Below the pieces are notes generated by a model. It was not told the origin of the DNA. It worked only from the letters and a program-made list of their open reading frames with translations, and made no database searches. From Antarctobacter albus (GTDB lineage Bacteria; Pseudomonadota; Alphaproteobacteria; Rhodobacterales; Rhodobacteraceae), in NCBI RefSeq assembly GCF_900101505.1, contig NZ_FMZI01000008.1, positions 124,001 through 188,000 of the forward strand: 64,000 bases of DNA, given 5' to 3'. Numbering within the stretch: position 1 is the first letter of the stretch; each line of letters starts with the position of its first letter. Below are positions 1-64,000 of the stretch, one piece after another. A program made the translations under genes and the position numbers.

Positions 1-758
1 CTTTCCCGGCGTAGCCGCTGGCGGGCGATGGCCTCGTTCTTTTCGGCGGTCCTGTCCGCGCTCAGCGCCGCCTCGACGTAGTCCAGATGTGCCTCGACTG
101 CCGCCCGCGCCCCGGCGGCGTCGCGCGCCTGCAGCGCGTCGTTGATGGCGCGGTGCTGGTCCAGAAGGCTGGCCCTTGTGGTGCGTTGCTTGAACATGAC
201 CTGGCGGTTGTAGAACACGCCCTCGCGCAGCAACTGGTACATCGACCGCATCATGTGCAGCATGATGACGTTATGGCTGGCCTCGATGATCGCCAGGTGA
301 AACTCGGCGTCCAGCCCGGCCTCCTCGGCCGGGTTCCGCTTGACGTGGGCCGCCTCCATCTTGGCGAAAACCGCTGCGATCACGGCAAGATCGCTGTCGG
401 TGCCGTGAATCGCGGCGCGTTCCGCGGCCAGTCCTTCCAGGTCGCGCCGGAACGACAGGTAGTCAAAGACCGCCTCGTCGTGATTGGCGAAAAGCTGGAT
501 CAGCGGTTCGGAAAAGGCCGACCCCAGGACGCCGGTGACGAAGATGCCCGCGCTGGCCTTGGAGGTCAGCAACCCGCGCGCCTGCAGTTCCGACACTGCC
601 TCGCGCAGCGAGGGCCGCGAGACGCCGAGCTGTTCCGACAGGTCGCGTTCCGAGGGCAGGCGCTCGCCGGGGCGCAGCACACCGCGCAGGATCAGCAGTT
701 CGATCTGCCGGACAACGGTCTTCGAGAGCTTCTCGGCCTGGACTTTTTCGAAGGGCAT
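1..758 (-). CDS. GntR-family transcriptional regulator, FadR/FCD subgroup (3' end cut by window)
   Basis: Translated on the minus strand from the ATG at 758 it gives an uninterrupted frame of 252 codons that runs off the left edge, so the last residues are missing. The N-terminal part (about residues 10-75) is a GntR winged helix: a PSERDLSEQLGVSRPSLREA stretch followed by the RGLL wing. The rest (about 95-225) is the all-helical FCD ligand domain, with the Asp/His pattern DAEFHLAIIEASHN and a later QHRAI. This is the PdhR/LldR/GlcC type, which usually senses a small carboxylate. The regulated genes probably lie to the left, outside the window, so the effector cannot be named. A repeat-containing region just upstream could be its autoregulatory operator. 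Confidence 0.85.
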   Translation of the reverse strand, partial: MPFEKVQAEKLSKTVVRQIELLILRGVLRPGERLPSERDLSEQLGVSRPSLREAVSELQARGLLTSKASAGIFVTGVLGSAFSEPLIQLFANHDEAVFDYLSFRRDLEGLAAERAAIHGTDSDLAVIAAVFAKMEAAHVKRNPAEEAGLDAEFHLAIIEASHNVIMLHMMRSMYQLLREGVFYNRQVMFKQRTTRASLLDQHRAINDALQARDAAGARAAVEAHLDYVEAALSADRTAEKNEAIARQRLRRE

Positions 759-774
759 CGCGCGTTCCTTCCGC

Positions 775-812
775 TGGTCAGGAGAAGTTACCAAAACCGA
801 CCGGTTGTTACC
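775..812 (-). promoter_or_regulatory. Possible operator/promoter region of the GntR regulator
   Basis: Between the moaE stop and the regulator ATG at 758 there are two direct repeats GTTACC (787-792 and 807-812), 20 bases apart, plus a TGGT at 775-778 that mirrors the ACCA ends. On the coding strand this reads as two TGGTAAC half-sites. FCD-type GntR proteins usually bind TGGT...ACCA-like sites near their own gene. The assignment is inference from position and half-site similarity. Confidence 0.3.
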
Positions 813-1251
813 ACCGCCGCAACGCGTCCTCGTCCTCGTCCCGCGCCGCGACCCAAGCCCTTGATTCCGCGCTGAATTCTTTTTTCCAGAACGGCGCCCG
901 CGACTTCAGGTAGTCCATCAGGAACTCCGCCGCCTCGAAGGCATCCTTGCGGTGCGGCGCCGCCGTCGCGACCATCATGATCTGTTCACCGGGTTCCATC
1001 CGGCCATGACGGTGGATCACCAGCACATCCCCCAGCGCCCAACGCTCGACCGCCTCTTTGGCAATCTTTTCAAGGGCTTTCTCGGTCATGCCGGGATAGT
1101 GCTCGATCTCCATCGCCTCCAGCCCGCCGCCCTGCAGGTCTCGGACGATGCCGGTGAAGGTGACGACCGCGCCCATGTCGTGCCGACCCGCGGCAAAGCC
1201 CGCCGCCTCGGCGCCGAAATCGAACGGGGCCTCCTGAACTACGACACGCAT
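808..1251 (-). CDS. moaE: Molybdopterin synthase catalytic subunit MoaE
   Basis: 147 residues, full length for MoaE. It forms a heterotetramer with MoaD and inserts two sulfurs into precursor Z to make molybdopterin in the cytoplasm. Family motifs are in order: GAVVTFTGIVRD (about 27-38), the HYPGMTEKAL segment, VLVIHRHGRMEPGE (about 76-89), the substrate-binding HRKDAFEA and the C-terminal LKSRAPFWKKE with the conserved lysines. It lies directly downstream of moaD with 5 bases between them, at the end of a pgsA-moaD-moaE unit. Confidence 0.95.
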   Translation of the reverse strand: MRVVVQEAPFDFGAEAAGFAAGRHDMGAVVTFTGIVRDLQGGGLEAMEIEHYPGMTEKALEKIAKEAVERWALGDVLVIHRHGRMEPGEQIMMVATAAPHRKDAFEAAEFLMDYLKSRAPFWKKEFSAESRAWVAARDEDEDALRRW

Positions 1252-1256
1252 GGCCC

Positions 1257-1502
1257 TCAGCCCCCGGTCATCGGCGGAAAGAAGGCCACTTCGCGCACCC
1301 CCGCCAGCGGGGCATCGAAATCCGTCAGTTCCTGGTCGACGGCCACGCGCAGGGCGCTCAGGTCTTCGAAGGCGGCGGCATAGCGGTCTTCGCGCGCGCG
1401 CAGTTCCTCGACCAGCGCGGCCACGGTCGCGGCCTCGGTCTCGACCTTTTCGCGGGGCAGACCGATCCTTTCGCGCACCCAGGCAAAATACAGCACGTCC
1501 AT
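1257..1502 (-). CDS. moaD: Molybdopterin synthase sulfur carrier subunit MoaD
   Basis: 81 residues, a ThiS/MoaD-type ubiquitin-fold protein ending in the Gly-Gly tail that is thiocarboxylated by MoeB-type enzymes. The final FFPPMTGG and the YFAWVRERIG start are typical. The ATG overlaps the pgsA stop by one base (TGATG on the minus strand), so translation is probably coupled to pgsA. MoaE follows immediately. Confidence 0.93.
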   Translation of the reverse strand: MDVLYFAWVRERIGLPREKVETEAATVAALVEELRAREDRYAAAFEDLSALRVAVDQELTDFDAPLAGVREVAFFPPMTGG

Positions 1503-2167
1503 CAGCGATCCTCCTTAAGAAAGGGCAAGGCCTTGCGGAAATAGTCCCACCCCGTGATCAGCGTCAGCGCGGCGGCAATCCAGAGCAGGGTCAGCCCGCC
1601 TTTGCCGGACCAGATCATGCCCTGCAGTTTCCACCGCAAGCCCATCTCGTCCTCGATCTCACCGTCGAGAATCTGGCCGATGATCTGGTCATCCATGCCC
1701 ATGCTCGACATGACAAGGTAGTGCTCAAACACGCCTTGTGCAAAGAGCACCGCGATGGCCACCATCTGCGCGGTGGTCTTCCACTTGGCCAGCTTGGTGA
1801 CTTTCAGCGTTCCGGCGGTGTCGCCCAGGTACTCCCGCAGGCCCGAGACAAAGACCTCGCGGAAGAGGATCACAGTGGCCGGCAGGACCAGCCAGGGCGA
1901 CCAGGAGGAAAACCCGACGATCACCATCAGCGCGATGACCACCATCGCCTTGTCCGCGATCGGGTCCAGCATGGCGCCCAGCTTGGTTTCCTGTTGCCAG
2001 CTGCGCGCCAGGTGGCCGTCCAGCCAGTCCGTCACCGCGGCCCCCAGGAAGAGGATCAGCGCGGCCCAGTCCGCCAGGGGGCGCGAGAAATACAGGAACA
2101 TCACCGCAACGCCGGGCGCGGCGAGCAGGCGCAGGATGGTGAGAAGGTTGGGCAATGTCAGTTTCAT
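1502..2167 (-). CDS. pgsA: CDP-diacylglycerol--glycerol-3-phosphate 3-phosphatidyltransferase
   Basis: 221 residues from the ATG at 2167; an upstream in-frame start exists, but the membrane protein proper begins MKLTLPNLLTILR. It makes phosphatidylglycerol phosphate from CDP-diacylglycerol and sn-glycerol 3-phosphate in the inner membrane. The CDP-alcohol phosphotransferase signature D-x2-D-G-x2-A-R-x8-G-x3-D-x3-D is complete (VTDWLDGHLARS ... GAMLDPIAD, about residues 45-72). Several hydrophobic segments follow. It heads the pgsA-moaD-moaE unit; in related genomes uvrC often precedes it, but here a divergent gene does. Confidence 0.95.
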   Translation of the reverse strand: MKLTLPNLLTILRLLAAPGVAVMFLYFSRPLADWAALILFLGAAVTDWLDGHLARSWQQETKLGAMLDPIADKAMVVIALMVIVGFSSWSPWLVLPATVILFREVFVSGLREYLGDTAGTLKVTKLAKWKTTAQMVAIAVLFAQGVFEHYLVMSSMGMDDQIIGQILDGEIEDEMGLRWKLQGMIWSGKGGLTLLWIAAALTLITGWDYFRKALPFLKEDR

Positions 2168-2259
2168 CGCAGCCTCTCTATCCGGTTCTCGGGGAAGGGG
2201 GAAGGCTTGCACGCACTGTCCCGACACCCCACCTTTGGGTGAGGCAAAGCGGGGGCAAC

Positions 2260-2646
2260 ATGCGTGGACTCATCCTGGCGGGACTTCTTTCGGCGCTTGT
2301 CCCGGGCGCCTGGGCGGGCATGACCCTGCATCCTGAAAATGCGCGCTGGGTGCTGCAGAGCATGGGCGGCGCGTCGGTGGATTTCGACGCCTCGCTGGAC
2401 CTGACCACACCGGGCACGGTGAACGGCAAGGCGCCCTGCAACAGTTTTGGCGGCAAGGTCGAAGGGGCATGGCCCGATCTGAGTTTTGGCCCGTTGCGGA
2501 TGACCCGCCGGGCCTGCCCCGAGTTGGCACAGGAACACGCCTTCGTCATGGCGCTGCAGCAGGTGACGCAGGCCGAATTGCGCGACGACCAACTGGTATT
2601 GCGCGACGCGGCGGGCGTCGAGCTGGTGTTCAGCCCCGCGCCCTGA
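2260..2646 (+). CDS. HslJ/META-domain secreted protein
   Basis: 128 residues from the ATG at 2260, where a signal peptide (about 1-19, ending GAWA) begins. The mature part has META/HslJ features: W-x-L near the start, the [11 protein letters not shown] loop with a cysteine (about 47-57), and a second RRACPE cysteine (about 77-82), which probably pair in the periplasm. HslJ-type proteins are linked to heat or novobiocin resistance in enterics; the role here is unknown. The gene is divergent from pgsA and its 3' end overlaps the convergent recO 3' end by 17 bases. Confidence 0.75.
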
Positions 2647-3355
2647 GCCGGGCGATCAGGGCGGCCCGCGCGGGTGGCAGAGGTTTGTCCCGCAATTCCG
2701 CCGCCAGCCGGTTTTCCATGAAGAACCCGGTCGTTTCCAAGGCGGTCAGGATTTCTTCATCCCCGGCCTCGCCCTCGCCCCGCAGGACCGGCGGCAGGGG
2801 CAGCAGCCGGTCGGCCCATTCCCCGGCGCCCAGGGCGGTGACAGCCCTTCCCGACCGGGGCGAGACATAGTCCAGCCCCTCGATCGCGCCGGTGACCGCG
2901 CATTGCGTCAGGTCGAGGCCGAAGCCCAGTTCCTCCAGCAGCGCCAGTTCCCATTGCAGGTAGGCCAGGGGCCAGAGATCCGGGCGATCCAGCAGATCCA
3001 GTAGTTTTTCGGACCTGTCGTAAAGCGCGGGGTGTGGTTCACGTTCGGGCAGGCAAAAGGCCAGCAGCGCGGTGACCGCGTTGAGCCCGGCCAGCGCCAG
3101 CCGGTCCCCCAGCGCGGCGGCGGCGCGCGAGCGTTCAGGCTCGGCGGTGAAACTGCCGATGTGATCCTCGAGCCGCGCCCGCCACGACAGGTCGAGCTGG
3201 GCGCCGGGTTGCAGATGCGGCGCCAGCTTGCGCGAGGTGCCGCCCCGCAACACGCCTGCATGACGACCATGTTGCGGCGTGAAGACCTCGAGGATCAGCG
3301 AGGTCTCGCCGTGTTTCCGCGTGTTGAGAAGAATGCCCGTGTCGCGCCAGTCCAT
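2630..3355 (-). CDS. recO: DNA repair protein RecO
   Basis: 241 residues from the ATG at 3355 ([17 protein letters not shown]...). RecO mediates RecA loading in the RecFOR gap-repair pathway. The N-terminal OB fold (about 1-80) has the typical [23 protein letters not shown] segment (shown here only in part as a family hallmark), followed by the helical domain with the DLTQCAVTG region in place of the zinc cluster found in some homologues. An alternative longer frame extends upstream to 3631, but it runs through the GC hairpin repeat and looks non-coding. It lies at the end of the era - DUF1491 - recO series. Confidence 0.92.
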
Positions 3356-3434
3356 GCAGTGAAAGATCGGCCCGCGCGCGCCGATTGGCAAGCCGTGATC
3401 CAAATGTGCAGCCTGCGGCTGCGCAGGGTGTCTC

Positions 3435-3482
3435 GGCCCCTTTGCGGGGCCTCGGGCAGGGGTATTTCTGCCAAGAAGAAGC
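3435..3482 (+). repeat. Intergenic GC hairpin + GGTATTT...AAGAAG element, copy A
   Basis: A GGCCCC-tttgc-GGGGCC hairpin (3435-3451) is followed by GGTATTTCTGCCAAGAAGAA (3461-3480). The same composite occurs four more times in this window (21913, 26119, 45931 and 61742). It fills the gap between the DUF1491 stop and the recO start. Confidence 0.7.
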
Positions 3483-3489
3483 CTGCTGG

Positions 3490-3819
3490 TCAGGCCAGGG
3501 TGGGATCGTCGAGCAGGTGGCGGCCAAGGCGGTCCTCGACCTCGATCACCCAGAGGTCTGGATCGAAACGGCGCTGGCGGGTGATCGTCTCGTCGACCTC
3601 TGCTTCTTGGCCGGAGGTGAGGTCGGTCCACTTGCGGTCGCCGCTGGCGAGGTCGAAGCCGCGGGTGAAGGCGCGGGCCTGACCGTCGAGCGTGTTGAGC
3701 TTGACCAGGACGGCGCCGGCGGTGTCGTCGCCGTGGGCGGTGACGAAGGCGGGAATGTCCATCAGACGCAGGCGCGCCAGGTAGGCATCCACCCAGAACC
3801 GCGCGGTCAGCCGCGCCAT
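3490..3819 (-). CDS. DUF1491 family protein
   Basis: 109 residues, matching the size of the DUF1491 family found in alphaproteobacteria, often next to era. It begins [18 protein letters not shown] and ends in a [14 protein letters not shown] segment. There is no signal peptide and no membrane segment, so it is a small cytoplasmic protein of unknown function. Its ATG overlaps the era stop by one base (TGATG), indicating translational coupling to era. Confidence 0.85.
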
Positions 3820-4727
3820 CAGGCGTTGCCGTCGCGGAAGTCGAGCCCCATTTCCGAGTAGCGCTCCGCCTCTTCGAGCCAGTTCTCGCGGACCTTGACC
3901 TGCAGGAAGAGGTGGATGGGACGACCGAGGAATTCGGTCAGTTCCTCGCGGGCGGCCTTGGAGATGGCCTTGATCGTCTCGCCCTTGTGGCCCAGGACGA
4001 TGCCCTTGTGGCCGTCGCGGGCGACATAGATCACCTGGTCGATGCGGGCCGAGCCGTCCTTGCGCTCTTCCCAGTTCTCGGTCTCGACGGTCAGCTGGTA
4101 GGGCAGTTCCTGGTGCAGGCGCAGTGTCAGCTTCTCGCGCGTGATCTCGGCGGCGATCATGCGCATCGGCAGGTCTGCGATCTGGTCTTCGGGGTAGAGC
4201 CAGGGGCTTTCGGGCATTTCGTCGGCGAGCCAGTGGCGCAGGTCCTCGATCCCGTAGCCCTTTTCAGCGGAGATCATGAAGGTCCGGGCAAATTCGTAAC
4301 GCTCGTTCATGGCCTGGGTCAGGGCCAGGAGGGCAGGCGCCTCGACGCGGTCGATCTTGTTGATGGCGAGGGCAACGGTGCGGTTCCGAGGCAGGTCCTT
4401 CAGGCCTTCGAGGATGCTCTCGACGCCTTCGGTGATGCCGCGGTGCGCCTCGATCAGCAGCACGATGACATCGGCATCCGCCGCGCCGCCCCAGGCGGCG
4501 GCCACCATCGCGCGGTCCAGCCGGCGGCGCGGTTTGAACAGGCCCGGCGTGTCGACGAAGACCAGCTGGCTGTCGCCCTCCATCGCGACGCCACGGATGC
4601 GGGCGCGGGTGGTCTGGACCTTGTGGGTCACGATGCTGACCTTGGCCCCCACCATCGCGTTGGTGAGGGTGGATTTGCCTGCGTTGGGCTCTCCGATCAG
4701 GGCGATGAAGCCGGCGCGTGTGGTCAT
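3819..4727 (-). CDS. era: GTPase Era
   Basis: 302 residues, normal for Era, the essential GTPase that binds 16S rRNA and assists 30S maturation. The G domain has G1 GEPNAGKST (about 12-20), G3 DTPG, G4 NKID and the SAEKGYG G5. The C-terminal KH domain carries [17 protein letters not shown], with the GxxG-like loop HKGE. It is followed by DUF1491 with overlapping stop and start codons. The usual rnc neighbour is separated here by an EamA transporter gene. Confidence 0.97.
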
Positions 4728-4815
4728 GACAGATCTGTCCGAATGCGATTTCGAAGTGCCTCCCCTAGGCCAGATGAGGCGTCAAGGCCAGAGGATTCGC
4801 ATGTGGCGGGCGGTC

Positions 4816-5706
4816 TCAGGGGGCTGCGCGGCTGATGGTGGTCCGTTTCCGCCCGTCGCGCCAGAGCGAATAAATGCCCGAGGCGACGATCAGCGCCGCG
4901 CCACTCAGGGTCATCGTGTCGGGGCGTTCGCCGAAGACCGTGTAGGCCAGGACCAGCGCCACCAGCAGGCGCGAATAGCGGAAGGGGGCCACGACAGAGA
5001 CCTCGCCGGTGCGCATGGCGGTGGTGAGCGCGGTATAGCCGATCACCCCGGCCACGGCCGTGCCGCAGATCATCGCCGTGGCGGGCAGGGTCGGCAGGCT
5101 GGGCGCAGGTTCGAAGGTCATGATGACGAGGCCCGCGAAGGTGACCACGGCAAAGCCCAGCACACCCAGTTGCGACGGGCGGATATGGGCGGGCGCGGTG
5201 CGGGTGGCCACGTCGCGGCCCGCGAAACCGATCATGCCGAGCAGGGCAAAGACGGCGTTGGGTTCGATCCCCGAGGGCGAGGGGCGGATGATCAGCAGCA
5301 CACCGGCAAATCCCACGGCGGTGGCCAGCCAGCGGTGCGGCCCGATGCGTTCGCCCAGGATCAGCCCGGCCGAGAGCATGACCACCAGCGGCGCGGCCTG
5401 CAGGATGGCCGAGGTGGTCGAGAGCGGCGTATAGGCCAGGCTGAGGGCAAAGAAGAGCCGACCCAGGATCTCGAACCCGGTGCGGATCAGCAGTCCCTTT
5501 TGCAGGTAGGCCGAATCCCAGAGCGGCACGCCGCGACGGCGGGCCTGGACGGCGTAGATCGTCATCGCCAGCAGGCCGAACTGGACCGTGCCCAGACCTG
5601 GTGAAATGCCGCCGGTGCCGGTTGCTGCCTTGAAAAAGGCATCCTCGACCCCGAAGCCGAGCATGGCGAGCATCATCCAGAGGCTGCCTTTTAGATTGTC
5701 GGTCAT
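4816..5706 (-). CDS. EamA/DMT-family inner-membrane transporter
   Basis: 296 residues from the ATG at 5706, which has an AGGGG ribosome site about 7 bases upstream. About ten hydrophobic segments form two EamA repeats. Hallmarks are LGFGVEDAFFKAATG near the N-terminus, the PLVVMLSAGLILGE segment closing the first repeat and the RLLVALVLAYTVFGERPD segment in the second. The family exports metabolites or amino acids; the substrate cannot be inferred. It interrupts the conserved rnc-era pair. Confidence 0.88.
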   Translation of the reverse strand: MTDNLKGSLWMMLAMLGFGVEDAFFKAATGTGGISPGLGTVQFGLLAMTIYAVQARRRGVPLWDSAYLQKGLLIRTGFEILGRLFFALSLAYTPLSTTSAILQAAPLVVMLSAGLILGERIGPHRWLATAVGFAGVLLIIRPSPSGIEPNAVFALLGMIGFAGRDVATRTAPAHIRPSQLGVLGFAVVTFAGLVIMTFEPAPSLPTLPATAMICGTAVAGVIGYTALTTAMRTGEVSVVAPFRYSRLLVALVLAYTVFGERPDTMTLSGAALIVASGIYSLWRDGRKRTTISRAAP

Positions 5707-5816
5707 GCGTGACCCCTGCGTTGAGATGCGTATAGCGGTACAGCGCATTCATCCGGTGGACCAGAGTCTGCGTTCGGGGCAGGCTGTTTGCGGCTGTCGG
5801 GGGTCGCGCAGGTCTT

Positions 5817-6250
5817 TTGGCATCTGGTGGACTGTCTGATCTGCCTCGGGTTCGGGATGAAATGGGTGCGTTTCGGCGTGCCGACGGTGTCACGTATCTG
5901 CATGCTGGAAGAGCAGGTGCATATCCATCCGGGGGACACGGGGACCATCGGGCCGTCACCGACTGGATGCGGTCCGGGGTCTTGCCCCTTGCCGAGGCAC
6001 TGGCCTCTCCAGAAGCGGTCGAACAGCGGTGCGCCGGGCGTCTCGGGCAGGAACCGCAGGCCGAACCGCGCTATCTGGCGCTTCGGATCTGGCAGGCGCG
6101 GGATATGGAACCGCCCGGTGTCATGCGTGACATGTGCGAAATGCTGTCAGGGAAGGGCTTTGAACAGGAGCAGCCGCGGGCTTTTGACCGGGCACTGCGC
6201 GCTTCGTCTGAGGCGGTGGCCCTCTTGCGGGGAGAGCGGGCGGGTGTTGG
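5817..6250 (+). pseudogene. Possible gene remnant in the DMT-rnc gap (weak)
   Basis: About 545 bases between the transporter start and the rnc stop hold no intact gene. One plus frame reads like real protein over roughly 5950-6240, with segments such as PLAEALASPEAVEQR and PRYLALRIWQARDMEPP, mostly G or C at third positions. It has no stop of its own before running antisense through rnc, so at best it is a 3'-truncated remnant. I recognise no family. Confidence 0.25.
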
Positions 6251-6251
6251 C

Positions 6252-6932
6252 TCAGGCGGTCAGCTTGTCCAGCAGCATACGGGCGGCCATCTGTTCGGCC
6301 TGGCGTTTGCTGCCTGCTGTGGCCTCGGCAGAGGTGCCGTCGGGCAGGCGCACCTCGATGGTGAAGACCGGAGCATGATCCGGACCGCTGCGGGCGGTTT
6401 CGACATACTTGGGCGGCTGGTGGCCGCGCGCCTGAGCCCATTCCTGCAAGGCGGTCTTGGCATCCTTGGCGTCTTCCTCGACCGCGTCGATGCGCTTGTC
6501 CCAGAGCCGCAGGATCAGGGCGCGTGCCGCCTCGAACCCGGCGTCCAGGTAGACTGCGGCAATCACCGCCTCCATCGCGTCACCCAAAAGCGCCATCTTG
6601 CGCCGCCCGCCGGACAGCTGTTCCGACCGCCCCAGTTTCAGCGCGTTGCCGATGCCGACCTCGCGCGCGACATCGGCGCAGGTTTCCTTCCGCACCAGCG
6701 CGTTGAAGCGGGGTGCCATCTGGCCCTCCGTGGCGGCGCGGTCGCGTTCCAAGAGCGCCTCCGCCATGACCAGTCCCAGCACCCGGTCGCCGAGGAATTC
6801 CAGCCGCTGGTTGTCCTCGCGCCCCGGCCCGGACATCGATGCATGGGTGACGGCGCGGCGCAGCAGGCGCGGGTCGGCAAAACGGTGGCCCAGCGACTCC
6901 TGCAGGGCGATGAGTTCGGCGGATACCTTCAT
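6252..6932 (-). CDS. rnc: Ribonuclease III
   Basis: 226 residues, full length. It cleaves double-stranded RNA, including rRNA precursors. The RNase III signature [14 protein letters not shown] (about 41-54) and the second acidic cluster [14 protein letters not shown] (about 117-130) are intact. A double-stranded RNA-binding domain follows (about 155-225, with the [15 protein letters not shown] helix). Its ATG overlaps the stop of the preceding signal peptidase gene (6929-6932), placing rnc third in a lepB - lepB2 - rnc operon. Confidence 0.97.
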
Positions 6933-7897
6933 TCGACTGTCCTTAGCAGGCGCCCTTCGCGCCCTTCCTGCGAATAGAGCACCAGACGCACCCGGCCTGC
7001 AACATGGGCCAGGGGAACCAGCCCGACGCCACCCAATCCTTGCGTGATGCGGCTGTCCAGCGAGTTGTCGCGGTTGTCGCCAAGGACAAAGAGGTGGCCT
7101 TCGGGGATGCGGAATTCGACGGTGTCGTCGGTGCGTTGCGTGCCGATGTTCAGCACGGTGTAGGTGGCGCCGCCGGGCAGGGTTTCACGTGCCGCCTGCT
7201 TGATGCAAGGGGCGCCGGGGGCCGTCGGGGTCAGGCAACGCGGACGGGTCCCGATGGCCGTGGGGCGGTTCGGTTCGCTCCAGTCCGGGGCCGGGGCCTG
7301 CGGCACGGGTGTGCCGTTCAGCATCACCTGACCGTCGCGCATCTGCACCCGGTCGCCGGGCAGCCCGATCACCCGCTTGAGAAAATCCTGCCCGCTGACC
7401 GGATGCCGAAAGACCACCACCGCCCCTCGCTCTGGCGCTGTGAGGCTGCGGGTGGCCAGGGCGTAGTCGCCCGGTTGCAGGGTGGGCGACATGCTGCCGG
7501 TGGGGATGATGTAGGGCGCCCAGGCCACGCGGCTGGCGATCAGGGCGACCATGACCCAGACGAGCGCCCGGCCCGCCTGGCTGAAGGGACCCGGCACCGC
7601 ATCGGGCCTGTTGCGGCGCACCGCCATGATTGCCACCAGCGCAAGCGAGACCAGCGGCACCGCCAGCCCCCACATCCACCAGCCGGACCAACCCATGGCG
7701 CGCAAACGCCGCCGTGCATGACCCCAGAACAAAAGGGTGGCCGCCGCCGCGGCCAGTGCCACACCCGCCCCGGCGGGGCTGAGCGGAGGGACCTGCGCCT
7801 GCGCCACCATCAGGCCCACCACCAGCGCGGCGGCCAGAACGAAACCGGCGCGGCCGGTCAGGCCGCGCCAGTCGAGGGCTGCAGTCAGAAAGCTCAC
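6929..7897 (-). CDS. Second signal peptidase I, fused to an N-terminal DUF805-like membrane domain
   Basis: 322 residues. Residues about 1-120 are a membrane domain with three to four hydrophobic segments and DUF805-type landmarks: GRAGF near 15-19 and [13 protein letters not shown] (62-74), followed by a PLV segment. The C-terminal part is a complete S26 peptidase: [10 protein letters not shown] with Ser135 as nucleophile, [11 protein letters not shown] with Lys174 as general base, and [12 protein letters not shown] near 272-283. It is translationally coupled by ATGA overlaps to lepB before and rnc after. It probably processes preproteins or a special subset of substrates; this is inferred, since lepB itself is intact. 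Confidence 0.88.
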
Positions 7898-8727
7898 TCG
7901 ATTACTTGGAAATACCGGTCGCTGCGCCAGGTCCAGAAAAACAGCATCGAGCGTCCGGCGGAGGAGAACATGATCCGATCCGCCCGGCCGATCAGGTTTT
8001 CATAGGGAACAAAGCCGACCCCGTTGGCGATATTGGGCACGCGGCTGTCCGAAGAATTGTCGCGGTTGTCCCCCATGAAGAAGTAGTGCCCTTCGGGAAC
8101 CGTGTAGACCGGGGTATTGTCGGATCCCTGCATGCCGATGTTCAGGATCGAATGGCTGACACCATTGGGCAGCGTCTCGATCAGCTTTTCCTTGATGCAG
8201 GTGGCGCCGTCGCCGACCGTGCCGTTGGAACAGCGCGGCCGCAGGCCCTGCGGCCCCTGCGGCGCGGCCAGTTCCTCGAACGTGCCGTCGGGGGTCAGTT
8301 CGACCGGGGCGCCGTTGATGTGCAGCACGCCGTTGCGCATCTGGATGCGTTCGCCTGGCAGGCCGACCAGCCGCTTGATGAAATCGCGGCCCGACACCGG
8401 GTGGCGGAACACGACCACGTCACCACGCTTGGGCTCTCCGCCAAAGAGGCGCTTGTTGTCGCCATCGGCCCAGCCGCAGAAATCCTGCGCATCGACGTTG
8501 ATGCCAAAGCGCGGGATGATGATCGAGGGGCAGGAGGCGTAGGAATAGCCATAGGCCATCTTGTTGACGAAAAGGAAATCGCCGATCAGCAGCGTGTCCT
8601 TCATTGACCCCGAGGGGATCCAGAAGGGCTGGAACAGGAAGGTGCGGAAAACGCCCGCGATCAGCAGCGCGTAGACCACCGTCTTGATGGTCTCGACAAG
8701 ACCGCCCTTCTTTTCTTCCTTCGCCAT
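7894..8727 (-). CDS. lepB: Signal peptidase I
   Basis: 277 residues from the ATG at 8727 (MAKEEKKGG). It removes signal peptides from secreted preproteins at the outer face of the inner membrane. There is one N-terminal membrane segment (about 15-32), followed by IPSGSMKDTLLIGD with Ser41, then RDFIKRLVGLPGE with Lys119, and box E GDNRDNSSDSR. A CSNG...TCIKE insertion resembles that of other alphaproteobacterial LepB proteins. The next gene, a second signal peptidase, starts within its last four bases. A divergent plus-strand gene begins 141 bases upstream. Confidence 0.96.
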   Translation of the reverse strand: MAKEEKKGGLVETIKTVVYALLIAGVFRTFLFQPFWIPSGSMKDTLLIGDFLFVNKMAYGYSYASCPSIIIPRFGINVDAQDFCGWADGDNKRLFGGEPKRGDVVVFRHPVSGRDFIKRLVGLPGERIQMRNGVLHINGAPVELTPDGTFEELAAPQGPQGLRPRCSNGTVGDGATCIKEKLIETLPNGVSHSILNIGMQGSDNTPVYTVPEGHYFFMGDNRDNSSDSRVPNIANGVGFVPYENLIGRADRIMFSSAGRSMLFFWTWRSDRYFQVIE

Positions 8728-8868
8728 GTGATCTGCCCTTTGCCTCACCTGTCCGGCGCTTCATGGGCGGCGGGGCAGGGCGTGTCAAGGCGGGAGGGCC
8801 GGGCGTTGACCGGGCAGGGCGGCGCTTGCTACGGTTTGTGAATTGTCGGATCTATCCGGGATTTCATC

Positions 8869-11175
8869 ATGACCTTGCCTCGCCTTCTTGCCACGCTGCT
8901 CATTGTGCTCGCCGGACACAGTGCCAGCGCCTTCGAAGGCTGCAAGTTCTCCTTTCGCATCGATACGCAAAGTTCGGCCCTGCAGGCGCTGATCCAGGGG
9001 GCGTCGGAACGGGGCGGTTTCTGGCGCCCGATTGCCGAGGCTCCGGACGACGTGCAAGAGATCGCGCGCTATATCGGACGGCTGGATGTCTGCCTGATGA
9101 CACCGGATGGCAAGCCGCGGACGGTGACGCTCAACGGTCAGACCCGGACGCTGAAAAGCCCGCAGATGACCACCTGTACCGCCGCGCTCCTGCCTGGCAA
9201 CCGTTTGTTGACCAACAACCACTGTTTCTACAACGACGTCATGGTCGAGGCCGGGTTCACCTTCGTACAGGAGGCGCGCATCAACTTTGGCTACACGGCG
9301 GCGGATTTCACCGGTGACGTCAAGACTTATGCCGTCTCCACGCGAGAGCTGGCGCGGGACGAAGGGCTTGACGCGATGGTGTTGCAGATCTTCGGCGCGG
9401 ATGCGAACGAGGCGCTGGGCGGGCATGTGCCGATGGTGATGCAGCCGCGCGTCCGCCCACGCCGCGCGCTGACCATGATCCACCACCCGAACGGTGATCC
9501 GCAGCAGTTTTCATCCGGCACCTGCCAGGTGCACCCGGACCAGGGCAAGCTGCCCGAAGCGGCCTCGCAATTGCGCCACAGCTGCGAGACGACGGGCGGG
9601 TCTTCCGGCTCTCTTCTGCTGGACGCGCGTTCATTGGCCGTTGTCGGACTGCACAACCAGGGTGGGTTGCACGGGCGCGGCGGCTTCAACGGCGGGCACA
9701 AGATCGCGGCGGTCGAGGCCGCGCTTGGCCTGGGGTTCCACGCCGAGGCGGCGCCCGCGCCGGTCGTCATTCCCAAGCCGGACCCCGAGACCCTGGCCCA
9801 GGAAGCCCTCACCGAGGCGCTGCAACTGGACGGAATCGAGGCGCGGCGCGCGGCGCTGGAAGACGTGGTTTCGCAATTCCCCGACAGCCGCGCGGCAAGA
9901 AGCGCGCGCAACGCGCTGGACCTGATGGCGCCCCGGCAACGCAGCCCCGAAGAGCGGGCCTCGGACGCGCTGATCGCCGCGCTGGCCTTGGGTGATGATG
10001 CGGCGCGCAAACGCGCGTTGACCGAAGTGCTTCGGCAATTCCCGGTCACCCCTGCCGGCAAGAGCGCAAAGACCATGCTCGATTTGATGGCGGCGCGCTC
10101 CGTGGCGAAAGCGCCCCAACCCAGGCCGAAACCCAATGTGCGGATGTCGGATGCCCTGAAACTTGTCAGCTGGGGCGGGGCCTACCAGCATAGCCAGGAC
10201 AAAGCTTATGTCGACCCCTACGTCGCCCGCAACAGGGGGCTGAATGTCAGTTGGGATTCGGATTCCCCCAATGCTGTCAGCGTTCTCCGCAAGGGCGATG
10301 CCACGGCGCGGTCCTGGGACCTGGTGGATGTCGTGGCCGCCGACGCGATCCGCCTCTGCGAGGGTGGGCAGGCCGAACGGATCGACTTTGACCGTATCCT
10401 GGCACCGGCGCCGGACGGCACGCCACCCAGCGCGGATTTCGGCAAGTTCCTGATCAACGACTGCTTCGTTCCCCAGATCGCCTATTCCACGACCATCGGG
10501 TATCGCACCGATCTGGTGGGGCGTCAGCGACCTGGTTCGATCTGCGATATTTTCGATCTGCGGCGGTTCCCTGGCAAACGGGCCTTGGAAAAACGTCCGA
10601 TCAACAACATGGAATGGGCGCTTCTCTGCGATGGCGTACCCGAAAGCCGCCTGTACGAGGTTCTGGCGACCCGACGGGGACAGGACCGGGCGCTGGCCAA
10701 GCTGGACACGATCAAGAACCACGTCATCTGGTGGTCCGCCGGGGCGGAAACACCGCAACTTCTGGCGGATGGCGAGGTGGTCATGGGCTCTGCCTACAAT
10801 GGCCGGCTGTTCAGCTTGATTGCCGACTACGGTCTGCCGGTCGATATTCTCTGGGACCGGCAGGTGATCGACCTGGACGGCTGGATCATCCCCAAGGGCC
10901 TGCCAGCGGACCGCAAGGCCCGCGTGCTGGACTTTCTCTACTTTGCGACGGATGCCCAGCGACTGGCGGATCAGGCGCAGTATATCGCCTACGGCCCCGC
11001 GCGGCGCAGTTCTGCGACTTTGGTGGGGCGTCACAAGGATCTGGGCGTGGACATGAAGCGCCACATTCCCACAGGCCAAGGCAATTTCGCGACGGCCATG
11101 CTCTACAACTATGACTTCTGGGCAGAGCACCGCTCTGCGATCGACAGCCGGTTCAGCGCCTGGCTTAAACGCTAG
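8869..11175 (+). CDS. Secreted trypsin-like serine protease - helical repeats - solute-binding-protein fusion
   Basis: 768 residues with a signal peptide (1-21, cut after SASA). Residues about 70-290 form a trypsin-like protease with candidate triad His118 (LLTNNHCF), Asp168 (EGLDAMVLQ) and Ser246 (TTGGSSGS), plus several cysteines. Residues about 305-355 and 358-408 are two similar helical units, each ending LDLMA. Residues about 426-745 resemble a periplasmic polyamine/iron-type binding protein: a LKLVSWGGAYQ start, a WDLVDVVAADA strand, and a GEVVMGSAYNGR segment. The protein should be periplasmic. No ABC permease is adjacent, so the binding domain may sense or deliver a ligand to the protease. 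The gene is on the opposite strand to the acpS-lepB block and its 3' end lies 3 bases from acpS. I know of no characterised protein with this layout. Confidence 0.85.
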   Translation: MTLPRLLATLLIVLAGHSASAFEGCKFSFRIDTQSSALQALIQGASERGGFWRPIAEAPDDVQEIARYIGRLDVCLMTPDGKPRTVTLNGQTRTLKSPQMTTCTAALLPGNRLLTNNHCFYNDVMVEAGFTFVQEARINFGYTAADFTGDVKTYAVSTRELARDEGLDAMVLQIFGADANEALGGHVPMVMQPRVRPRRALTMIHHPNGDPQQFSSGTCQVHPDQGKLPEAASQLRHSCETTGGSSGSLLLDARSLAVVGLHNQGGLHGRGGFNGGHKIAAVEAALGLGFHAEAAPAPVVIPKPDPETLAQEALTEALQLDGIEARRAALEDVVSQFPDSRAARSARNALDLMAPRQRSPEERASDALIAALALGDDAARKRALTEVLRQFPVTPAGKSAKTMLDLMAARSVAKAPQPRPKPNVRMSDALKLVSWGGAYQHSQDKAYVDPYVARNRGLNVSWDSDSPNAVSVLRKGDATARSWDLVDVVAADAIRLCEGGQAERIDFDRILAPAPDGTPPSADFGKFLINDCFVPQIAYSTTIGYRTDLVGRQRPGSICDIFDLRRFPGKRALEKRPINNMEWALLCDGVPESRLYEVLATRRGQDRALAKLDTIKNHVIWWSAGAETPQLLADGEVVMGSAYNGRLFSLIADYGLPVDILWDRQVIDLDGWIIPKGLPADRKARVLDFLYFATDAQRLADQAQYIAYGPARRSSATLVGRHKDLGVDMKRHIPTGQGNFATAMLYNYDFWAEHRSAIDSRFSAWLKR

Positions 11176-11178
11176 TGG

Positions 11179-11580
11179 TTATCCGCGTGGCCGCGCCTCG
11201 ATCACGACGAAGGCCTGCGCCCAGGGGTGATCGTCGGTCAGGGTGACGTGGATGATGGCCTCGAACCCTTCGGGGGTCATGGCGTCCAGCCTGTCCTTTG
11301 CCCAGCCGGTCACTTCCATCACCGGCTGGCCGGTGTGCAGGTTGGACACCGCCATGTCCTTCCAGGCGATGCCCATCCGCAGCCCCGTTCCCAGCGCCTT
11401 GGAACAGGCCTCTTTCGCGGCCCAGCGTTTTGCGTAGGTGCCCGGCGTATCCGCGCGCCGTTCGGCCTTGGCCTGTTCCACCTCGGTGAAGACACGGTTG
11501 CGGAAGCGGTCGCCGAACCGATCGAGCGTGCCGGCAATCCGGTCGATGTTGGCGAGGTCGGTGCCGATGCCAAGGATCAT
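11179..11580 (-). CDS. acpS: Holo-[acyl-carrier-protein] synthase
   Basis: 133 residues from the ATG at 11580 ([15 protein letters not shown]). It transfers 4'-phosphopantetheine from CoA to apo-ACP. The magnesium-binding Asp of GIGTD (residue 8) and the Glu of [14 protein letters not shown] (about 57-70) are present, and the C-terminal [12 protein letters not shown] closes the fold. A longer upstream start is unlikely. The gene is normally followed by lepB; here the protease fusion gene lies between them, facing it. Confidence 0.95.
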
Positions 11581-11647
11581 TTGGTCAGCCTCCTGCGGGC
11601 GGTTGGGAACCCGTCCCACAAACCCCGGCGCCGCGCCAAGGTCAAGC

Positions 11648-12106
11648 TCAGGGCAAGATGTCGCCGTGGATGGCGCCTGTGGCCTGGTTCAGGGTAAAGC
11701 GCAGGGTCGCCGCGCCGGGCATGGCGGTGGCGGGGTCGTAGACGTCGACCGGAACGGTGAAGGTCAGGCCCGTGGCCGGGTCGTAGCTGGCGGTCAGCGC
11801 GCCGAATTCCATCCCGGCAAAGCCCATGCCGTTCAGCCCGATTACCTTGCACTGCCGGTCCCCGAGTTCCGAATAGGGCGGCGACAGCACCAGCATCCAG
11901 GCCCAGCCAGCTGCGGGTTCGATGGTGTCCATCAGCGCCAGCCGGGTCTTGCCGTTGGAAAAGGTGCGGCTGTGCGCCTCCCAAGGTTCGACGATGTTGC
12001 GCGCGCTGGCCTGCCAGTCGCAGTCCTGCACGGTGACAATGTTTTCCTGCGCCGCCGCAAGGGCAGGGAGCAAGGCCAGGGGCAGGGCGCAAATCAGGGA
12101 CTTCAT
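11648..12106 (-). CDS. Small secreted protein of unknown function
   Basis: 152 residues from the ATG at 12106, with a clear signal peptide (about 1-19, ending ALAAA). The mature part has two cysteines (DCDW near residue 28 and RQCKV near 85) that could form a disulfide, and is rich in beta-forming and small residues. I recognise no domain. It lies between the oxygenase gene and acpS on the same strand. A frame reaching further upstream to 12478 overlaps the oxygenase gene and is not credible. Confidence 0.7.
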
Positions 12107-12207
12107 CGGGTGGTTCCTTGTCAAAACGGCTTTGTCCAAGGATAGCCGGCCCCGTGCGAGGGGACGAGGCGGGGTTTTCCCGACCTCGCGTGGTCTAGGT
12201 GACCTGA

Positions 12208-13041
12208 TCAGAAGCCGAAGCGCTGCAACCGCCCGATCACCTTGCGGAAAATGACCGGCGGCAGGACTTCCTGCAGCATGTCGGCGCGTTTTACCTGCCG
12301 GTCGACCTGGTCCTTGGTTCCGGGGCGGGGTTTGAACAGCGTCGTGTGGGATTTGCGCGTGTAGTCCCAGGTGGCGGTGTAATAATACAGCGCCAGCGAC
12401 ATGCGCGGCTCTCCGTCGGGGTGGTTCACGGTCTCGGGGTTGCCGTGCCAGGTGTCGGAGCCGGTGTTGAAACAGCACATGCGGTTGAAGAGCGGCACGA
12501 ATCCCGCGACCTTTTCCGTCATGTCGGTGTTCCAGATCTCGAAAGAGCCGCCGTATTCCTCTTTCCAGTCCTTGTTGAGGTAGATGAGGATATTCAGCCG
12601 CCGTTCCAGGTTGAGCTTCTGGTTGTGGTTGAAATCCGCGTGGATATCGAGATGCCCGCCGTTGGCGACCACATGCACGCCGCCGCCCGCGAAATAGGGG
12701 TCCGGGATCAACCCGTTGATCCCGGTCATCTCTTCGAGGAAGCGCACGAAGGGGCGCGAGTTCAGGACGTAGAACAGGTTACGCGTATAGGGCGGCAGCC
12801 GCTCCGGCAGGTAGCTGGACTTCAGCTTTTCCTGCGGGCGGTTGAACATGTCCTCGGCCTCGGGCAGCTGTTTCAGCTCTTCCAGCACCCGGTCCAGAAC
12901 CTCTGCGGGCAGGAAATCATCAAAGCTGCCATAGGGGTAAGGAGTGCGGGTGCGATAGCTGTCTGCCGCCGCGGCGCCCGCCGCCTTGGCGGCCGCGGCG
13001 TCGATGGCAAGCGTTTCGGGGTCCATTTGTATGACGGGCAT
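12208..13041 (-). CDS. 2OG-Fe(II) oxygenase, prolyl 4-hydroxylase type
   Basis: 277 residues with no signal peptide. The jelly-roll core holds the iron ligands His134 and Asp136 (HLDIHADFNHN) and His199 (DTWHGNPE), and Arg213 (GEPRMSLALYYY) as the 2-oxoglutarate anchor. This spacing fits the P4Hc family. Such enzymes hydroxylate protein prolines or other amino acid side chains, or sugar-linked substrates; the target is unknown. The gene sits between pdxJ and the acpS-side genes and is not part of the usual block. Confidence 0.85.
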   Translation of the reverse strand: MPVIQMDPETLAIDAAAAKAAGAAAADSYRTRTPYPYGSFDDFLPAEVLDRVLEELKQLPEAEDMFNRPQEKLKSSYLPERLPPYTRNLFYVLNSRPFVRFLEEMTGINGLIPDPYFAGGGVHVVANGGHLDIHADFNHNQKLNLERRLNILIYLNKDWKEEYGGSFEIWNTDMTEKVAGFVPLFNRMCCFNTGSDTWHGNPETVNHPDGEPRMSLALYYYTATWDYTRKSHTTLFKPRPGTKDQVDRQVKRADMLQEVLPPVIFRKVIGRLQRFGF

Positions 13042-13154
13042 GACGACACCTCGGGCAATTGCACGCGTTCGGGCCGAGTATACCCGTCTTTACGGCAAAA
13101 AAGTGGTGACAATCGTAAGGAATGCGGCGGACCGGGCGACCGGTCCGTCCGGGG

Positions 13155-13904
13155 TCAGGTGCGGGCGGCGTCCATCAGGCGGCGCATTTCCGAGATGGCC
13201 GGGCCGAGACCGCGAAAGATCGCTTCTCCCACCAGGAAGTGGCCGATGTTCAGTTCCATGACCTCGGGGAAGGCGGCGACGGGCTGAACGGTGTCATAGG
13301 TCAGCCCGTGCCCGGCGTGAACCTCCAGTCCCAGAGAGTGCGCATAGGCTGCCATCTCGCGCATCCGTTCCAGTTCCGCGTCGCGCTTGTCGAAATGGCC
13401 CTCGGCATGGAAATCGCAATAGGCGCCGGTGTGCAGTTCGATCACCTGCGCTCCGATCCGATGTGCGGCCTCGATCTGGCGCTGGTCGGCGGCGATGAAG
13501 ATCGACACCCGGCATCCTGCCTCGCGCAGGGGAGCGATGAAATGTGCCAGCTTGTTTTCTTCGCGCGCGACCTCCAGCCCGCCCTCGGTGGTCTTTTCCT
13601 CGCGCTTTTCGGGCACGATGCAGACGGCGTGCGGCTTGTGACGAAGGGCGATCTTCTGCATCTCGTCGGTGGCGGCCATCTCGAAGTTGAGCGGCACGCT
13701 CAGGTTTTCCATCAACCCGTCGATGTCCGCGTCCGAGATATGGCGCCGGTCCTCGCGCAGGTGCGCGGTGATGCCATCGGCGCCCGCTTCCTCGGCCAGC
13801 TTGGCGGCCCGGATCGGGTCGGGATAGGCGCCGCCACGTGCATTTCGCACGGTTGCGACGTGATCGATGTTGACGCCAAGGCGCAGCTGTCCGGTTTGGG
13901 TCAT
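13155..13904 (-). CDS. pdxJ: Pyridoxine 5'-phosphate synthase
   Basis: 249 residues, full length. It condenses 1-deoxy-xylulose 5-phosphate with 3-amino-2-oxopropyl phosphate in the last ring-forming step of vitamin B6 synthesis. The N-terminal [17 protein letters not shown] (about 7-23), [14 protein letters not shown] and the C-terminal HAGHGLTYD and [14 protein letters not shown] segments are all typical. It follows the DUF2062 gene with about 95 bases between them. Confidence 0.97.
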
Positions 13905-13998
13905 GATGGCGATCCCCGTTCTGGAATTTGATCAAAAGCTAGAGCGGCGGGCGGGAAAATGAAAGCCGGAATCGGGAGGTTCCGGCGGGCCGGGGCGG

Positions 13999-14634
13999 TC
14001 ACTTGGCCTCGCGCGCCTTTTTCTTCTTCAGCTCGGCCAGCTTGGCCTTGATGGCTCCCTTGCGGCGGTTCTGAAAGGCGGTGATCAGCGGCAGCGAGAC
14101 GTAATAGGCGATGGTGCCCGCGATCAGCCCGGGAAGGATGCCGCCCACCATGTAGGGAAAGAATACCTCGTCGTAGAAGATCTTGAGGTGGCTCCAGTCG
14201 GTCTTGTCCGGGGTGAAGATGGCGATGAAATTGTCCCACAGGTCCTGGCCCGCCTTGACGAATTTCTTGCCGATGCTGCCGTGATCCTTGTCCGCCTCGA
14301 GACCTAGCAGCCAGTACCCCGTCTTCATCGCGATCACGCCGATGGGCACATAGGTCAGCGGGTTGCCAAAGAATGTCGACAGGATCGCGGCCAGGATGTT
14401 GCCCCGCATGATCCAGGCGATCAGTGCGGCAGTGAAGAAGTGAAACCCGTAGAAGGGCGTGAAGGTCGTCAGGACACCGGCAAAGATGCCACGCGCGATC
14501 CTGTCGGGCGGATCGGGCAGGCGGTTGACACGCAACTGGACATACCGCGCCGCCCGCGCCCAGCCGCCGCGCGGCCAGAGCGCTTCGAGCACGATCCGGC
14601 CAATGGGCCGTCTGTCGCGTCTCTTGAAGACCAA
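13999..14634 (-). CDS. DUF2062 membrane protein
   Basis: 211 residues if translation starts at the TTG at 14634 (then VFKRRDRRPIGRI). This codon has AGGAAAGG 6 bases upstream and lies just after the rel stop, whereas the longer ATG-initiated frame to 14691 would overlap rel. DUF2062 features are GIFAGVLTTFTPFYGFHF, two to four hydrophobic segments and the FFGNPLTYVPIG motif. The tail is very basic (KKKKAREAK). The family is an inner-membrane protein of unknown function, commonly next to rel/pdxJ in alphaproteobacteria. Confidence 0.88.
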   Translation of the reverse strand: MVFKRRDRRPIGRIVLEALWPRGGWARAARYVQLRVNRLPDPPDRIARGIFAGVLTTFTPFYGFHFFTAALIAWIMRGNILAAILSTFFGNPLTYVPIGVIAMKTGYWLLGLEADKDHGSIGKKFVKAGQDLWDNFIAIFTPDKTDWSHLKIFYDEVFFPYMVGGILPGLIAGTIAYYVSLPLITAFQNRRKGAIKAKLAELKKKKAREAK

Positions 14635-14650
14635 GTTGTGCCTTTCCTGC

Positions 14651-16801
14651 CTATTCTGCCGCTTCCGTCGCCGCAGCCGGAACCGATTCAAGCCCGGGGT
14701 CGCGTCGACGGACGACAGAGGCCACGTGGCTTTCCGCCTCCAGCGTGGAGATCAGGGAATGCAGATGTTCTGCATCTCGCAGATCAATGTCCATCATGAG
14801 GCGGTAAAAATCCGGTTTGCGTGCGAGGAAATTCAAATCAGAAATATTGGCCTTGGTCTCGCCAATCAATGTGCAAATCCGTCCCAGGACGCCTGCATCG
14901 TTGCCGATGGTGAGTTCAAGTGACACCGTGTAGACGGCCGGGTGCTTGCCCTCGGCCCAGTGCAGGTCCAGCCAGCGTTCCGGTTGGTCCTCATGGTCGG
15001 CCAGGGCGGCACAGTCGATGGCGTGTACGGCGACGCCCTGCCCGCGATGCGCAAGCCCGACGATTCGTTCGCCCGGCAGCGGCTGGCAACATTTCGCCCG
15101 CTCAAAACCCTGCCCGTGTTCAAGGCCCACGACAGCGCGCTTCATCTCGATCTCGCCGTCGTCCTGGATGGCGAGGTTGGGATAGACCGCCTCGACCACC
15201 TCGGAGGTGGTCAGCTCGGCGCTGCCCAGCCGCGCCAGCAGGGTTTCCGTGTCTTCCAGCCGCAGCGTCGCCGCCGCCTTTTCCAGCACCTTGTCGGTGG
15301 CCTTCTTGCCGCGCGATTCGAAGGCGGCGCGGGCGAGTTCGTGGCCCAGCTTGGCGTAGCGTTCCTTGTTGGCCTCGCGCAGGGCGCGACGGATGGCTGA
15401 TTTCGCCTTGCCCGTCGTCGCCATGTCCAGCCAGGTCGCCTGCGGCGCCTGGCCCTCGGCGGTAATGATCTCGACCGACTGGCCGTTCTTCAGCCGTGTC
15501 CACAGCGGCACGCGGATGCCGTCAACCTTGGCGCCGACGCATTTCGACCCGATCCGCGTGTGAATCGCATAGGCATAGTCGATCGGCGTCGCGCCACGGG
15601 GCAGTTTCACCACGTCACCCTGGGGGGTAAAGCAGAAGACCTTGTCGGAATACATCTCCAGCTTGACCGCCTCGAGGAAGGCGTCGTGGTCTTCCTCGGC
15701 GTCGAACTGTTCGGTGACAGAGGCGATCCACTTGGCCGGATCGACGGCAAAGCGGTTCTCTGCCGGCACCCCGTCACGATAGGACCAATGCGCGGCAACG
15801 CCGGTCTCGGCGACCTCGTGCATCTCGCGGGTGCGGATCTGAACCTCGACCCGCTTGCCGTCGCGCCCCGACACGGTGGTGTGGATTGAGCGGTAGCCGT
15901 TGGTCTTTGGCTGGCTGATATAGTCCTTGAACCGGCCGGGGATGGATTTCCAGCGCTGGTGGATGGCACCAAGCGCGCCGTAGCAATCCCCTTCAGACCG
16001 GGTGATGACGCGAAAACCGTAGATGTCGGAGAGGCGGGAAAAGCCGATCTTCTTTTCCTGCATCTTGCGCCAGATCGAATAGGGCTTTTTCGCGCGGCCA
16101 AAGACCTCGGCCTCGACGCCCGCCTTTTCCAGCTCGTGGCGCATGTCTGTCGTGATGCGCTGCACCACGTCGCCGGTTTCGCGCTGCAAGGTGATGAAGC
16201 GGCGGATGATGCTGTCGCGGCCCTTGGGATTCAGCACGCGAAAGGCGTGGTCCTCCAGTTCCTCGCGCATCCACTGCATGCCCATCCGGCCTGCCAGCGG
16301 GGCGTAGATGTCCATCGTCTCGCGCGCCTTCTGCACCTGCTTGTCGGGGCGCATGGCGCGGATGGTGCGCATGTTGTGCAGCCGGTCGGCCAGCTTGACC
16401 AGGATCACGCGCAGGTCCTTGGACATGGCCATGAACAGCTTGCGGAAGTTTTCCGCTTGCTTGGTTTCGGAGCTGGACAGCTGGAGGTTGGTCAGCTTGG
16501 TGACACCATCGACCAGTTCGGCGATCTCGCGCCCGAACCGCTGCTCGACCTCGGCAAAGGTCGAACGCGTGTCCTCGATCGTGTCATGCAGCAGGGCGGT
16601 GATGATGGTGGCGTCGTCGAGCTGTTGCTCGGTCAGGATCGCCGCCACCGACACCGGATGCGAAAAATAGGGCTCGCCCGACTTGCGGAACTGCCCCTCG
16701 TGCATCTCGCGGCCATAGTCATAGGCCGCGGTGATCAGGTCTGCGTTTGTGCGCGGATTGTAGTTGCGGACGAGATCGACGAGGTCTTCTGCCGAGATCA
16801 T
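14651..16801 (-). CDS. rel: Bifunctional (p)ppGpp synthetase/hydrolase, Rel/SpoT type
   Basis: 716 residues from the ATG at 16801 (MISAEDLVDLVRNYNP). In order: an HD hydrolase domain with His48 and the HD pair at 72-73 (LLHDTIEDT), a synthetase domain with GYRSIHTTVSG, a TGS domain (VFCFTPQGDVVKLPRGATPIDYAYA region) and a C-terminal ACT domain. Both catalytic halves look intact, as expected for the single stringent-response enzyme of alphaproteobacteria. It follows rpoZ by 28 bases, the usual order, and probably shares its transcript. Confidence 0.96.
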   Translation of the reverse strand: MISAEDLVDLVRNYNPRTNADLITAAYDYGREMHEGQFRKSGEPYFSHPVSVAAILTEQQLDDATIITALLHDTIEDTRSTFAEVEQRFGREIAELVDGVTKLTNLQLSSSETKQAENFRKLFMAMSKDLRVILVKLADRLHNMRTIRAMRPDKQVQKARETMDIYAPLAGRMGMQWMREELEDHAFRVLNPKGRDSIIRRFITLQRETGDVVQRITTDMRHELEKAGVEAEVFGRAKKPYSIWRKMQEKKIGFSRLSDIYGFRVITRSEGDCYGALGAIHQRWKSIPGRFKDYISQPKTNGYRSIHTTVSGRDGKRVEVQIRTREMHEVAETGVAAHWSYRDGVPAENRFAVDPAKWIASVTEQFDAEEDHDAFLEAVKLEMYSDKVFCFTPQGDVVKLPRGATPIDYAYAIHTRIGSKCVGAKVDGIRVPLWTRLKNGQSVEIITAEGQAPQATWLDMATTGKAKSAIRRALREANKERYAKLGHELARAAFESRGKKATDKVLEKAAATLRLEDTETLLARLGSAELTTSEVVEAVYPNLAIQDDGEIEMKRAVVGLEHGQGFERAKCCQPLPGERIVGLAHRGQGVAVHAIDCAALADHEDQPERWLDLHWAEGKHPAVYTVSLELTIGNDAGVLGRICTLIGETKANISDLNFLARKPDFYRLMMDIDLRDAEHLHSLISTLEAESHVASVVRRRDPGLESVPAAATEAAE

Positions 16802-16829
16802 GTCAGCACCACACCGCCGGCCCGGGGGC

Positions 16830-17183
16830 TCAGCCCTGGCCCTGCGCCTCCATGAGCGCGCGCAGCAGCTTTTCCTCGGACATGTCGTCTTCTTGCGGCT
16901 TGTCCTGCTCTGCACCCATCAGCAGGGCCATCGCGTCCTCTTCGGGCTCGTCGACCTCGATCTGGGTCTGGTTCGATTCGATCAGACGCTCGCGCAACTC
17001 GTCGGCGGACTGGGTTTCCTCGGCGATCTCGCGCAGGGCGACCACCGGGTTCTTGTCATTGTCGCGGTCGACCGTGATCGCGGCACCGGAGGACACTTCG
17101 CGCGCACGATGTGCGGCCAGCATCACCAGTTCGAACCGGTTCGGGACCTTGTCGACGCAATCTTCTACCGTCACGCGTGCCAT
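16830..17183 (-). CDS. rpoZ: RNA polymerase subunit omega
   Basis: 117 residues. The [30 protein letters not shown] start is the omega signature, and the acidic C-terminal tail is typical of Rhodobacteraceae. It helps assemble the beta-prime subunit and in proteobacteria contributes to a ppGpp site, which fits its position directly before rel. Confidence 0.97.
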
Positions 17184-17266
17184 GAAAAGCGCTCCGTTAT
17201 CCTGTTACGAGGGCCTCAGAAAGGCATGACATACCGCGCCCTTGCCCGGGATACAAGGGGGTGTCC

Positions 17267-17827
17267 TTACAGGGCCATGACTTCGGCGCGGTCCTGCCGG
17301 GGCAGGGCCGCCAGCATCTCGGCCACCGTAGCGCCTGTCAGAGGATGACGCCAGCCCGACGCGATATCCGCCAACGGCACCAGCACGAAGGCACGGTCCT
17401 GCAGGCGGGGATGCGGCAGGATCAATTCGTCGGGAACCTCCTGTGTCTGCCGTTCCAGGGGCAGCCCGCGCCAGTGCGCCTGGCCTTCCGGGTCGGGCCG
17501 CACAAGGTCGCCCGCGGCCAGCAGATCGAGGTCCAGCGGGCGGCTGGCCCATCGCGTTCCGCGGGTGCGACCGAACTCTGCCTCGATGCCATGCAGGATG
17601 TCCAATACTACCTCAGGGTGATCGGGGCCCGTCACCGAGACGCAGGCATTCACGAAATCCGGCCCGTTGCCGGGCGGAAAACAGGGGGTTGCGAAAAAGC
17701 GGCTGACCCGGCGCAGGCGCAGCCCCGAGGTGGCCATCGCGGTCAGCGCTGCGGCCAGGGTGTCGCTGCTGCCGCCCGCGCTGGACGGCAGGTTCGAGCC
17801 GAGTGCTATAAGGAATTCTTGTGCCAT
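17267..17827 (-). CDS. folK: 2-amino-4-hydroxy-6-hydroxymethyldihydropteridine diphosphokinase
   Basis: 186 residues. It transfers pyrophosphate from ATP to the pterin in folate synthesis. The start is ALGSNLPSSAGGS; the HPPK signature RWASRPLDLDLLAAGD (about 95-110) contains the catalytic aspartates, followed by LPHPRLQDRAFVLVPLADI. It precedes rpoZ on the same strand with 83 bases between them. The 5' end faces a divergent NYN-domain gene. Confidence 0.95.
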   Translation of the reverse strand: MAQEFLIALGSNLPSSAGGSSDTLAAALTAMATSGLRLRRVSRFFATPCFPPGNGPDFVNACVSVTGPDHPEVVLDILHGIEAEFGRTRGTRWASRPLDLDLLAAGDLVRPDPEGQAHWRGLPLERQTQEVPDELILPHPRLQDRAFVLVPLADIASGWRHPLTGATVAEMLAALPRQDRAEVMAL

Positions 17828-17866
17828 TTGCCCTAACGTACTATTCTTTTGAGACTTCCCTGCGCC

Positions 17867-17894
17867 TTGCGATGCGCGGAAAAAACCATAATCT
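17867..17894 (+). promoter_or_regulatory. Candidate sigma-70 promoter of the NYN gene
   Basis: TTGCGA (17867-17872), a 16-base spacer and TAATCT (17889-17894) lie about 70 bases before the ATG at 17965, in an AT-richer stretch of the divergent folK/NYN interval. Read by eye from the hexamers only. Confidence 0.4.
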
Positions 17895-17964
17895 TAGCCG
17901 GACGCGCCCGCTACCACTCACTCACTCACGGACTTGGCGGGCCGATTGGACGAAAGGAAATTTT

Positions 17965-18537
17965 ATGTTCTACAAGGACGAACGGCTTGCGCTGTTCATA
18001 GATGGCTCCAATCTCTACGCAGCGGCGAAGGCTCTCGGGTTTGATATCGACTACAAGCTCCTGAGACAGGAATTCGCACGTCGTGGCAAGATGGTTCGGG
18101 CCTTCTACTACACGGCGCTTCTGGAGAACGATGAGTACTCTCCTATTCGCCCTCTGGTTGATTGGCTCCACTACAACGGCTTCACGATGGTGACCAAGCC
18201 GGCAAAGGAGTACACGGACAGCCAAGGGCGCCGCAAGGTCAAAGGCAACATGGACATCGAGCTGACGGTCGATGCGATGGAGCTGGCCCCGCGGGTGGAT
18301 CACATCGTGCTCTTCTCCGGTGACGGCGACTTCCGTCCGCTGGTCGAAAGCCTCCAGCGGCAGGGCGTGCGGGTTTCGGTGGTCTCGACCATCCGGTCGC
18401 AGCCCCCGATGATCGCCGACGAGTTGCGCCGCCAGGCCGACAACTTCATCGAGCTCGACGAGCTGCGTGAAGTCATCGGTCGTCCGCCGCGCGACACTCA
18501 GGTCGAACGTAACTTCGAGGTCGCCTCGAGCAAGTAA
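17965..18537 (+). CDS. NYN-domain (LabA/DUF88-like) protein, putative RNase
   Basis: 190 residues from the ATG at 17965, which has AAAGGAAA just upstream. It is a PIN-like NYN fold with conserved acidic residues in ALFIDGSNLY (Asp13), the KGNMDIELTVDAM segment and the LFSGDGDFRPLV segment. These form the metal site of a presumed ribonuclease. The VSTIRSQPPMIADELRRQAD stretch is typical of the LabA/DUF88 group. It is transcribed divergently from folK and followed by a strong terminator. RNA substrates are unknown. Confidence 0.85.
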   Translation: MFYKDERLALFIDGSNLYAAAKALGFDIDYKLLRQEFARRGKMVRAFYYTALLENDEYSPIRPLVDWLHYNGFTMVTKPAKEYTDSQGRRKVKGNMDIELTVDAMELAPRVDHIVLFSGDGDFRPLVESLQRQGVRVSVVSTIRSQPPMIADELRRQADNFIELDELREVIGRPPRDTQVERNFEVASSK

Positions 18538-18612
18538 GGCCACAGGCTGCAACCCCGGCAACCGCTCCACAGGGATGAGAGGGCGGTAACAGGGCAGGGC
18601 GGCCCGGAACAG

Positions 18613-18646
18613 AAGGGACGGTGCGCTGCGCCGTCCCTTTCCTTTT
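18613..18646 (+). terminator. Rho-independent terminator after the NYN gene
   Basis: AAGGGACGG (18613-18621) pairs with CCGTCCCTT (18631-18639) around a 9-base loop, followed by a T-rich run. It lies 75 bases after the stop of the NYN-domain gene. Confidence 0.85.
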
Positions 18647-18678
18647 GACCTGTCCGGCTTCTTGACCTGTCCGGCTTC
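18645..18678 (+). repeat. Perfect 17-bp tandem duplication
   Basis: TTGACCTGTCCGGCTTC occurs twice without a gap (18645-18661 and 18662-18678), directly after the terminator and before ispH. Each copy begins with a TTGACC that could serve as a -35 element for ispH, though no convincing -10 element is at the right distance. Confidence 0.9.
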
Positions 18679-18752
18679 GGCATAGGGGCACACTGGACGA
18701 GCAGGGGCCAAGGTCTTAGGTCAGGGGACAGCACAGGACGAAAGGCCGCGCG

Positions 18753-19709
18753 ATGACCGACAGACTGCCGCCGCTCACTCTCTACCTGGCCGCACCACGC
18801 GGCTTCTGCGCCGGTGTCGACCGGGCGATCAAGATCGTGGAAATGGCGCTCGAGAAATGGGGCGCGCCGGTCTATGTCCGCCACGAGATCGTCCATAACA
18901 AGTATGTCGTCGACGATCTGCGCGCCAAGGGGGCTGTCTTTGTCGAGGAGCTGGAAGACTGCCCCGACGACCGCCCGGTGATCTTTTCCGCGCATGGAGT
19001 GCCGAAATCCGTTCCGGCAGAGGCCTCCAGGCGCGAAATGATCTATGTCGATGCGACCTGCCCGCTGGTTTCCAAGGTGCATATCGAGGCCGCCCGCCAC
19101 CACGAGAACGGGTTGCAGATGGTCATGATCGGCCATGCCGGCCACCCCGAGACCGTGGGAACGATGGGTCAGCTGCCGCCGGGCGAGGTGCTGCTGGTCG
19201 AAACGGTCGAGGACGTGGCCCATGTCGAGGTGCGCGATCCCCAGCGCCTGGCCTTCGTGACACAGACAACCCTGTCCGTCGACGATACGATCAACATCGT
19301 GGCCGCGCTCCGGGCCCGTTTCCCGGCCATCGTCGGCCCGCACAAGGAAGACATCTGCTACGCCACCACCAACCGCCAGGAGGCGGTCAAGGCGCTGGCG
19401 CCAAAGGCCGATGCGCTGTTGGTGGTGGGCGCGCCAAACTCGTCGAATTCGAAACGCCTGGTCGAGGTCGGGCGCCGCGCGGGCTGTGCCTATTCGCAGC
19501 TGGTCCAACGCGCCACGGACATCGACTGGCGCGCGCTGGAAGGCATCGGATCGGTGGGGGTCACCGCCGGGGCCTCGGCGCCTGAGGTCCTGATCGAGGA
19601 GGTCATCGACGCCTTCCGCGCCCGCCACGACGTCACGGTTGAACTGGTCGAAACCGCGCAGGAAAATGTCGAGTTCAAGGTGCCGCGCGTTCTGCGCGAA
19701 CCGGCCTGA
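18753..19709 (+). CDS. ispH: 4-hydroxy-3-methylbut-2-enyl diphosphate reductase (LytB)
   Basis: 318 residues, full length. It is the last step of the MEP isoprenoid pathway, producing IPP and DMAPP with a 4Fe-4S cluster. The three cluster cysteines are visible: Cys19 ([13 protein letters not shown]), Cys103 ([12 protein letters not shown]) and the [10 protein letters not shown] cysteine near 199. The substrate-binding [11 protein letters not shown] and [11 protein letters not shown] segments are also present. A short DUF3429 gene follows after 7 bases, suggesting one transcript with the next three or four genes. Confidence 0.97.
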
Positions 19710-19716
19710 TCCGCCC

Positions 19717-20169
19717 ATGTCCCGGATCCCCCGCTCTGCCCTGATCCTTGGCCTGGCCGGCGTGCTGCCTTTCGGCTGGGGTGTTCTGACCTTGCTGTCC
19801 CCCGGCCTGCACGATTGGGCCACTGGCTTCCTTGGGCCGCGTTTCGTCGGCCCCTATGTCCAACTGTTCTACGGTGCGGTGATCCTGTCCTTCATGTCCG
19901 GCGTGCTGTGGGGCTTTGCCACCAAGGCCGAAGGCAGCCGCGCGACCACCGGCTACGTGCTTTCCGTCATTCCCGCGCTCTGGGCCTTTTTCACCACGGG
20001 CGGCGGCGAGACCGCTGCCGCTCTCAATCTGACCTTCGGATTTTTGGCGCTGTTGCTGCTGGATGCCGCCTTCTGGCGCTGGGGATTGGCGCCGCCGTGG
20101 TGGATGCGGTTGCGTATCCTGCTGACGGCTCTGGTCGTCGCCTGCCTGCTGCTCACCGCACTGCTCTGA
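19717..20169 (+). CDS. DUF3429 family membrane protein
   Basis: 150 residues from the ATG at 19717. It has about five hydrophobic segments and the DUF3429 pattern LFYGAVILSFMSGVLWGFA (about 51-69), so it is a small inner-membrane protein of unknown function. It is packed between ispH and a methyltransferase gene on the same strand. Confidence 0.82.
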   Translation: MSRIPRSALILGLAGVLPFGWGVLTLLSPGLHDWATGFLGPRFVGPYVQLFYGAVILSFMSGVLWGFATKAEGSRATTGYVLSVIPALWAFFTTGGGETAAALNLTFGFLALLLLDAAFWRWGLAPPWWMRLRILLTALVVACLLLTALL

Positions 20170-20210
20170 ACCGGCTTGCGAAGGGCGCCGGAAAAGGCCA
20201 GACCACCGCC

Positions 20211-20801
20211 ATGACAGACCGCGAGACCATCCGTATCTATGACAGCCGGGCCGAGGACTACGCCCGCGTTACCGCCTCCGACACTCCGGACGCCACTCTT
20301 CGGGCCTTCATCGAGGCCCTGCCGGAAAAGGCGCATGTGCTCGACCTCGGCTGCGGGCCGGGCCGATCGGCGCGCCACATTGCCGCCGCCGGGCATCATG
20401 TCGACGCCTGGGATGCCTCCGCCGCGATGGTGGAACTGGCGTCGGCCCATCCCGGGGTCAGCGCGCGCCAGACCGATTTCGATGCGTTGGACGCAGCGGC
20501 TGCCTATGATGGCATCTGGGCCAATTTCAGCCTGCTGCACGCCCCGCGTGAGGCCATGCCCCGCCATCTGGCGGCCATTCACCGCGCGCTGAAACCGGGC
20601 GGGCTGTTCCATGTCGGGGTGAAAACCGGCACCGGCAGCAAGCGCGACGACCTCGGCCGCCTCTATACCTATTACACCGAAGCCGAACTTACCGGCCTCC
20701 TGCGGGCCGCGGGTTTCACGCCCGGCCCCTTCCGGCACGGTGAGGACCTCGGCCTCGACAACGTCATGGCCCCCTGGATCACGGTGACCACCCATGCCTG
20801 A
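20211..20801 (+). CDS. Class I SAM-dependent methyltransferase
   Basis: 196 residues from the ATG at 20211. Motif [15 protein letters not shown] (about 43-56) binds S-adenosylmethionine, followed by the acidic loop DAWDAS, motif [16 protein letters not shown] and motif [15 protein letters not shown]. The fold is a Methyltransf_11/25 type small-molecule methyltransferase; the acceptor is unknown. Its 3' end overlaps the rnhA start by 8 bases. Confidence 0.85.
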
Positions 20802-21246
20802 GCTTTTTGCCTATACCGATGGCGCCTGTTCCGGAAATCCCGGCCCCGGCGGCTGGGGCGCCCTGCTGCGCGCGATGGACGGCGAGACGGTCGTCAAGGA
20901 GCGTGAACTGAAGGGCGGAGAGGCGAAGACCACCAACAACCGGATGGAACTGCTGGCGGCGATCAACGCGCTGGAAAGTCTTGCCCGCCCCTCGACCATC
21001 ACTGTCGTGACCGACAGCGCCTACGTCAAGAACGGCGTCACCGGATGGATCCACGGCTGGAAGCGCAACGGATGGAAGACCGCCGCCAAGAAACCCGTCA
21101 AGAACGTCGAGCTCTGGCAGCGGCTGGACGAGGCGCAAAAGCGCCACCAGGTGACCTGGGAATGGGTCAAGGGCCACGCCGGTCACCCGGAAAACGAACG
21201 CGCCGACGAACTGGCGCGCGCGGGCATGGCGCCCTTCAAGAAATGA
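20794..21246 (+). CDS. rnhA: Ribonuclease HI
   Basis: 150 residues. It degrades the RNA strand of RNA-DNA hybrids. The catalytic DEDD set is present: Asp in [16 protein letters not shown], Glu in TNNRMELLA, Asp in [11 protein letters not shown] and Asp in NERADELAR. The basic handle helix [16 protein letters not shown] is of the E. coli type. Start and preceding stop overlap, so translation is probably coupled to the methyltransferase gene. Confidence 0.97.
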
Positions 21247-21259
21247 CGGCGGACCGCGC

Positions 21260-21880
21260 ATGAGCCTGCTGGTCCTGCTCGACTATGCCGCCGTGCTGGT
21301 CTTTGCCCTGACCGGCGCGCTGGTGGCCAGCCGGGCACAGCTGGACATCGTGGGGTTTGCCTTTCTCGCCGGTCTGACGGGGCTGGGGGGGGGCACCCTG
21401 CGCGACACGCTGCTGAACCGCACGCCGATCTGGATTGCCGACCAGACCTACCTTGCCGTGGTGACAGGCGCCGCCGTTCTGGTCTTTTTCACCGCCCACC
21501 TGCTTGAAAGCCGGATGCGCGCAATCCTCTGGCTGGACGCGCTGGCGCTGGGGGTCGCCGTTGCCGCCGGGGCCGGAGTGGCGCAGGGGTTGGGCCAACC
21601 CGTTGGCGTGGTGCTGGTCATGGGCATCGCCACCGGCTGTGCCGGAGGGCTGGCGCGCGACGTGGTCGCCAACGAACTGCCGCTGGTACTGAAACAGGGG
21701 GAACTTTACGTCACCTGTGCCCTCGCCGGATCCCTGGCCGGCGTCCTGGCCACCCGGGCCGGGGCTTCGCCCGCGCTCAGCGCGGGGCTCGTGGCGCTGG
21801 TGACCATCGGGCTGCGTGCCGGGTCGTTGACGCTGGGCTGGCGCCTGCCGGTCTATCGTCCTCGCCCGCCGCGACAGTGA
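21260..21880 (+). CDS. TRIC-like (UPF0126/YadS) cation channel
   Basis: 206 residues with about seven membrane segments. Two internal repeats each contain a glycine-rich bend followed by R-D: GLGGGTLRD (about 46-54) and GCAGGLARDV (about 127-136). This is the signature of the UPF0126 family, related to trimeric intracellular cation channels. It lies 13 bases after rnhA on the same strand. Confidence 0.85.
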   Translation: MSLLVLLDYAAVLVFALTGALVASRAQLDIVGFAFLAGLTGLGGGTLRDTLLNRTPIWIADQTYLAVVTGAAVLVFFTAHLLESRMRAILWLDALALGVAVAAGAGVAQGLGQPVGVVLVMGIATGCAGGLARDVVANELPLVLKQGELYVTCALAGSLAGVLATRAGASPALSAGLVALVTIGLRAGSLTLGWRLPVYRPRPPRQ

Positions 21881-21912
21881 CCTCCGGCGCGCGCCTCGCT
21901 CCGCCTTCGGTG

Positions 21913-21961
21913 TTTCTTTGGGCTGAAAATACCTCCGGGGAGCGCGAGGGGCTGGCCCCTC
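21913..21961 (-). repeat. Intergenic GC hairpin + GGTATTT element, copy B
   Basis: Read on the minus strand: GAGGGG-CCAG-CCCCTC hairpin (21946-21961), then CCCCGGAGGTATTTTCAGCC and CAAAGAAA (21913-21940). Nearly identical in its core to copy E at 61742. It lies between the convergent TRIC and patB genes. Confidence 0.7.
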
Positions 21962-22015
21962 GCATCCGCCACGCCCAAAGGGCGCGACGGGCTGGATTGG
22001 GCGCAAGTCCGACCT

Positions 22016-23191
22016 TCACTGCAAGTCGGAAAACGCCTCCTGAAGCCTTGCAACCGCCTCGGCCACCCGCGCCCGGGGCGTGGCAAAGTTGAACCGCAGG
22101 AAGGACTCTCCACCACTGCCGAAAGTCTCGCCGTGGTTCACGGCGATCCGCGCTTCCTTTTCCACCCGCCGGGTGAATTCCCCGGGGGCCATGCCTGTCC
22201 CCGCGAAGTCGACCCAGGCCAGGTAGGTCGCCTGCATCGGCATCGACTGCACACCCGGGATGGCGTTCACGCCCTCGTCGAACAGCCGCCTGTTGCCGTC
22301 GAGATAGGCGCAAAGCTCATCGACCCAGGCCGCGCCTTCGGGCGAATAGGCCGCTGTCGCCGTGACCATGCCGAACGAGTTGGGCGACATGCCAAGCCCT
22401 GCCATGACCTCGCCAAAGCGTTTGCGCAGGGCGGCATCGGGGATGATGACATTGCCGATATGGCTGCCCGCCATGTTGAAGGTCTTGGTGGTGGCCGACA
22501 TCATCACCAGCCGGTCCTCGATCCCCGCATCGATCTTGGCCATCGGGATGTGCTTTTCGCCCGGCATCAGCAGGTCGTGGTGGATCTCGTCCGAGACCAG
22601 CACCAGGTCATGCCGCTTGGCGAACTCGGCCAGCCCGCGCAGCTCGTCCTCTGTCCAGACCCGGCCACCGGGATTGTGCGGCGAACACAGCATCACCAGT
22701 TTCTCACGCCCGGTCATCATGGCGTCGTAGGCGTCGAAGTCCATTTCGTAGCGGCCGTTGTTCATCACCAGCGGGCATTCCACCACCTCGCGGCCTGCGG
22801 CGCGGATCACCCGCGCAAAGGCGTGATAGACCGGCGTGAACAGCACTACGCCGTCGCCCGGCTCGGTATAGGCCTGCAGGCACAGGCCCGTCCCGTTCAC
22901 CAGCCCATGCGTGGAAAAGATCCAGTCGGGCGAGATCTCCCAGCCGTGCCGGGTGTCCAGCCACCAGCGGATCGCGTCCCGATAGGCGGTATCGGGGCCG
23001 AAATAACCGAACAGTCCGTGGTCGACCATCCGCTGCAGGGCGGAGGTCACGCAGTCCGGCGGGCGGAAATCCATGTCCGCGACCCACATCGCCAGCCCGT
23101 CCTCTGGCGAGACGCCATAGACCTTCTCCATCATGTCCCACTTGGTCGAATGCGTGCCTACGCGGTCGATGTCCTCGTCAAACCGGCTCAT
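22016..23191 (-). CDS. patB: MalY/PatB-type cystathionine beta-lyase (aminotransferase fold)
   Basis: 391 residues, a PLP-dependent class I/II fold. The N-terminus DRVGTHSTKWDMMEKVYG and MWVADMDFRPPDCV are characteristic of the MalY/PatB group. CSPHNPGGRVWT (about 170-181) and the PLP-lysine region MSATTKTFNMAG are present. The enzyme cleaves C-S bonds of cystathionine or cysteine conjugates; in marine Roseobacters similar proteins serve methionine synthesis. It stands alone, convergent with the TRIC gene and divergent from the deformylase cluster. The symbol is given at family level. Confidence 0.88.
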   Translation of the reverse strand: MSRFDEDIDRVGTHSTKWDMMEKVYGVSPEDGLAMWVADMDFRPPDCVTSALQRMVDHGLFGYFGPDTAYRDAIRWWLDTRHGWEISPDWIFSTHGLVNGTGLCLQAYTEPGDGVVLFTPVYHAFARVIRAAGREVVECPLVMNNGRYEMDFDAYDAMMTGREKLVMLCSPHNPGGRVWTEDELRGLAEFAKRHDLVLVSDEIHHDLLMPGEKHIPMAKIDAGIEDRLVMMSATTKTFNMAGSHIGNVIIPDAALRKRFGEVMAGLGMSPNSFGMVTATAAYSPEGAAWVDELCAYLDGNRRLFDEGVNAIPGVQSMPMQATYLAWVDFAGTGMAPGEFTRRVEKEARIAVNHGETFGSGGESFLRFNFATPRARVAEAVARLQEAFSDLQ

Positions 23192-23294
23192 GACTCTGCC
23201 CTTTCTGCGACTTTGACGCGCAAGCTATCCGTCCCGGTGTCAGGTGCAAGGGGCCGCGCTTGCCTATGTTGTCCGTGATGCTTAAATCGGGCGC

Positions 23295-23822
23295 ATGAAA
23301 CGGCCGATCCTCATTCACCCCGATCCCCGCCTGAAAAAGGTCTGTGCCCCCGTCGACGATCTGTCGGACGAACTGCGCAGCCTTTCGGACGACATGCTGG
23401 AAACCATGTACGCCGCCCCGGGCATCGGGCTGGCCGCGCCGCAGATCGGTATCCTGTCGCGGCTGATCGTGCTGGACTGCGCGAAAAAGGATGACGGGGA
23501 CGACCCGCGCCCGCTGGTCATGTTCAACCCGCAGGTGGTGGCCAGCAGCGATGAACGCAACGTCTACGAGGAAGGCTGTCTTTCCATCCCCGACCAGTAT
23601 GCCGATGTCGAACGGCCCAAGGTGGTGGATGTCGAGTGGCTCGACCGTGACGGCAAGCTGCAGCGCGAAACCTTCGACGGGCTCTGGGCGACCTGCGTCC
23701 AGCACGAGATCGACCACCTCGACGGCAAGCTCTTCATCGACTACCTGAAACCGCTTCGGCGGCAGATGATCACCCGCAAGATGGTCAAGCTCAAGAAAGA
23801 GCGGGCGCGGGAAAAGGCGTGA
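23295..23822 (+). CDS. def: Peptide deformylase 1 (canonical)
   Basis: 175 residues. It removes the formyl group from nascent N-formylmethionine. All three motifs are intact: GIGLAAPQ (43-50), EGCLSIP with Cys95 as metal ligand, and HEIDH (137-141) with the catalytic Glu. The basic C-terminal tail (KMVKLKKERAREKA) may help ribosome binding. It is the first of three consecutive deformylase-family genes leading into fmt, and its TGA overlaps the GTG start of the second. Confidence 0.97.
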   Translation: MKRPILIHPDPRLKKVCAPVDDLSDELRSLSDDMLETMYAAPGIGLAAPQIGILSRLIVLDCAKKDDGDDPRPLVMFNPQVVASSDERNVYEEGCLSIPDQYADVERPKVVDVEWLDRDGKLQRETFDGLWATCVQHEIDHLDGKLFIDYLKPLRRQMITRKMVKLKKERAREKA

Positions 23823-24322
23823 GCATCCTTCCGATCCTGAAATGGCCCGACCCGCGCCTGGCTTTGCCCTGTGCCCCTGTCGAGGACCCCGCCGCGCTCG
23901 AGACGCTGGTAACGGACATGTTCGAAACCATGTACGATGCGCCTGGCCGTGGGCTTGCCGCGCCGCAGGTCGGCGTGATGCAGCGGTTCTTTGTCATGGA
24001 CGCGGGCTGGAAAGAGGGGGACATGACCCCGTTTGTCTGCATCAACCCGGCGATCCTCTCGGCCTCTGACGAACAGGCCGTGGCGACAGAGGGCTGTCTC
24101 TCCGTCCCGGGCGTGACGGCAGAGGTGACCCGCCCGGCGGAGATCACCCTTGCGTTCACCGACCTGACGGGCGCCGCGCGGCAACTGACCCTGACAGGGG
24201 CCGAGGCCACCATCGCCCAGCACGAATACGACCATCTCGACGGGGTGCTGCATTTCGACCGGCTGGACCGGGCGGGGCGCGATGCGCTCTTGGCGGCCTA
24301 TGAAGCAGGGCAGGGCACATGA
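23819..24322 (+). CDS. Peptide deformylase 2 (active-site complete)
   Basis: 167 residues from a GTG start that overlaps the TGA of the first deformylase gene (GTGA). Motifs GRGLAAPQ (43-50), EGCLSVPG with Cys93, and HEYDH (135-139) are complete, so the enzyme should be active. It lacks the basic tail of copy 1. It could have a different substrate preference or expression condition, but the sequence does not tell which. Confidence 0.93.
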   Translation: MSILPILKWPDPRLALPCAPVEDPAALETLVTDMFETMYDAPGRGLAAPQVGVMQRFFVMDAGWKEGDMTPFVCINPAILSASDEQAVATEGCLSVPGVTAEVTRPAEITLAFTDLTGAARQLTLTGAEATIAQHEYDHLDGVLHFDRLDRAGRDALLAAYEAGQGT

Positions 24323-24813
24323 GCGTACGTCCTTTCGTTCCCTGGCCGGACAAGCGCCTGCGCACCGCCGCCAAGCCGGTCGCTGAAATCACCGACGAGA
24401 TCCGTGCCATCTGGGATGACATGATCGACACGATGGAGGCGATGCCCGGCGTCGGCCTTGCCGCGCCGCAGATCGGCGTGATGTTGCGACTTGCGGTGGT
24501 GGATGCCTCCGAGGAACGTGGCAAGCCCCTGCGCATGGCCAACCCGGAGATCCTGCATGCCTCGGTCGAATTCCGTGACCATGATGAGGCGAGCCCCAAC
24601 CTGCCCGGCGTGCATGCGAAAATCAGCCGCCCGCGCGCCGTGACCGTCACCTACACCGACCCGCAGGGAATGAAAGTGCGCAAGGATCTTGTCGGTCTCT
24701 GGGCCACCTCGGTCCAGCATCAGATCGACCACCTGAACGGGCGGATGTATTTCGACCGGCTCAGCAAGATGAAACGCGACATGCTGCTGCGCAAGGCCCG
24801 CAAACGCGCCTGA
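24319..24813 (+). CDS. Degenerate peptide deformylase homologue (probable pseudo-enzyme)
   Basis: 164 residues, clearly deformylase-like over its whole length, with GVGLAAPQ intact (44-51). The metal-site motif EGCLSxPG is replaced by EASPNLPG (Ser92 in place of Cys), and HExDH is replaced by HQIDH (Gln135 in place of the catalytic Glu). The frame is otherwise open and conserved in length, and it overlaps the previous gene by ATGA. It is probably expressed but inactive as a deformylase; a structural or regulatory role is inference. fmt follows 65 bases later. Confidence 0.9.
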
Positions 24814-24878
24814 CGCCGTCTGGTCCCGCCCGCCTGCCTGCGCTACACCCGCGATACGATCACCGCAGGAGCAGGTAC

Positions 24879-25790
24879 ATGCGCGTTGTCTTCATGGGCA
24901 CCCCCGATTTCTCCGTCCCGGTTCTCGACGCGCTGCACGCGGCGGGCCATGACATCGCCTGCGTTTATTGCCAGCCACCGCGCCCCGCCGGACGTGGCAA
25001 GAAGGACCGCCCGACCCCTGTGCACCAGCGCGCCCTTGCGCTGGGCCTGCCCGTCCGGCATCCCGAGCGGCTGAAATCGCCTGAGGACCAGGCCGCATTC
25101 GCCGATCTGAACGCCGATGTGGCGATTGTGGTCGCCTACGGGCTGATCCTGCCGCAGCCGGTGCTGGATGCGCCGAAACACGGCTGTCTCAACATCCACG
25201 CCTCGCTGCTGCCCCGCTGGCGCGGCGCAGCCCCGATCCACCGCGCCATCATGGCCGGAGACCCGGAAACCGGCGTCTGCATCATGCAGATGGAAGCGGG
25301 GCTCGACACCGGCCCGGTGCTGCTGCGCGAGGCCACGCCCATCGGGGCCACGGAAACCACCGGGGAACTACACGACCGGCTCAGCCGGATGGGCGCCCAG
25401 CTCATCACGCAGGCGCTCGACCGGATCGACGACCTGGTGCCTGAGCCTCAGCCCGAGGCGGGGGTCACCTATGCCGCGAAGATCGACAAGGCCGAGGCCG
25501 CCGTCGACTGGACCCGACCTGCTGAGGAGATCTCGCGCCAGGTTCGCGGCCTTGCGCCCTTTCCCGGGGCCTGGACCACGCACGGCGGTGACCGGATAAA
25601 GCTGCTGGGCGCCGAACCCGCAGAGGGGCAGGGCGCGCCGGGTACGCTGCTGGACGACCGCTTTACCGTGGCCTGCGGGACCGGCGCCCTGCGCATCACC
25701 CGCGCGCAACGGGCGGGCAAGGGCGCGCAGGACGCCGCCACCTTCCTCAACGGTTGCCCCCTGCCCAGGGGCACACAGCTGGGAGGTTGA
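24879..25790 (+). CDS. fmt: Methionyl-tRNA formyltransferase
   Basis: 303 residues. It formylates initiator Met-tRNA, the reaction that deformylase later reverses on the protein. The N-terminal [12 protein letters not shown], the folate-binding region [36 protein letters not shown] and [17 protein letters not shown] (all in the first 150 residues) are standard. The C-terminal OB domain follows. It closes the def-def-def-fmt series. Confidence 0.97.
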
Positions 25791-25848
25791 CCCTCTGGGC
25801 ATCGCGCGCCCGGACCCCTATCGTGCCCCCGGACGCAAGGAGACCCGC

Positions 25849-26088
25849 ATGTTCCCCACCCTGATCGGCACCGTGGTCATCGCCGGGATCACCGGCTATC
25901 TCTCAGAGAAATCGGGATTCACCCGCAACGGCATCCTGCAAAGCATCATCATATGCATCGGTGGCGCCTTCCTGTTCTACTTTGTCACCATCATGTTCGG
26001 TGTCGGATTTCGCAGCCCCGGCGTGAACGCCATCCTCTCTTCGATCGGGGCGCTGATCATCGTGCCGACCCACTGGCGCCGGCGCTGA
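25849..26088 (+). CDS. Small membrane protein, GlsB/YeaQ-like (1)
   Basis: 79 residues with two hydrophobic segments (about 4-20 and 31-50) and a short basic C-terminus (HWRRR). An AGGAGA-like ribosome site precedes the ATG. Its layout, including IGALIIV near the end, resembles the transglycosylase-associated/GlsB small membrane proteins, but the match is loose. It follows fmt by 58 bases on the same strand and is followed by repeat copy C. Confidence 0.6.
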   Translation: MFPTLIGTVVIAGITGYLSEKSGFTRNGILQSIIICIGGAFLFYFVTIMFGVGFRSPGVNAILSSIGALIIVPTHWRRR

Positions 26089-26118
26089 CCTCAAGCGACG
26101 GGCTTGTGGCGGGCGGGC

Positions 26119-26183
26119 AGGGGGCTCTGCCCCCGTCTCCCTTCGGTCGACTCCCCCGAGGGTATTTGGAAAACCAAAGAAGC
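26119..26183 (+). repeat. Intergenic GC hairpin + GGTATTT element, copy C
   Basis: GGGGG-CTCTG-CCCCC hairpin (26120-26134), then CCCCCGAGGGTATTTGG and CCAAAGAAG (26153-26182). The hairpin sequence is nearly the same as that of copy E read on the other strand. It separates two small membrane protein genes. Confidence 0.7.
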
Positions 26184-26291
26184 GGCGGGGCCGCTCCGGG
26201 TGCCGGCAACGCGCTCATCAATTCCCCATTGCGCCGCCGTCCCGCTCGCCTATCCTGCCCATAGAGACGCGCCAGCCCAACAGGAGCACGC

Positions 26292-26525
26292 ATGCATATC
26301 GTCTGGCTCATCATCGTCGGCGCCGCCGCCGGTTTCCTTGCCACCCGCATGATGAGGATGGAAACCGGCATCCTGCCGACCATCGCCATCGGCATCGGCG
26401 GGGCGCTGATCGGCGGCCTTGTCCTGCGCTTCCTGCTGACCATGACCGGGCTTCTGGCGGGACTCGTGGGCGCGGTGCTGGGGGCCTTGCTGCTGATCTG
26501 GGTCTGGCAGACCTTCATGCGTTAA
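26292..26525 (+). CDS. Small membrane protein, GlsB/YeaQ/YmgE family (2)
   Basis: 77 residues, almost entirely hydrophobic with three segments and repeated glycine patterns (GAAAGFLATRM, GIGGALIGG, GAVLGALLLIWVW). This fits the GlsB/YeaQ/YmgE (transglycosylase-associated) family, seen in envelope stress. AACAGGAGC upstream of the ATG is a plausible ribosome site. Confidence 0.75.
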   Translation: MHIVWLIIVGAAAGFLATRMMRMETGILPTIAIGIGGALIGGLVLRFLLTMTGLLAGLVGAVLGALLLIWVWQTFMR

Positions 26526-26622
26526 ACGGGCTTGTGCGTCAGCACAGGCCCCCTGCGCGCCGGTCGGCCTTGGTACGCGGGCCTTGTGGCTCTACCTCCT
26601 TGCCAGGTCAAAGGAGGACATC

Positions 26623-27612
26623 ATGGGACAACTTGTTGAGGGCACCTGGCACGAGGGCTGGTATGACACCGGAAAGACCGGCGGCAAGTTCGTGCGGTCG
26701 GAGTCGAGCTGGCGCAACTGGATCACCGCCGATGGCGCCCCCGGCCCGACGGGCGAGGGCGGGTTCAAGGCCGAACCGGGCCGCTATCATCTCTATGTCA
26801 GCTATGCCTGTCCCTGGGCGCATCGCGCGCTGATCTTTCGCCAGCTCAAGGGGTTGGAGGACCTGATCACCGTCAGCGCCGTGCATCCGGACATGCTGGG
26901 CGACGGCTGGACCTTCGAGACCGACGACAAGGGCGCCACGGGCGACACACTTTATGGCCTGCCCTTCCTGCGTGACATCTATACCAAGGCCGATCCGCAG
27001 GCGACGACCCGCGTCACCGTCCCGGTGCTCTGGGACAAGCACCGCGAAACCATCGTTTCGAACGAAAGTGCCGAGATCATCCGCATGTTCAACAGCGCGT
27101 TCGACGGGATCACCGGCAACACGCAGGACTTCTGGCCAGAGGCGTTGCGCGAGGCGATCGAGCCGGTGAATGCACGTATCTACGACACGCTGAACAACGG
27201 CGTCTACAAATCGGGCTTTGCGACCACGCAAGAGGCCTATGACTCCGCCGTTCATCCGTTGTTCGACACGCTGGACTGGATCGAGGACCGGCTGTCGCAC
27301 AACCGCTACCTGATGGGCGACCGGGTCACCGAGGCCGACTGGCGGCTGTTCACCACGCTGATCCGGTTCGACAAGGTCTATCACGGTCACTTCAAGTGCA
27401 ACCGTGCGCGGATCGTCGACTATCCGAACCTCTGGGCCTACACCCGCGAGCTATACCAGTGGCCGGGCGTGGCAGAGACGGTGAATTTCGACCATATTAC
27501 GCGGCATTACCATTATAGCCACGAAACAGTGAACCCGCATCGCATCGTGCCCATCGGGCCGGAGCTGGATCTTGGAGCGCCGCATGGGCGTGACCGGCTG
27601 CGCGCGGCCTGA
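26623..27612 (+). CDS. Glutathionyl-hydroquinone reductase (YqjG/Xi-class GST)
   Basis: 329 residues from the ATG at 26623, which has AAAGGAGG directly upstream. The N-terminal thioredoxin fold carries the catalytic Cys in LYVSYACPWAHRALIF (about 52-67), the Xi-class CPWA motif. The C-terminal helical domain has TEADWRLFTTLIRFDKVYHGHFKCN, with the conserved tyrosine. The enzyme reduces glutathionyl-hydroquinones in the cytoplasm. It is a single-gene unit facing the convergent receiver gene. Confidence 0.93.
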   Translation: MGQLVEGTWHEGWYDTGKTGGKFVRSESSWRNWITADGAPGPTGEGGFKAEPGRYHLYVSYACPWAHRALIFRQLKGLEDLITVSAVHPDMLGDGWTFETDDKGATGDTLYGLPFLRDIYTKADPQATTRVTVPVLWDKHRETIVSNESAEIIRMFNSAFDGITGNTQDFWPEALREAIEPVNARIYDTLNNGVYKSGFATTQEAYDSAVHPLFDTLDWIEDRLSHNRYLMGDRVTEADWRLFTTLIRFDKVYHGHFKCNRARIVDYPNLWAYTRELYQWPGVAETVNFDHITRHYHYSHETVNPHRIVPIGPELDLGAPHGRDRLRAA

Positions 27613-27618
27613 ACCGCG

Positions 27619-27981
27619 TCAACCCGCGCGGGCGTAGTGCCGGACCATCGTGGCCAGGTCGTCGGGCGAGGTGCTGCTGGGCAGGAAGGCGCAGGCATTT
27701 GCGCAGAGATTGAAGATCGACCCATCTGAAAAGAAGGTCGTGTTGGTGACGAAGATGATCCGCGCCTCGGGTTGGCGGAACTGCGCCAGGTCGGAGACCG
27801 CCAACGCGTTGCCGCCATCCAGCACCACGTCCAGGATGATGATGTCGAAACTCTGTGCCGCAAGCAGGTCAAAGGCGACCTGCTCGGTGGAGGCCGTCCA
27901 GACACGGGCACCTCCACGCTGGATATGCCTCTGCCACAGCTGAGCCAGCGGCTCGCTGTTTTCCACGATCAGCACGTTCAA
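27619..27981 (-). CDS. Stand-alone response-regulator receiver, atypical active site
   Basis: 120 residues if started at the TTG at 27981 (then NVLIVENSEPL), which has GAGGAGAG 6-7 bases upstream; ATG-starting extensions up to 28047 have no domain sense. It is a single receiver fold with phospho-acceptor Asp51 (IIILDVVLDGG) and Thr79. The acidic pair is reduced to Glu7-Asn8, and the conserved switch Lys near 102 is Ser (AFLPSS). No output domain and no histidine kinase are nearby. It may work as a weakly phosphorylated or phosphorylation-independent adaptor. Confidence 0.75.
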   Translation of the reverse strand: MNVLIVENSEPLAQLWQRHIQRGGARVWTASTEQVAFDLLAAQSFDIIILDVVLDGGNALAVSDLAQFRQPEARIIFVTNTTFFSDGSIFNLCANACAFLPSSTSPDDLATMVRHYARAG

Positions 27982-28217
27982 GCGACTCTCCTCGCACCCA
28001 GCACCGGGGCAGACCATCCCCGGTGAACCGTTCCTTGCCTTCATCATGTGTTCACAGGAGTGAAGAAACGGTTAATTGCCATGAGAATTTTGAATAAACG
28101 GTAAATACCCGCCCCGGTTGTCGGGAATACGCCATCAGGCGCCCGTGCCGTGAAGCATGCTTGCCCCGGGCGCCGGTGTTGATACTGTGCTGCCAAAGAG
28201 AGCAAGCGAGGAATTCC

Positions 28218-29393
28218 ATGCGGTTTTCGGCAATTATCGGTGCACTGATGCTGGCGGGCGCGGCTCAGGCGCAGAACGTGCCCTGCGGCGGCAGCTTTGG
28301 CGCCTTCGTCGACGGTCTGGCGCAAGAGGCGGTCACGCAGGGACATGACCCCGCCACGGTTCGGCAGTTTTTCGCCAGCGCCCAGCAAAGCGATGCCGTG
28401 TTGCGGGCCGATCGCCGTCAGGGGATCTTCCAGGATCCCTTCATCACCTTCTCGCGCAAGCTGATCAGCCAGTACCGGTTGGATAAGGGGCGCCAGATGG
28501 CGGACCGCTACGATTCCGTCTTTGACCGGATCGAGCGGGAATTCGGCCTCTCGCGCGGTGTCCTGCTGGCCTTCTGGGCCTTCGAGACGGATTTCGGTGC
28601 CTTCCAGGGCGATTTCAACACGCTCAACGCGCTGGTGACGCTGGCGCATGACTGCCGTCGCCCGGAAATCTTCCGGCCGCAGATCTTCTCGGCGCTCAAG
28701 CTGTACGAGAACGGCGATTTCGATCCGCGCACCACGACCGGCGCCTGGGCCGGTGAGATCGGCATGGTCCAGATGCTGCCCAAGGACATCCTGATCAACG
28801 GTGTCGATGGGGACGGCGACGGCCATGTGACGCCCAAGACCTCGGCCCCGGATGCGCTGATGTCCGGTGCCAAGATGCTGTCGCATCTCGGCTGGCGCCC
28901 GAACGAGCCCTGGCTGCAGGAGGTCGAGCTGCCCTCGGACCTGGATTGGTACGACACGGGCATGCACGCCACCAAGACGGTTGCGGAATGGGAGCAGCTG
29001 GGCGTGCGCGGCAAGCACGGCGCACTGGACGATGGCCGGCTCGAGGCATCGATCGTGATCCCGCAGGGCCGCAAAGGCCCGGCCTTCATTGCCTATCCGA
29101 ACTTCAGCATCTACTTCGAGTGGAACCAGAGCTTTACCTACGTCCTGACCGCCGCCTACTTCGGCACGAGGCTGGAGGGTGCGCCGGTCTATGACGCGGG
29201 CAACCCAGAGCCGGGCCTGTCGGGTGAGCAGATGAAGCGCCTGCAGTCCAAGCTGGCCGCGCGCGGCTACGATGTGGGTGAAATCGATGGCATCCTTGGT
29301 GCGGGCACCCGTGACGCGGTACGCAACGTCCAGCGCGAACTGGGCCTACCCGCCGATGCCTGGCCGACGCCTGCGCTGCTGAACCGTCTCTAA
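28218..29393 (+). CDS. Lytic murein transglycosylase MltB with peptidoglycan-binding domain
   Basis: 391 residues with a signal peptide (1-19, ending AAQA). The MltB catalytic domain (about 25-320) has the catalytic Glu in AFWAFETDFGAFQG (about 117-130), and GEIGMVQMLPKDIL as the second signature. A PG_binding_1 domain closes the protein (about 330-390, LQSKLAARGYDVGEIDGILGAGT region). It cleaves the glycan strand of peptidoglycan in the periplasm, making anhydro-muropeptides. It ends before a perfect hairpin shared with the convergent adenine deaminase gene. Confidence 0.93.
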   Translation: MRFSAIIGALMLAGAAQAQNVPCGGSFGAFVDGLAQEAVTQGHDPATVRQFFASAQQSDAVLRADRRQGIFQDPFITFSRKLISQYRLDKGRQMADRYDSVFDRIEREFGLSRGVLLAFWAFETDFGAFQGDFNTLNALVTLAHDCRRPEIFRPQIFSALKLYENGDFDPRTTTGAWAGEIGMVQMLPKDILINGVDGDGDGHVTPKTSAPDALMSGAKMLSHLGWRPNEPWLQEVELPSDLDWYDTGMHATKTVAEWEQLGVRGKHGALDDGRLEASIVIPQGRKGPAFIAYPNFSIYFEWNQSFTYVLTAAYFGTRLEGAPVYDAGNPEPGLSGEQMKRLQSKLAARGYDVGEIDGILGAGTRDAVRNVQRELGLPADAWPTPALLNRL

Positions 29394-29420
29394 GCGGGAC
29401 AAGGATCGGATTGCATGACG

Positions 29421-29442
29421 TTTCGGCCCGTTCGGGCCGAAA
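29421..29442. terminator. Bidirectional hairpin between mltB and ade
   Basis: TTTCGGCCC (29421-29429), loop GTTC, GGGCCGAAA (29434-29442): a perfect 9-bp palindrome between two convergent genes. The A/T ends act as short U-tracts on either strand. Confidence 0.75.
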
Positions 29443-29468
29443 CTATCTGGCGGTGGGAGGATCTTGCC

Positions 29469-31163
29469 TTACCCGATGATCTCGAAGCGGTTCACGTCCA
29501 CCATGCCGCGATCGGTGATCTTCAGCGCCGGGATTACCGGCAGCGCCAGGAAGGCCAGTTGCAAGAAAGGTTCTTCCAGCGTCACACCCAGCGACTTCGC
29601 CGCCGCCCGCAGATCGACCAACCGGGCGCGGACCTCTTCGAAGGGCTCCAGGCTCATAAGTCCTGCAACGGGCAGCGCCAGTTCGGCCAGCACCCGTCCG
29701 TCCCGCGCCACCACGAAACCGCCCTCGATCTCTGACAGCCGGTTGGCGGCCACGGCCATGTCGGAGTAATTCACGCCGACGCAGGCGATGTTGTGGTGGT
29801 CGTGGCAGACAGTCGAGGCAATGGCCCCGGCCTGCAGGCCAAAGCCCTTCACGAAACCCGTCGCGATATTGCCGTTCCTGCCGTGCCGTTCCACCACGGC
29901 GATGCGCACCAGGTCACGTGCCGCGTCGGGCGCCTTGTCACCGTCCACGATAGGGATGTCCTCGTGCAGGTGATCGGTCAGGATCTGGCCCTCTCGGATG
30001 CCGATCACATCCGTTTCGACCCGGTTCGCCCGCGCCCGGAAATTCTCGGGTGAGACCCGCGGCGCCTTGACCGAAGCACGCCCCACGGGCGCCACCGTCT
30101 CGCGCGTCGAAAAGGCCGCCTCCGAGAGCACCACGCCACCTGCAAGCACCATCCGCGCGTCGCAAGCCTCCAGCGATCCGATGGCCACGATGTCTGCCCG
30201 TTTGCCCGGCGCGATCATGCCGCGATCCTTGAGGCCAAAGGCCTCGGCCGCCGAAAGGCTGGCCGCGCGATAGACCGCCAGGGGCGGCGATCCCAGCCGG
30301 ATCAACTCGCGGATCATGTAATCCAGGTGCCCGTGTTCGCCGATGTCCAGCGGGTTGCGGTCGTCGGTACAGAGGCACATGTAGGGCGCCGTTCGTTCAT
30401 TCAGCAGCGGTTGCAGCGCATGCAGGTCCTTGGAAACCGAGCCTTCGCGGATCAGCACATGCATCCCCTTGCGCAGCTTCTCCAGGGCTTCATCCGCGCC
30501 GGTCGCTTCGTGCTCGGTCCGGATGCCCGCCGCGACATAGGCGTTCAGGTCCTTGCCGGACAGCAGCGGGCAATGCCCGTCCACATGGCCGTCCTCGAAC
30601 AGGCGCAACTTGTCCATGCAGCCGGGATCGCGATGGATCACGCCGGGGAAGTTCATGAACTCCGCCAGACCCAGGCCCGAGGGATGCCCCATCAGCCCGG
30701 CGATCTCTGCCGCGGTCAGTTCGGCCCCGGCGGTTTCCATGTGGGTCGAGGGCACGCAGGACGACAGTTGGACCTTGATGTCGATCAGCGTGTGCCGGCT
30801 GGCCTCCTGGAAATAGCGCACGCCGGCCTCGCCGATCACGTTGGCGATCTCATGCGGGTCGCAGATGGCCGTCGTCACCCCGCGCGGACCCACGCAGCGG
30901 TCGAATTCAAAGGGCGTGACCAGCGAGGATTCGATATGCAGGTGGGTGTCGATGAACCCCGGCACCAGGATCAGGCCCGAGACGTCGATCACCTCGCGTC
31001 CCTCGTAGCGGTCCATGATGCCGACGATCGTGTCGCCGCAGATCGCGACGTCGCCCTCCAGAAACTCGCCGGTGATCAGGTCGAACACCCGTCCGCCGCG
31101 CAGCACCTTGTCCGCCGGTTCATCCCCGCGCCCCTGCGCGATGCGCTGTTCCAGATCCGCCAT
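29469..31163 (-). CDS. ade: Adenine deaminase
   Basis: 564 residues from the ATG at 31163 ([20 protein letters not shown]). It is an amidohydrolase that converts adenine to hypoxanthine for purine salvage. The metal motif [13 protein letters not shown], the [10 protein letters not shown] segment, CLCTDDRNP and the C-terminal [12 protein letters not shown] of the adenine deaminase family are all present. The longer frame to 31316 adds residues without family support. Confidence 0.94.
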
Positions 31164-31309
31164 GATCCTGCCTTTCGAAAATTGCCTCGTGCCGGATGAT
31201 GGCACAGCGCTGCGCCACCTGCGAGACCTTCCGCCGCCGGTTCCATCCCGGTTGCATTGGGGCCAAAGGCACGATCTACTCACGCGCAAAACCAACCAGG
31301 GAGATTTCC

Positions 31310-32230
31310 ATGACAAAGACCCTCACGTCCGCGCTTGCGCTGAGCCTCGTTGCGGGCACCGCGATGGCCGAATGCGGCAGCGTCACCTTTTCGGATGTCG
31401 GCTGGACCGACATCACCGCCACCACTGCCGCCACAACGCTGGTCCTGGATGCGTTGGGCTACGAGACCGACATCAAGGTGCTGTCCGTTCCGGTGACCTA
31501 TACGTCGATGGCCGAGGGCGACATCGACGTCTTCCTGGGCAACTGGATGCCGACCATGGAGGCGGATATCGCGCCCTACCGTGAGGCGGGCACCGTCGAT
31601 ACCGTGCGTGACAACCTGCAGGGCGCCAAATACACGCTGGCCACCAATGCCGTGGGCGCCGCACTGGGCATCGCCGACTTCGCAGATATCGCCAGCCATG
31701 CGGATGCGCTGGACGAGACGATCTACGGAATCGAGCCGGGCAATGACGGCAACCGCCTGATCATGGACATGATCGACGCCGACGCCTTTGGCCTCAGCGC
31801 CTTCGAGGTCAAGGAAAGCTCGGAGCAGGGGATGCTGGCACAGGTCGGTCGCGCAGTGAAGCGCGACGAGCCCGTGGTCTTCCTGGCCTGGGAACCGCAC
31901 CCGATGAACGCCAACTACGACCTGACCTACCTGACCGGCGGCGACGACTACTTTGGCCCCGACCTGGGGGGGGCCACGGTCTATACCAATACCCGCGCGG
32001 GCTACGTGGATGAATGCCCCAATGTCGGCGCGCTGCTGAAGAACCTCGAGTTCACCCTCGCGATGGAAAACGAGATCATGGCGCTGATCCTCGACGAAGG
32101 CGAAGACCCCGAGGATGCCGCCAGGACCTGGCTTTCGGCCAATACCGGCGTACTGGACGGTTGGCTGGACGGCGTGACCGCAATGGACGGTGGTGACGCC
32201 AAGGCCGCCGTCATGGACGCGCTGAAGTGA
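31310..32230 (+). CDS. choX: Choline/betaine ABC transporter, periplasmic binding protein (ChoX-like)
   Basis: 306 residues with a signal peptide (1-20, ending GTAMA). The mature protein follows the ChoX/OpuAC pattern: [11 protein letters not shown] after the N-terminus, [11 protein letters not shown] with the ligand-binding Trp, [10 protein letters not shown], and [11 protein letters not shown]. Conserved cysteines (ECGS at the start, ECPN late) may pair. It should deliver choline to the ChoW/ChoV complex encoded 0.8 kb downstream, with an opposite-strand GST gene between them. Confidence 0.9.
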
Positions 32231-32262
32231 TCGCGGCGGGGGCGCCACGGCGCCCCCATCGG

Positions 32263-32898
32263 TCAGCCTTCGTCCCGTTCCGGCATCAGGGCATTGTCCA
32301 TGTCCTGCGCCCGCACCGCCGCTTCACGCCCCATGATCCGCGCGATGTAGGGGGCAAAGGCTGTGCGGTCGGGCAGGGTGCCGAACTGCCGCCCCCAGGC
32401 TATCTGCGAGCCCAGGTAGACATCCACCGCCGAGAACCGGTCGCCAAGCAGGTAGGGCCGCCCGTCGGAGAGCAGCCCCTCCAGCGTATCCGTCACCGCC
32501 TCCAGGTTGCCCCAGCCGGCCCGGCCATAGGCCTGCTCATCCTGCGTGTCGAAGCCGAAAGACGCCGCCGTCACCGCCGCCTCGACCGGCCCGGCGGCAA
32601 AGAACAGCCAGCGATAGTAGGTGCCCCGCGCGTCCGATCCGGGCTCTGGCGCCAGTGCGGCCTCGGGGAAGGCATCGGCCAGATAGGCGCAGATCGCTGC
32701 GCATTCCGTCACCACCACCTCGCCATGCACCACGGTCGGCACCTTGCCCATCGGGTTCAGTGCCCGGTACGCGGGGGTCTTCATGGCGGGGCCATAATCC
32801 AGGACTTCCGTCCGGTAGGGGGCGCCGGTTTCTTCCAGCATCCAGCGGGCGATGCGCCCGCGCGACATGGGATTGGTGTAAAATGTGATGTCACTCAT
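32263..32898 (-). CDS. Glutathione S-transferase family protein
   Basis: 211 residues. The thioredoxin-fold half contains the TNPMSRGRIARWMLEE start, NPMGKVPTVV (cis-Pro) and TECAAICAYLAD, where a Ser/Glu-type pair binds glutathione. The helical half contains LLGDRFSAVDVYLGSQ. It has a serine-type N-terminal site rather than a clear Cys. It is encoded antisense between choX and choW, so it should have its own promoter; a link with choline uptake is not evident. Confidence 0.88.
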   Translation of the reverse strand: MSDITFYTNPMSRGRIARWMLEETGAPYRTEVLDYGPAMKTPAYRALNPMGKVPTVVHGEVVVTECAAICAYLADAFPEAALAPEPGSDARGTYYRWLFFAAGPVEAAVTAASFGFDTQDEQAYGRAGWGNLEAVTDTLEGLLSDGRPYLLGDRFSAVDVYLGSQIAWGRQFGTLPDRTAFAPYIARIMGREAAVRAQDMDNALMPERDEG

Positions 32899-33029
32899 GA
32901 TCTCTCTCCGGCTTCCGCACGGTCAGGCTCTCATGGCGCGCGCTCGTCACCAAGCGTCAATCGGGAAACCCGCTTCACATCTGGCGGCACAGCCCTCATG
33001 CTTTGGTCAGGGAACGAAAGGGATGACAT

Positions 33030-33860
33030 TTGGACTGGCTGACCGAGCACAAGCTCCCCGTAGGTGACGCCGCGGAGGCGGTCTTTGACTGGTTGCAAGA
33101 ACACGGAGGCTGGTTTTTCGACGGCATGGCCGTGGCGATGGAGGCGCTGATCGAGGCGATCCTCTGGCTGTTGCAGACCCCGCATGAGATGCTGGTGGTG
33201 CTGCTGTTCACCGCCGCGACCGCCGCGCTGCACCGCAGTTGGCAGGTGCCCCTGATGGTCTTCCTGGGCTTTCTCTTCATCCTCAACCAGGGCTACTGGG
33301 AGGAGACGACCGAAAGCCTGACACTGGTGCTCTCGGCCTGCGTGGTCTGCATGGGGGTCGGCGTGCCCGTCGGCATCTTTGCCGCCCACAATCCCGGTCT
33401 CTATCGGTTCCTGCGTCCGGTTCTGGACCTGATGCAGACCCTGCCGACCTTCGTCTACCTGATCCCGGCCATCGTCTTTTTCGGCATCGGCATGGTGCCG
33501 GGCCTGATTGCCACGGTGATCTTTGTCGTGCCCGCGCCCATTCGCCTGACTCACCTGGGCATTTCCTCGACGCCCAAGGCGCTCCTGGAGGCGGCGGATG
33601 CCTTTGGCGCCACGCCGGGGCAAAAGCTGTGGAAGGTCGAACTGCCCAGTGCGCTGCCGCAGATCATGGCCGGGCTGAACCAGACCATCATGCTGTCGCT
33701 GTCGATGGTGGTGATCGCGGCACTGGTCGGTGCCGACGGGCTGGGCGTGCCTGTGGTGCGCGCGCTGAACCGGGTCGACACGGGCCTTGGTTTCGAGGCG
33801 GGGCTGATCATCGTGGTCGTCGCCATCATGCTGGACCGTGCCCTGAGGTGGAAACAATGA
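33030..33860 (+). CDS. choW: Choline/betaine ABC transporter permease (ChoW-like)
   Basis: 276 residues from a TTG start at 33030 with AAAGGG about 9 bases upstream; no in-frame ATG fits better. Six or so membrane segments and the binding-protein-dependent permease loop EAADAFGATPGQKLWKVELP (about 190-209) mark the ProW/ChoW family. The ATGA overlap with choV (33857) couples the two genes. With ChoX it should form an inner-membrane choline importer. Confidence 0.92.
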   Translation: MDWLTEHKLPVGDAAEAVFDWLQEHGGWFFDGMAVAMEALIEAILWLLQTPHEMLVVLLFTAATAALHRSWQVPLMVFLGFLFILNQGYWEETTESLTLVLSACVVCMGVGVPVGIFAAHNPGLYRFLRPVLDLMQTLPTFVYLIPAIVFFGIGMVPGLIATVIFVVPAPIRLTHLGISSTPKALLEAADAFGATPGQKLWKVELPSALPQIMAGLNQTIMLSLSMVVIAALVGADGLGVPVVRALNRVDTGLGFEAGLIIVVVAIMLDRALRWKQ

Positions 33861-34870
33861 GCGCTGTCGCCTTCGAAAACGTCTCGATCATCTTCGGCGA
33901 CCGCCCCGCCAGCGCGCTGCCCCTGGCGGATGCGGGCAAGGACCGGGGCGAGATCCAGTCTGAAACCGGCCAGGTGCTGGGCGCGCATGACTGCACGCTC
34001 AGCGTCGAGGAGGGCGAGATCGTCGTGCTGATGGGGCTTTCCGGATCAGGCAAGTCGACGCTGCTGCGCGCGGTCAACGGGCTGAACAAGGTCGCGCGCG
34101 GGCGCGTGCTGGTGAATGACGACGGCGACATGGTCGACGTGGCCAGCTGCACCGCCGCGCGCCTGCGCCGTATCCGCCAGCGCCGCGTGGCGATGGTGTT
34201 CCAGCAATTCGGTCTGCTGCCTTGGCGCACCGTGGCCGAAAACGTGGGCTTCGGGCTGGAACTGGCGGGGCAGGGGGGCAAGGAGCGCACCGAGACCGTC
34301 AAGCGTCAGCTTGCGCTGGTGGGGCTGGCCGATTGGGGCGATCGCAAGGTCGGTGAGTTGTCCGGCGGCATGCAGCAGCGCGTGGGCCTGGCCCGTGCCT
34401 TTGCCACCGAGGCGCCGGTCCTGCTCATGGATGAACCCTTTTCGGCGCTCGATCCGCTGATCCGCACCCGTCTTCAGGACGAATTGCTGGACCTGCAGAG
34501 TGAGCTGAAACGTACCATCCTGTTTGTCAGTCACGACCTCGACGAGGCCTTCAAGATCGGCAACCGCATCGCCATCATGGAAGGCGGCCGCATCGTCCAG
34601 ACCGGCACCCCGCGCGAGATCTTCTCGAACCCTGCTTCGGACTATGTCGCCGATTTCGTCGCCAACATGAATCCGCTGGGCGTGCTGACCGCACGCGACG
34701 TGATGGAACCTGGCACGGGCAACGGAGCGGGCGAGATCGCGGCCGAAACCCCAATCCGGGACCTGATGCCAAGGCTGAAAGAGGGGCCTCTGACCGTGAC
34801 CGAGGCGGGCGCGGCGCTGGGTCGTGTGACCTCCGACAGCGTCATCGCGCGGCTGTGTGCGAACAGCTAG
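33857..34870 (+). CDS. choV: Choline/betaine ABC transporter ATP-binding protein (ChoV-like)
   Basis: 337 residues from the ATG at 33857. Walker A GLSGSGKST (60-68), Q-loop FQQFG, signature LSGGMQQRVGLARA, Walker B LLMDEPFSALDP and the switch His of FVSHDLDEA are intact. An extra N-terminal segment (about 15-42) is typical of ChoV. The C-terminal part is short and has no full CBS pair, unlike OpuAA/ProV. The TAG stop lies in a CTAG that also ends the convergent enoyl-CoA hydratase gene. Confidence 0.93.
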   Translation: MSAVAFENVSIIFGDRPASALPLADAGKDRGEIQSETGQVLGAHDCTLSVEEGEIVVLMGLSGSGKSTLLRAVNGLNKVARGRVLVNDDGDMVDVASCTAARLRRIRQRRVAMVFQQFGLLPWRTVAENVGFGLELAGQGGKERTETVKRQLALVGLADWGDRKVGELSGGMQQRVGLARAFATEAPVLLMDEPFSALDPLIRTRLQDELLDLQSELKRTILFVSHDLDEAFKIGNRIAIMEGGRIVQTGTPREIFSNPASDYVADFVANMNPLGVLTARDVMEPGTGNGAGEIAAETPIRDLMPRLKEGPLTVTEAGAALGRVTSDSVIARLCANS

Positions 34871-35475
34871 ACGATCAATCCCTTGATCGCGCGGGCGTGT
34901 TCCGGACCAGCGCCCACCGTGTCGGCGGTCAGCGCGCGCGCCTCGGCCAGCACGTCGCCCTCGACCAACCGGTCTATCAGGCCCCAGGCCTGTGCCTCTT
35001 CGACCGGGATCTTCTGGCCCGCCATCAGGATCATCTTGGCCCTTGCCGGACCCACCAGTGCCACGAGGCGCTTGGCGTCTGACGGTTGCGGCAGAAAGCC
35101 CAGCTTCATCACCGGGTAGAACACCTTGGCGCCGGGGACCGAGATTCGCAGATCACAGGCCAGCGTCATGCCCATTGCCCCGCCCGCGACGGTCCCGTTC
35201 AGCGCGCAGATCGTCAGACCGGGATGCCGGGCAATCGCGCCCGACAGCCGTTCCCACAGTGGCGAGACAGCCAGACCCGCCTTCGCCGCTTCGAGATCCG
35301 CACCGGCGGAGAACACCTTGCCCGCACCGGTCAGGATCAGCGCCCGGGCGCCCGTCTGGGCATCATCGGCGATGTCGCACAGCTCTTCGAGCATCCGGGC
35401 GGTCAGCGAGTTGGCCTTTTCGGGCCGGTCGATCGTGGCGATCCACAGCCCGTCGTCGCGGTCCAGACGGATCAT
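34867..35475 (-). CDS. Short enoyl-CoA hydratase/isomerase family protein
   Basis: 202 residues, about 50 shorter than usual crotonases; the missing part is the C-terminal helical region. The crotonase core is present: FSAGADLEAAKAG (oxyanion loop) and LNGTVAGGAMGMTLACDLRI, with the QPSDAKRLVALVGPARAK segment after it. One usual catalytic Glu is not obvious, so the reaction cannot be named. It is coupled by ATGA overlap to the SDR gene upstream. Confidence 0.82.
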   Translation of the reverse strand: MIRLDRDDGLWIATIDRPEKANSLTARMLEELCDIADDAQTGARALILTGAGKVFSAGADLEAAKAGLAVSPLWERLSGAIARHPGLTICALNGTVAGGAMGMTLACDLRISVPGAKVFYPVMKLGFLPQPSDAKRLVALVGPARAKMILMAGQKIPVEEAQAWGLIDRLVEGDVLAEARALTADTVGAGPEHARAIKGLIV

Positions 35476-36227
35476 GCCAGTCCCACTGCCTTGCGAATGC
35501 TCTCGTCCCGCAGGGAAACCTCGTCTCCCAACCAGCCGTCCGCCGCGTCGGAACACATCCAGACCAGCGTCTTGGCAACCCATTCGGGCGGGATATGGGC
35601 CGACCAGTCCAGCTGGCTGACCGGGTTTATGCCGCTGGCCTTGATCTCGCGCTGCATCTGCGTGGCCACCGTCCCGGGGGAAAGCGAGATCGCCCGCATC
35701 CCCTGGTCGCGGTATTCCTTGTCCATCATGCGGGTCAGCATCAGCGCACCGGCCTTGGACGAACAGTAGTGCGACCAGCCCTCGACAGGCCCGTGCGCTG
35801 CGCCGGACCCGATGGTCAGCACCGTGCCGCCGCCGGAGTCGAGCATCACGGGCAGCGCCGCGCGCATGCCGTGGAACACTCCCTTGAGGTTGATGTCGAT
35901 GACCTCTCCCCAGGCCTCGGGGTTGGCATCGGCCATGCGGGCCACGGGTTCGATCACGCCGGCGTTGTTCACAAGGATGTCCAGGCTGCCGTGCGCCTGA
36001 AGGCATTTGGTCACCGCCTGTTCCACCTCCCAGTAACGGGCGATGTCGCAGGGGATCGCCACCGCCTGTTCGCCGATCTCGCCGGCCAGGTCCGCGATCG
36101 CCTCGGCAGAGCGCGCGACCAGCGCCACCCGTGCCCCCGCCGCGGCGAATGCCCGCGCCGCCTCGGCCCCGATCCCGCGGCTTGCGCCCGTGATCAGTAC
36201 CGTTTTTCCGCTCAGATCGCTGCTCAT
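35472..36227 (-). CDS. Short-chain dehydrogenase/reductase (1)
   Basis: 251 residues from the ATG at 36227, with CAGGAGA upstream. It has the classical SDR cofactor motif TGASRGIGAEAA (about 14-25), NNAG (about 88-91), and the catalytic Ser and Tyr-x3-Lys in SGAAHG...HYCSSKAG. The early Arg of SRGIG suggests an NADP preference. It forms a two-gene unit with the short enoyl-CoA hydratase, which suggests a shared acyl-type pathway; the substrate is unknown. Confidence 0.88.
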   Translation of the reverse strand: MSSDLSGKTVLITGASRGIGAEAARAFAAAGARVALVARSAEAIADLAGEIGEQAVAIPCDIARYWEVEQAVTKCLQAHGSLDILVNNAGVIEPVARMADANPEAWGEVIDINLKGVFHGMRAALPVMLDSGGGTVLTIGSGAAHGPVEGWSHYCSSKAGALMLTRMMDKEYRDQGMRAISLSPGTVATQMQREIKASGINPVSQLDWSAHIPPEWVAKTLVWMCSDAADGWLGDEVSLRDESIRKAVGLA

Positions 36228-36380
36228 GCCCAGTCTCCTGATGGAATTGGTGATTTGCGCCACAAATGGCGTCTCGCAACTGTCGTAATCGCTCAATAGT
36301 ATGGAATCCAGTCCCTTGACCGGCCCCGAGAAGGCCTTGACACTGCACCCATTCGTTTGCCCCGACAGAGAGGAGAGATT

Positions 36381-37910
36381 ATGAAACGCTACGCAACAGC
36401 CTCTGCGCTGGCCATCGTGGCTATGGCCGGACAGGCTTGGGCCGATGTCACGCCCCAGCAGGTCTGGGACGACTTCGAAGCATACATGTCCAACTTCGGC
36501 TACCAGATCACCGCCACAGAGACGATGGAAGGCTCGTCGCTGGTGATCTCGGACATGACGATGGTCGTCACCATCCCCGAAGAGGATGGCCTTGTCCGCG
36601 TGACCATGCCGCCGATGACCTTTGCCGAAGCCGGTGAAGGCAGCGTGTCCATCACCTACCCCGAGGTGGGCGAGGTCATGGTCTACTTCGTCGAAGACGA
36701 TGACGAGGTCGTCGGCGAAATCGTGCTGGAAATGACCCACACCGATCTCGAGATGCTGGTGTCAGGCAACCCCGGCGATCTGACTTACACCTACTCGGGC
36801 GAGCGTGTCGCGCTGGAACTGACCCGCGTCTTCGACCACGAGGACCAGGAAGAGTACGGCCGCGACGTCATCAGCGCCACGATGAGCATGGGCCCGCTGT
36901 CTGGCACCTCGCACATCATGAAGGACGAGGTGATGCGCAGCATCGAGCAGGACATGACGATGGGCGACCTGGCCATCGATGTCAGCTTTGACGAACCCGA
37001 TGGCGACGATGCCTTCATGTTCTCGATGGCCCTGGCCGGGCTCAGCAGCACCGGCACCACGCGCCTGCCGCTGGATCTGGACGTCGAGGACCCGACCTCG
37101 ATGTTCAAGAACGGTGGCATGGTCGACGCGGTGCTCAAGCACAACGGCGGCAAGACAGAGTTCAGCCTGAACGAAGGCGACGGCCCGACCAGCGGCATGT
37201 TCAGCTCTTCCGGTGGCGAGTTCGGCGTGGCCGTGTCGGAAACCGACCTGTCCTATCGCCTGTCGGCTGCGGATCAGACCGTTGCGATGTCCGGCCCGGA
37301 ACTGCCGTTGCCGATCAACGCCGCGCTGGGCGAGGCCGGTTTCTCGCTGGCCATGCCGCTGTCGCCCTCCGAAGAGCCGCGCCCCGCGTCGCTGTCGCTG
37401 ACCCTGGGCGGGTTCACGATGGACGATATGCTGTGGAACATCTTTGACCCGGGTGAGGTGCTGCCCCGCGATCCGGCCACCGTCGCCTTCAGCCTCGATG
37501 CGATGGTCACGCCCTTCATCAGCCTGCTGGACACGGATTCGATGGAAAAGCTGGGCATGACCGGCGGTATGCCGGGTGAACTGAACTCGCTGACGCTCAA
37601 CAGCCTCGTGGTCGATGCCGTGGGTGCGATGGTCAAGGGTTCGGGCGCTTTCACCTTCGACAACAGCGACTTGCAGACATTCGGCGGCGTGCCGCGTCCC
37701 GAGGGCAAGCTGGACGTGTCGATCGCGGGTGCAAACGGTCTTGTCGACAGCCTGATCTCGATGGGTCTCCTGCCCGAAGAGGACGCGATGGGCTTTCGCA
37801 TGATGATGTCGATGTTCACCGTGCCGGGCGAAGACCCCGACACCGCGACTTCGACCATCGAGATCAACGCCGAGGGCCACGTCCTGGCCAACGGTCAGCG
37901 CATCCAGTAA
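36381..37910 (+). CDS. DUF2125 family secreted protein
   Basis: 509 residues from the ATG at 36381 (AGGAGAG upstream), with a signal peptide (1-21, ending GQAWA). The remainder is acidic and methionine-rich, with many beta-strand-like stretches, consistent with the DUF2125 family of alphaproteobacteria. It is probably periplasmic; function unknown. It is a single-gene unit bounded by a strong terminator. Confidence 0.82.
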   Translation: MKRYATASALAIVAMAGQAWADVTPQQVWDDFEAYMSNFGYQITATETMEGSSLVISDMTMVVTIPEEDGLVRVTMPPMTFAEAGEGSVSITYPEVGEVMVYFVEDDDEVVGEIVLEMTHTDLEMLVSGNPGDLTYTYSGERVALELTRVFDHEDQEEYGRDVISATMSMGPLSGTSHIMKDEVMRSIEQDMTMGDLAIDVSFDEPDGDDAFMFSMALAGLSSTGTTRLPLDLDVEDPTSMFKNGGMVDAVLKHNGGKTEFSLNEGDGPTSGMFSSSGGEFGVAVSETDLSYRLSAADQTVAMSGPELPLPINAALGEAGFSLAMPLSPSEEPRPASLSLTLGGFTMDDMLWNIFDPGEVLPRDPATVAFSLDAMVTPFISLLDTDSMEKLGMTGGMPGELNSLTLNSLVVDAVGAMVKGSGAFTFDNSDLQTFGGVPRPEGKLDVSIAGANGLVDSLISMGLLPEEDAMGFRMMMSMFTVPGEDPDTATSTIEINAEGHVLANGQRIQ

Positions 37911-37931
37911 GCCGCCGCACCGGCGCAGACG

Positions 37932-37960
37932 AAAAGGGCGGGGACTTCCCCGCCCTTTTT
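37932..37960 (+). terminator. Strong Rho-independent terminator
   Basis: AAAAGGGCGGGG (37932-37943), loop ACTT, CCCCGCCCTTTT (37948-37959) followed by T. A perfect 12-bp stem; its A and T tails let it work in both directions between the DUF2125 gene and the convergent SDR gene. Confidence 0.92.
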
Positions 37961-37977
37961 ACGTTTGGTTGTCGTGC

Positions 37978-38730
37978 TCAGGCCCGCAGGGCCGGCAGGC
38001 CCACGCCCGTGGAATCGAACCCGCCATCCACTGCCACGATCTGCCCGCTGACATAGGATGCCTTTTCCGAGGCGAGAAAGACGATCACCTCGGCCAGTTC
38101 GCGCTCGCTGCCGTAACGGTTCAGCGGGATCGAGTCGTGGTAGGCCTGGATGATCTCGGGGCTGTGCACGGCAATCGACAGCTTTGTCTTGACCGGGCCC
38201 GGCGCCACACAGTTCACGCGAATGCCGAATTCACCCAGCTCGGCGGCGTGCTGCTTGGTCAGGTGGACGACCGCGGCCTTCGAAGTGCCATAGGCCACCC
38301 GCAGCGTCGAGGCGCGCAGCCCGCTGATCGAGGCGATGTTGACGATGGCCCCCTGAGTTTCCTTGAGGTAGGGCGCCACCGCCTGCGAACAGAGGAAAAC
38401 ACCGTCCAGGTTGGTTTCCATCACGCGCCGCCACATCTCGAAGTCGCAGTCCTCGATGGGGCCGAACTCGGCCACGCCGGCATTGTTGATCAGCGCGTCT
38501 ATGCGTCCCGCCCAGCCATGCGCTTCGCGCACCATCGCCGCCACGTCCTGCGGGTTCGACACGTCGCGTACCAGTGGCAGCACGTTCTTTCGCGTGGCGG
38601 TCTGTTTCAGCAACTCGTCCCCGTCGCGGTCCAGCATCGCCACCTGCCAGCCGTTCTCCAGGAAGAGGTCCGCCGTGGCCAGTCCGATGCCGCGCGCGGC
38701 GCCGGTGACGATTGCGCATTTCTTGTCCAT
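37978..38730 (-). CDS. Short-chain dehydrogenase/reductase (2)
   Basis: 250 residues. Cofactor motif TGAARGIGLATA (about 9-20), a negatively charged second strand end (LDRDGDE) favouring NAD, NNAG (about 87-90), Ser in NIASISG, Tyr-x3-Lys in AYGTSKAA, and the C-terminal SGQIVAVDGGFDS. It is a classical beta-oxoacyl reductase-like SDR with unknown substrate. It lies downstream of a ubiH-type gene on the same strand, 73 bases apart. Confidence 0.9.
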   Translation of the reverse strand: MDKKCAIVTGAARGIGLATADLFLENGWQVAMLDRDGDELLKQTATRKNVLPLVRDVSNPQDVAAMVREAHGWAGRIDALINNAGVAEFGPIEDCDFEMWRRVMETNLDGVFLCSQAVAPYLKETQGAIVNIASISGLRASTLRVAYGTSKAAVVHLTKQHAAELGEFGIRVNCVAPGPVKTKLSIAVHSPEIIQAYHDSIPLNRYGSERELAEVIVFLASEKASYVSGQIVAVDGGFDSTGVGLPALRA

Positions 38731-38803
38731 TGATGTCCTCCCGATCTTCTGCCGCGCACTCTAGGCAGCCCGCAGATCGGGGGGAAGCCCCGTCAGAAAC
38801 GTG

Positions 38804-40015
38804 TCAGGTCCGCATCAGGTCCGGCAGATCGCCGGTCAGACCGGCCGCCTCGCGGATAAAGCCGCGGCGCAGGCCCGGCGCCGCGTTGATCGCCGCCATG
38901 CCAATGTCGCGCGCGGCCCGCAATAGCGGGTTGTCGTTGGAAAACAGCCGGTTGAACAGGTCGGTGGAGGCAGCCAGCGTCGCCGTGTCGAACCGCCGCC
39001 ACTGCGTGTAGCGGTCCAGCACACCCGGCGCCGCGATGTCCTCGCCGCGCCTTGCCGCATGTGTGATCACATGTGCCAGAACCGCCACGTCGCGCAGCCC
39101 CGCGTTCAGGCCCTGGCCCGCGATCGGGTGCATCCTGTGCGCCGCGTCGCCCACCAGCGCCACCCTGTCCGCCACGAAGGCCCGCGCCAGTGACAGTGTC
39201 AGCGGATAGGTGAACCGCGCTCCGGCAAGGGAGATCTCGCCGAGGAAATCGCCGAACCGCGGGCGCAGCACCTGCAGGTAGTCCTCGTCGGGTAGCGCGT
39301 TGATCGCCTTGGCTCGCGCGTCGGTCTCGCTCCAGACGATGCTGGAGCGGTTGCCGGTCAGCGGCAGGATGGCCAGCGGTCCGGCGGGCAGGAACAACTG
39401 GTGTGCCACGCCGTGATGCGGTTCTTCGTGCGCAATGGCGCAGACCAGTGCGGTCTGGCCATAGCTCCAGCCCATGCGCCGGATACCCGCCCGGCGCGCG
39501 ACACCGCTTTTCTGCCCGTCCGCACCCACGATCAGGCGCCCGCGCAGCACCGTACCATCCGCCAGCGTGACCGCCGCGCCCTCGGGAGTCACCTCTTGCG
39601 CGGTGACAAGGCTTTCGGCGCGATGTTCGATCAGGTCCGAACCCGCCAGCGCGGCCAGCAGGGCGCGGCGCAGGTAACGGTCCTCGATCATGTAGCCCAT
39701 CGGGCCGTCCTCGATCTCGGCGCTGTCGAAATGCAGGCCAAGGAAGACGCCTGCATCGCCCACCCGCCCGTCCGAGACCTTGATCTCGTTCATCGGCTGG
39801 GCGTGATCGGCCAGCGCCCCCCAGATCCCCAGCCGGTCCAGCATCCGTTGCGACGACCGCGCCAGCGCGTATGAGCGGCCATCGAAATCCTCGGCCTCGC
39901 GCGTGTCCAGTGGCAGGGCATCCACCACGCAACTGCTCAGCCCGGCCTGCGCGGCGGCAAGGGCAAGGGCGGGGCCGTTCAAGCCGCCACCGACTATGAT
40001 CAGGTCATGTTCCAT
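38804..40015 (-). CDS. UbiH/UbiF-type FAD-dependent monooxygenase
   Basis: 403 residues from the ATG at 40015. FAD-binding GGGLNGPALA (about 9-18), the mid-motif LIVGADGQKSGVARR, and the third motif RVALVGDAAHRMHPIAGQGLN are all present. The enzyme family hydroxylates the ubiquinone ring; which position (UbiH, UbiF or UbiI) cannot be told from sequence alone. It is divergent from an amidase gene 84 bases away. Confidence 0.9.
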   Translation of the reverse strand: MEHDLIIVGGGLNGPALALAAAQAGLSSCVVDALPLDTREAEDFDGRSYALARSSQRMLDRLGIWGALADHAQPMNEIKVSDGRVGDAGVFLGLHFDSAEIEDGPMGYMIEDRYLRRALLAALAGSDLIEHRAESLVTAQEVTPEGAAVTLADGTVLRGRLIVGADGQKSGVARRAGIRRMGWSYGQTALVCAIAHEEPHHGVAHQLFLPAGPLAILPLTGNRSSIVWSETDARAKAINALPDEDYLQVLRPRFGDFLGEISLAGARFTYPLTLSLARAFVADRVALVGDAAHRMHPIAGQGLNAGLRDVAVLAHVITHAARRGEDIAAPGVLDRYTQWRRFDTATLAASTDLFNRLFSNDNPLLRAARDIGMAAINAAPGLRRGFIREAAGLTGDLPDLMRT

Positions 40016-40099
40016 GCGGCGCAATATGGACGTGCGCACGGGATTGTCCATGCGCCCGCCTGCCGCTACCGTCGCCGCGCGAGGACAGGGAAGACAAGA

Positions 40100-41428
40100 A
40101 TGACGAATTGGACAGAGATGAGTGCCGCGGACCTGGGACGCGGCATTGGCAGGAAAGAGATCGACCCGGTCGCGCTGACCGAGTATTTCCTGAATGAAAT
40201 CAACGCGCACCCCCTGCGTGACCGGATCTATGCCCGGCTGACCCCGGACCGCGCTCTGGCCGAGGCTGCCGCGGCGAAAACCCGCGCCGAGCTGGGCCTG
40301 CGGGTGCATCCGCTGGACGGCGTGCCGATCAGCTGGAAAGATCTCTATGACACTGCCGGCACGGTGACGGAAGCCGGTTCTGCCCTGTTGGCTGGGCGCA
40401 TCCCCGCCCGCGACGCCGAGGTGCTGCGGACCGCGACGCAGAACGGTCTTGTCTGCCTGGGCAAGACCCACCTGTCCGAACTGGCCTTTTCCGGCCTTGG
40501 TCTGAACCCGGTGACGGCCACCGCGCCCTGCGTGAACGATCCCGACGCGGTGGCGGGCGGATCGTCCTCTGGCGCCGCGGCCTCTGTCGCCTTTGGGCTG
40601 GCGCCGTCGAGCGTCGGGTCGGACACCGGTGGATCTGTCCGCCTGCCCGCCTGCTGGAATGACCTCGTGGGGCTCAAGACCACCTCGGGCCGGCTCAGCC
40701 TGAAGGGCGCGGTCTCGTTGATCGCCAGTTTCGACACGGTCGGCCCGCTGTGCCGCTCGGTCGAGGATGCGGCCCTGATGCTGTCGGCGCTCGAAGGCGC
40801 ACCTGCGCCTGATCTGCGCGGCACCAGCCTGAAGGGGCGCCGCTTTGCCGCGCTGCAGACCGTGGTGATGGACGACCTCGACCCGGCCCCGGCGCAGGCT
40901 TATGCCCTTGCGCTGGACAAGCTGCGCGCCGCCGGTGCCATCATCGAAGACCTGGATTTCCCCGAGATCATCACGCCGCATGAACAGTCGGCCATGCTCT
41001 ACACCTCCGAGGCCTGGGCCACCTGGCGCGACGAGATCACGGCCCAACCCGATGTCATGTTCGCCCCCATCCGCGAGCGATTCGAGGCAGGCGCCGCGCA
41101 TTCCGCCGCGGATTTCATCGCCGCATGGAAGACCGTGCACGCCATGCGCGCCCGCTGGGCCGAGGTGACGGCAGGTTATGATGCGGTGCTCTGTCCAACC
41201 GCGCCGAACCTGCCGGAAAAGGTCGAAACCCTGATGGAACTGGGCGAGACCTATGTGCAGGCCAACCTGCGTACCCTGCGCAACACGCGGATCGGCAACC
41301 TGATCGGCGGCGCCATCGTCACCCTGCCCACGGGCATCCCGTCCTGCGGCATCTCCTTGATGGGGACGCCGATGGGCGAACATCACCTGTTGCGGATCGC
41401 CAGCGCCGCCGAGGCCGCAATGGCCTGA
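40100..41428 (+). CDS. Amidase signature family hydrolase (GatA-like)
   Basis: 442 residues from the ATG at 40100. The Ser-cisSer-Lys triad is visible: Lys80 (PISWKDLYDTAG), the cis-Ser near 156 (AGGSSSGAAAS) and Ser179 (GSDTGGSVRLPA). The protein is a general amidase; there is no gatB or gatC beside it, so it is unlikely to be the tRNA amidotransferase subunit. It is divergent from the ubiH-type gene. Confidence 0.9.
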   Translation: MTNWTEMSAADLGRGIGRKEIDPVALTEYFLNEINAHPLRDRIYARLTPDRALAEAAAAKTRAELGLRVHPLDGVPISWKDLYDTAGTVTEAGSALLAGRIPARDAEVLRTATQNGLVCLGKTHLSELAFSGLGLNPVTATAPCVNDPDAVAGGSSSGAAASVAFGLAPSSVGSDTGGSVRLPACWNDLVGLKTTSGRLSLKGAVSLIASFDTVGPLCRSVEDAALMLSALEGAPAPDLRGTSLKGRRFAALQTVVMDDLDPAPAQAYALALDKLRAAGAIIEDLDFPEIITPHEQSAMLYTSEAWATWRDEITAQPDVMFAPIRERFEAGAAHSAADFIAAWKTVHAMRARWAEVTAGYDAVLCPTAPNLPEKVETLMELGETYVQANLRTLRNTRIGNLIGGAIVTLPTGIPSCGISLMGTPMGEHHLLRIASAAEAAMA

Positions 41429-41568
41429 GGATTTCGCGCCACTGCGACTTTGGCGCCACATCGCCCCCCTGCAGGTCCTTGATTCTGGACAGAACCCCCC
41501 GTTTTTCCGTATCCTGCGGACAAACGCGGGGCACGCGAATGATCCCGCTACTTATTGAGGCAGTCACG

Positions 41569-42747
41569 ATGTTCCCCGAGCGGTTTTCGAACCTACCGGC
41601 CTATGCGTTCCCGCGCCTGCGCGCGCTGCTGGATCACCATGATCCGGGCGGTCCCGTGCTGCACATGTCCATCGGAGAGCCAAAACACCCGTTTCCGGCC
41701 TGGATCTCCGAGATCATCGCGCGCCACGTCGCCGATTTCGGGCGTTACCCGCCGAACGAGGGCACGGCAGAGCTGCGCGCGGCCATCTCGAACTGGCTGA
41801 ACCGGCGCTATGGCGTGACGATGGACCCGGCGACCCAGGTCATGAACCTGAACGGCACGCGCGAGGGGCTGTACAACATCGGCATGGCGCTCTGCCCCGA
41901 GCAGAAGAGGGGGCAGCGCCCGGCGGTGCTGATGCCCAACCCGTTCTACCAAGTCTACATGATCTCGGCGATTTCCGTGGGGGCAGAGCCAGTCTTTACC
42001 CCCGCCACCGCCGAGACCGGCCACCTGCCGGACTACGCGGGCCTGCCGCCCGAGGTGCTGGACCGAACCGCGCTCTGCTACATCTGTTCGCCCGCCAACC
42101 CGCAAGGCGTCATGGCGGACGAGGCCTATTGGCGCGAGTTGATTGGCCTGGCCGAAAAACACGACTTTCAGATCGTGGCCGATGAATGCTACGCCGAGCT
42201 TTACCACGACACGCCGCCTACCGGCGCGCTCGAGGTGGCGGCGGCGATGGGCGCGCATCCCGAACGGGTGTTGTCGCTGCATTCGCTGTCGAAACGTTCC
42301 AACCTGCCGGGGCTGCGCTCGGGCTTCGTGGCCGGCGGCCCCGAAAGCATCGCGCGCCTGCGCCAGCTGCGTGCCTATTCCGGCGCTCCGGTGCCGCTGC
42401 CGCTGCAACATGTGTCAGAGGCGCTGTGGACGGATGAGGCGCATGTGCGCGAGAACCGCGTGCTCTGGGCGCAGAAATACGCCCTGGCGGACGAGATCCT
42501 GGGCAATGTCCCGGGCTACATGTCCCCGCAGGCGGGCATGTTCGTCTGGCTGCCGGTCAAGGATGGCGAGGCCGCGACGTTCAAACTGTGGACGGAAACC
42601 GGTGTCCGGGTACTGCCCGGCGCCTACCTGTCGCGCGACACGGCGGATGGAAACCCGGGGCAGGGGTACATCCGCGCGGCGCTTGTCGCGCCCCAGGACG
42701 AGACAAGGGATGGGCTGACCCGGATCCGGGACTGCCTGTTCACATAA
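41569..42747 (+). CDS. Class I/II aminotransferase, DapC-like
   Basis: 392 residues from the ATG at 41569 ([18 protein letters not shown]); an upstream start at 41479 adds an unsupported tail. PLP-fold markers: [31 protein letters not shown], and the Schiff-base Lys in [17 protein letters not shown]. The N-terminus and the Lys region match succinyldiaminopimelate aminotransferase, so a role in lysine/peptidoglycan precursor synthesis is likely but not proven. It precedes ftsK by 22 bases. Confidence 0.88.
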
Positions 42748-42769
42748 TAAAGAAAAAGACGAGGCGAAG

Positions 42770-45700
42770 ATGGCATCTTTCCAGGCAAGGGGGCGTGATC
42801 CCCTGTTCGACACCAATACCGCCGCGACGCTGGAAAAGCGGGGTCGCGAGCTGATCGGGCTGGCGCTGGTCGCGCTGGGGCTGATGGTGGCGGCCATGAT
42901 CGCCTCGTATACGCCGGATGATCCCTCGTGGCTTTCGGCCACCGATGCGCCGGTGCAGAACTGGATGGGACGCCTTGGGGCCTATGTCGCTGCGCCGCTG
43001 TTCATGATCATTGGCCTGGGGGCCTGGGCGCTGGCCGCCGTTTTCCTGGCCTGGGGTGTCCGCCTGGCCCTGCACCAGGGCAATGGCCGCGCCTTTTCCT
43101 GCCTGATCTTCTCGCCCATCTGGGTGGCGCTTTGTGCGGTCTATGCCTCGGGCCTGCACGAGTCCGCCGGATGGACGCATCATTTTGGCCTTGGCGGTCT
43201 GTTCGGTGACATGATGATGGGTTCGGCCCTCAACGTGCTGCCCTTTGCCCCGGGCACGGGACTGAAGATCATGCAGCTGGGGCTGGGCGCGGGCATCCTT
43301 GCGCTGGGCGCCTTCGTGCTGGGCTTTACCCGTGAGGAATTGAAATCGCTGGGCCGCTTCCTTCTGGTCAGTGTGGTCATGACCTACGCCACGCTGGTGC
43401 GCCTGATGGGCCGCGGGGCCAACGGTACCATGACCGTGGCACAGCGGATGCAGGCCGCCAGTGCCGAACGTCGCGCCGCCCGGGCCGAGCGGCGCGCCGC
43501 CGCCGCCGAAGCCGCACAAGAGGCCGATCTTGTTGCCAGCGCCGAACCGGCGCCTGCCGCCGTGCCCTCTGCCTCGCGCGTGCTGCGCGCCGACATGGGC
43601 GTGCCGCCGTCGCCCGAGGCCGGGTTCTACGACCCCGACGAGGACATCCTGGAAGAGGCGCCCATGCCGCAGCCCGAGAAACAGGGCTTTCTGTCGCGCA
43701 TGATCCGCCGGGCGGACCCTGATCCGCTGCCCGAACCCGAGCTGGTCGAGGAACTGATCGACCATGACGTCGATGTCCCTGGAGAGGACCGCATCCGGGC
43801 CAAGATCGCCCGTGCGGTGAAATCCCGCAGCACGGTGCTGCCGGGCCGTCAGACGCCGGGCATCATGGCCGACAAGCCGCTGACCAAGGGACGCGGATAC
43901 GGCCCGCAGCCCATCGTCTTCCGCGACACGCCGCGCCAGCCCGCGCTGCCGCCGGAACCGCCGCTGACCGCGGCGGACCGCCCTCTGCCGCCCGAGCCGC
44001 GCCTGACCGCCGCTGATCCGGTCCCCGCGCCTGCCGCTGCGCCGGCCCCCCGGACCGCACCAAGTGCCGAGGAGGTTTCCGAACCGGCGCCGCGCGTCCT
44101 GCCCCGTGCCCCTGCCGCGGAACCCGAGGTCGATGCCGAACTCTACTCTGACCTCAGCGATTTCGACGACTATGGCGACCAGAATGGCTTTGACGACGAC
44201 TACGCCGACGAAGCCGAGGTGCTGAGCGACGACTACCAGCCCGAGCCTGCCCCGCAGTCTGCACCGCAACCGCGCGCCGCCGTGCCGCTGCCGGAACCCA
44301 AGAAGGTTGTTCAACAGCCGGTGCGCAAGCCCGTGCAGCCCTCGAAACGCGCCCAAGCAGAGGCCCAGCCCCAGCTGCGTTTCGACGATGATGGGCCGGA
44401 ATACGAATTGCCGCCGCTCTCGCTGCTCATGTCTCCGGACAAGATCGAGCGTCACGTCCTCTCCGACGAGGCGCTCGAGGAAAACGCACGGATGCTGGAA
44501 ACCGTGCTGGACGACTACGGCGTCAAGGGCGAGATCGTCAGCGTCCGCCCCGGCCCGGTTGTCACCATGTACGAACTTGAACCCGCGCCGGGTCTCAAGG
44601 CCAGCCGCGTCATCGGCCTTGCCGACGACATCGCGCGTTCCATGTCGGCCCTCTCTGCCCGCGTCTCGACCGTGCCGGGGCGCAGCGTGATCGGGATCGA
44701 ACTGCCCAACGACAACCGCGAGATGGTTTCCTTCCGCGAGATCCTGGCGGGCCGCGACTATGGCGACGGCAAGCACAAGCTGCCGCTGGCGCTGGGCAAG
44801 AACATCGGTGGCGAGCCTCTGGTGGCGAACCTGGCCAAGATGCCTCACCTGCTGATCGCGGGGACCACCGGTTCCGGTAAGTCCGTCGCCATCAACACCA
44901 TGATCCTGTCGCTGCTTTACAAGCTGACGCCCGAGGACCTGCGGCTGGTGATGATCGACCCCAAGATGCTGGAACTCAGCGTCTATGACGGCATCCCGCA
45001 CCTTCTGTCCCCGGTCGTGACCGATCCGAAAAAGGCGGTCGTGGCCCTGAAATGGGTCGTGGGCGAGATGGAAGATCGTTACCGCAAGATGTCCAAGATG
45101 GGCGTCCGCAACATCGACGGCTACAACAGCCGCGTCGAGGACGCGCTGGGCAAGGGCGAGATGTTCAGCCGCACGGTCCAGACCGGCTTTGACGACGACA
45201 CCGGCGAACCCGTCTTCGAGACCGAGGAATTCGAACCGAAGAAAATGCCCTATATCGTCGTCATCGTCGACGAGATGGCCGACCTGATGATGGTCGCGGG
45301 GAAAGAGATCGAGGCCTGCATCCAGCGTCTGGCGCAGATGGCGCGAGCCTCGGGCATCCACCTCATCATGGCCACGCAGCGGCCCTCGGTCGATGTCATC
45401 ACCGGCACGATCAAGGCGAACTTCCCCACCCGGATCTCTTTCCAGGTGACCTCCAAGATCGACAGCCGGACAATCCTTGGCGAAATGGGGGCCGAACAGC
45501 TGCTGGGCATGGGCGACATGCTCTACATGGCGGGGGGCGCCAAGATCACCCGCTGCCACGGGCCGTTCGTGTCCGATGAAGAGGTCGAGGAAATCGTCAA
45601 CCACCTCAAGGCCTTCGGCCCGCCGGAATATGTGGGGGGCGTCGTCTCGGGCCCCGACGAGGAAAAGGCCGACAACATCGACGCGGTGCTGGGTCTGAAC

Positions 45701-45916
45701 ACCGGCGGGAACACCGGTGGCGAGGATGCGTTGTATGATCAGGCCGTGGCCATCGTCATAAAGGACCGCAAGTGCTCGACCTCGTACATCCAGCGCAAGC
45801 TGGGCATCGGTTACAACAAGGCCGCGCGCCTGGTCGAGCAGATGGAGGACGAGGGTGTCGTCAGCCCCGCCAACCATGTCGGCAAGCGCGAGATCCTGGT
45901 GCCGGAACAGGCCTGA
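42770..45916 (+). CDS. ftsK: DNA translocase FtsK
   Basis: 1048 residues. The N-terminus has four membrane segments (about 20-200) that anchor it to the division septum. Then comes a long Pro/Glu/Ala-rich linker (about 215-540), followed by the motor: alpha domain ([19 protein letters not shown] region), Walker [13 protein letters not shown] (about 699-710), Walker [12 protein letters not shown] and the [12 protein letters not shown] segment. The C-terminal gamma winged helix (about 980-1040, [20 protein letters not shown]) reads KOPS sites. It moves chromosome ends toward dif during division. A 1090-residue antisense frame in the same place is an artefact of codon bias. Confidence 0.97.
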
Positions 45917-45930
45917 GACCGGGGCAGGGA

Positions 45931-45995
45931 GGGGGCGCGGCCCCCTCTGCGCCTGCGGCGCATTCACACCCGGAGTATTTTTGCAGAGAAGAAGC
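45931..45995 (+). repeat. Intergenic GC hairpin + GGTATTT-like element, copy D
   Basis: GGGGGC-GCG-GCCCCC hairpin (45931-45945), then ACCCGGAGTATTTTTGC and GAGAAGAAGC (45968-45995). It begins 15 bases after the ftsK stop, in the same orientation as ftsK and lolA. Confidence 0.68.
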
Positions 45996-46118
45996 ATGGG
46001 GTGCGAGGGCATTGAAGGGGCGGCTTTCCGCCCCGATATTGACCTGCAAGAGGCCTGCTATCGCATAGCGCAGCGCGATGTGCCATGTCAGCGGGCATTC
46101 CGAGCAGGAAGGAAACAC

Positions 46119-46721
46119 ATGATCCGCAGAGCTTTCACCGCAGGTCTCATTGCCCTTGGCACGCTTGCGGCGCTGCCCGCCAGCGCCCAGCAACTGTCGC
46201 TGAACGAGATCTCGCGCTACCTGAACTCGATCACCTCGGCCACGGGCACTTTCACCCAGATCAACTCCGACGGCACGATCTCGACCGGCGAAATCGCGAT
46301 CAAGCGGCCGGGCAAGGTGCGTTTCGATTACAACCCGCCAGAGCGGGCGCTGGTCATGGCAAGCGCCGGGGCCGTCTATATCCTTGACCGCAAGCTGGGC
46401 GCCCGACCGGACACCTATCCGCTGCGGCAGACGCCGCTGTCGATCATCCTTGCGCGCCAGGTGGACCTGAGCCGCGCCGGCATGGTCGTCGGGCATGGGT
46501 TTGATGGCACGGCGACCACCGTCACCGCGCAGGACCCTGACAACCCGGATTATGGCACAATCCAGCTGAAGTTCACTGGCGCACCGGTTGAGTTGCGGCA
46601 ATGGATCATCACGGACCGAAACGGTAGCCAGACCACGGTGATCCTGGGCGGGCTGGAACAGGCAAACCTGTCCAACAGCGTCTTCTCGATTGAAAGCGAA
46701 CTGTCCAAGCTCAAGCGCTGA
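46119..46721 (+). CDS. lolA: Outer-membrane lipoprotein carrier LolA
   Basis: 200 residues from the ATG at 46119 (AGGAAGGAAA upstream), with a signal peptide (1-23, ending PASA). Typical LolA features are the TGTFTQINSDGTISTGEIAIKRPGKVRFDYNPP region (here only parts of the conserved run are quoted), the VYILDRKLG strand and the RNGSQTTVILGGLE segment near the C-terminus. It ferries lipoproteins from LolCDE across the periplasm. Its usual partner ftsK precedes it. Confidence 0.94.
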   Translation: MIRRAFTAGLIALGTLAALPASAQQLSLNEISRYLNSITSATGTFTQINSDGTISTGEIAIKRPGKVRFDYNPPERALVMASAGAVYILDRKLGARPDTYPLRQTPLSIILARQVDLSRAGMVVGHGFDGTATTVTAQDPDNPDYGTIQLKFTGAPVELRQWIITDRNGSQTTVILGGLEQANLSNSVFSIESELSKLKR

Positions 46722-46760
46722 GGGTGTGGCGCGGTCCCATCCCGGGGCCGCGCGTTTTCC

Positions 46761-47354
46761 TTACCGTGCGGCGCGGCAATTCCTGAGTTGCCGCTCGTAG
46801 AGCACCGCCCGTTCGCCCACCTGTGTCGACACCCGCAGCAGCCAGGACTTGGCATTGTAGCTGCCTCGGCGATAGCCCGTGCGACCCTCGTGGTAGGCAA
46901 GGTAATGGCGCCGCGCGTCCGACTTCGGAATGCCCAGCTCCTTGTGCGACAGATCCATGTACCAGCCCATGAAATCGGTTGCGTCGCGGATGTTGTCTCG
47001 GCGCGCACCGCGCCGGCCCGCGTCGGCCAGGTATTCGTCCCAGGTGCCGTCCAGCGCCTGACTGTACCCGAAGGCCGAGCTTTGACGCCCGATCGGGATC
47101 ACGCCGAGGCTGTACCGGAAGGGGGTTCGCGCATCGCTGTCGAACTTGCTCTCCTGGTAGATCGTTGCCATCTGAACGTGCACGGGAACACCCCAGCGCC
47201 GTTCGGCACTGCGGAAGGCACGGTAATATCCGGGACGCTGTTCGAGAATCGAACAGGCGTTGTCCAGGTTGCGCGGAGACGTACCAGACCCGCCGCCACC
47301 CCCACAGGAGGCCGCAAGAAGCACGATCACCAAGGCGCGAAGGACTCTGCTCAT
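46761..47354 (-). CDS. Lytic transglycosylase-like lipoprotein
   Basis: 197 residues from the ATG at 47354. A short hydrophobic signal ends in LLAASC, a lipobox-like site giving an N-terminal lipid-modified Cys followed by glycines. The body has SLT/EMTA-like features: ATIYQESKFDSDAR with the probable catalytic Glu, SAFGYSQALDGTWDEY, and the HEGRTGYRRGSYNAKSWL region. It should cut peptidoglycan from the outer or inner membrane face. Convergent with lolA. Confidence 0.83.
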   Translation of the reverse strand: MSRVLRALVIVLLAASCGGGGGSGTSPRNLDNACSILEQRPGYYRAFRSAERRWGVPVHVQMATIYQESKFDSDARTPFRYSLGVIPIGRQSSAFGYSQALDGTWDEYLADAGRRGARRDNIRDATDFMGWYMDLSHKELGIPKSDARRHYLAYHEGRTGYRRGSYNAKSWLLRVSTQVGERAVLYERQLRNCRAAR

Positions 47355-47603
47355 TTGCCACTCGCCTCGCTTTGTCTTTTTATTGTAAGGCATTTTAGCT
47401 GATTGCGCCGGGCGAGGGAATCACATTTCCTCCAGTCCAGCGGGTCACCGCTGTCGCGGGGCATGGTATCGGGACCAGTGCGCCCTTGGCCTATGATCTG
47501 GACTGTTGGCGGGTGTTTCACAGAGTGTTTCCCGTCAATTTGAGGCGAAAGTTGGACAAGGCACCGGCGGAAACGGTATCAAGGAGGCAGGAAGAGGTTC
47601 GTT

Positions 47604-47930
47604 ATGTTGCACAATCGCGCGAAATATCACCTGGGTCAGGTCGTCCGCCACCGCAAGCACCCCTTCCGGGGCGTGGTGTTTGATGTCGACCCCGAATTCT
47701 CGAACACCGAGGAATGGTACGAATCCATTCCCGAGGACAGCCGCCCGTCCAAGAAGCAGCCGTTCTATCACCTGCTGGCAGAAAACGATCAGAGCTTTTA
47801 CGTGGCCTATGTCTCGGAACAGAACCTGGTCGCCGACTACTCGGGCGAGCCGGTAGATCACCCGGACATTCCCGATCTCTTCGGCGCCTTCGAGGACGGG
47901 TCTTACGCGCTGCACTTCCAGATGAACTGA
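47604..47930 (+). CDS. hspQ: Heat shock protein HspQ
   Basis: 108 residues. The HspQ/YccV pattern is clear: KYHLGQVVRHRKHPFRGVVFDVDPEFSNTEEWY (quoted in part), the QPFYHLLAENDQ segment and YVSEQNLV. In enterics HspQ is a Lon-linked specificity factor. An AAGGAGG-like site lies 20 bases upstream and GAAGAGG 8-14 bases upstream. The preceding 250 bases hold no other gene; I found no convincing sigma-32 promoter by eye. Confidence 0.92.
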   Translation: MLHNRAKYHLGQVVRHRKHPFRGVVFDVDPEFSNTEEWYESIPEDSRPSKKQPFYHLLAENDQSFYVAYVSEQNLVADYSGEPVDHPDIPDLFGAFEDGSYALHFQMN

Positions 47931-47961
47931 GGGCTGGCGTCCCGCGGCGATGAGAACGGGA

Positions 47962-48555
47962 TCATCCCGCCTTTGCCGCCCAGGCGGCGGCCTCGTCCAG
48001 GCGGTCGTCGCCCCAGAACAATTCTTCCCCTGCAACGAAAGACGGGCTGCCGAAGATGCCCAGGGCCTCGGCCTTGTCGGTTTCCGCGCTCAGCAGAGCC
48101 GTGCCTTCTTCGCCCGCGGCACGGGCCAGCACCGCGACAGGGTCCTGCCCCACGGCCCGCAGGCTGTCTGACAGGTTCGGATCGCTGCCCGCTTCCTTCC
48201 CGTCGACGAACCAGCGGCGGTAGGTTTCTATCGTGTAATCCTCGCCCCAGCCTTCGGTCATGCCCAGAACCGCTATCTTGTTGGCCAGCGGCAGGTCGGG
48301 CAGTGGGTAAGGGGCGGGCACATTGATCGGTAGCCCGAAAAGCTCGGCCCGCCGTTCCATGTCGCGCCACATGTAGGCGGTCTTGATCGGCTTGTCGCGA
48401 AAGGGGATGTTGTTCTGGGCCATCATGATCCGGCGCACGTCAAAGGGGCGCCATGTCACCTGCAGCCCGTGATCGCGCGCATAATCCCGCATCCGCGCGA
48501 CCGTCAGATAGCTGTAGGTACTGCCGATCGAATACCAGAAATCGAGTTTGGCCAT
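47962..48555 (-). CDS. 2-hydroxychromene-2-carboxylate isomerase / DsbA-family protein
   Basis: 197 residues with a thioredoxin fold of the HCCA isomerase type: LDFWYSIGSTYSYL at the N-terminus, with Ser in place of the DsbA cysteine, WRPFDVRRIM, and the C-terminal LGIFGSPSFVAGEELFWGDDRL. It binds glutathione; HCCA isomerases act in naphthalene-type degradation, but relatives occur widely without that pathway. It is convergent with hspQ. Confidence 0.88.
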   Translation of the reverse strand: MAKLDFWYSIGSTYSYLTVARMRDYARDHGLQVTWRPFDVRRIMMAQNNIPFRDKPIKTAYMWRDMERRAELFGLPINVPAPYPLPDLPLANKIAVLGMTEGWGEDYTIETYRRWFVDGKEAGSDPNLSDSLRAVGQDPVAVLARAAGEEGTALLSAETDKAEALGIFGSPSFVAGEELFWGDDRLDEAAAWAAKAG

Positions 48556-48616
48556 GTCAGATCCTCCTGCCGCGAGGTCAGCCTAGCGGCAGGCGGTACG
48601 GGCTGTGAAGCCCGTG

Positions 48617-49684
48617 TCACAGGGCGGCGCGCATGACCTTCAGGAATTCCGTGATTTCGGCTTCGGTCGTGGACCAGTTGCACACCAGGCGCGCAAGCGC
48701 CGGTTCATCGGCCTTCTCGGGCGGGTTGCCCCAAAGCGCGTAGACCGCGCCCGCCGCCTGGGCCGCCTTGTGCGCCCGCAGCGGCGCGCGAAAGAACAGC
48801 ATGTTGGCGCGGGTCTTGTTCACGATTTCCAGCCCCATGTCCTGCAGCCCCCGGGCCAGGGTCTCGCAGCGGTCATTGGCCTGCTGAGCCAGGTCGCGCC
48901 ACAGGTCGTCCTGAAGGTAGGCCAGCATCTGGGCCGCGACGTAACGGTGCTTGGAATAGAGGTGGCCCGCGCGTTTCACCCGCAGTTCGAATTCCTGCGC
49001 CCGGGTAAAGCCGCTGCTGGCGGGTGCCTCTGGGTCAAAGATCACCACCGCCTCGGCATCCATCAGACCGTTCTTGGTGCCGCCGAAAACGGCGATGTCC
49101 ACGCCCGCCTTCCAGGTCATTTCGGCCGGGGTGCAGCCCAGCTTGACACAGGCATTGGCAAAGCGCGCCCCGTCCAGGTGCACAGACAAACCGTATTCCC
49201 GTGCCACCGCACACAGCGCCCCGATGTCGGACAGCGCGTAGACATTCCCGCCCTCGGTCACATTGGTGATCGAGACCGGCCCACGCTGTGGCCCGTGCAC
49301 GCCGCGGTTGCCCTCGCCCAGGATCGCGCTGCGCAGGGCCTCAGGTGTCATCACGTCGCCGCCGCGCACAAGGGTCAGCTTGGCGCCGCCGGTGTAGAAC
49401 TCGGGCGCGTTGCACTCGTCCTCGTGGATATGCGCGTGCTCGGAGCAGAAGATCGTCTGGAACGGCGCGCAGAGCGTGGCCAGCGACAGTGAATTCGCAG
49501 CGGTGCCGGTGGCCACCAGATAGACCGCCGCGTCCGGGGCTTCGAAAAGGGCGCGGACCCGGTCCGCCACTTCTGCCGTCACGTCGTCGGCGCCATAGCT
49601 TGCCGCCGAACCGCTGTTCACCCGCGCCAGAACGTCAATGACCTGTTGCGGGACCGGGCTGGCATTGTCGGACGCAAAATTCAT
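48617..49684 (-). CDS. ltaE: Low-specificity L-threonine aldolase
   Basis: 355 residues. It is a PLP enzyme that splits threonine or allo-threonine to glycine and acetaldehyde. Family markers: MNFASDNASPVPQQV, GTAANSLSLAT, SEHAHIHEDECNAPEF, SVHLDGARFANA and the PLP-lysine segment FGGTKNGLMDAEAV. The ATG overlaps the stop of the ycgN-type gene (ATGA), so it is translationally coupled as third gene after ribF. Confidence 0.93.
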   Translation of the reverse strand: MNFASDNASPVPQQVIDVLARVNSGSAASYGADDVTAEVADRVRALFEAPDAAVYLVATGTAANSLSLATLCAPFQTIFCSEHAHIHEDECNAPEFYTGGAKLTLVRGGDVMTPEALRSAILGEGNRGVHGPQRGPVSITNVTEGGNVYALSDIGALCAVAREYGLSVHLDGARFANACVKLGCTPAEMTWKAGVDIAVFGGTKNGLMDAEAVVIFDPEAPASSGFTRAQEFELRVKRAGHLYSKHRYVAAQMLAYLQDDLWRDLAQQANDRCETLARGLQDMGLEIVNKTRANMLFFRAPLRAHKAAQAAGAVYALWGNPPEKADEPALARLVCNWSTTEAEITEFLKVMRAAL

Positions 49685-50151
49685 AGCGGCTCCTCGATGA
49701 TATGGTCTTCCCAGTCGTCTTCATCGACCTCGAACTCGGGCACCGTGGCGTCCCGCATCGACACGCCTGCATCATGAACAGAGTCGGGCGTGCCAGAAAT
49801 CAGGGGGTGCCAATCGTAAAGGGGCTTGCCCTCGTAAAGCAGCTTGTAAGCGCAGGTCTCGGGCATCCAGTAATGGTTCTTGGCGATGTTTGCGGGCCGC
49901 AACACGATGCATTCCGGCACGAACTGATGCCGGATCTCGTACTGGGAGCAGCGGCAGGTGCTGTCGTCGAACAGGCGGCAGGCGACACGGGTCAGCGCCA
50001 CCTCCCCGGTGTCCTCGTCCTCAAGCTTGTTCAGGCAGCACTTGCCGCATCCGTCGCAGAGAGCCTCCCACTCGGCGTCCGACATGTCCTGAAGGCGCTT
50101 GCGCTCCCAGAAGCGCGGCGTCAGGCCGGTGCGGGCAATCGGATCTGTCAT
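49681..50151 (-). CDS. YcgN/UPF0260 cysteine-cluster protein
   Basis: 156 residues from the ATG at 50151. Conserved cysteines are arranged in CDGCGKCCLNK (about 32-42) and later single cysteines (ACRLF, STCRCSQ, ECIVL, TCAYK), the YkgJ/YcgN metal or Fe-S type cluster. The YWMPETCAYKLLYEGKPL segment is typical of UPF0260. Function unknown. Coupled by ATGA overlaps to ribF before and ltaE after. Confidence 0.9.
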   Translation of the reverse strand: MTDPIARTGLTPRFWERKRLQDMSDAEWEALCDGCGKCCLNKLEDEDTGEVALTRVACRLFDDSTCRCSQYEIRHQFVPECIVLRPANIAKNHYWMPETCAYKLLYEGKPLYDWHPLISGTPDSVHDAGVSMRDATVPEFEVDEDDWEDHIIEEPL

Positions 50152-51080
50152 TCGGCGGCCAGGATCTCGCGGGCTTTCAGGCAATCCGCGTCCATCTGGG
50201 TGATCAGCGCCTCAAGCCCGTCGAATTTCAGCTCGGGCCGCAGGTATTCGACCAGTCCGACCGACAGGGTCGCACCGTAGAGGTCGCCCGTGAAGTCGAA
50301 GAGATAGGTTTCGATGTTGGGCACTTCGCCATTGAACATCGGGCGGACGCCGATGCTGGCGGCCCCGCGATAGCTGCCCTTGTGCGGACCGTCGCGCACG
50401 TCCACCAATACGGCGTAGACGCCGAACCGGGGCGGGTGCAGCCCGTCTATGGACATGTTCGCGGTGGGATAGCCAAGCTCACGCCCGCGCTGTTCGCCGC
50501 CGACCACCTTGCCTTCGATCCGGTGCCAGTGACCCAGCAGGGCCGCGGCATCGCGGGGGCGGCCGTCGGACAGCGCGTCGCGGATCGCGGTCGACGAAAC
50601 CTGTACACCGCCGGTTTCCAACAGGTCAGCAACCGTCACGCCAAACCCCATTTCTTCGCCGAAGGCCTGCAGACTTTCGACATTGCCCGCGCGCCCCTTG
50701 CCGAAACAGAAATCCGCGCCCACCACCACGTTGACCAGGCCGAACCCCTTGCGGATCACCCGGTCCGCGAAGTCCCGCGGGGTCAACGAGGCCAGTACCG
50801 TATTGAAATTCAACTGGTACAGCCGTTCGACCCCAAGTTTCTCAAGCCGTGCGGCGCGGGTCTCGGCGCTCATCAGGCGAAAGGGGGCAGAGTCCGGGGC
50901 GAAGTATTCGCGCGGATGCGGTTCGAACGTCATCACACCAAGGGGCGCCCCCGGCGCCGACCGGCGCGCGAGGTCGATCACCGCCTGGTGGCCCAGGTGG
51001 ACGCCGTCAAAGTTGCCGATGGCGACGCTGGCACCCTGATCTTCGGGCCGCGTGTACTGATAGTCGTGAACGATCCGCAT
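50148..51080 (-). CDS. ribF: Bifunctional riboflavin kinase/FAD synthetase
   Basis: 310 residues from the ATG at 51080. The adenylyltransferase half has VAIGNFDGVHLGHQAV (about 19-34), FEPHPREYF and the VGADFCFGKGRAG segment. The kinase half has HRIEGKVVGGEQRGRELGYPTANM (quoted in part) and the PNIETYLFDFTGDLYG segment. It makes FMN and FAD from riboflavin. It is the first gene of the ribF-ycgN-ltaE unit. Confidence 0.96.
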   Translation of the reverse strand: MRIVHDYQYTRPEDQGASVAIGNFDGVHLGHQAVIDLARRSAPGAPLGVMTFEPHPREYFAPDSAPFRLMSAETRAARLEKLGVERLYQLNFNTVLASLTPRDFADRVIRKGFGLVNVVVGADFCFGKGRAGNVESLQAFGEEMGFGVTVADLLETGGVQVSSTAIRDALSDGRPRDAAALLGHWHRIEGKVVGGEQRGRELGYPTANMSIDGLHPPRFGVYAVLVDVRDGPHKGSYRGAASIGVRPMFNGEVPNIETYLFDFTGDLYGATLSVGLVEYLRPELKFDGLEALITQMDADCLKAREILAAE

Positions 51081-51216
51081 GCGCTTCCCGTTACCGGCAC
51101 GCGCGCCCGTGCGCAAGCATCCCCCGGCATGGCGTGGCGCCCGTGCCCCGATTTGTGATGCCGCCCACACGGATGCCGCGCGGGCGCACAAATATCCTGT
51201 CCGACTGCGGGCGGGT

Positions 51217-51540
51217 TCAGCCCTTGTCGGTCACGTTTTCCTTGAAGGCCTTTTCGAAGGCGGCCTGCTTGTCGGCCCCGGCCTCGGTCTGGTGCTGCGC
51301 CTTCCACTCGGAATAGGGCATCCCGTAGTAGACCTCGCGGGCCTCTTCCTTGCCCATCTCGATGCCCTTTTCGTTCGCCGCCTCCTGGTACCAGCGGCTC
51401 AGGCAGTTGCGGCAGAAGCCGGCCAGGTTCATCATGTCGATGTTCTGTACGTCCTGCCGGTCTTCCATCAGGTGCTGGCGCAGCCGGCGAAAGGCGGCGG
51501 CCTCGATCTCGATGCGGGTTTGGTCGTCCATCTTTGTCAC
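51217..51540 (-). CDS. DUF1244 family protein
   Basis: 107 residues from the ATG at 51540, which overlaps the stop of the preceding gene (ATGA). The family core DRQDVQNIDMMNLAGFCRNCLSRWY (quoted in part), with two close cysteines, and the GMPYSEWKAQHQTEA segment are clear. It is a small soluble protein of unknown function with a possible cysteine-based site. Coupled to an N-formylglutamate amidohydrolase-type gene. Confidence 0.9.
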   Translation of the reverse strand: MTKMDDQTRIEIEAAAFRRLRQHLMEDRQDVQNIDMMNLAGFCRNCLSRWYQEAANEKGIEMGKEEAREVYYGMPYSEWKAQHQTEAGADKQAAFEKAFKENVTDKG

Positions 51541-52286
51541 TCCTCTTTCTCCGTCACGGCGGCCAGCGCCTGTTGCAGCAGCGGCGCCAGGCGCGCCGCC
51601 CAGTGTCGCTGGCCGACCTCTTCCTCGATCAGGTCGTTGCGGACCTCGATCAGCGTGTTCAGGCGTCCTGCGCCAAGGGCGTGGCGGTCGATCGCATCGC
51701 CGGGCAGGTGACCGGGGTAGGGCTGGTTGCGTCCCACCACCAGATCGGGTTCCGCCTCCAGCATGTCAATGAGCGGATCGGACAGGCGCGCATCCCATGC
51801 GGCGTGGAGCACGCCGACATGCCAGGGGCGGGGCGGGCGTCCGTGCAGTTGCGGCGTGAAGGAATGGATCGCCACGATGGCCACATCGTCGCGCCCTGCC
51901 ACCATTTTCGCCAAAGCGGCATCATAGGGGCGGTAATAGGCGTTCAGGCGGCGTTCCTTTTCCTCGGCGTCCGCATGGCGGTTGCCGGGGATCACCGAAC
52001 CGTCGTAGAGCTTCATCAGCAGGGTCGGGTCGTCTTCGCCCCGGTTCGGGTCGATCACGAGGCGTGAGAAATTCGACAGCACAACCGGCGCATCCAGCAA
52101 TTCACCCAGTTCCCGCGCCATACCGGCGGCGCCCACGTCATAGGCAATGTGGCGCGCCATGTCCGACACCGGCAGGCCGAGAGAGCCGCCAAGATCGGGC
52201 GGCACGATGTTGGCGGCATGATCACAGGTGATCAGGAACCGGCTCTGGCGGGTTTCGCCGATGATCTGGCAGGGGGAATATGTCAT
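51537..52286 (-). CDS. N-formylglutamate amidohydrolase family protein
   Basis: 249 residues. The FGase fold pattern is LITCDHAANIVP (about 18-29, His/Asp of the zinc site), IDPNRGEDDPTLL, IVAIHSFTPQL and GDAIDRHALG with LNTLIEVRNDLI. Such enzymes hydrolyse N-formyl- or N-acylglutamate; with no histidine-degradation genes beside it, the substrate is uncertain. First of a two-gene unit with DUF1244, divergent from pyk. Confidence 0.9.
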   Translation of the reverse strand: MTYSPCQIIGETRQSRFLITCDHAANIVPPDLGGSLGLPVSDMARHIAYDVGAAGMARELGELLDAPVVLSNFSRLVIDPNRGEDDPTLLMKLYDGSVIPGNRHADAEEKERRLNAYYRPYDAALAKMVAGRDDVAIVAIHSFTPQLHGRPPRPWHVGVLHAAWDARLSDPLIDMLEAEPDLVVGRNQPYPGHLPGDAIDRHALGAGRLNTLIEVRNDLIEEEVGQRHWAARLAPLLQQALAAVTEKEE

Positions 52287-52322
52287 GGTCTCGTCGTCTT
52301 TGGCCCGCTACACATATGCCAG

Positions 52323-52372
52323 TTGCGCGGCAAAGGGAAATACGTGATAAAGCAGGCGCCGTTAGCGGTAAC
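52323..52372 (+). promoter_or_regulatory. Candidate pyk promoter with LacI-type operator
   Basis: TTGCGC (52323-52328), 17 bases, GATAAA (52346-52351). GTTAGCGGTAAC (52361-52372) with GTTA/TAAC arms lies just after the expected transcription start. LacI-family repressors such as PckR are known to control pyruvate kinase and central carbon genes in alphaproteobacteria; the link here is inference. Confidence 0.4.
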
Positions 52373-52446
52373 GCCGCAACTGCATTTGCCAGCGCGCACA
52401 CGCGGACGCGACTGGCCACCACAGCCGACCGGGCAGGGAGAAAGAC

Positions 52447-53892
52447 ATGAAACGCGACCGTAACGTCAAGATCGTGGCCACGCTTGGCCCCGCATCCAAC
52501 ACCTACGAGATGATCCGGGCCCTGCACGAGGCCGGAGCGGATGTCTTTCGCCTGAACATGAGCCACGGCACCCACGAGGAAATCGAGGAACGCCACAAGA
52601 TGATCCGGCAGGTCGAAAAGGACCTGGACAGCCCGATCGCGATCCTTGCCGACCTCCAGGGCCCGAAACTGCGCGTGGGTGAGTTCGCCAACGGCTCGGA
52701 AGAGCTGGAGTGGGGCCAGAAGTTCCGGTTGGACCTGGACGAAGCGCCGGGTGACGCGACACGCGTGCAGCTGCCGCACCCCGAGATCTTTGCCGCCCTC
52801 AGCGGCGGGTCGCACCTGCTGGTCAATGACGGCAAGATCCGCCTCAAAGTGGCCGACTGCGGCAAGGATCACGCAAATTGCATCGTCGAGGCGGGCGGCA
52901 CGATTTCCAACCGAAAGGGCGTGAACGTTCCCGACGTGGTGCTGCCGCTTGCCGCGCTCAGCGACAAGGACCGCCGCGACCTGGAATTTGCCTGCGGGCT
53001 GGGCGTCGACTGGATCGCTTTGTCCTTTGTCCAGCGGGTCGAGGACGTCGAAGAGGCGCGGCGCCTGGTCTGGGGCCGGGCGGCAATCATCTCGAAGATC
53101 GAGAAACCCTCGGCGGTCGAGGCTTTTGACGAGATCCTGGAGGTCTCGGACGGGATCATGGTCGCCCGTGGCGACCTGGGTGTCGAACTGCCTGTTCAGG
53201 CGGTGCCGCCGATCCAGAAGCGCCTGGTGCGCAAGTGCCGCGCGGCCGCCAAGCCGGTGATCGTTGCGACGCAGATGCTGGAATCCATGATCGAAAGCCC
53301 GATGCCGACCCGGGCCGAGGTCTCGGACGTGTCCGGCGCCATCTACGAGGGCACCGACGCCATCATGCTGTCGGCGGAATCGGCCGCCGGTCAGTACCCG
53401 ATCGAAGCTGTCACCACGATGAACAACGTGGCCATCTCTGTCGAGAGCGACCCGACCTACCGCGACGTGATCGAGGCCTCGCGCAACGCCGTGCGGACCT
53501 CTGTCGCCGACGGCATCGTAGCCGCTGCGCGCGAGATCGCCGAGACGACAGAGATCAAGGCGATCTGCTGCTTTACCTCCTCGGGCACCACTGCGGCCCT
53601 GGTTGCGCGGGAACGTCCGCGCGTGCCGATCATCGCCATGACCCCGATGACCGGTGCCGCACGCCGGCTGTCGCTGACCTGGGGCACGCAATGCGTCATG
53701 ACCGGAGAGCTGGAGCGGTTCAAGCAGGCTGTCGTCAACGCGGCCCGTGCCGCGCGCGCGCAGGGCTATGCCGGTGAAAAGGACCAGATCGTCGTCACCG
53801 CAGGCGTGCCCTTCAACCAGCCGGGAACGACCAACATCCTGCGCGTTGCCCCCTGCAACGAGCGTTTGATCTTTTCGACCGATCCGGAATAA
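52447..53892 (+). CDS. pyk: Pyruvate kinase
   Basis: 481 residues. It makes pyruvate and ATP from phosphoenolpyruvate and ADP. Landmarks: KIVATLGPASNTYE at the start, FRLNMSHGTHEE, DLQGPKLRVGEF, IISKIEKPSAVEAFDEI with the catalytic Lys, VARGDLGVELP, KPVIVATQMLESM, AEVSDVSGAIYEGTDAIMLSAES (quoted in part) and a C-terminal regulatory domain (about 350-480). GGGAGAAAGAC precedes the ATG. A small membrane-protein gene follows after 28 bases. Confidence 0.97.
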   Translation: MKRDRNVKIVATLGPASNTYEMIRALHEAGADVFRLNMSHGTHEEIEERHKMIRQVEKDLDSPIAILADLQGPKLRVGEFANGSEELEWGQKFRLDLDEAPGDATRVQLPHPEIFAALSGGSHLLVNDGKIRLKVADCGKDHANCIVEAGGTISNRKGVNVPDVVLPLAALSDKDRRDLEFACGLGVDWIALSFVQRVEDVEEARRLVWGRAAIISKIEKPSAVEAFDEILEVSDGIMVARGDLGVELPVQAVPPIQKRLVRKCRAAAKPVIVATQMLESMIESPMPTRAEVSDVSGAIYEGTDAIMLSAESAAGQYPIEAVTTMNNVAISVESDPTYRDVIEASRNAVRTSVADGIVAAAREIAETTEIKAICCFTSSGTTAALVARERPRVPIIAMTPMTGAARRLSLTWGTQCVMTGELERFKQAVVNAARAARAQGYAGEKDQIVVTAGVPFNQPGTTNILRVAPCNERLIFSTDPE

Positions 53893-53920
53893 CCTTTCCC
53901 CTGCAAGAGGGGGCAGGCCA

Positions 53921-54145
53921 ATGGAACCTGACATGATGCTGGTCACCGGCATGGGGCTGGTCGTTCTGTCCCTGCCAGCGATCATTTCGGCCTGGTCCGA
54001 CAATCGGGCGCCCCGTGTGGGCGCCCTCGTGTTGTTCGGGGGTGCGGGACTTGTCTTCTGGGCCTTCCGCGAAAAGGACGGCGGTTATCGCCCGCAGGAT
54101 ATTCCTGACGCGGTCTATGGCGTGATCGGTCAGATTCTGAACTGA
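53921..54145 (+). CDS. Small membrane protein of unknown function
   Basis: 74 residues with two hydrophobic segments (about 5-24 and 31-48) and a polar C-terminal tail ending PDAVYGVIGQILN. The AAGAGGGGG-like ribosome site and short distance to pyk suggest co-transcription. I recognise no characterised family. Confidence 0.72.
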   Translation: MEPDMMLVTGMGLVVLSLPAIISAWSDNRAPRVGALVLFGGAGLVFWAFREKDGGYRPQDIPDAVYGVIGQILN

Positions 54146-54153
54146 GAGCGGGC

Positions 54154-55305
54154 TCAGGAAGAGGGGCGGGGTTTCGCTGTATCCTCTGTGGGTGCCTGTT
54201 CCGGCTCCATCTCCAGGTCGAGGTCCGGCAGCCCTTCGCGAGAGAGCAGGATGGCCACGGGCCGCACGCGCGGGATGTGCGAACAGATGATCATGATCGA
54301 CACCATGATCGGCACCGCCAGGAACATGCCCACGATCCCCCAGACCGCGGCCCAGAAGGCCAGGCTGGCGATGATGCCGAAAGAGGACAGCCGCAGTGTC
54401 TTGCCCAGCAGCAGTGGGTCAAGCACCTGGCCCACGGTGAACTGGATCACGGTTACGATCGACAGGACCGTCAGGCCGGCAAAGGCGTCACCGGTCTGGA
54501 CGTAGCTGACCAGGGCCACCACCACCGTCGCCACGATGGAGCCAATGTTGGGAATGAAGTTCAGGACGAAGGTCAACACCGCCATCGGCATCGCCAGGTC
54601 CAGCGCAAAGAAGGTCATCACCGCGTAGACCAGCGCCCCGGTGACGGAGCTGATGACCACCTTGACCACGAGGTAACGGTTCACCCGGTGGATGATCGAG
54701 GAAATGATCCGTTCGACCCGCCGCGCGCGCCGCTCATCCCCCATGAGGCTGGCCAGCTTGGTCGGGAACCAAAGGCGCTCCAGGAACATGAAGCCCACGA
54801 ACAGCGTGACCAGCACCGCTCCCGAGGCGATGTTACCCGCCTGCCCGGCGAGGGATGACAGGTAAGGACCCAGCTGGATCGATTTCATCCAGTCCAGCAC
54901 GGCGGTCTCGACATCCGCCCCCATCCAGCCGACCAGGTCCGCCACCGCCTGCTGGGCGGGATCCGCGTATTGCAGGATCGTGACTACAACCGTGTTCGCC
55001 TGGGCGAGGATGATCAAAGAGGCGGAAATCAGGATGGTGGCGATCAAGAGCACCGCCAGCATCGAGGCAATCCAGATCGAAACCCGGGCACTGCCGATCC
55101 TCATTCGCTGGAAATAGTTGATCGCATCGGAGGTCAGCGAGAACAGCATGATCGCGATGGCCAGCGAGATCAGCAGGAACTTGGCCTGCACCAGCAGAAA
55201 GAGGATCACCGCGAAGGCGATGATGCCCAGAAACCAGGTCTGCGCCTTTCGGATTTCGGAGACTTCCGCGCGCGCGGACTGGTCGGTGTCTGGATGATCG
55301 GGCAT
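54154..55305 (-). CDS. AI-2E/TqsA/PerM-family membrane permease
   Basis: 383 residues from the ATG at 55305. About eight membrane segments, with the family motif FVLNFIPNIGSIVATVV (about 255-271) and the GQVLDPLLLGKTLRLS segment. Proteins of this family export small molecules, such as autoinducer-2 or Na+/H+; the substrate is unknown. Its stop is 8 bases from the convergent small membrane gene. Confidence 0.88.
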   Translation of the reverse strand: MPDHPDTDQSARAEVSEIRKAQTWFLGIIAFAVILFLLVQAKFLLISLAIAIMLFSLTSDAINYFQRMRIGSARVSIWIASMLAVLLIATILISASLIILAQANTVVVTILQYADPAQQAVADLVGWMGADVETAVLDWMKSIQLGPYLSSLAGQAGNIASGAVLVTLFVGFMFLERLWFPTKLASLMGDERRARRVERIISSIIHRVNRYLVVKVVISSVTGALVYAVMTFFALDLAMPMAVLTFVLNFIPNIGSIVATVVVALVSYVQTGDAFAGLTVLSIVTVIQFTVGQVLDPLLLGKTLRLSSFGIIASLAFWAAVWGIVGMFLAVPIMVSIMIICSHIPRVRPVAILLSREGLPDLDLEMEPEQAPTEDTAKPRPSS

Positions 55306-55448
55306 ATGTCGGGATTGAAACTCTGTAATTGTGTTTGCGTGGCCGCGCGACCCAAGGATAATGGGGCCTGTCGCGGGGAGCAAGGCGAGGCGCCAGCGGG
55401 ATCCTGTCGCTTGCGGTCCGGGGCAGGTCGTGCCCCCGTGTTCGCCCC

Positions 55449-55477
55449 TTGCCAAACCTGCCGCGTCCCCCTATACG
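55449..55477 (+). promoter_or_regulatory. Candidate sigma-70 promoter of rpmI-rplT
   Basis: TTGCCA (55449-55454), 17-base spacer, TATACG (55472-55477), about 65 bases before the rpmI ATG. A well-spaced pair in an otherwise GC-rich leader. Confidence 0.5.
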
Positions 55478-55543
55478 GCGCTTTCCAACCGCGCGGCCGG
55501 CCACCAGTGGCATGCCGAGTCGCGCCAAGTAACGGAGATTGAA

Positions 55544-55744
55544 ATGCCCAAGATGAAGACCAAGTCGAGCGCCAAGAAGCGCTTCAAGGTGAGCGCCACC
55601 GGCAAGGTGCTGGCTGCCCAGGCCGGCAAGCGCCACGGCATGATCAAGCGCACCAAGAAATTCATCCGCGATGCGCGCGGAACCACCACCATGTCCAAGC
55701 CTGACGCCAAGATCGTCAAGCAGTACATGCCCTACGACCGCTGA
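55544..55744 (+). CDS. rpmI: 50S ribosomal protein L35
   Basis: 66 residues from the ATG at 55544. [20 protein letters not shown] and the basic [18 protein letters not shown] are the L35 signature. It is too short to mistake for anything else. rplT follows after 15 bases with an AGGAGGAT ribosome site, as in most bacteria; here infC is not adjacent. Confidence 0.97.
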
Positions 55745-55759
55745 TCAGGAGGATAAGAT

Positions 55760-56125
55760 ATGTCCCGTACCAAAGGCGGAACCGTTACCCACGCGCGTCA
55801 CAAGAAGATCACCAGCCAGGCCAAAGGTTACTATGGCCGCCGCAAGAACACCTTCAAGGTGGCGGCACAGGCTGTCGACAAGGCGAACCAGTACGCCACG
55901 CGTGACCGCAAGAACCGCAAGCGCAACTTCCGCGCCCTGTGGATTCAGCGTATCAACGCCGCCGTGCGCGCGCATGACGAATCGCTGACGTACTCGCGTT
56001 TCATCAATGGCCTGACACTGGCTGGCATCGAGGTCGACCGCAAGGTCCTGGCCGACCTGGCCGTGCACGAGCCCGAGGCATTCGCCGCCATCGTCGACCA
56101 GGCGAAAGGCGCGCTGCCGGCCTGA
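55760..56125 (+). CDS. rplT: 50S ribosomal protein L20
   Basis: 121 residues. [29 protein letters not shown], quoted in part, and the [20 protein letters not shown] segment are typical L20, which binds 23S rRNA early in 50S assembly. Its transcript ends at a strong hairpin 26 bases downstream. Confidence 0.97.
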
Positions 56126-56150
56126 GCCGAGCGCATCTCGAAAATCGGAC

Positions 56151-56179
56151 AAGGCCCGGGCTAAGCGCCCGGGCCTTTT
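56151..56179 (+). terminator. Rho-independent terminator after rplT
   Basis: AAGGCCCGGGC (56151-56161) pairs with GCCCGGGCCTT (56167-56177) around a 5-base loop, followed by TTTT. Confidence 0.92.
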
Positions 56180-56325
56180 CTGTTGCGGGGTTCCCTGTGA
56201 CGAATTGGCAGAATGCGCGGCTATGCGCGTATGGCGGGAGTTTCAGTGTGAAAACGTGCGCAAAGCGGTTTGGGCTTCGCTAGGGTCGAGCCAGACCTTC
56301 TTCCCGACACGACAGGACCCCCCTC

Positions 56326-56820
56326 TTGGCAGTGGTTTTTCAGGGCACGTCCGCGATCCGCGTCACCGAGATCAATGGTGACGAGATGTTCACGCTTCAG
56401 GACGCGCAGATCTATGCGTCTGGGGGGCCGTCACGCTGGGCACCGGGGCCCTGTCGACAGAGTTTCACAACCGCGGCACCGTCCTTTCGGGCGCTGCGGC
56501 GGTTGGCGTGCTCACTGCGGACAGCACGGTGGGCAATTTCGGCACGATCAATGGTGTCGTGACGGCGGTCGACTATGCGCCCGGCGCGGCCGGTCTGCAC
56601 TTCCTGTAGAACTACGGCGACATCAGCAGCAGCGGTACGGCCATCGGGATGCAGGGCAATCCCGCCATGAGCCTTTTCCGGCGCGAACCTGATCCGGGTG
56701 ATCGAAACGGCCTCCGGGTCCTGCATCGTCCAGTTCGAGACGACGGGCGACGGCATCGCCGATGCCGAGATCCGGGTGGCCGGTGTCGTCGGCCTGACCA
56801 CGGACGACTTCGATCTGTGA
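56326..56820 (+). pseudogene. Decayed RTX/type I-secreted protein gene
   Basis: Three frames must be joined to read a protein. From the TTG at 56326, frame 1 gives VVFQGTSAIRVTEINGDEMF up to a G6 run at 56422-56427, where one base is lost. Frame 2 then gives VTLGTGALSTEFHNRGTVLSG (quoted in part) and NFGTINGVVTAVDYAPG, to an in-frame TAG at 56607 that looks like a mutated CAG. After about 56675 a second frameshift leads to NLIRVIETASG and the end GDGIADAEIRVAGV...TTDDFDL at 56820. The C-terminal GDGIAD...DFDL is typical of serralysin/RTX-type secretion signals. Two frameshifts plus one stop mean it is not functional. A sequencing error could explain at most part of this. Confidence 0.72.
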
Positions 56821-57017
56821 ACGTACAGCCGTGAATTGCGTCCATTTGGCCTTTGGCATGGGGAGGCCCTCTGCTATGCAGACGACCTGAGTTCAACTGC
56901 GAGAGACCTGTCATGTTCCCGCGCATCGCCTTTGCAGAACGCGATCCCGGCCCACCTCGGGGGATCGGGTGCTTGTGCGCGCGCAGCGACTAGCAGTCAG
57001 ATCCGGTTTTTTCCCGA

Positions 57018-57053
57018 GGGGCGGCATCCATGTGATGCCGCCCCTTTTCTTTT
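57018..57053 (+). terminator. Rho-independent terminator without an assigned gene
   Basis: GGGGCGGCAT (57018-57027), loop CCATGTG, ATGCCGCCCC (57035-57044), then TTTTCTTTT. The 200 bases before it hold no convincing ORF, so it may end a small RNA or the transcript of the decayed upstream gene. Confidence 0.88.
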
Positions 57054-57074
57054 GTTCCGCAGAAAGGAGCCGCC

Positions 57075-57218
57075 TTGGCCGAAGACCCCTACGATCCCGA
57101 GGAGGCAGAGGACCCAGTCCTCTGTCTCCGTTCCCGACCCAGACCCATGCGACCCCGGCGATCCGGCTCTCAACACCCCTTCAAGGCGGTGAATGGAGTT
57201 CCATTGATATCGTGTTAA
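57075..57218 (+). other. Asp-Pro-rich short ORF, doubtful
   Basis: AAAGGAG precedes a TTG at 57075 that opens 47 codons: AEDPYDPEEAEDP and then a basic tail. A shift of frame after EDP would instead give VPDPDPCDPGDPALN, continuing the DP pattern, so this may be a frameshifted remnant. No family recognised. The rest of 56821-57288 shows only the terminator at 57018. Confidence 0.2.
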
Positions 57219-57288
57219 GATTTTGATAATATTCAATAAAATACTTGAGGCGTGACGCCGAATTCACTAGGTTCCCGTCATGGCCAAT

Positions 57289-57363
57289 GGGGCGTTCGTC
57301 TAGGGGTCAGGACACCCGCCTTTCGAGCGGATAACACGGGTTCGAATCCCGTACGCCCTGCCA
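57289..57363 (+). tRNA. tRNA-Glu (anticodon TTC)
   Basis: 75 bases with encoded CCA. Acceptor GGGGCGT pairs with ACGCCCT (G-T at the first pair). Anticodon loop CTTTCGA gives TTC, read as Glu. The T-arm is ACGGG-TTCGAAT-CCCGT. The outermost anticodon-stem pair appears as C-A, an oddity. It lies 13 bases before tRNA-Asp. Confidence 0.93.
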
Positions 57364-57376
57364 GGCCCGGCGTTTG

Positions 57377-57451
57377 GGTCGCGTAGCTCAACGGGAGAGC
57401 ACCGGATTGTCTATCCGGGTGTTGCGGGTTCGAATCCCGTCGCGATCGCCA
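57377..57451 (+). tRNA. tRNA-Asp (anticodon GTC)
   Basis: 75 bases with encoded CCA. Acceptor GGTCGCG pairs with CGCGATC. Anticodon stem CCGGA/TCCGG encloses loop TTGTCTA, anticodon GTC. The T-arm is GCGGG-TTCGAAT-CCCGT. Tandem with tRNA-Glu, probably one transcript. Confidence 0.95.
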
Positions 57452-57518
57452 CCGCCGCCTTTGCTTTTCCGGCACGCCCATGCAAGTTGGGCCCCACGTA
57501 TCCCGGGGCGCTTCATTT

Positions 57519-58244
57519 ATGACTACCAACGATCCATTCCGTCACCACCCCGGCCTGCGCGCTCTGATCAAGCCGCGCGAAGACAGCTTTTTCGCGGATT
57601 TTCACGTCGACAAGGCCATCGAGATCGGCAAACAGCACGGGCGCGCCACCGACTGGATCCTGACCGAAGCCGAGATCGAGGCCGACCGGGCACAGGCACT
57701 GGCCGGGCGAATGGACCGCGATCTCTGGGTCTTTGCCTACGGCTCGCTGATGTGGGATCCGGCGGTGCGCTTTACCGAGGTGCGTCGCGGATTTGCGCCG
57801 GGGGCTGAACGGCGGTTCATCCTGTTCGACATCAACGGCGCGCGCGGGACAGAGGACCAGCCGGGACTGATGGCGGCGCTGGACGCGGGGCAGGGGTGCC
57901 ACGGGCTGATCTTCCGGATCGCGGCCAGGGATGTGCAGGACGAGACCCGCAGCCTCTGGCACCGCGAACGTCTGGGAGAGGCCTATCTGCCGCGCTTCAT
58001 TTCCGTCGAAACCGATCACGGAACCGAAGAGGCGCTGGCCTTCCTCGCCAACCATGCGGCCGGCAACATCAGGGGCGATCTGCAACATGACGAACAGGTG
58101 CGGCTGATCGCGACCGGCGAGGGGTTTCTCGGTACCAGCCGCGAATACCTTGAAAACCTCGCCGCGCACTTCGAAGAGATGAAGATCGAGGATGCAGAGG
58201 TCACCCGGCTCGTGACCGACGTGCGGGCCTACGCCTCGGGCTAG
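57519..58244 (+). CDS. chaC: Gamma-glutamylcyclotransferase, ChaC family
   Basis: 241 residues from the ATG at 57519. The ChaC signature VFAYGSLMWDPAVRF (about 73-87) binds the gamma-glutamyl group, and GTEDQPGLMAALDAG and the GYLGTSREYLENL-like segment (here GFLGTSREYLENL) follow. It degrades glutathione to 5-oxoproline and Cys-Gly in the cytoplasm. It stands between the tRNA pair and pheS, on the same strand. Confidence 0.92.
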   Translation: MTTNDPFRHHPGLRALIKPREDSFFADFHVDKAIEIGKQHGRATDWILTEAEIEADRAQALAGRMDRDLWVFAYGSLMWDPAVRFTEVRRGFAPGAERRFILFDINGARGTEDQPGLMAALDAGQGCHGLIFRIAARDVQDETRSLWHRERLGEAYLPRFISVETDHGTEEALAFLANHAAGNIRGDLQHDEQVRLIATGEGFLGTSREYLENLAAHFEEMKIEDAEVTRLVTDVRAYASG

Positions 58245-58327
58245 GCGGTGCCGGTAGGGACCAAAGCAAGGTTGCAAACCGGCCATGTCGGGGCTAACCC
58301 GTCGCGGGCAAGCCTGAGGGATCGGAC

Positions 58328-59401
58328 ATGGAAGACCTGCGCGAGAAATACATCGACCTGATTGCCAAGGCGGGTGACGAAGCCGCGCTGGAGGACCTGC
58401 GCGTCGCCGCGGTGGGCAAGAAGGGCGAGATCAGCCTCAAGATGCGTGAACTGGGCAAGATGAGCCCCGAGGAGCGCCAGGTCGCCGGCCCCGCGCTGAA
58501 CGCGCTCAAGGATGAGATCAACGCCGCCCTGGCCGCCAAGAAGGCTGCCCTGGCCGATGTCGCGCTCGAGGAGCGGCTCAAGACCGAATGGCTGGACGTG
58601 ACCCTGCCAGGCCGCCCGATGCGCCGCGGCACGATCCACCCGGTCAGCCAGGTCATGGAAGAGATCACCGCGATCTTTGCCGATCTCGGCTTTTCCGTTG
58701 CCGAAGGTCCGCAGATCGACAGCGACTGGTACAACTTCGACGCGCTGAACATCCCCAGCCACCACCCGGCGCGGGCCGAGATGGACACCTTCTACATGCA
58801 CCGCGCCGAGGGCGACAATCGCCCGCCGCATGTGCTGCGCACCCACACCAGCCCCGTGCAGATCCGCCACATGGAGGCGCATGGCGCCCCCTGCCGGATC
58901 ATCGCGCCGGGTCGTGTCTACCGCGCCGACTACGACCAGACCCATACGCCGATGTTCCACCAGGTCGAGGGGCTGGCCATCGACCGCGACATCTCGATGG
59001 CGAACCTGAAATGGGTGCTCGAGGAATTCGTGAAGGCGTATTTCGAGGTCGACCACGTCGAGCTGCGCTTCCGCGCCTCGCATTTCCCCTTCACCGAGCC
59101 TTCGGCCGAGGTCGACATCCAGTGTTCCTGGGAGGGCGGCGTGCTGAAGGTTGGCGAGGGCGACGACTGGCTCGAAATCCTCGGCTCCGGCATGGTGCAC
59201 CCGCAAGTGTTGAAAAACTCGGGCGTGAACCCGGACGAATGGCAGGGCTTTGCCTTCGGTATGGGGATCGACCGGATCGCGATGCTGAAATACGGCATCC
59301 CCGACCTGCGCGCCTTCTTCGACTCTGACCTGCGCTGGCTGCAGCACTACGGGTTCGCGGCGCTGGACGTGCCGACGACGGCGGCTGGTTTGAGTAGGTA
59401 A
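58328..59401 (+). CDS. pheS: Phenylalanine--tRNA ligase alpha subunit
   Basis: 357 residues, full length. An N-terminal coiled coil (about 1-90) is followed by the class II catalytic core: motif 1 [19 protein letters not shown], motif 2 [20 protein letters not shown], and motif 3 [17 protein letters not shown]. The stop at 59399-59401 is directly followed by the start of an AT-rich gene, and the partner pheT begins 2.5 kb further on rather than adjacent. Confidence 0.97.
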
Positions 59402-59995
59402 ATGACATCGGACCTGATAACTTTTGGATTTGCGCCTTTAGTTTGGCTCGTCATTGCCTTGTTGTGGAAATTCCACCGAGGAGAAATGAAAGGTCGTAGT
59501 ATAGCACTTGAGCGACGGCTTCTCGGTTATGCCTTGTTGAAATGTCCGCGCAAGGATAGCTGCATCGAAGCTGTGAAATTCGAGGTCCTTCTGGGCATTC
59601 TAAAAAAAGTCGAAGCAAAGAATGGCGTGATGGCCAGCGTTTGGGCGCTCGTGTTGCTATTAGTGACGGTGGCATTTGAGGACATAAAGCTTTTGGCTGG
59701 TTGCGATCTGGAGAGTGATTTTCTCAATGCAGTCTTGATTGCGGCCTTGCCTTTCTTGTCTGCTTCAATTTTGGGTGCGCGGCAACTTGATAATTATTGC
59801 AATATATCTTCGCGCGAGGCGCTTTGGAGTCGCGATGAGCCTAATGATATGGAGTTGAAGCGGAAATTGAAAGAGGATCTCGAACTTGACGCTTTGCTGA
59901 AAGAGGATTTACTTTGGGTTTCTCAATCTGGAGCGCAACTGTTTATCTTGTTTTTTGTTTTGGCTTTCTATATTTCATCGGCAAGTTGGCTCTAG
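59402..59995 (+). CDS. AT-rich hypothetical membrane protein inserted between pheS and pheT
   Basis: 197 residues starting with the ATG that abuts the pheS stop (TAA-ATG). Four probable membrane segments are at about 7-24, 77-93, 107-124 and 176-194, with a charged helical stretch rich in Glu/Lys/Leu at 145-172. Codons use A/T at the third position far more than any neighbour (TTA, ATA, AAT, TTT), which suggests acquisition from elsewhere. It lacks its own clear ribosome site and may be translated by coupling to pheS. I recognise no family. Confidence 0.75.
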   Translation: MTSDLITFGFAPLVWLVIALLWKFHRGEMKGRSIALERRLLGYALLKCPRKDSCIEAVKFEVLLGILKKVEAKNGVMASVWALVLLLVTVAFEDIKLLAGCDLESDFLNAVLIAALPFLSASILGARQLDNYCNISSREALWSRDEPNDMELKRKLKEDLELDALLKEDLLWVSQSGAQLFILFFVLAFYISSASWL

Positions 59996-60101
59996 TTTTT
60001 CCTAACCCGTAGCACTCCCTTTATAGGTGGGTAGGCAGGCTTGTGCATTGCCGCGCAACAATGTCATCCTTGAGAACAAGCCCATCTCTCGGAGACAGCC
60101 C

Positions 60102-60491
60102 ATGTTCCGCGCCCTCTCTCTCGCCGCCCTTCTCGCAACACCCGCCCTCGGTGACGAGGTCTGGGACAGCGCGCAAGGTCCTGTCGTCTACGAAGAGGAC
60201 ACTGGCGGCGCGGCTGTCCTGTCCTTTACGCATCCGAACGGCTATCCGGCCAGGCTGGTCATCCCGGGACTGGCCGGCAACTACCAGGACCGCGCCGTGC
60301 ACCGGGCCTTCTGGGTCGGGCAGGGGCCAGGCACCTGCTTTGCCGCCATGAGCCTCGGCGGCCAGCCCAGCCATGACTGGGGTGAGGCGCTCATCAGTTT
60401 CGACAGGCCCGCCTTTCCGACTTCCTTCACCCTCTCGTTGGGTGACTGCTTTGGCCCGATGACCACATCCTTCCGGGCGCTCGCACGCTGA
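60102..60491 (+). CDS. Small secreted protein of unknown function
   Basis: 129 residues from the ATG at 60102 with a signal peptide (1-17, ending PALG). The mature part has two cysteines (GTCFAAM and GDCFGPM), which could pair, and the regular beta-like pattern of a small periplasmic protein. Codon use is the GC-rich type of the chromosome, unlike the AT-rich gene before it. No family recognised. Confidence 0.7.
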   Translation: MFRALSLAALLATPALGDEVWDSAQGPVVYEEDTGGAAVLSFTHPNGYPARLVIPGLAGNYQDRAVHRAFWVGQGPGTCFAAMSLGGQPSHDWGEALISFDRPAFPTSFTLSLGDCFGPMTTSFRALAR

Positions 60492-60492
60492 C

Positions 60493-60774
60493 ATGGCGCT
60501 CTTTACCCACGAAAATCGCCAACGCAGCGCCGACTCGCGCCGCGTCTATGCCGCCTTCGAGATCGCCCATACCACCGTCGATTTCATTGCCGCCTTCTGT
60601 TTCCTGATCGGTTCGATCCTGTTCTTCTGGCCGGAGTGGGAGACGCAGGCGATCTGGCTCTTCGTCATCGGATCGGTCTTCTTCGCGCTGAAACCAACCC
60701 TGCGGCTGGTTCGGGAATTGAGGCTGGCGGCAATGGGCGACGCCGAGGACCTGGCGGAACGCTATCGCGATTGA
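60493..60774 (+). CDS. YrhK-like small membrane protein
   Basis: 93 residues with two hydrophobic segments (about 29-46 and 53-66) and the pattern FLIGSILFFWPEWETQAIWLFVIGS (quoted in part) then ALKPTLRLVRELRL, as in YrhK-domain proteins. It overlaps no neighbour; the stop of the previous gene is 1 base before the ATG, so the pair is likely co-transcribed. Confidence 0.8.
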   Translation: MALFTHENRQRSADSRRVYAAFEIAHTTVDFIAAFCFLIGSILFFWPEWETQAIWLFVIGSVFFALKPTLRLVRELRLAAMGDAEDLAERYRD

Positions 60775-60818
60775 CGCTTGCCGGACGGGCATGGCAGGCG
60801 GGGCCAAAGGGGAGGTAC

Positions 60819-61691
60819 ATGATGTCCGAAACGCTCACCGTCGGCGCCGCGCAGTTCGGCAGCCGGATCGGCGATCTCGACGCCAATTTCGAGGAACATC
60901 ACCGCTGGGTGAGCCAGGCCAGGGGGCTGGACCTGCTGGTTTTTCCCGAGCTTAGCCTAGTTGGTCACTACGGGGCCGAAAACCTGCTGGACGTGACGAT
61001 GAAACGGCACGACCCGCGCCTGATCGAGCTCAGCCGCGCGGCGGGGGACACGATCCTGATCGTCGGTTTCGTCGAGGAAGGCCCGGCGGCACAGTTCTAC
61101 AACGCGGCGGGCGTCTACAAGAACGGCAAGCTGATCTACATCCATCGCAAGATCAATCTCCCCTCCTATGGCAAGCTGATCGAGACGAAATACTACGCCC
61201 AGGGCCGCTTCGTGGACACGCAGGAGATCACCGAGGACTGGCGCCTTGGCCTGCTGATCTGCGCCGATCTCTGGAACCCGGCACTGGTGCATCTTGCCTT
61301 CCTGCATGGCGCGACGCTGCTGGTTTCGCCGATCTCCAGCGGGGTCGAGGCGGTGGGAGAGGCGTTCGACAACCCCTCGGGCTGGACGGCCACGATGCAT
61401 TTCTACTCGATGATGTATGGCGCGCCCTCGATCATGGTGAACCGGACCGGGCCGGAAGAGGATCTGAATTTCTGGGGTGGCTCGCGGATCCTCGACCCCT
61501 TCGGCCATCCGCTTGCTATCGCCGGACAGAACCCGGAGCTGATCACCGCCGAGCTTGATTATGGCCAGGTGCGCCGCGCCCGCGCCCTCTTGCCCACCGT
61601 GCGGGACAGCAACATCGGCCTGGTCGAACGCGAGATGAACCGCCTGAACGACAGATTGGGCGTTCCCGACATCATCCGCGACGACGACTAG
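60819..61691 (+). CDS. Carbon-nitrogen hydrolase (nitrilase family)
   Basis: 290 residues. AAAGGGGAGG lies just before two adjacent ATGs (60819 and 60822); the second has better spacing. The Glu-Lys-Cys triad is visible: Glu44 (LVFPELSLVG), Lys111 (HRKINLP) and Cys148 (LLICADLWNP). The family hydrolyses amides or N-carbamoyl compounds; the substrate is unknown. The similarity to the glutaminase half of NadE is possible, but no synthetase domain is attached. Confidence 0.88.
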   Translation: MMSETLTVGAAQFGSRIGDLDANFEEHHRWVSQARGLDLLVFPELSLVGHYGAENLLDVTMKRHDPRLIELSRAAGDTILIVGFVEEGPAAQFYNAAGVYKNGKLIYIHRKINLPSYGKLIETKYYAQGRFVDTQEITEDWRLGLLICADLWNPALVHLAFLHGATLLVSPISSGVEAVGEAFDNPSGWTATMHFYSMMYGAPSIMVNRTGPEEDLNFWGGSRILDPFGHPLAIAGQNPELITAELDYGQVRRARALLPTVRDSNIGLVEREMNRLNDRLGVPDIIRDDD

Positions 61692-61741
61692 GCCGCGCCG
61701 GGCCATCCTGGCTGGCGGGCCTCGCTGGGCGCGCGCCCATG

Positions 61742-61802
61742 TTTCTTTGGGCTGAAAATACCTCCGGGGGTGAAGGCCGCAGGCCGAGGGGGCAGAGTCC
61801 CC
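61742..61802 (-). repeat. Intergenic GC hairpin + GGTATTT element, copy E
   Basis: Read on the minus strand: GGGGACTCTGCCCCC (61788-61802), then CCCCCGGAGGTATTTTCAGC and CCAAAGAAA (61742-61770). It matches the hairpin of copy C and the core of copy B. It lies between the nitrilase gene and pheT. Confidence 0.7.
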
Positions 61803-61903
61803 TTTTGCCTGCGGTTTCAACTGGCGGACCGCCGCCCTCTTTCCTCCCATCACCCGATCCGCTAAGGACGGCGCGACGTGACGCATTTGCGGGGCATGAA
61901 GCG

Positions 61904-64000
61904 ATGAAATTCACCCTCTCCTGGCTCAAGGAACACCTCGACACCGAAGCATCGGTCGACGAGATCTCCGAGGCGCTGACCGATCTCGGCCTCGAGGTCG
62001 AAGAGGTCGTCGATCCGGCGAAATCGCTTTCCGCCTTTACGCTGGCCAAGGTGCAGGAGGCCGAACAGCATCCCGACGCCGACCGCCTCCGCGTCTGCAA
62101 GGTGGAAACCGATGAAGGCCTGAAACAGATCGTCTGCGGCGCGCCCAACGCACGCGCCGGGATCACCGTGGTGCTGGCCAAGCCGGGCGACTACGTCCCG
62201 GGCATCGACGTGACGCTGTCGGTGGGCAACATCCGGGGGGTCGAAAGCCACGGTATGATGGCCTCCGAGCGCGAGCTGGAACTCAGCGACGAACACACCG
62301 GCATCATCGAGCTGCCCTCGGGCGAGGTCGGCCAGAAATTTACCGACTGGTTGGCACAGAACGATCCGGCCAAGGTCGATCCGGTGATCGAGATCGCCAT
62401 CACGCCAAACCGGCAGGACGCACTGGGCGTGCACGGCATAGCGCGCGACCTGGCGGCGCGCGGTCTCGGTACGCTCAAGCCGCTGAAGGTGGAAAAGGTC
62501 GCGGGCCAGTTCCCCTGTCCGATCAGCGTCACCATCGACGCGGACACGCAAGGCGAGGGCGGCTGCCACCTCTTCGCCGGGCGCCTGATCCGGGGCGTGA
62601 AGAACGGCCCGTCGCCGGCCTGGCTGCAGGACCGTCTGCGTGCCATCGGGCTGCGCCCGCGCTCCATCCTGGTGGATATCACCAACTTCTTCACCTTCGA
62701 CCGCAACCGCCCGCTGCACGTCTTCGACGCGGACAAGGTCAAGGGTGACACGCTGCGCATCCACCGCGCGAAACAGGGCGACACGCTGGTGGGCCTGGAT
62801 GAAAAGACCTATGCCTTCTCGGACGGGCAGGTGGTGATTTCCGACGCCGAGAGCATCGAGTCCATCGGTGGCATCATGGGCGGGCTGGAAACCGGCTGTA
62901 CCGAAGAGACGACCAACGTCTTCCTCGAGGCCGCCGTCTGGGACCGCATCCAGATCGCGCACACGGGCCGTGCGCTCAAGATCAACTCCGACGCGCGCTA
63001 TCGCAACGAACGCGGCATCGACCCCGAGTATGACCTGCAGGCGATGGAGGATGCGGCACAGATGATCCTCGACCTTTGCGGCGGCGAGGCCTCCGAGCTT
63101 GTCGTTGCGGGCGAGGTGCCGGACACCGCGCGCGCCTACAAGCTGGACACCGATCGCGTCATCTCTCTGGTGGGCATGGACATTCCCGCCGAGGAACAGC
63201 GCCGCACGCTGGAGGCGCTGGGGTTCCGCATGGAAGGCGACATGGCACATGTCCCGTCCTGGCGTCCCGACGTTCTGGGGGAGGCGGATCTTGTCGAGGA
63301 GGTGGCGCGCGTCGCCTCTCTGACCAAGCTGGAGGGCAAGCCGCTGCCGCGTCTCAGCGATGGCGTGACCCGTCCCGTTCTGTCGCCGATGCAGCTGCGT
63401 GAGCGCAGCGCGCGGCGGACCGTGGCCGCGCTGGGCTACAATGAATGCGTGACCTATACCTTCATCGACCAGGCGGCGGCGGCGCTGTTTGGCGGCGGTG
63501 ACGATGCGCATATGCTCGCCAACCCGATCAGCTCCGAGATGAGCCACATGCGGCCCGCGCTGATGCCGGGCCTCCTGCAGGCTGCGGCCCGCAACCAGGC
63601 GCGGGGCTTCATGGACCAGGCACTGTTCGAGGTCGGCCATGCCTTCCACGGCGGCGAGCCGGGCGAACAGCATGTGCAGGTCACCGGCCTGCTGGTGGGG
63701 CGCACCGGGCCCAAGGATGTGCACGGTGCCTCGCGGCCCGTGGATCTGTATGACGCCAAGGCCGATGCCGAGGCGGTGCTGGCCGCGATGGGCGCACCTG
63801 CCAAGATGCAGATCCTGCGCGGGGCGCGGGAATGGTGGCACCCCGGGCGGCATGGCAAGTTCTGCCTTGGCCCCAAGAAGGTGCTGGGCGTCTTCGGAGA
63901 GCTGCACCCCAAGGTTCTGGCCGCGCTGGACGTCAAGGGACCGGCGGTGGGATTCACGCTCTGGCCGCAAGAGGTGCCGATGCCGCGCAAGAGCGGCGCG
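61904..64000 (+). CDS. pheT: Phenylalanine--tRNA ligase beta subunit (3' end cut by window)
   Basis: 699 codons from the ATG at 61904 to the right edge, all open. MKFTLSWLKEHLDTEAS is the usual start; a tRNA-binding EMAP-like domain (about 40-145), the B3/B4 editing domain (RLIRGVKNGPSPAWLQDRL region near 225), the B5 domain and the catalytic-like core (ARRTVAALGYNECVTYTFI near 505) follow. Only the final part, including most of the ferredoxin-like anticodon-binding domain, is missing. It forms an alpha2-beta2 enzyme with PheS although the two genes are not adjacent. Confidence 0.96.
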   Translation, partial: MKFTLSWLKEHLDTEASVDEISEALTDLGLEVEEVVDPAKSLSAFTLAKVQEAEQHPDADRLRVCKVETDEGLKQIVCGAPNARAGITVVLAKPGDYVPGIDVTLSVGNIRGVESHGMMASERELELSDEHTGIIELPSGEVGQKFTDWLAQNDPAKVDPVIEIAITPNRQDALGVHGIARDLAARGLGTLKPLKVEKVAGQFPCPISVTIDADTQGEGGCHLFAGRLIRGVKNGPSPAWLQDRLRAIGLRPRSILVDITNFFTFDRNRPLHVFDADKVKGDTLRIHRAKQGDTLVGLDEKTYAFSDGQVVISDAESIESIGGIMGGLETGCTEETTNVFLEAAVWDRIQIAHTGRALKINSDARYRNERGIDPEYDLQAMEDAAQMILDLCGGEASELVVAGEVPDTARAYKLDTDRVISLVGMDIPAEEQRRTLEALGFRMEGDMAHVPSWRPDVLGEADLVEEVARVASLTKLEGKPLPRLSDGVTRPVLSPMQLRERSARRTVAALGYNECVTYTFIDQAAAALFGGGDDAHMLANPISSEMSHMRPALMPGLLQAAARNQARGFMDQALFEVGHAFHGGEPGEQHVQVTGLLVGRTGPKDVHGASRPVDLYDAKADAEAVLAAMGAPAKMQILRGAREWWHPGRHGKFCLGPKKVLGVFGELHPKVLAALDVKGPAVGFTLWPQEVPMPRKSGA

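Follow-up and report, generated by a model that had tools for sequence, protein, structure and literature searches.

How does a periplasmic solute-binding domain come to stand behind a trypsin-like serine protease in one polypeptide, and what might it do there? The window, a 64,000-nucleotide stretch of contig NZ_FMZI01000008.1 of the marine bacterium Antarctobacter albus, holds an open reading frame of 768 amino acids at positions 8869 to 11175 of the forward strand that joins a protease half and a solute-binding half in a single frame (Table 1). An earlier note, made from the letters alone, had proposed this fusion, which is borne out by the reading frame itself, by two Pfam domains above their cut-offs (Trypsin_2 at residues 107 to 261, E 1.9e-9; SBP_bac_8 at residues 446 to 717, E 8e-41) and by a second assembly. 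The probable signal peptide suggests that the protein is secreted. The flanking genes are ones that we take to be lepB and acpS. Two adjacent reverse-strand genes of the signal peptidase (lepB) type lie to the left, at 6929-7897 and 7894-8748; they represent two types, and cross-matches between the types in relatives are about 35 to 41% identical.

Table 1. Features of the fusion gene and its neighbours, in positions of the window
Feature	Position	Strand	Basis
Probable Sec signal peptide, residues 1-21 (...GHSASA/FEGC)	8869..8931	+	sequence reading by eye; model helix 3-15
Scaffold N-terminal segment, residues 22-100	8932..9168	+	common to close scaffold proteins; dN/dS 0.019 vs L038
Chymotrypsin-fold serine protease domain, residues ~101-290	9169..9738	+	Pfam Trypsin_2, Foldseek
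Catalytic codons H118 9220-9222, D168 9370-9372, S246 9604-9606	within protease domain	+	
Helical unit 1, residues 306-353, three helices	9784..9927	+	model; DNA likeness to PDZ form stops here
Helical unit 2, residues 360-412, three helices	9946..10104	+	model; likeness to unit 1
Segment exchanged in L039 for DNA encoding two PDZ domains	9928..11188	+	blastn break, both edges aligned
GABA-type periplasmic solute-binding domain, residues 425-768	10141..11172	+	Pfam SBP_bac_8, 8jv1, pocket mapping
lepB (signal peptidase I), left neighbour, divergent	7894..8748	-	ORF; conserved neighbour by tblastn
acpS (holo-ACP synthase), right neighbour, convergent	11179..11619	-	ORF; conserved neighbour

The same full fusion, at 88% identity, is present in the assembly of Mameliella sp. 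CS4 (L038; also seen as G201, probably the same assembly). Between this relative and the window, dN/dS by the NG86 (Nei-Gojobori) method is 0.11 overall, 0.051 for the protease and 0.095 for the binding domain (dS 0.75), with 0.019 for residues 22 to 100 and 0.197 for residues 355 to 424. Purifying selection acts on both halves. With the same frame in a second assembly and selection visible at the codon level, the fusion stands against the suspicion of an assembly error that the earlier note had itself raised. Eight long-frame standalone binding proteins were checked as further candidate fusions and set aside; all eight have their own signal peptide (by eye) and no protease match. The two helical units, anticipated as similar stretches of about 50 residues, are 48% identical over 52 residues and are each modelled as three helices. 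An AlphaFold model of the whole protein (56 aligned sequences) has a mean pLDDT of 89.8 and a pTM of 0.52, so that the individual domains are predicted with confidence, whereas their mutual arrangement is not.

The catalytic residues His118, Asp168 and Ser246 are found exactly where they had been named, and the triad is intact in all 16 close scaffold proteins, which were drawn from the genus (six genomes) and from a sample of 394 genomes of the family. Among the distant paralogs of the same genome, 8 of the 10 aligned keep the full triad and two (L083:3836-5029 and L077:4428-5276) lack two or three of its residues, for a total of 24/26 across the wider set; a first alignment had held seven of these paralogs, all with the triad (7/7), and two of the three added later are the deficient ones. 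Cys103, Cys119, Cys219 and Cys239 are kept in 26/26 of these proteins. The two triad-less paralogs indicate that not every such gene in this genome need encode an active protease. L083 (G000:C34:408000-427000) is a row of four trypsin-like genes on the same strand, one with a peptidoglycan-binding end, one with a beta-helix end, and one (3836-5029) without two triad residues. The triad-less gene at L077 (G000:C27:194000-206000), 4428-5276 on the reverse strand, lies beside a complete protease with Sel1 and peptidoglycan-binding parts and is perhaps a pseudo-protease partner.

A separate model of residues 22 to 300 (pLDDT 88.1, pTM 0.87) has its best Foldseek matches in Deg/HtrA, Esp and V8 proteases, and the sole PDB sequence match of the protease half is the glutamyl endopeptidase 1p3c (E 1.1e-5). 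The protein resembles the HtrA/Deg family (S1C; DegP, DegQ, DegS) in its His-Asp-Ser triad, in the catalytic domains retrieved by Foldseek, in having a regulatory or peptide-binding domain placed C-terminal to a chymotrypsin-fold protease, and in that a relative at the same site (L039) carries two PDZ domains, the second just under the Pfam cut-off. It differs from that family in its conserved cysteines and helical spacer units and in that Pfam finds no PDZ domain in it; further, the NCBIfam model degP_htrA_DO scores 26.9 bits in L039, far short of its cut-off of 416.2, and is absent from the matches of the window protein. The likeness to the V8/Esp glutamyl endopeptidases (S1B) lies in the 1p3c and Foldseek matches, whereas the long C-terminal extension and an acidic residue six positions before the catalytic serine set the window protein apart from them. 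That residue is Glu in 16/16 close proteins and Asp in 10/10 paralogs, and at the trypsin specificity position it speaks for cleavage after basic residues. The V8-like features speak for Glu; on cleavage specificity, the two indications point in opposite directions. A match to the RT-Protease defence gene of PADLOC was set aside; the protease piece alone matches, at 17.8 bits, and Pfam lists no reverse transcriptase.

The two-lobe binding-protein fold is present over the full length of the second half, as seen by Pfam, model and structure match. Its best match among solved solute-binding proteins is 8jv1, a SAR11 PotD with GABA (TM 0.81 by target length, 37% identity), and the assignment of residues 426 to 745 to this fold, which the note had exposed to refutation by fold comparison, survives. 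The structural neighbours include the SAR11 PotD with GABA, MotA with opine-type ligands, and the GABA receptor Atu4243. The GABA site of the sensor iGABASnFR2 consists of W9, T13, F100, Y102, W202, R205, D228 and Y264 (PMC12999171). By alignment, this site maps to W435, Y439, I537, Y539, Y643, R646, D670 and Y708, so that the first Trp, Y102, Arg, Asp and the last Tyr are identical, whereas Thr is replaced by Tyr, Phe by Ile, and the second Trp by Tyr. All eight residues of the predicted pocket equal the majority of 34 standalone relatives (a count that excludes L041, a fusion, and L061, a distant relative, both of which were still in that alignment), and the pocket is kept in both fusions. 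In 15 more distant standalones, five of the eight positions are invariant and only position 539 varies widely; the pocket therefore marks a ligand class rather than selection specific to the fusion.

GABA and opines are the ligands of the closest solved structures, so that GABA-like ligands are a better first guess than iron, and the fused domain should bind a GABA-like solute. The polyamines and Fe3+ put forward in the earlier note are not the first choice: the aligned GABA site matches the standalones at positions including R646 and D670, and the polyamine binders VcPotD1 and PotF score lower than the GABA and opine binders. A polyamine may still be the ligand, as the best match is itself named PotD and its ligand was noted for one of its four entries. 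The window domain thus shares with the GABA-type solute-binding proteins of ABC transporters (SAR11 PotD, Atu4243, Pf622/iGABASnFR) its fold, its 37% identity to 8jv1 and an aligned pocket with conserved Arg and Asp. It differs from them in sitting behind a protease, with no transporter genes adjoining (by eye). The open reading frames around the gene agree with the original observation that no ABC transporter lies nearby: by eye, no partner permease or ATPase gene stands beside it, and it is flanked by lepB and acpS.

The closest standalones retrieved share about 57 to 65% identity with the binding half; the one in the same genome, at 61%, adjoins genes that by eye resemble an ABC ATPase and a permease. 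Of 192 positions that are ≥95% conserved among the 34 near standalones, 42 are changed in the fused domain of the window and 35 in that of L038; the two fusions share 33 of these, including one residue deletion, whereas an individual near standalone departs at 0 to 11. As a distance control, from a fresh alignment with 15 more distant standalones and without L041 and L061, three standalones of comparable identity to the consensus (0.68 to 0.73; fusions, 0.71 to 0.72) differ at 24, 27 and 30 positions. Part of the divergence of the fusions is therefore plain distance, and the excess is modest, which weakens the idea that the domain, once fused, was freed from the constraint of docking. The two fused domains make up a single supported clade, which has a long branch (0.99 changes per column) and lies away from the standalones of their own genus.

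The note had placed the gene inside a normally tight acpS-lepB pair, and rightly so: the pair is about 70 to 190 nt apart, measured between tblastn match ends, in 7/16 genomes. The 16 genomes, 15 searched plus that of the window, were chosen partly for holding scaffold genes; hence, the seven in which the scaffold gene is present are not a frequency in the family. The occupied sites end in SBP_bac_8 (window and G201), two PDZ domains (G202), a beta-helix (G198, G020, G325) and an SBP_bac_3-like module (G199), seven sites are empty (G200, G002, G005, G110, G027, G025, G031), and two genomes (G255, G190) gave neither call. The G199 end (L093) has no Pfam match and was assigned by hhalign (probability 98%, E 1.8e-13). 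The beta-helix copy in G198 is broken by an in-frame stop, and a gene that by eye resembles an IS110 transposase (L093:2182-3261) abuts the 3' end of the G199 scaffold gene between lepB and acpS; some copies at the site may thus be decaying.

The sharpest view of an exchange comes from Mameliella sp. MMSF_3455 (L039). Its DNA is 89.3% identical to the window up to position 9927, inside helical unit 1, and the likeness returns at 89.8% from 11189, 14 nt past the stop codon; in between lies different sequence, which encodes the two PDZ domains (Pfam; the second just below cut-off). Distances between the flanking genes of the window, L038 and L039 are about equal (dS 0.34, 0.38 and 0.33, with the rnc row for L038-L039 not trusted, as it used an over-long frame) and so favour neither direction of the swap. 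The binding halves of the two fusions (dS 0.75) are more diverged than these flanks; either a lower dS of housekeeping genes or a history of their own may lie behind this excess.

Among the 16 close scaffold proteins, Pfam and hhalign found C-terminal ends of SBP_bac_8 (2), a PDZ pair (1), beta-helix (4), SBP_bac_3 (5, one by hhalign only), Sel1 (1) and SH3 (1, at 27.2 bits against a cut-off of 27), and two (L095, L100) have no Pfam match above cut-off; the PDZ parts of the beta-helix forms fall below the Pfam cut-off. Beyond the lepB-acpS site, scaffold proteins carry SBP_bac_3 (four proteins), beta-helix, Sel1 or SH3. On the protease tree, the module type changes at least six times among the 14 proteins with a named end, or seven times if PDZ plus beta-helix is its own type; the two unnamed ends, left out of this count, give eight or nine if counted as types of their own. 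The tree was built without the plasmid copy L118, the G000 relic and a 41% match in G201 that contains an internal stop, and it is poorly supported around the window, L038 and L039 (82/0 and 88/68).

The same scaffold is thus fused to solute-binding domains of both the SBP_bac_8 and the SBP_bac_3 kind, two Pfam families that belong to the wider periplasmic-binding-protein fold. The AapJ-like SBP_bac_3 modules (L088, L089, L090, L098 and the degenerate L093) share with the window protein the protease scaffold and a solute-binding C-terminus, and they differ from it in Pfam family and in that only L093 stands at the lepB-acpS site. The L088 module has its closest match in 4z9n, an amino-acid-binding protein (E 1.3e-78). 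The Arg that we take to be the key residue of these modules is aligned in 3/4 and is lost with a deletion in L089. In L088 and L098, two SBP_bac_3 stretches in tandem suggest two binding modules on one protease. The fusions L089, L090 and L098 adjoin, in three genomes and by eye, a gene resembling major-facilitator transporters.

The scaffold seems narrow in its distribution. It is matched at E 1e-40 in 8/394 sampled genomes of the family (own genome included), and at the level of the class, where 385 genomes were sampled, no genome but that of the window matches at E 1e-25. A scaffold protease with Sel1 repeats lies near conjugation genes on the conjugative plasmid pKUB257 of Mameliella alba (L118, NZ_AP022338.1), and the scaffold can therefore move. 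None of 426 matching plasmid records covers 80% of the fusion as query, and a phage origin was set aside, the scaffold having no match in phage records at E 1e-5. Elsewhere in the genome of the window, the N-terminal or protease half has 12 matches. A scan of 13 such frames gave six that end in peptidoglycan-binding, Sel1, SH3, beta-helix or PDZ parts (one of them, L082, just below the Pfam cut-off) and seven without a named end. A relic of the scaffold N-terminus (residues 6 to 102, 51% identical; L003, L081) at G000:C22 adjoins a PDZ protein and a frame that by eye resembles Sel1 and peptidoglycan-binding proteins.

We consider it rather probable that the window encodes a secreted modular S1 protease with an HtrA-like layout, in which the slot held by PDZ domains in HtrA takes interchangeable recognition or regulatory modules. 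The protein carries an intact triad, a conserved pocket and selection on both halves in one fused frame, and different modules occupy one site in its relatives. It would belong to a small Roseobacteraceae family in which a signal peptide and an N-terminal segment precede a chymotrypsin-fold protease, followed by alpha-helical spacer units in varying number and, at the C-terminus, by a module open to exchange. This reading also explains the family most simply. The module in the window would derive from a GABA-type solute-binding protein of an ABC transporter and would retain its ligand pocket; its ligand would be small and omega-amino-acid-like, or a target bearing such a group. The protease would cut in the periplasm or outside, and the module would set where, on what or when it does so. 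Control of a protease by its C-terminal domain is well known from HtrA, where that domain is a PDZ. That the module acts on the protease at all is an expectation, and the model offers no contact between the two that could be trusted (pTM 0.52).

Because the C-terminal slot is exchangeable, a recognition or regulation module is the safer general reading, and sensing is one special case of it; the two readings therefore share part of their probability. In that special case, proposed in the earlier note as ligand-gated proteolysis, the binding domain would close around a GABA-like solute, thereby move the helical spacer and switch the protease on or off. This is plausible as a reading of the sequence, and we hold it tentatively. 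It draws on the intact predicted pocket, including R646 and D670, and on the presence of SBP_bac_8 and SBP_bac_3 modules on the same scaffold, with the key Arg aligned in three of four AapJ-like modules; with two families in one slot, a single chance event is less likely and sensing stays a live option. Against it, PDZ, beta-helix, Sel1 and SH3 parts in the same slot mean that solute sensing cannot be the general principle, the modelled halves make no trusted contact, and the SBP_bac_3-like end of L093 is degenerate. A possible extension, held with the same reserve, is a plug-in sensor-protease, in which the helical units would be the recombination joint for module exchange at a fixed site and the window protein a protease whose activity in the periplasm is under the control of a GABA-like amino acid.

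It is rather unlikely that the modules are passive, shuffling having attached any stable secreted domain as a spacer, stabiliser or leftover. The variety of modules on the scaffold, the stop-broken copy in G198 and the N-terminal relic in G000 fit such shuffling, whereas the purifying selection on the binding domain and the retention of its pocket in both fusions argue against it. We give less credence still to a docking tag, by which the binding domain would dock on an ABC permease and bring the protease to a transporter or to the membrane: the 61% identical standalone beside ABC transporter genes (by eye) is in its favour, and the 42 and 35 changed positions, a modest excess over the 24 to 30 of the control, speak weakly against it. 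That two genes were joined by an assembly or annotation error is scarcely credible, short of the same error in both assemblies, with no direct support beyond near relatives that carry the halves apart (the PDZ form L039 and the standalone binding proteins), with the second assembly and its codon-level selection against it, and with a binding half that begins without a visible signal peptide, in contrast to all eight long-frame standalones (by eye).

Each separate part of the favoured modular protease is already known. A full-text literature search, which covered few subscription papers, returned no report of the order protease, helical units and solute-binding domain, nor of different ends on one protease at one fixed site. 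The same protease at the same locus in close strains, ending in a PDZ pair, a beta-helix or a solute-binding protein, amounts to a natural experiment on the control of proteolysis by attached domains. If the binding domain does gate the protease, this would be a natural secreted protease controlled by a small molecule, with a pocket of a type already familiar from GABA biosensor work.
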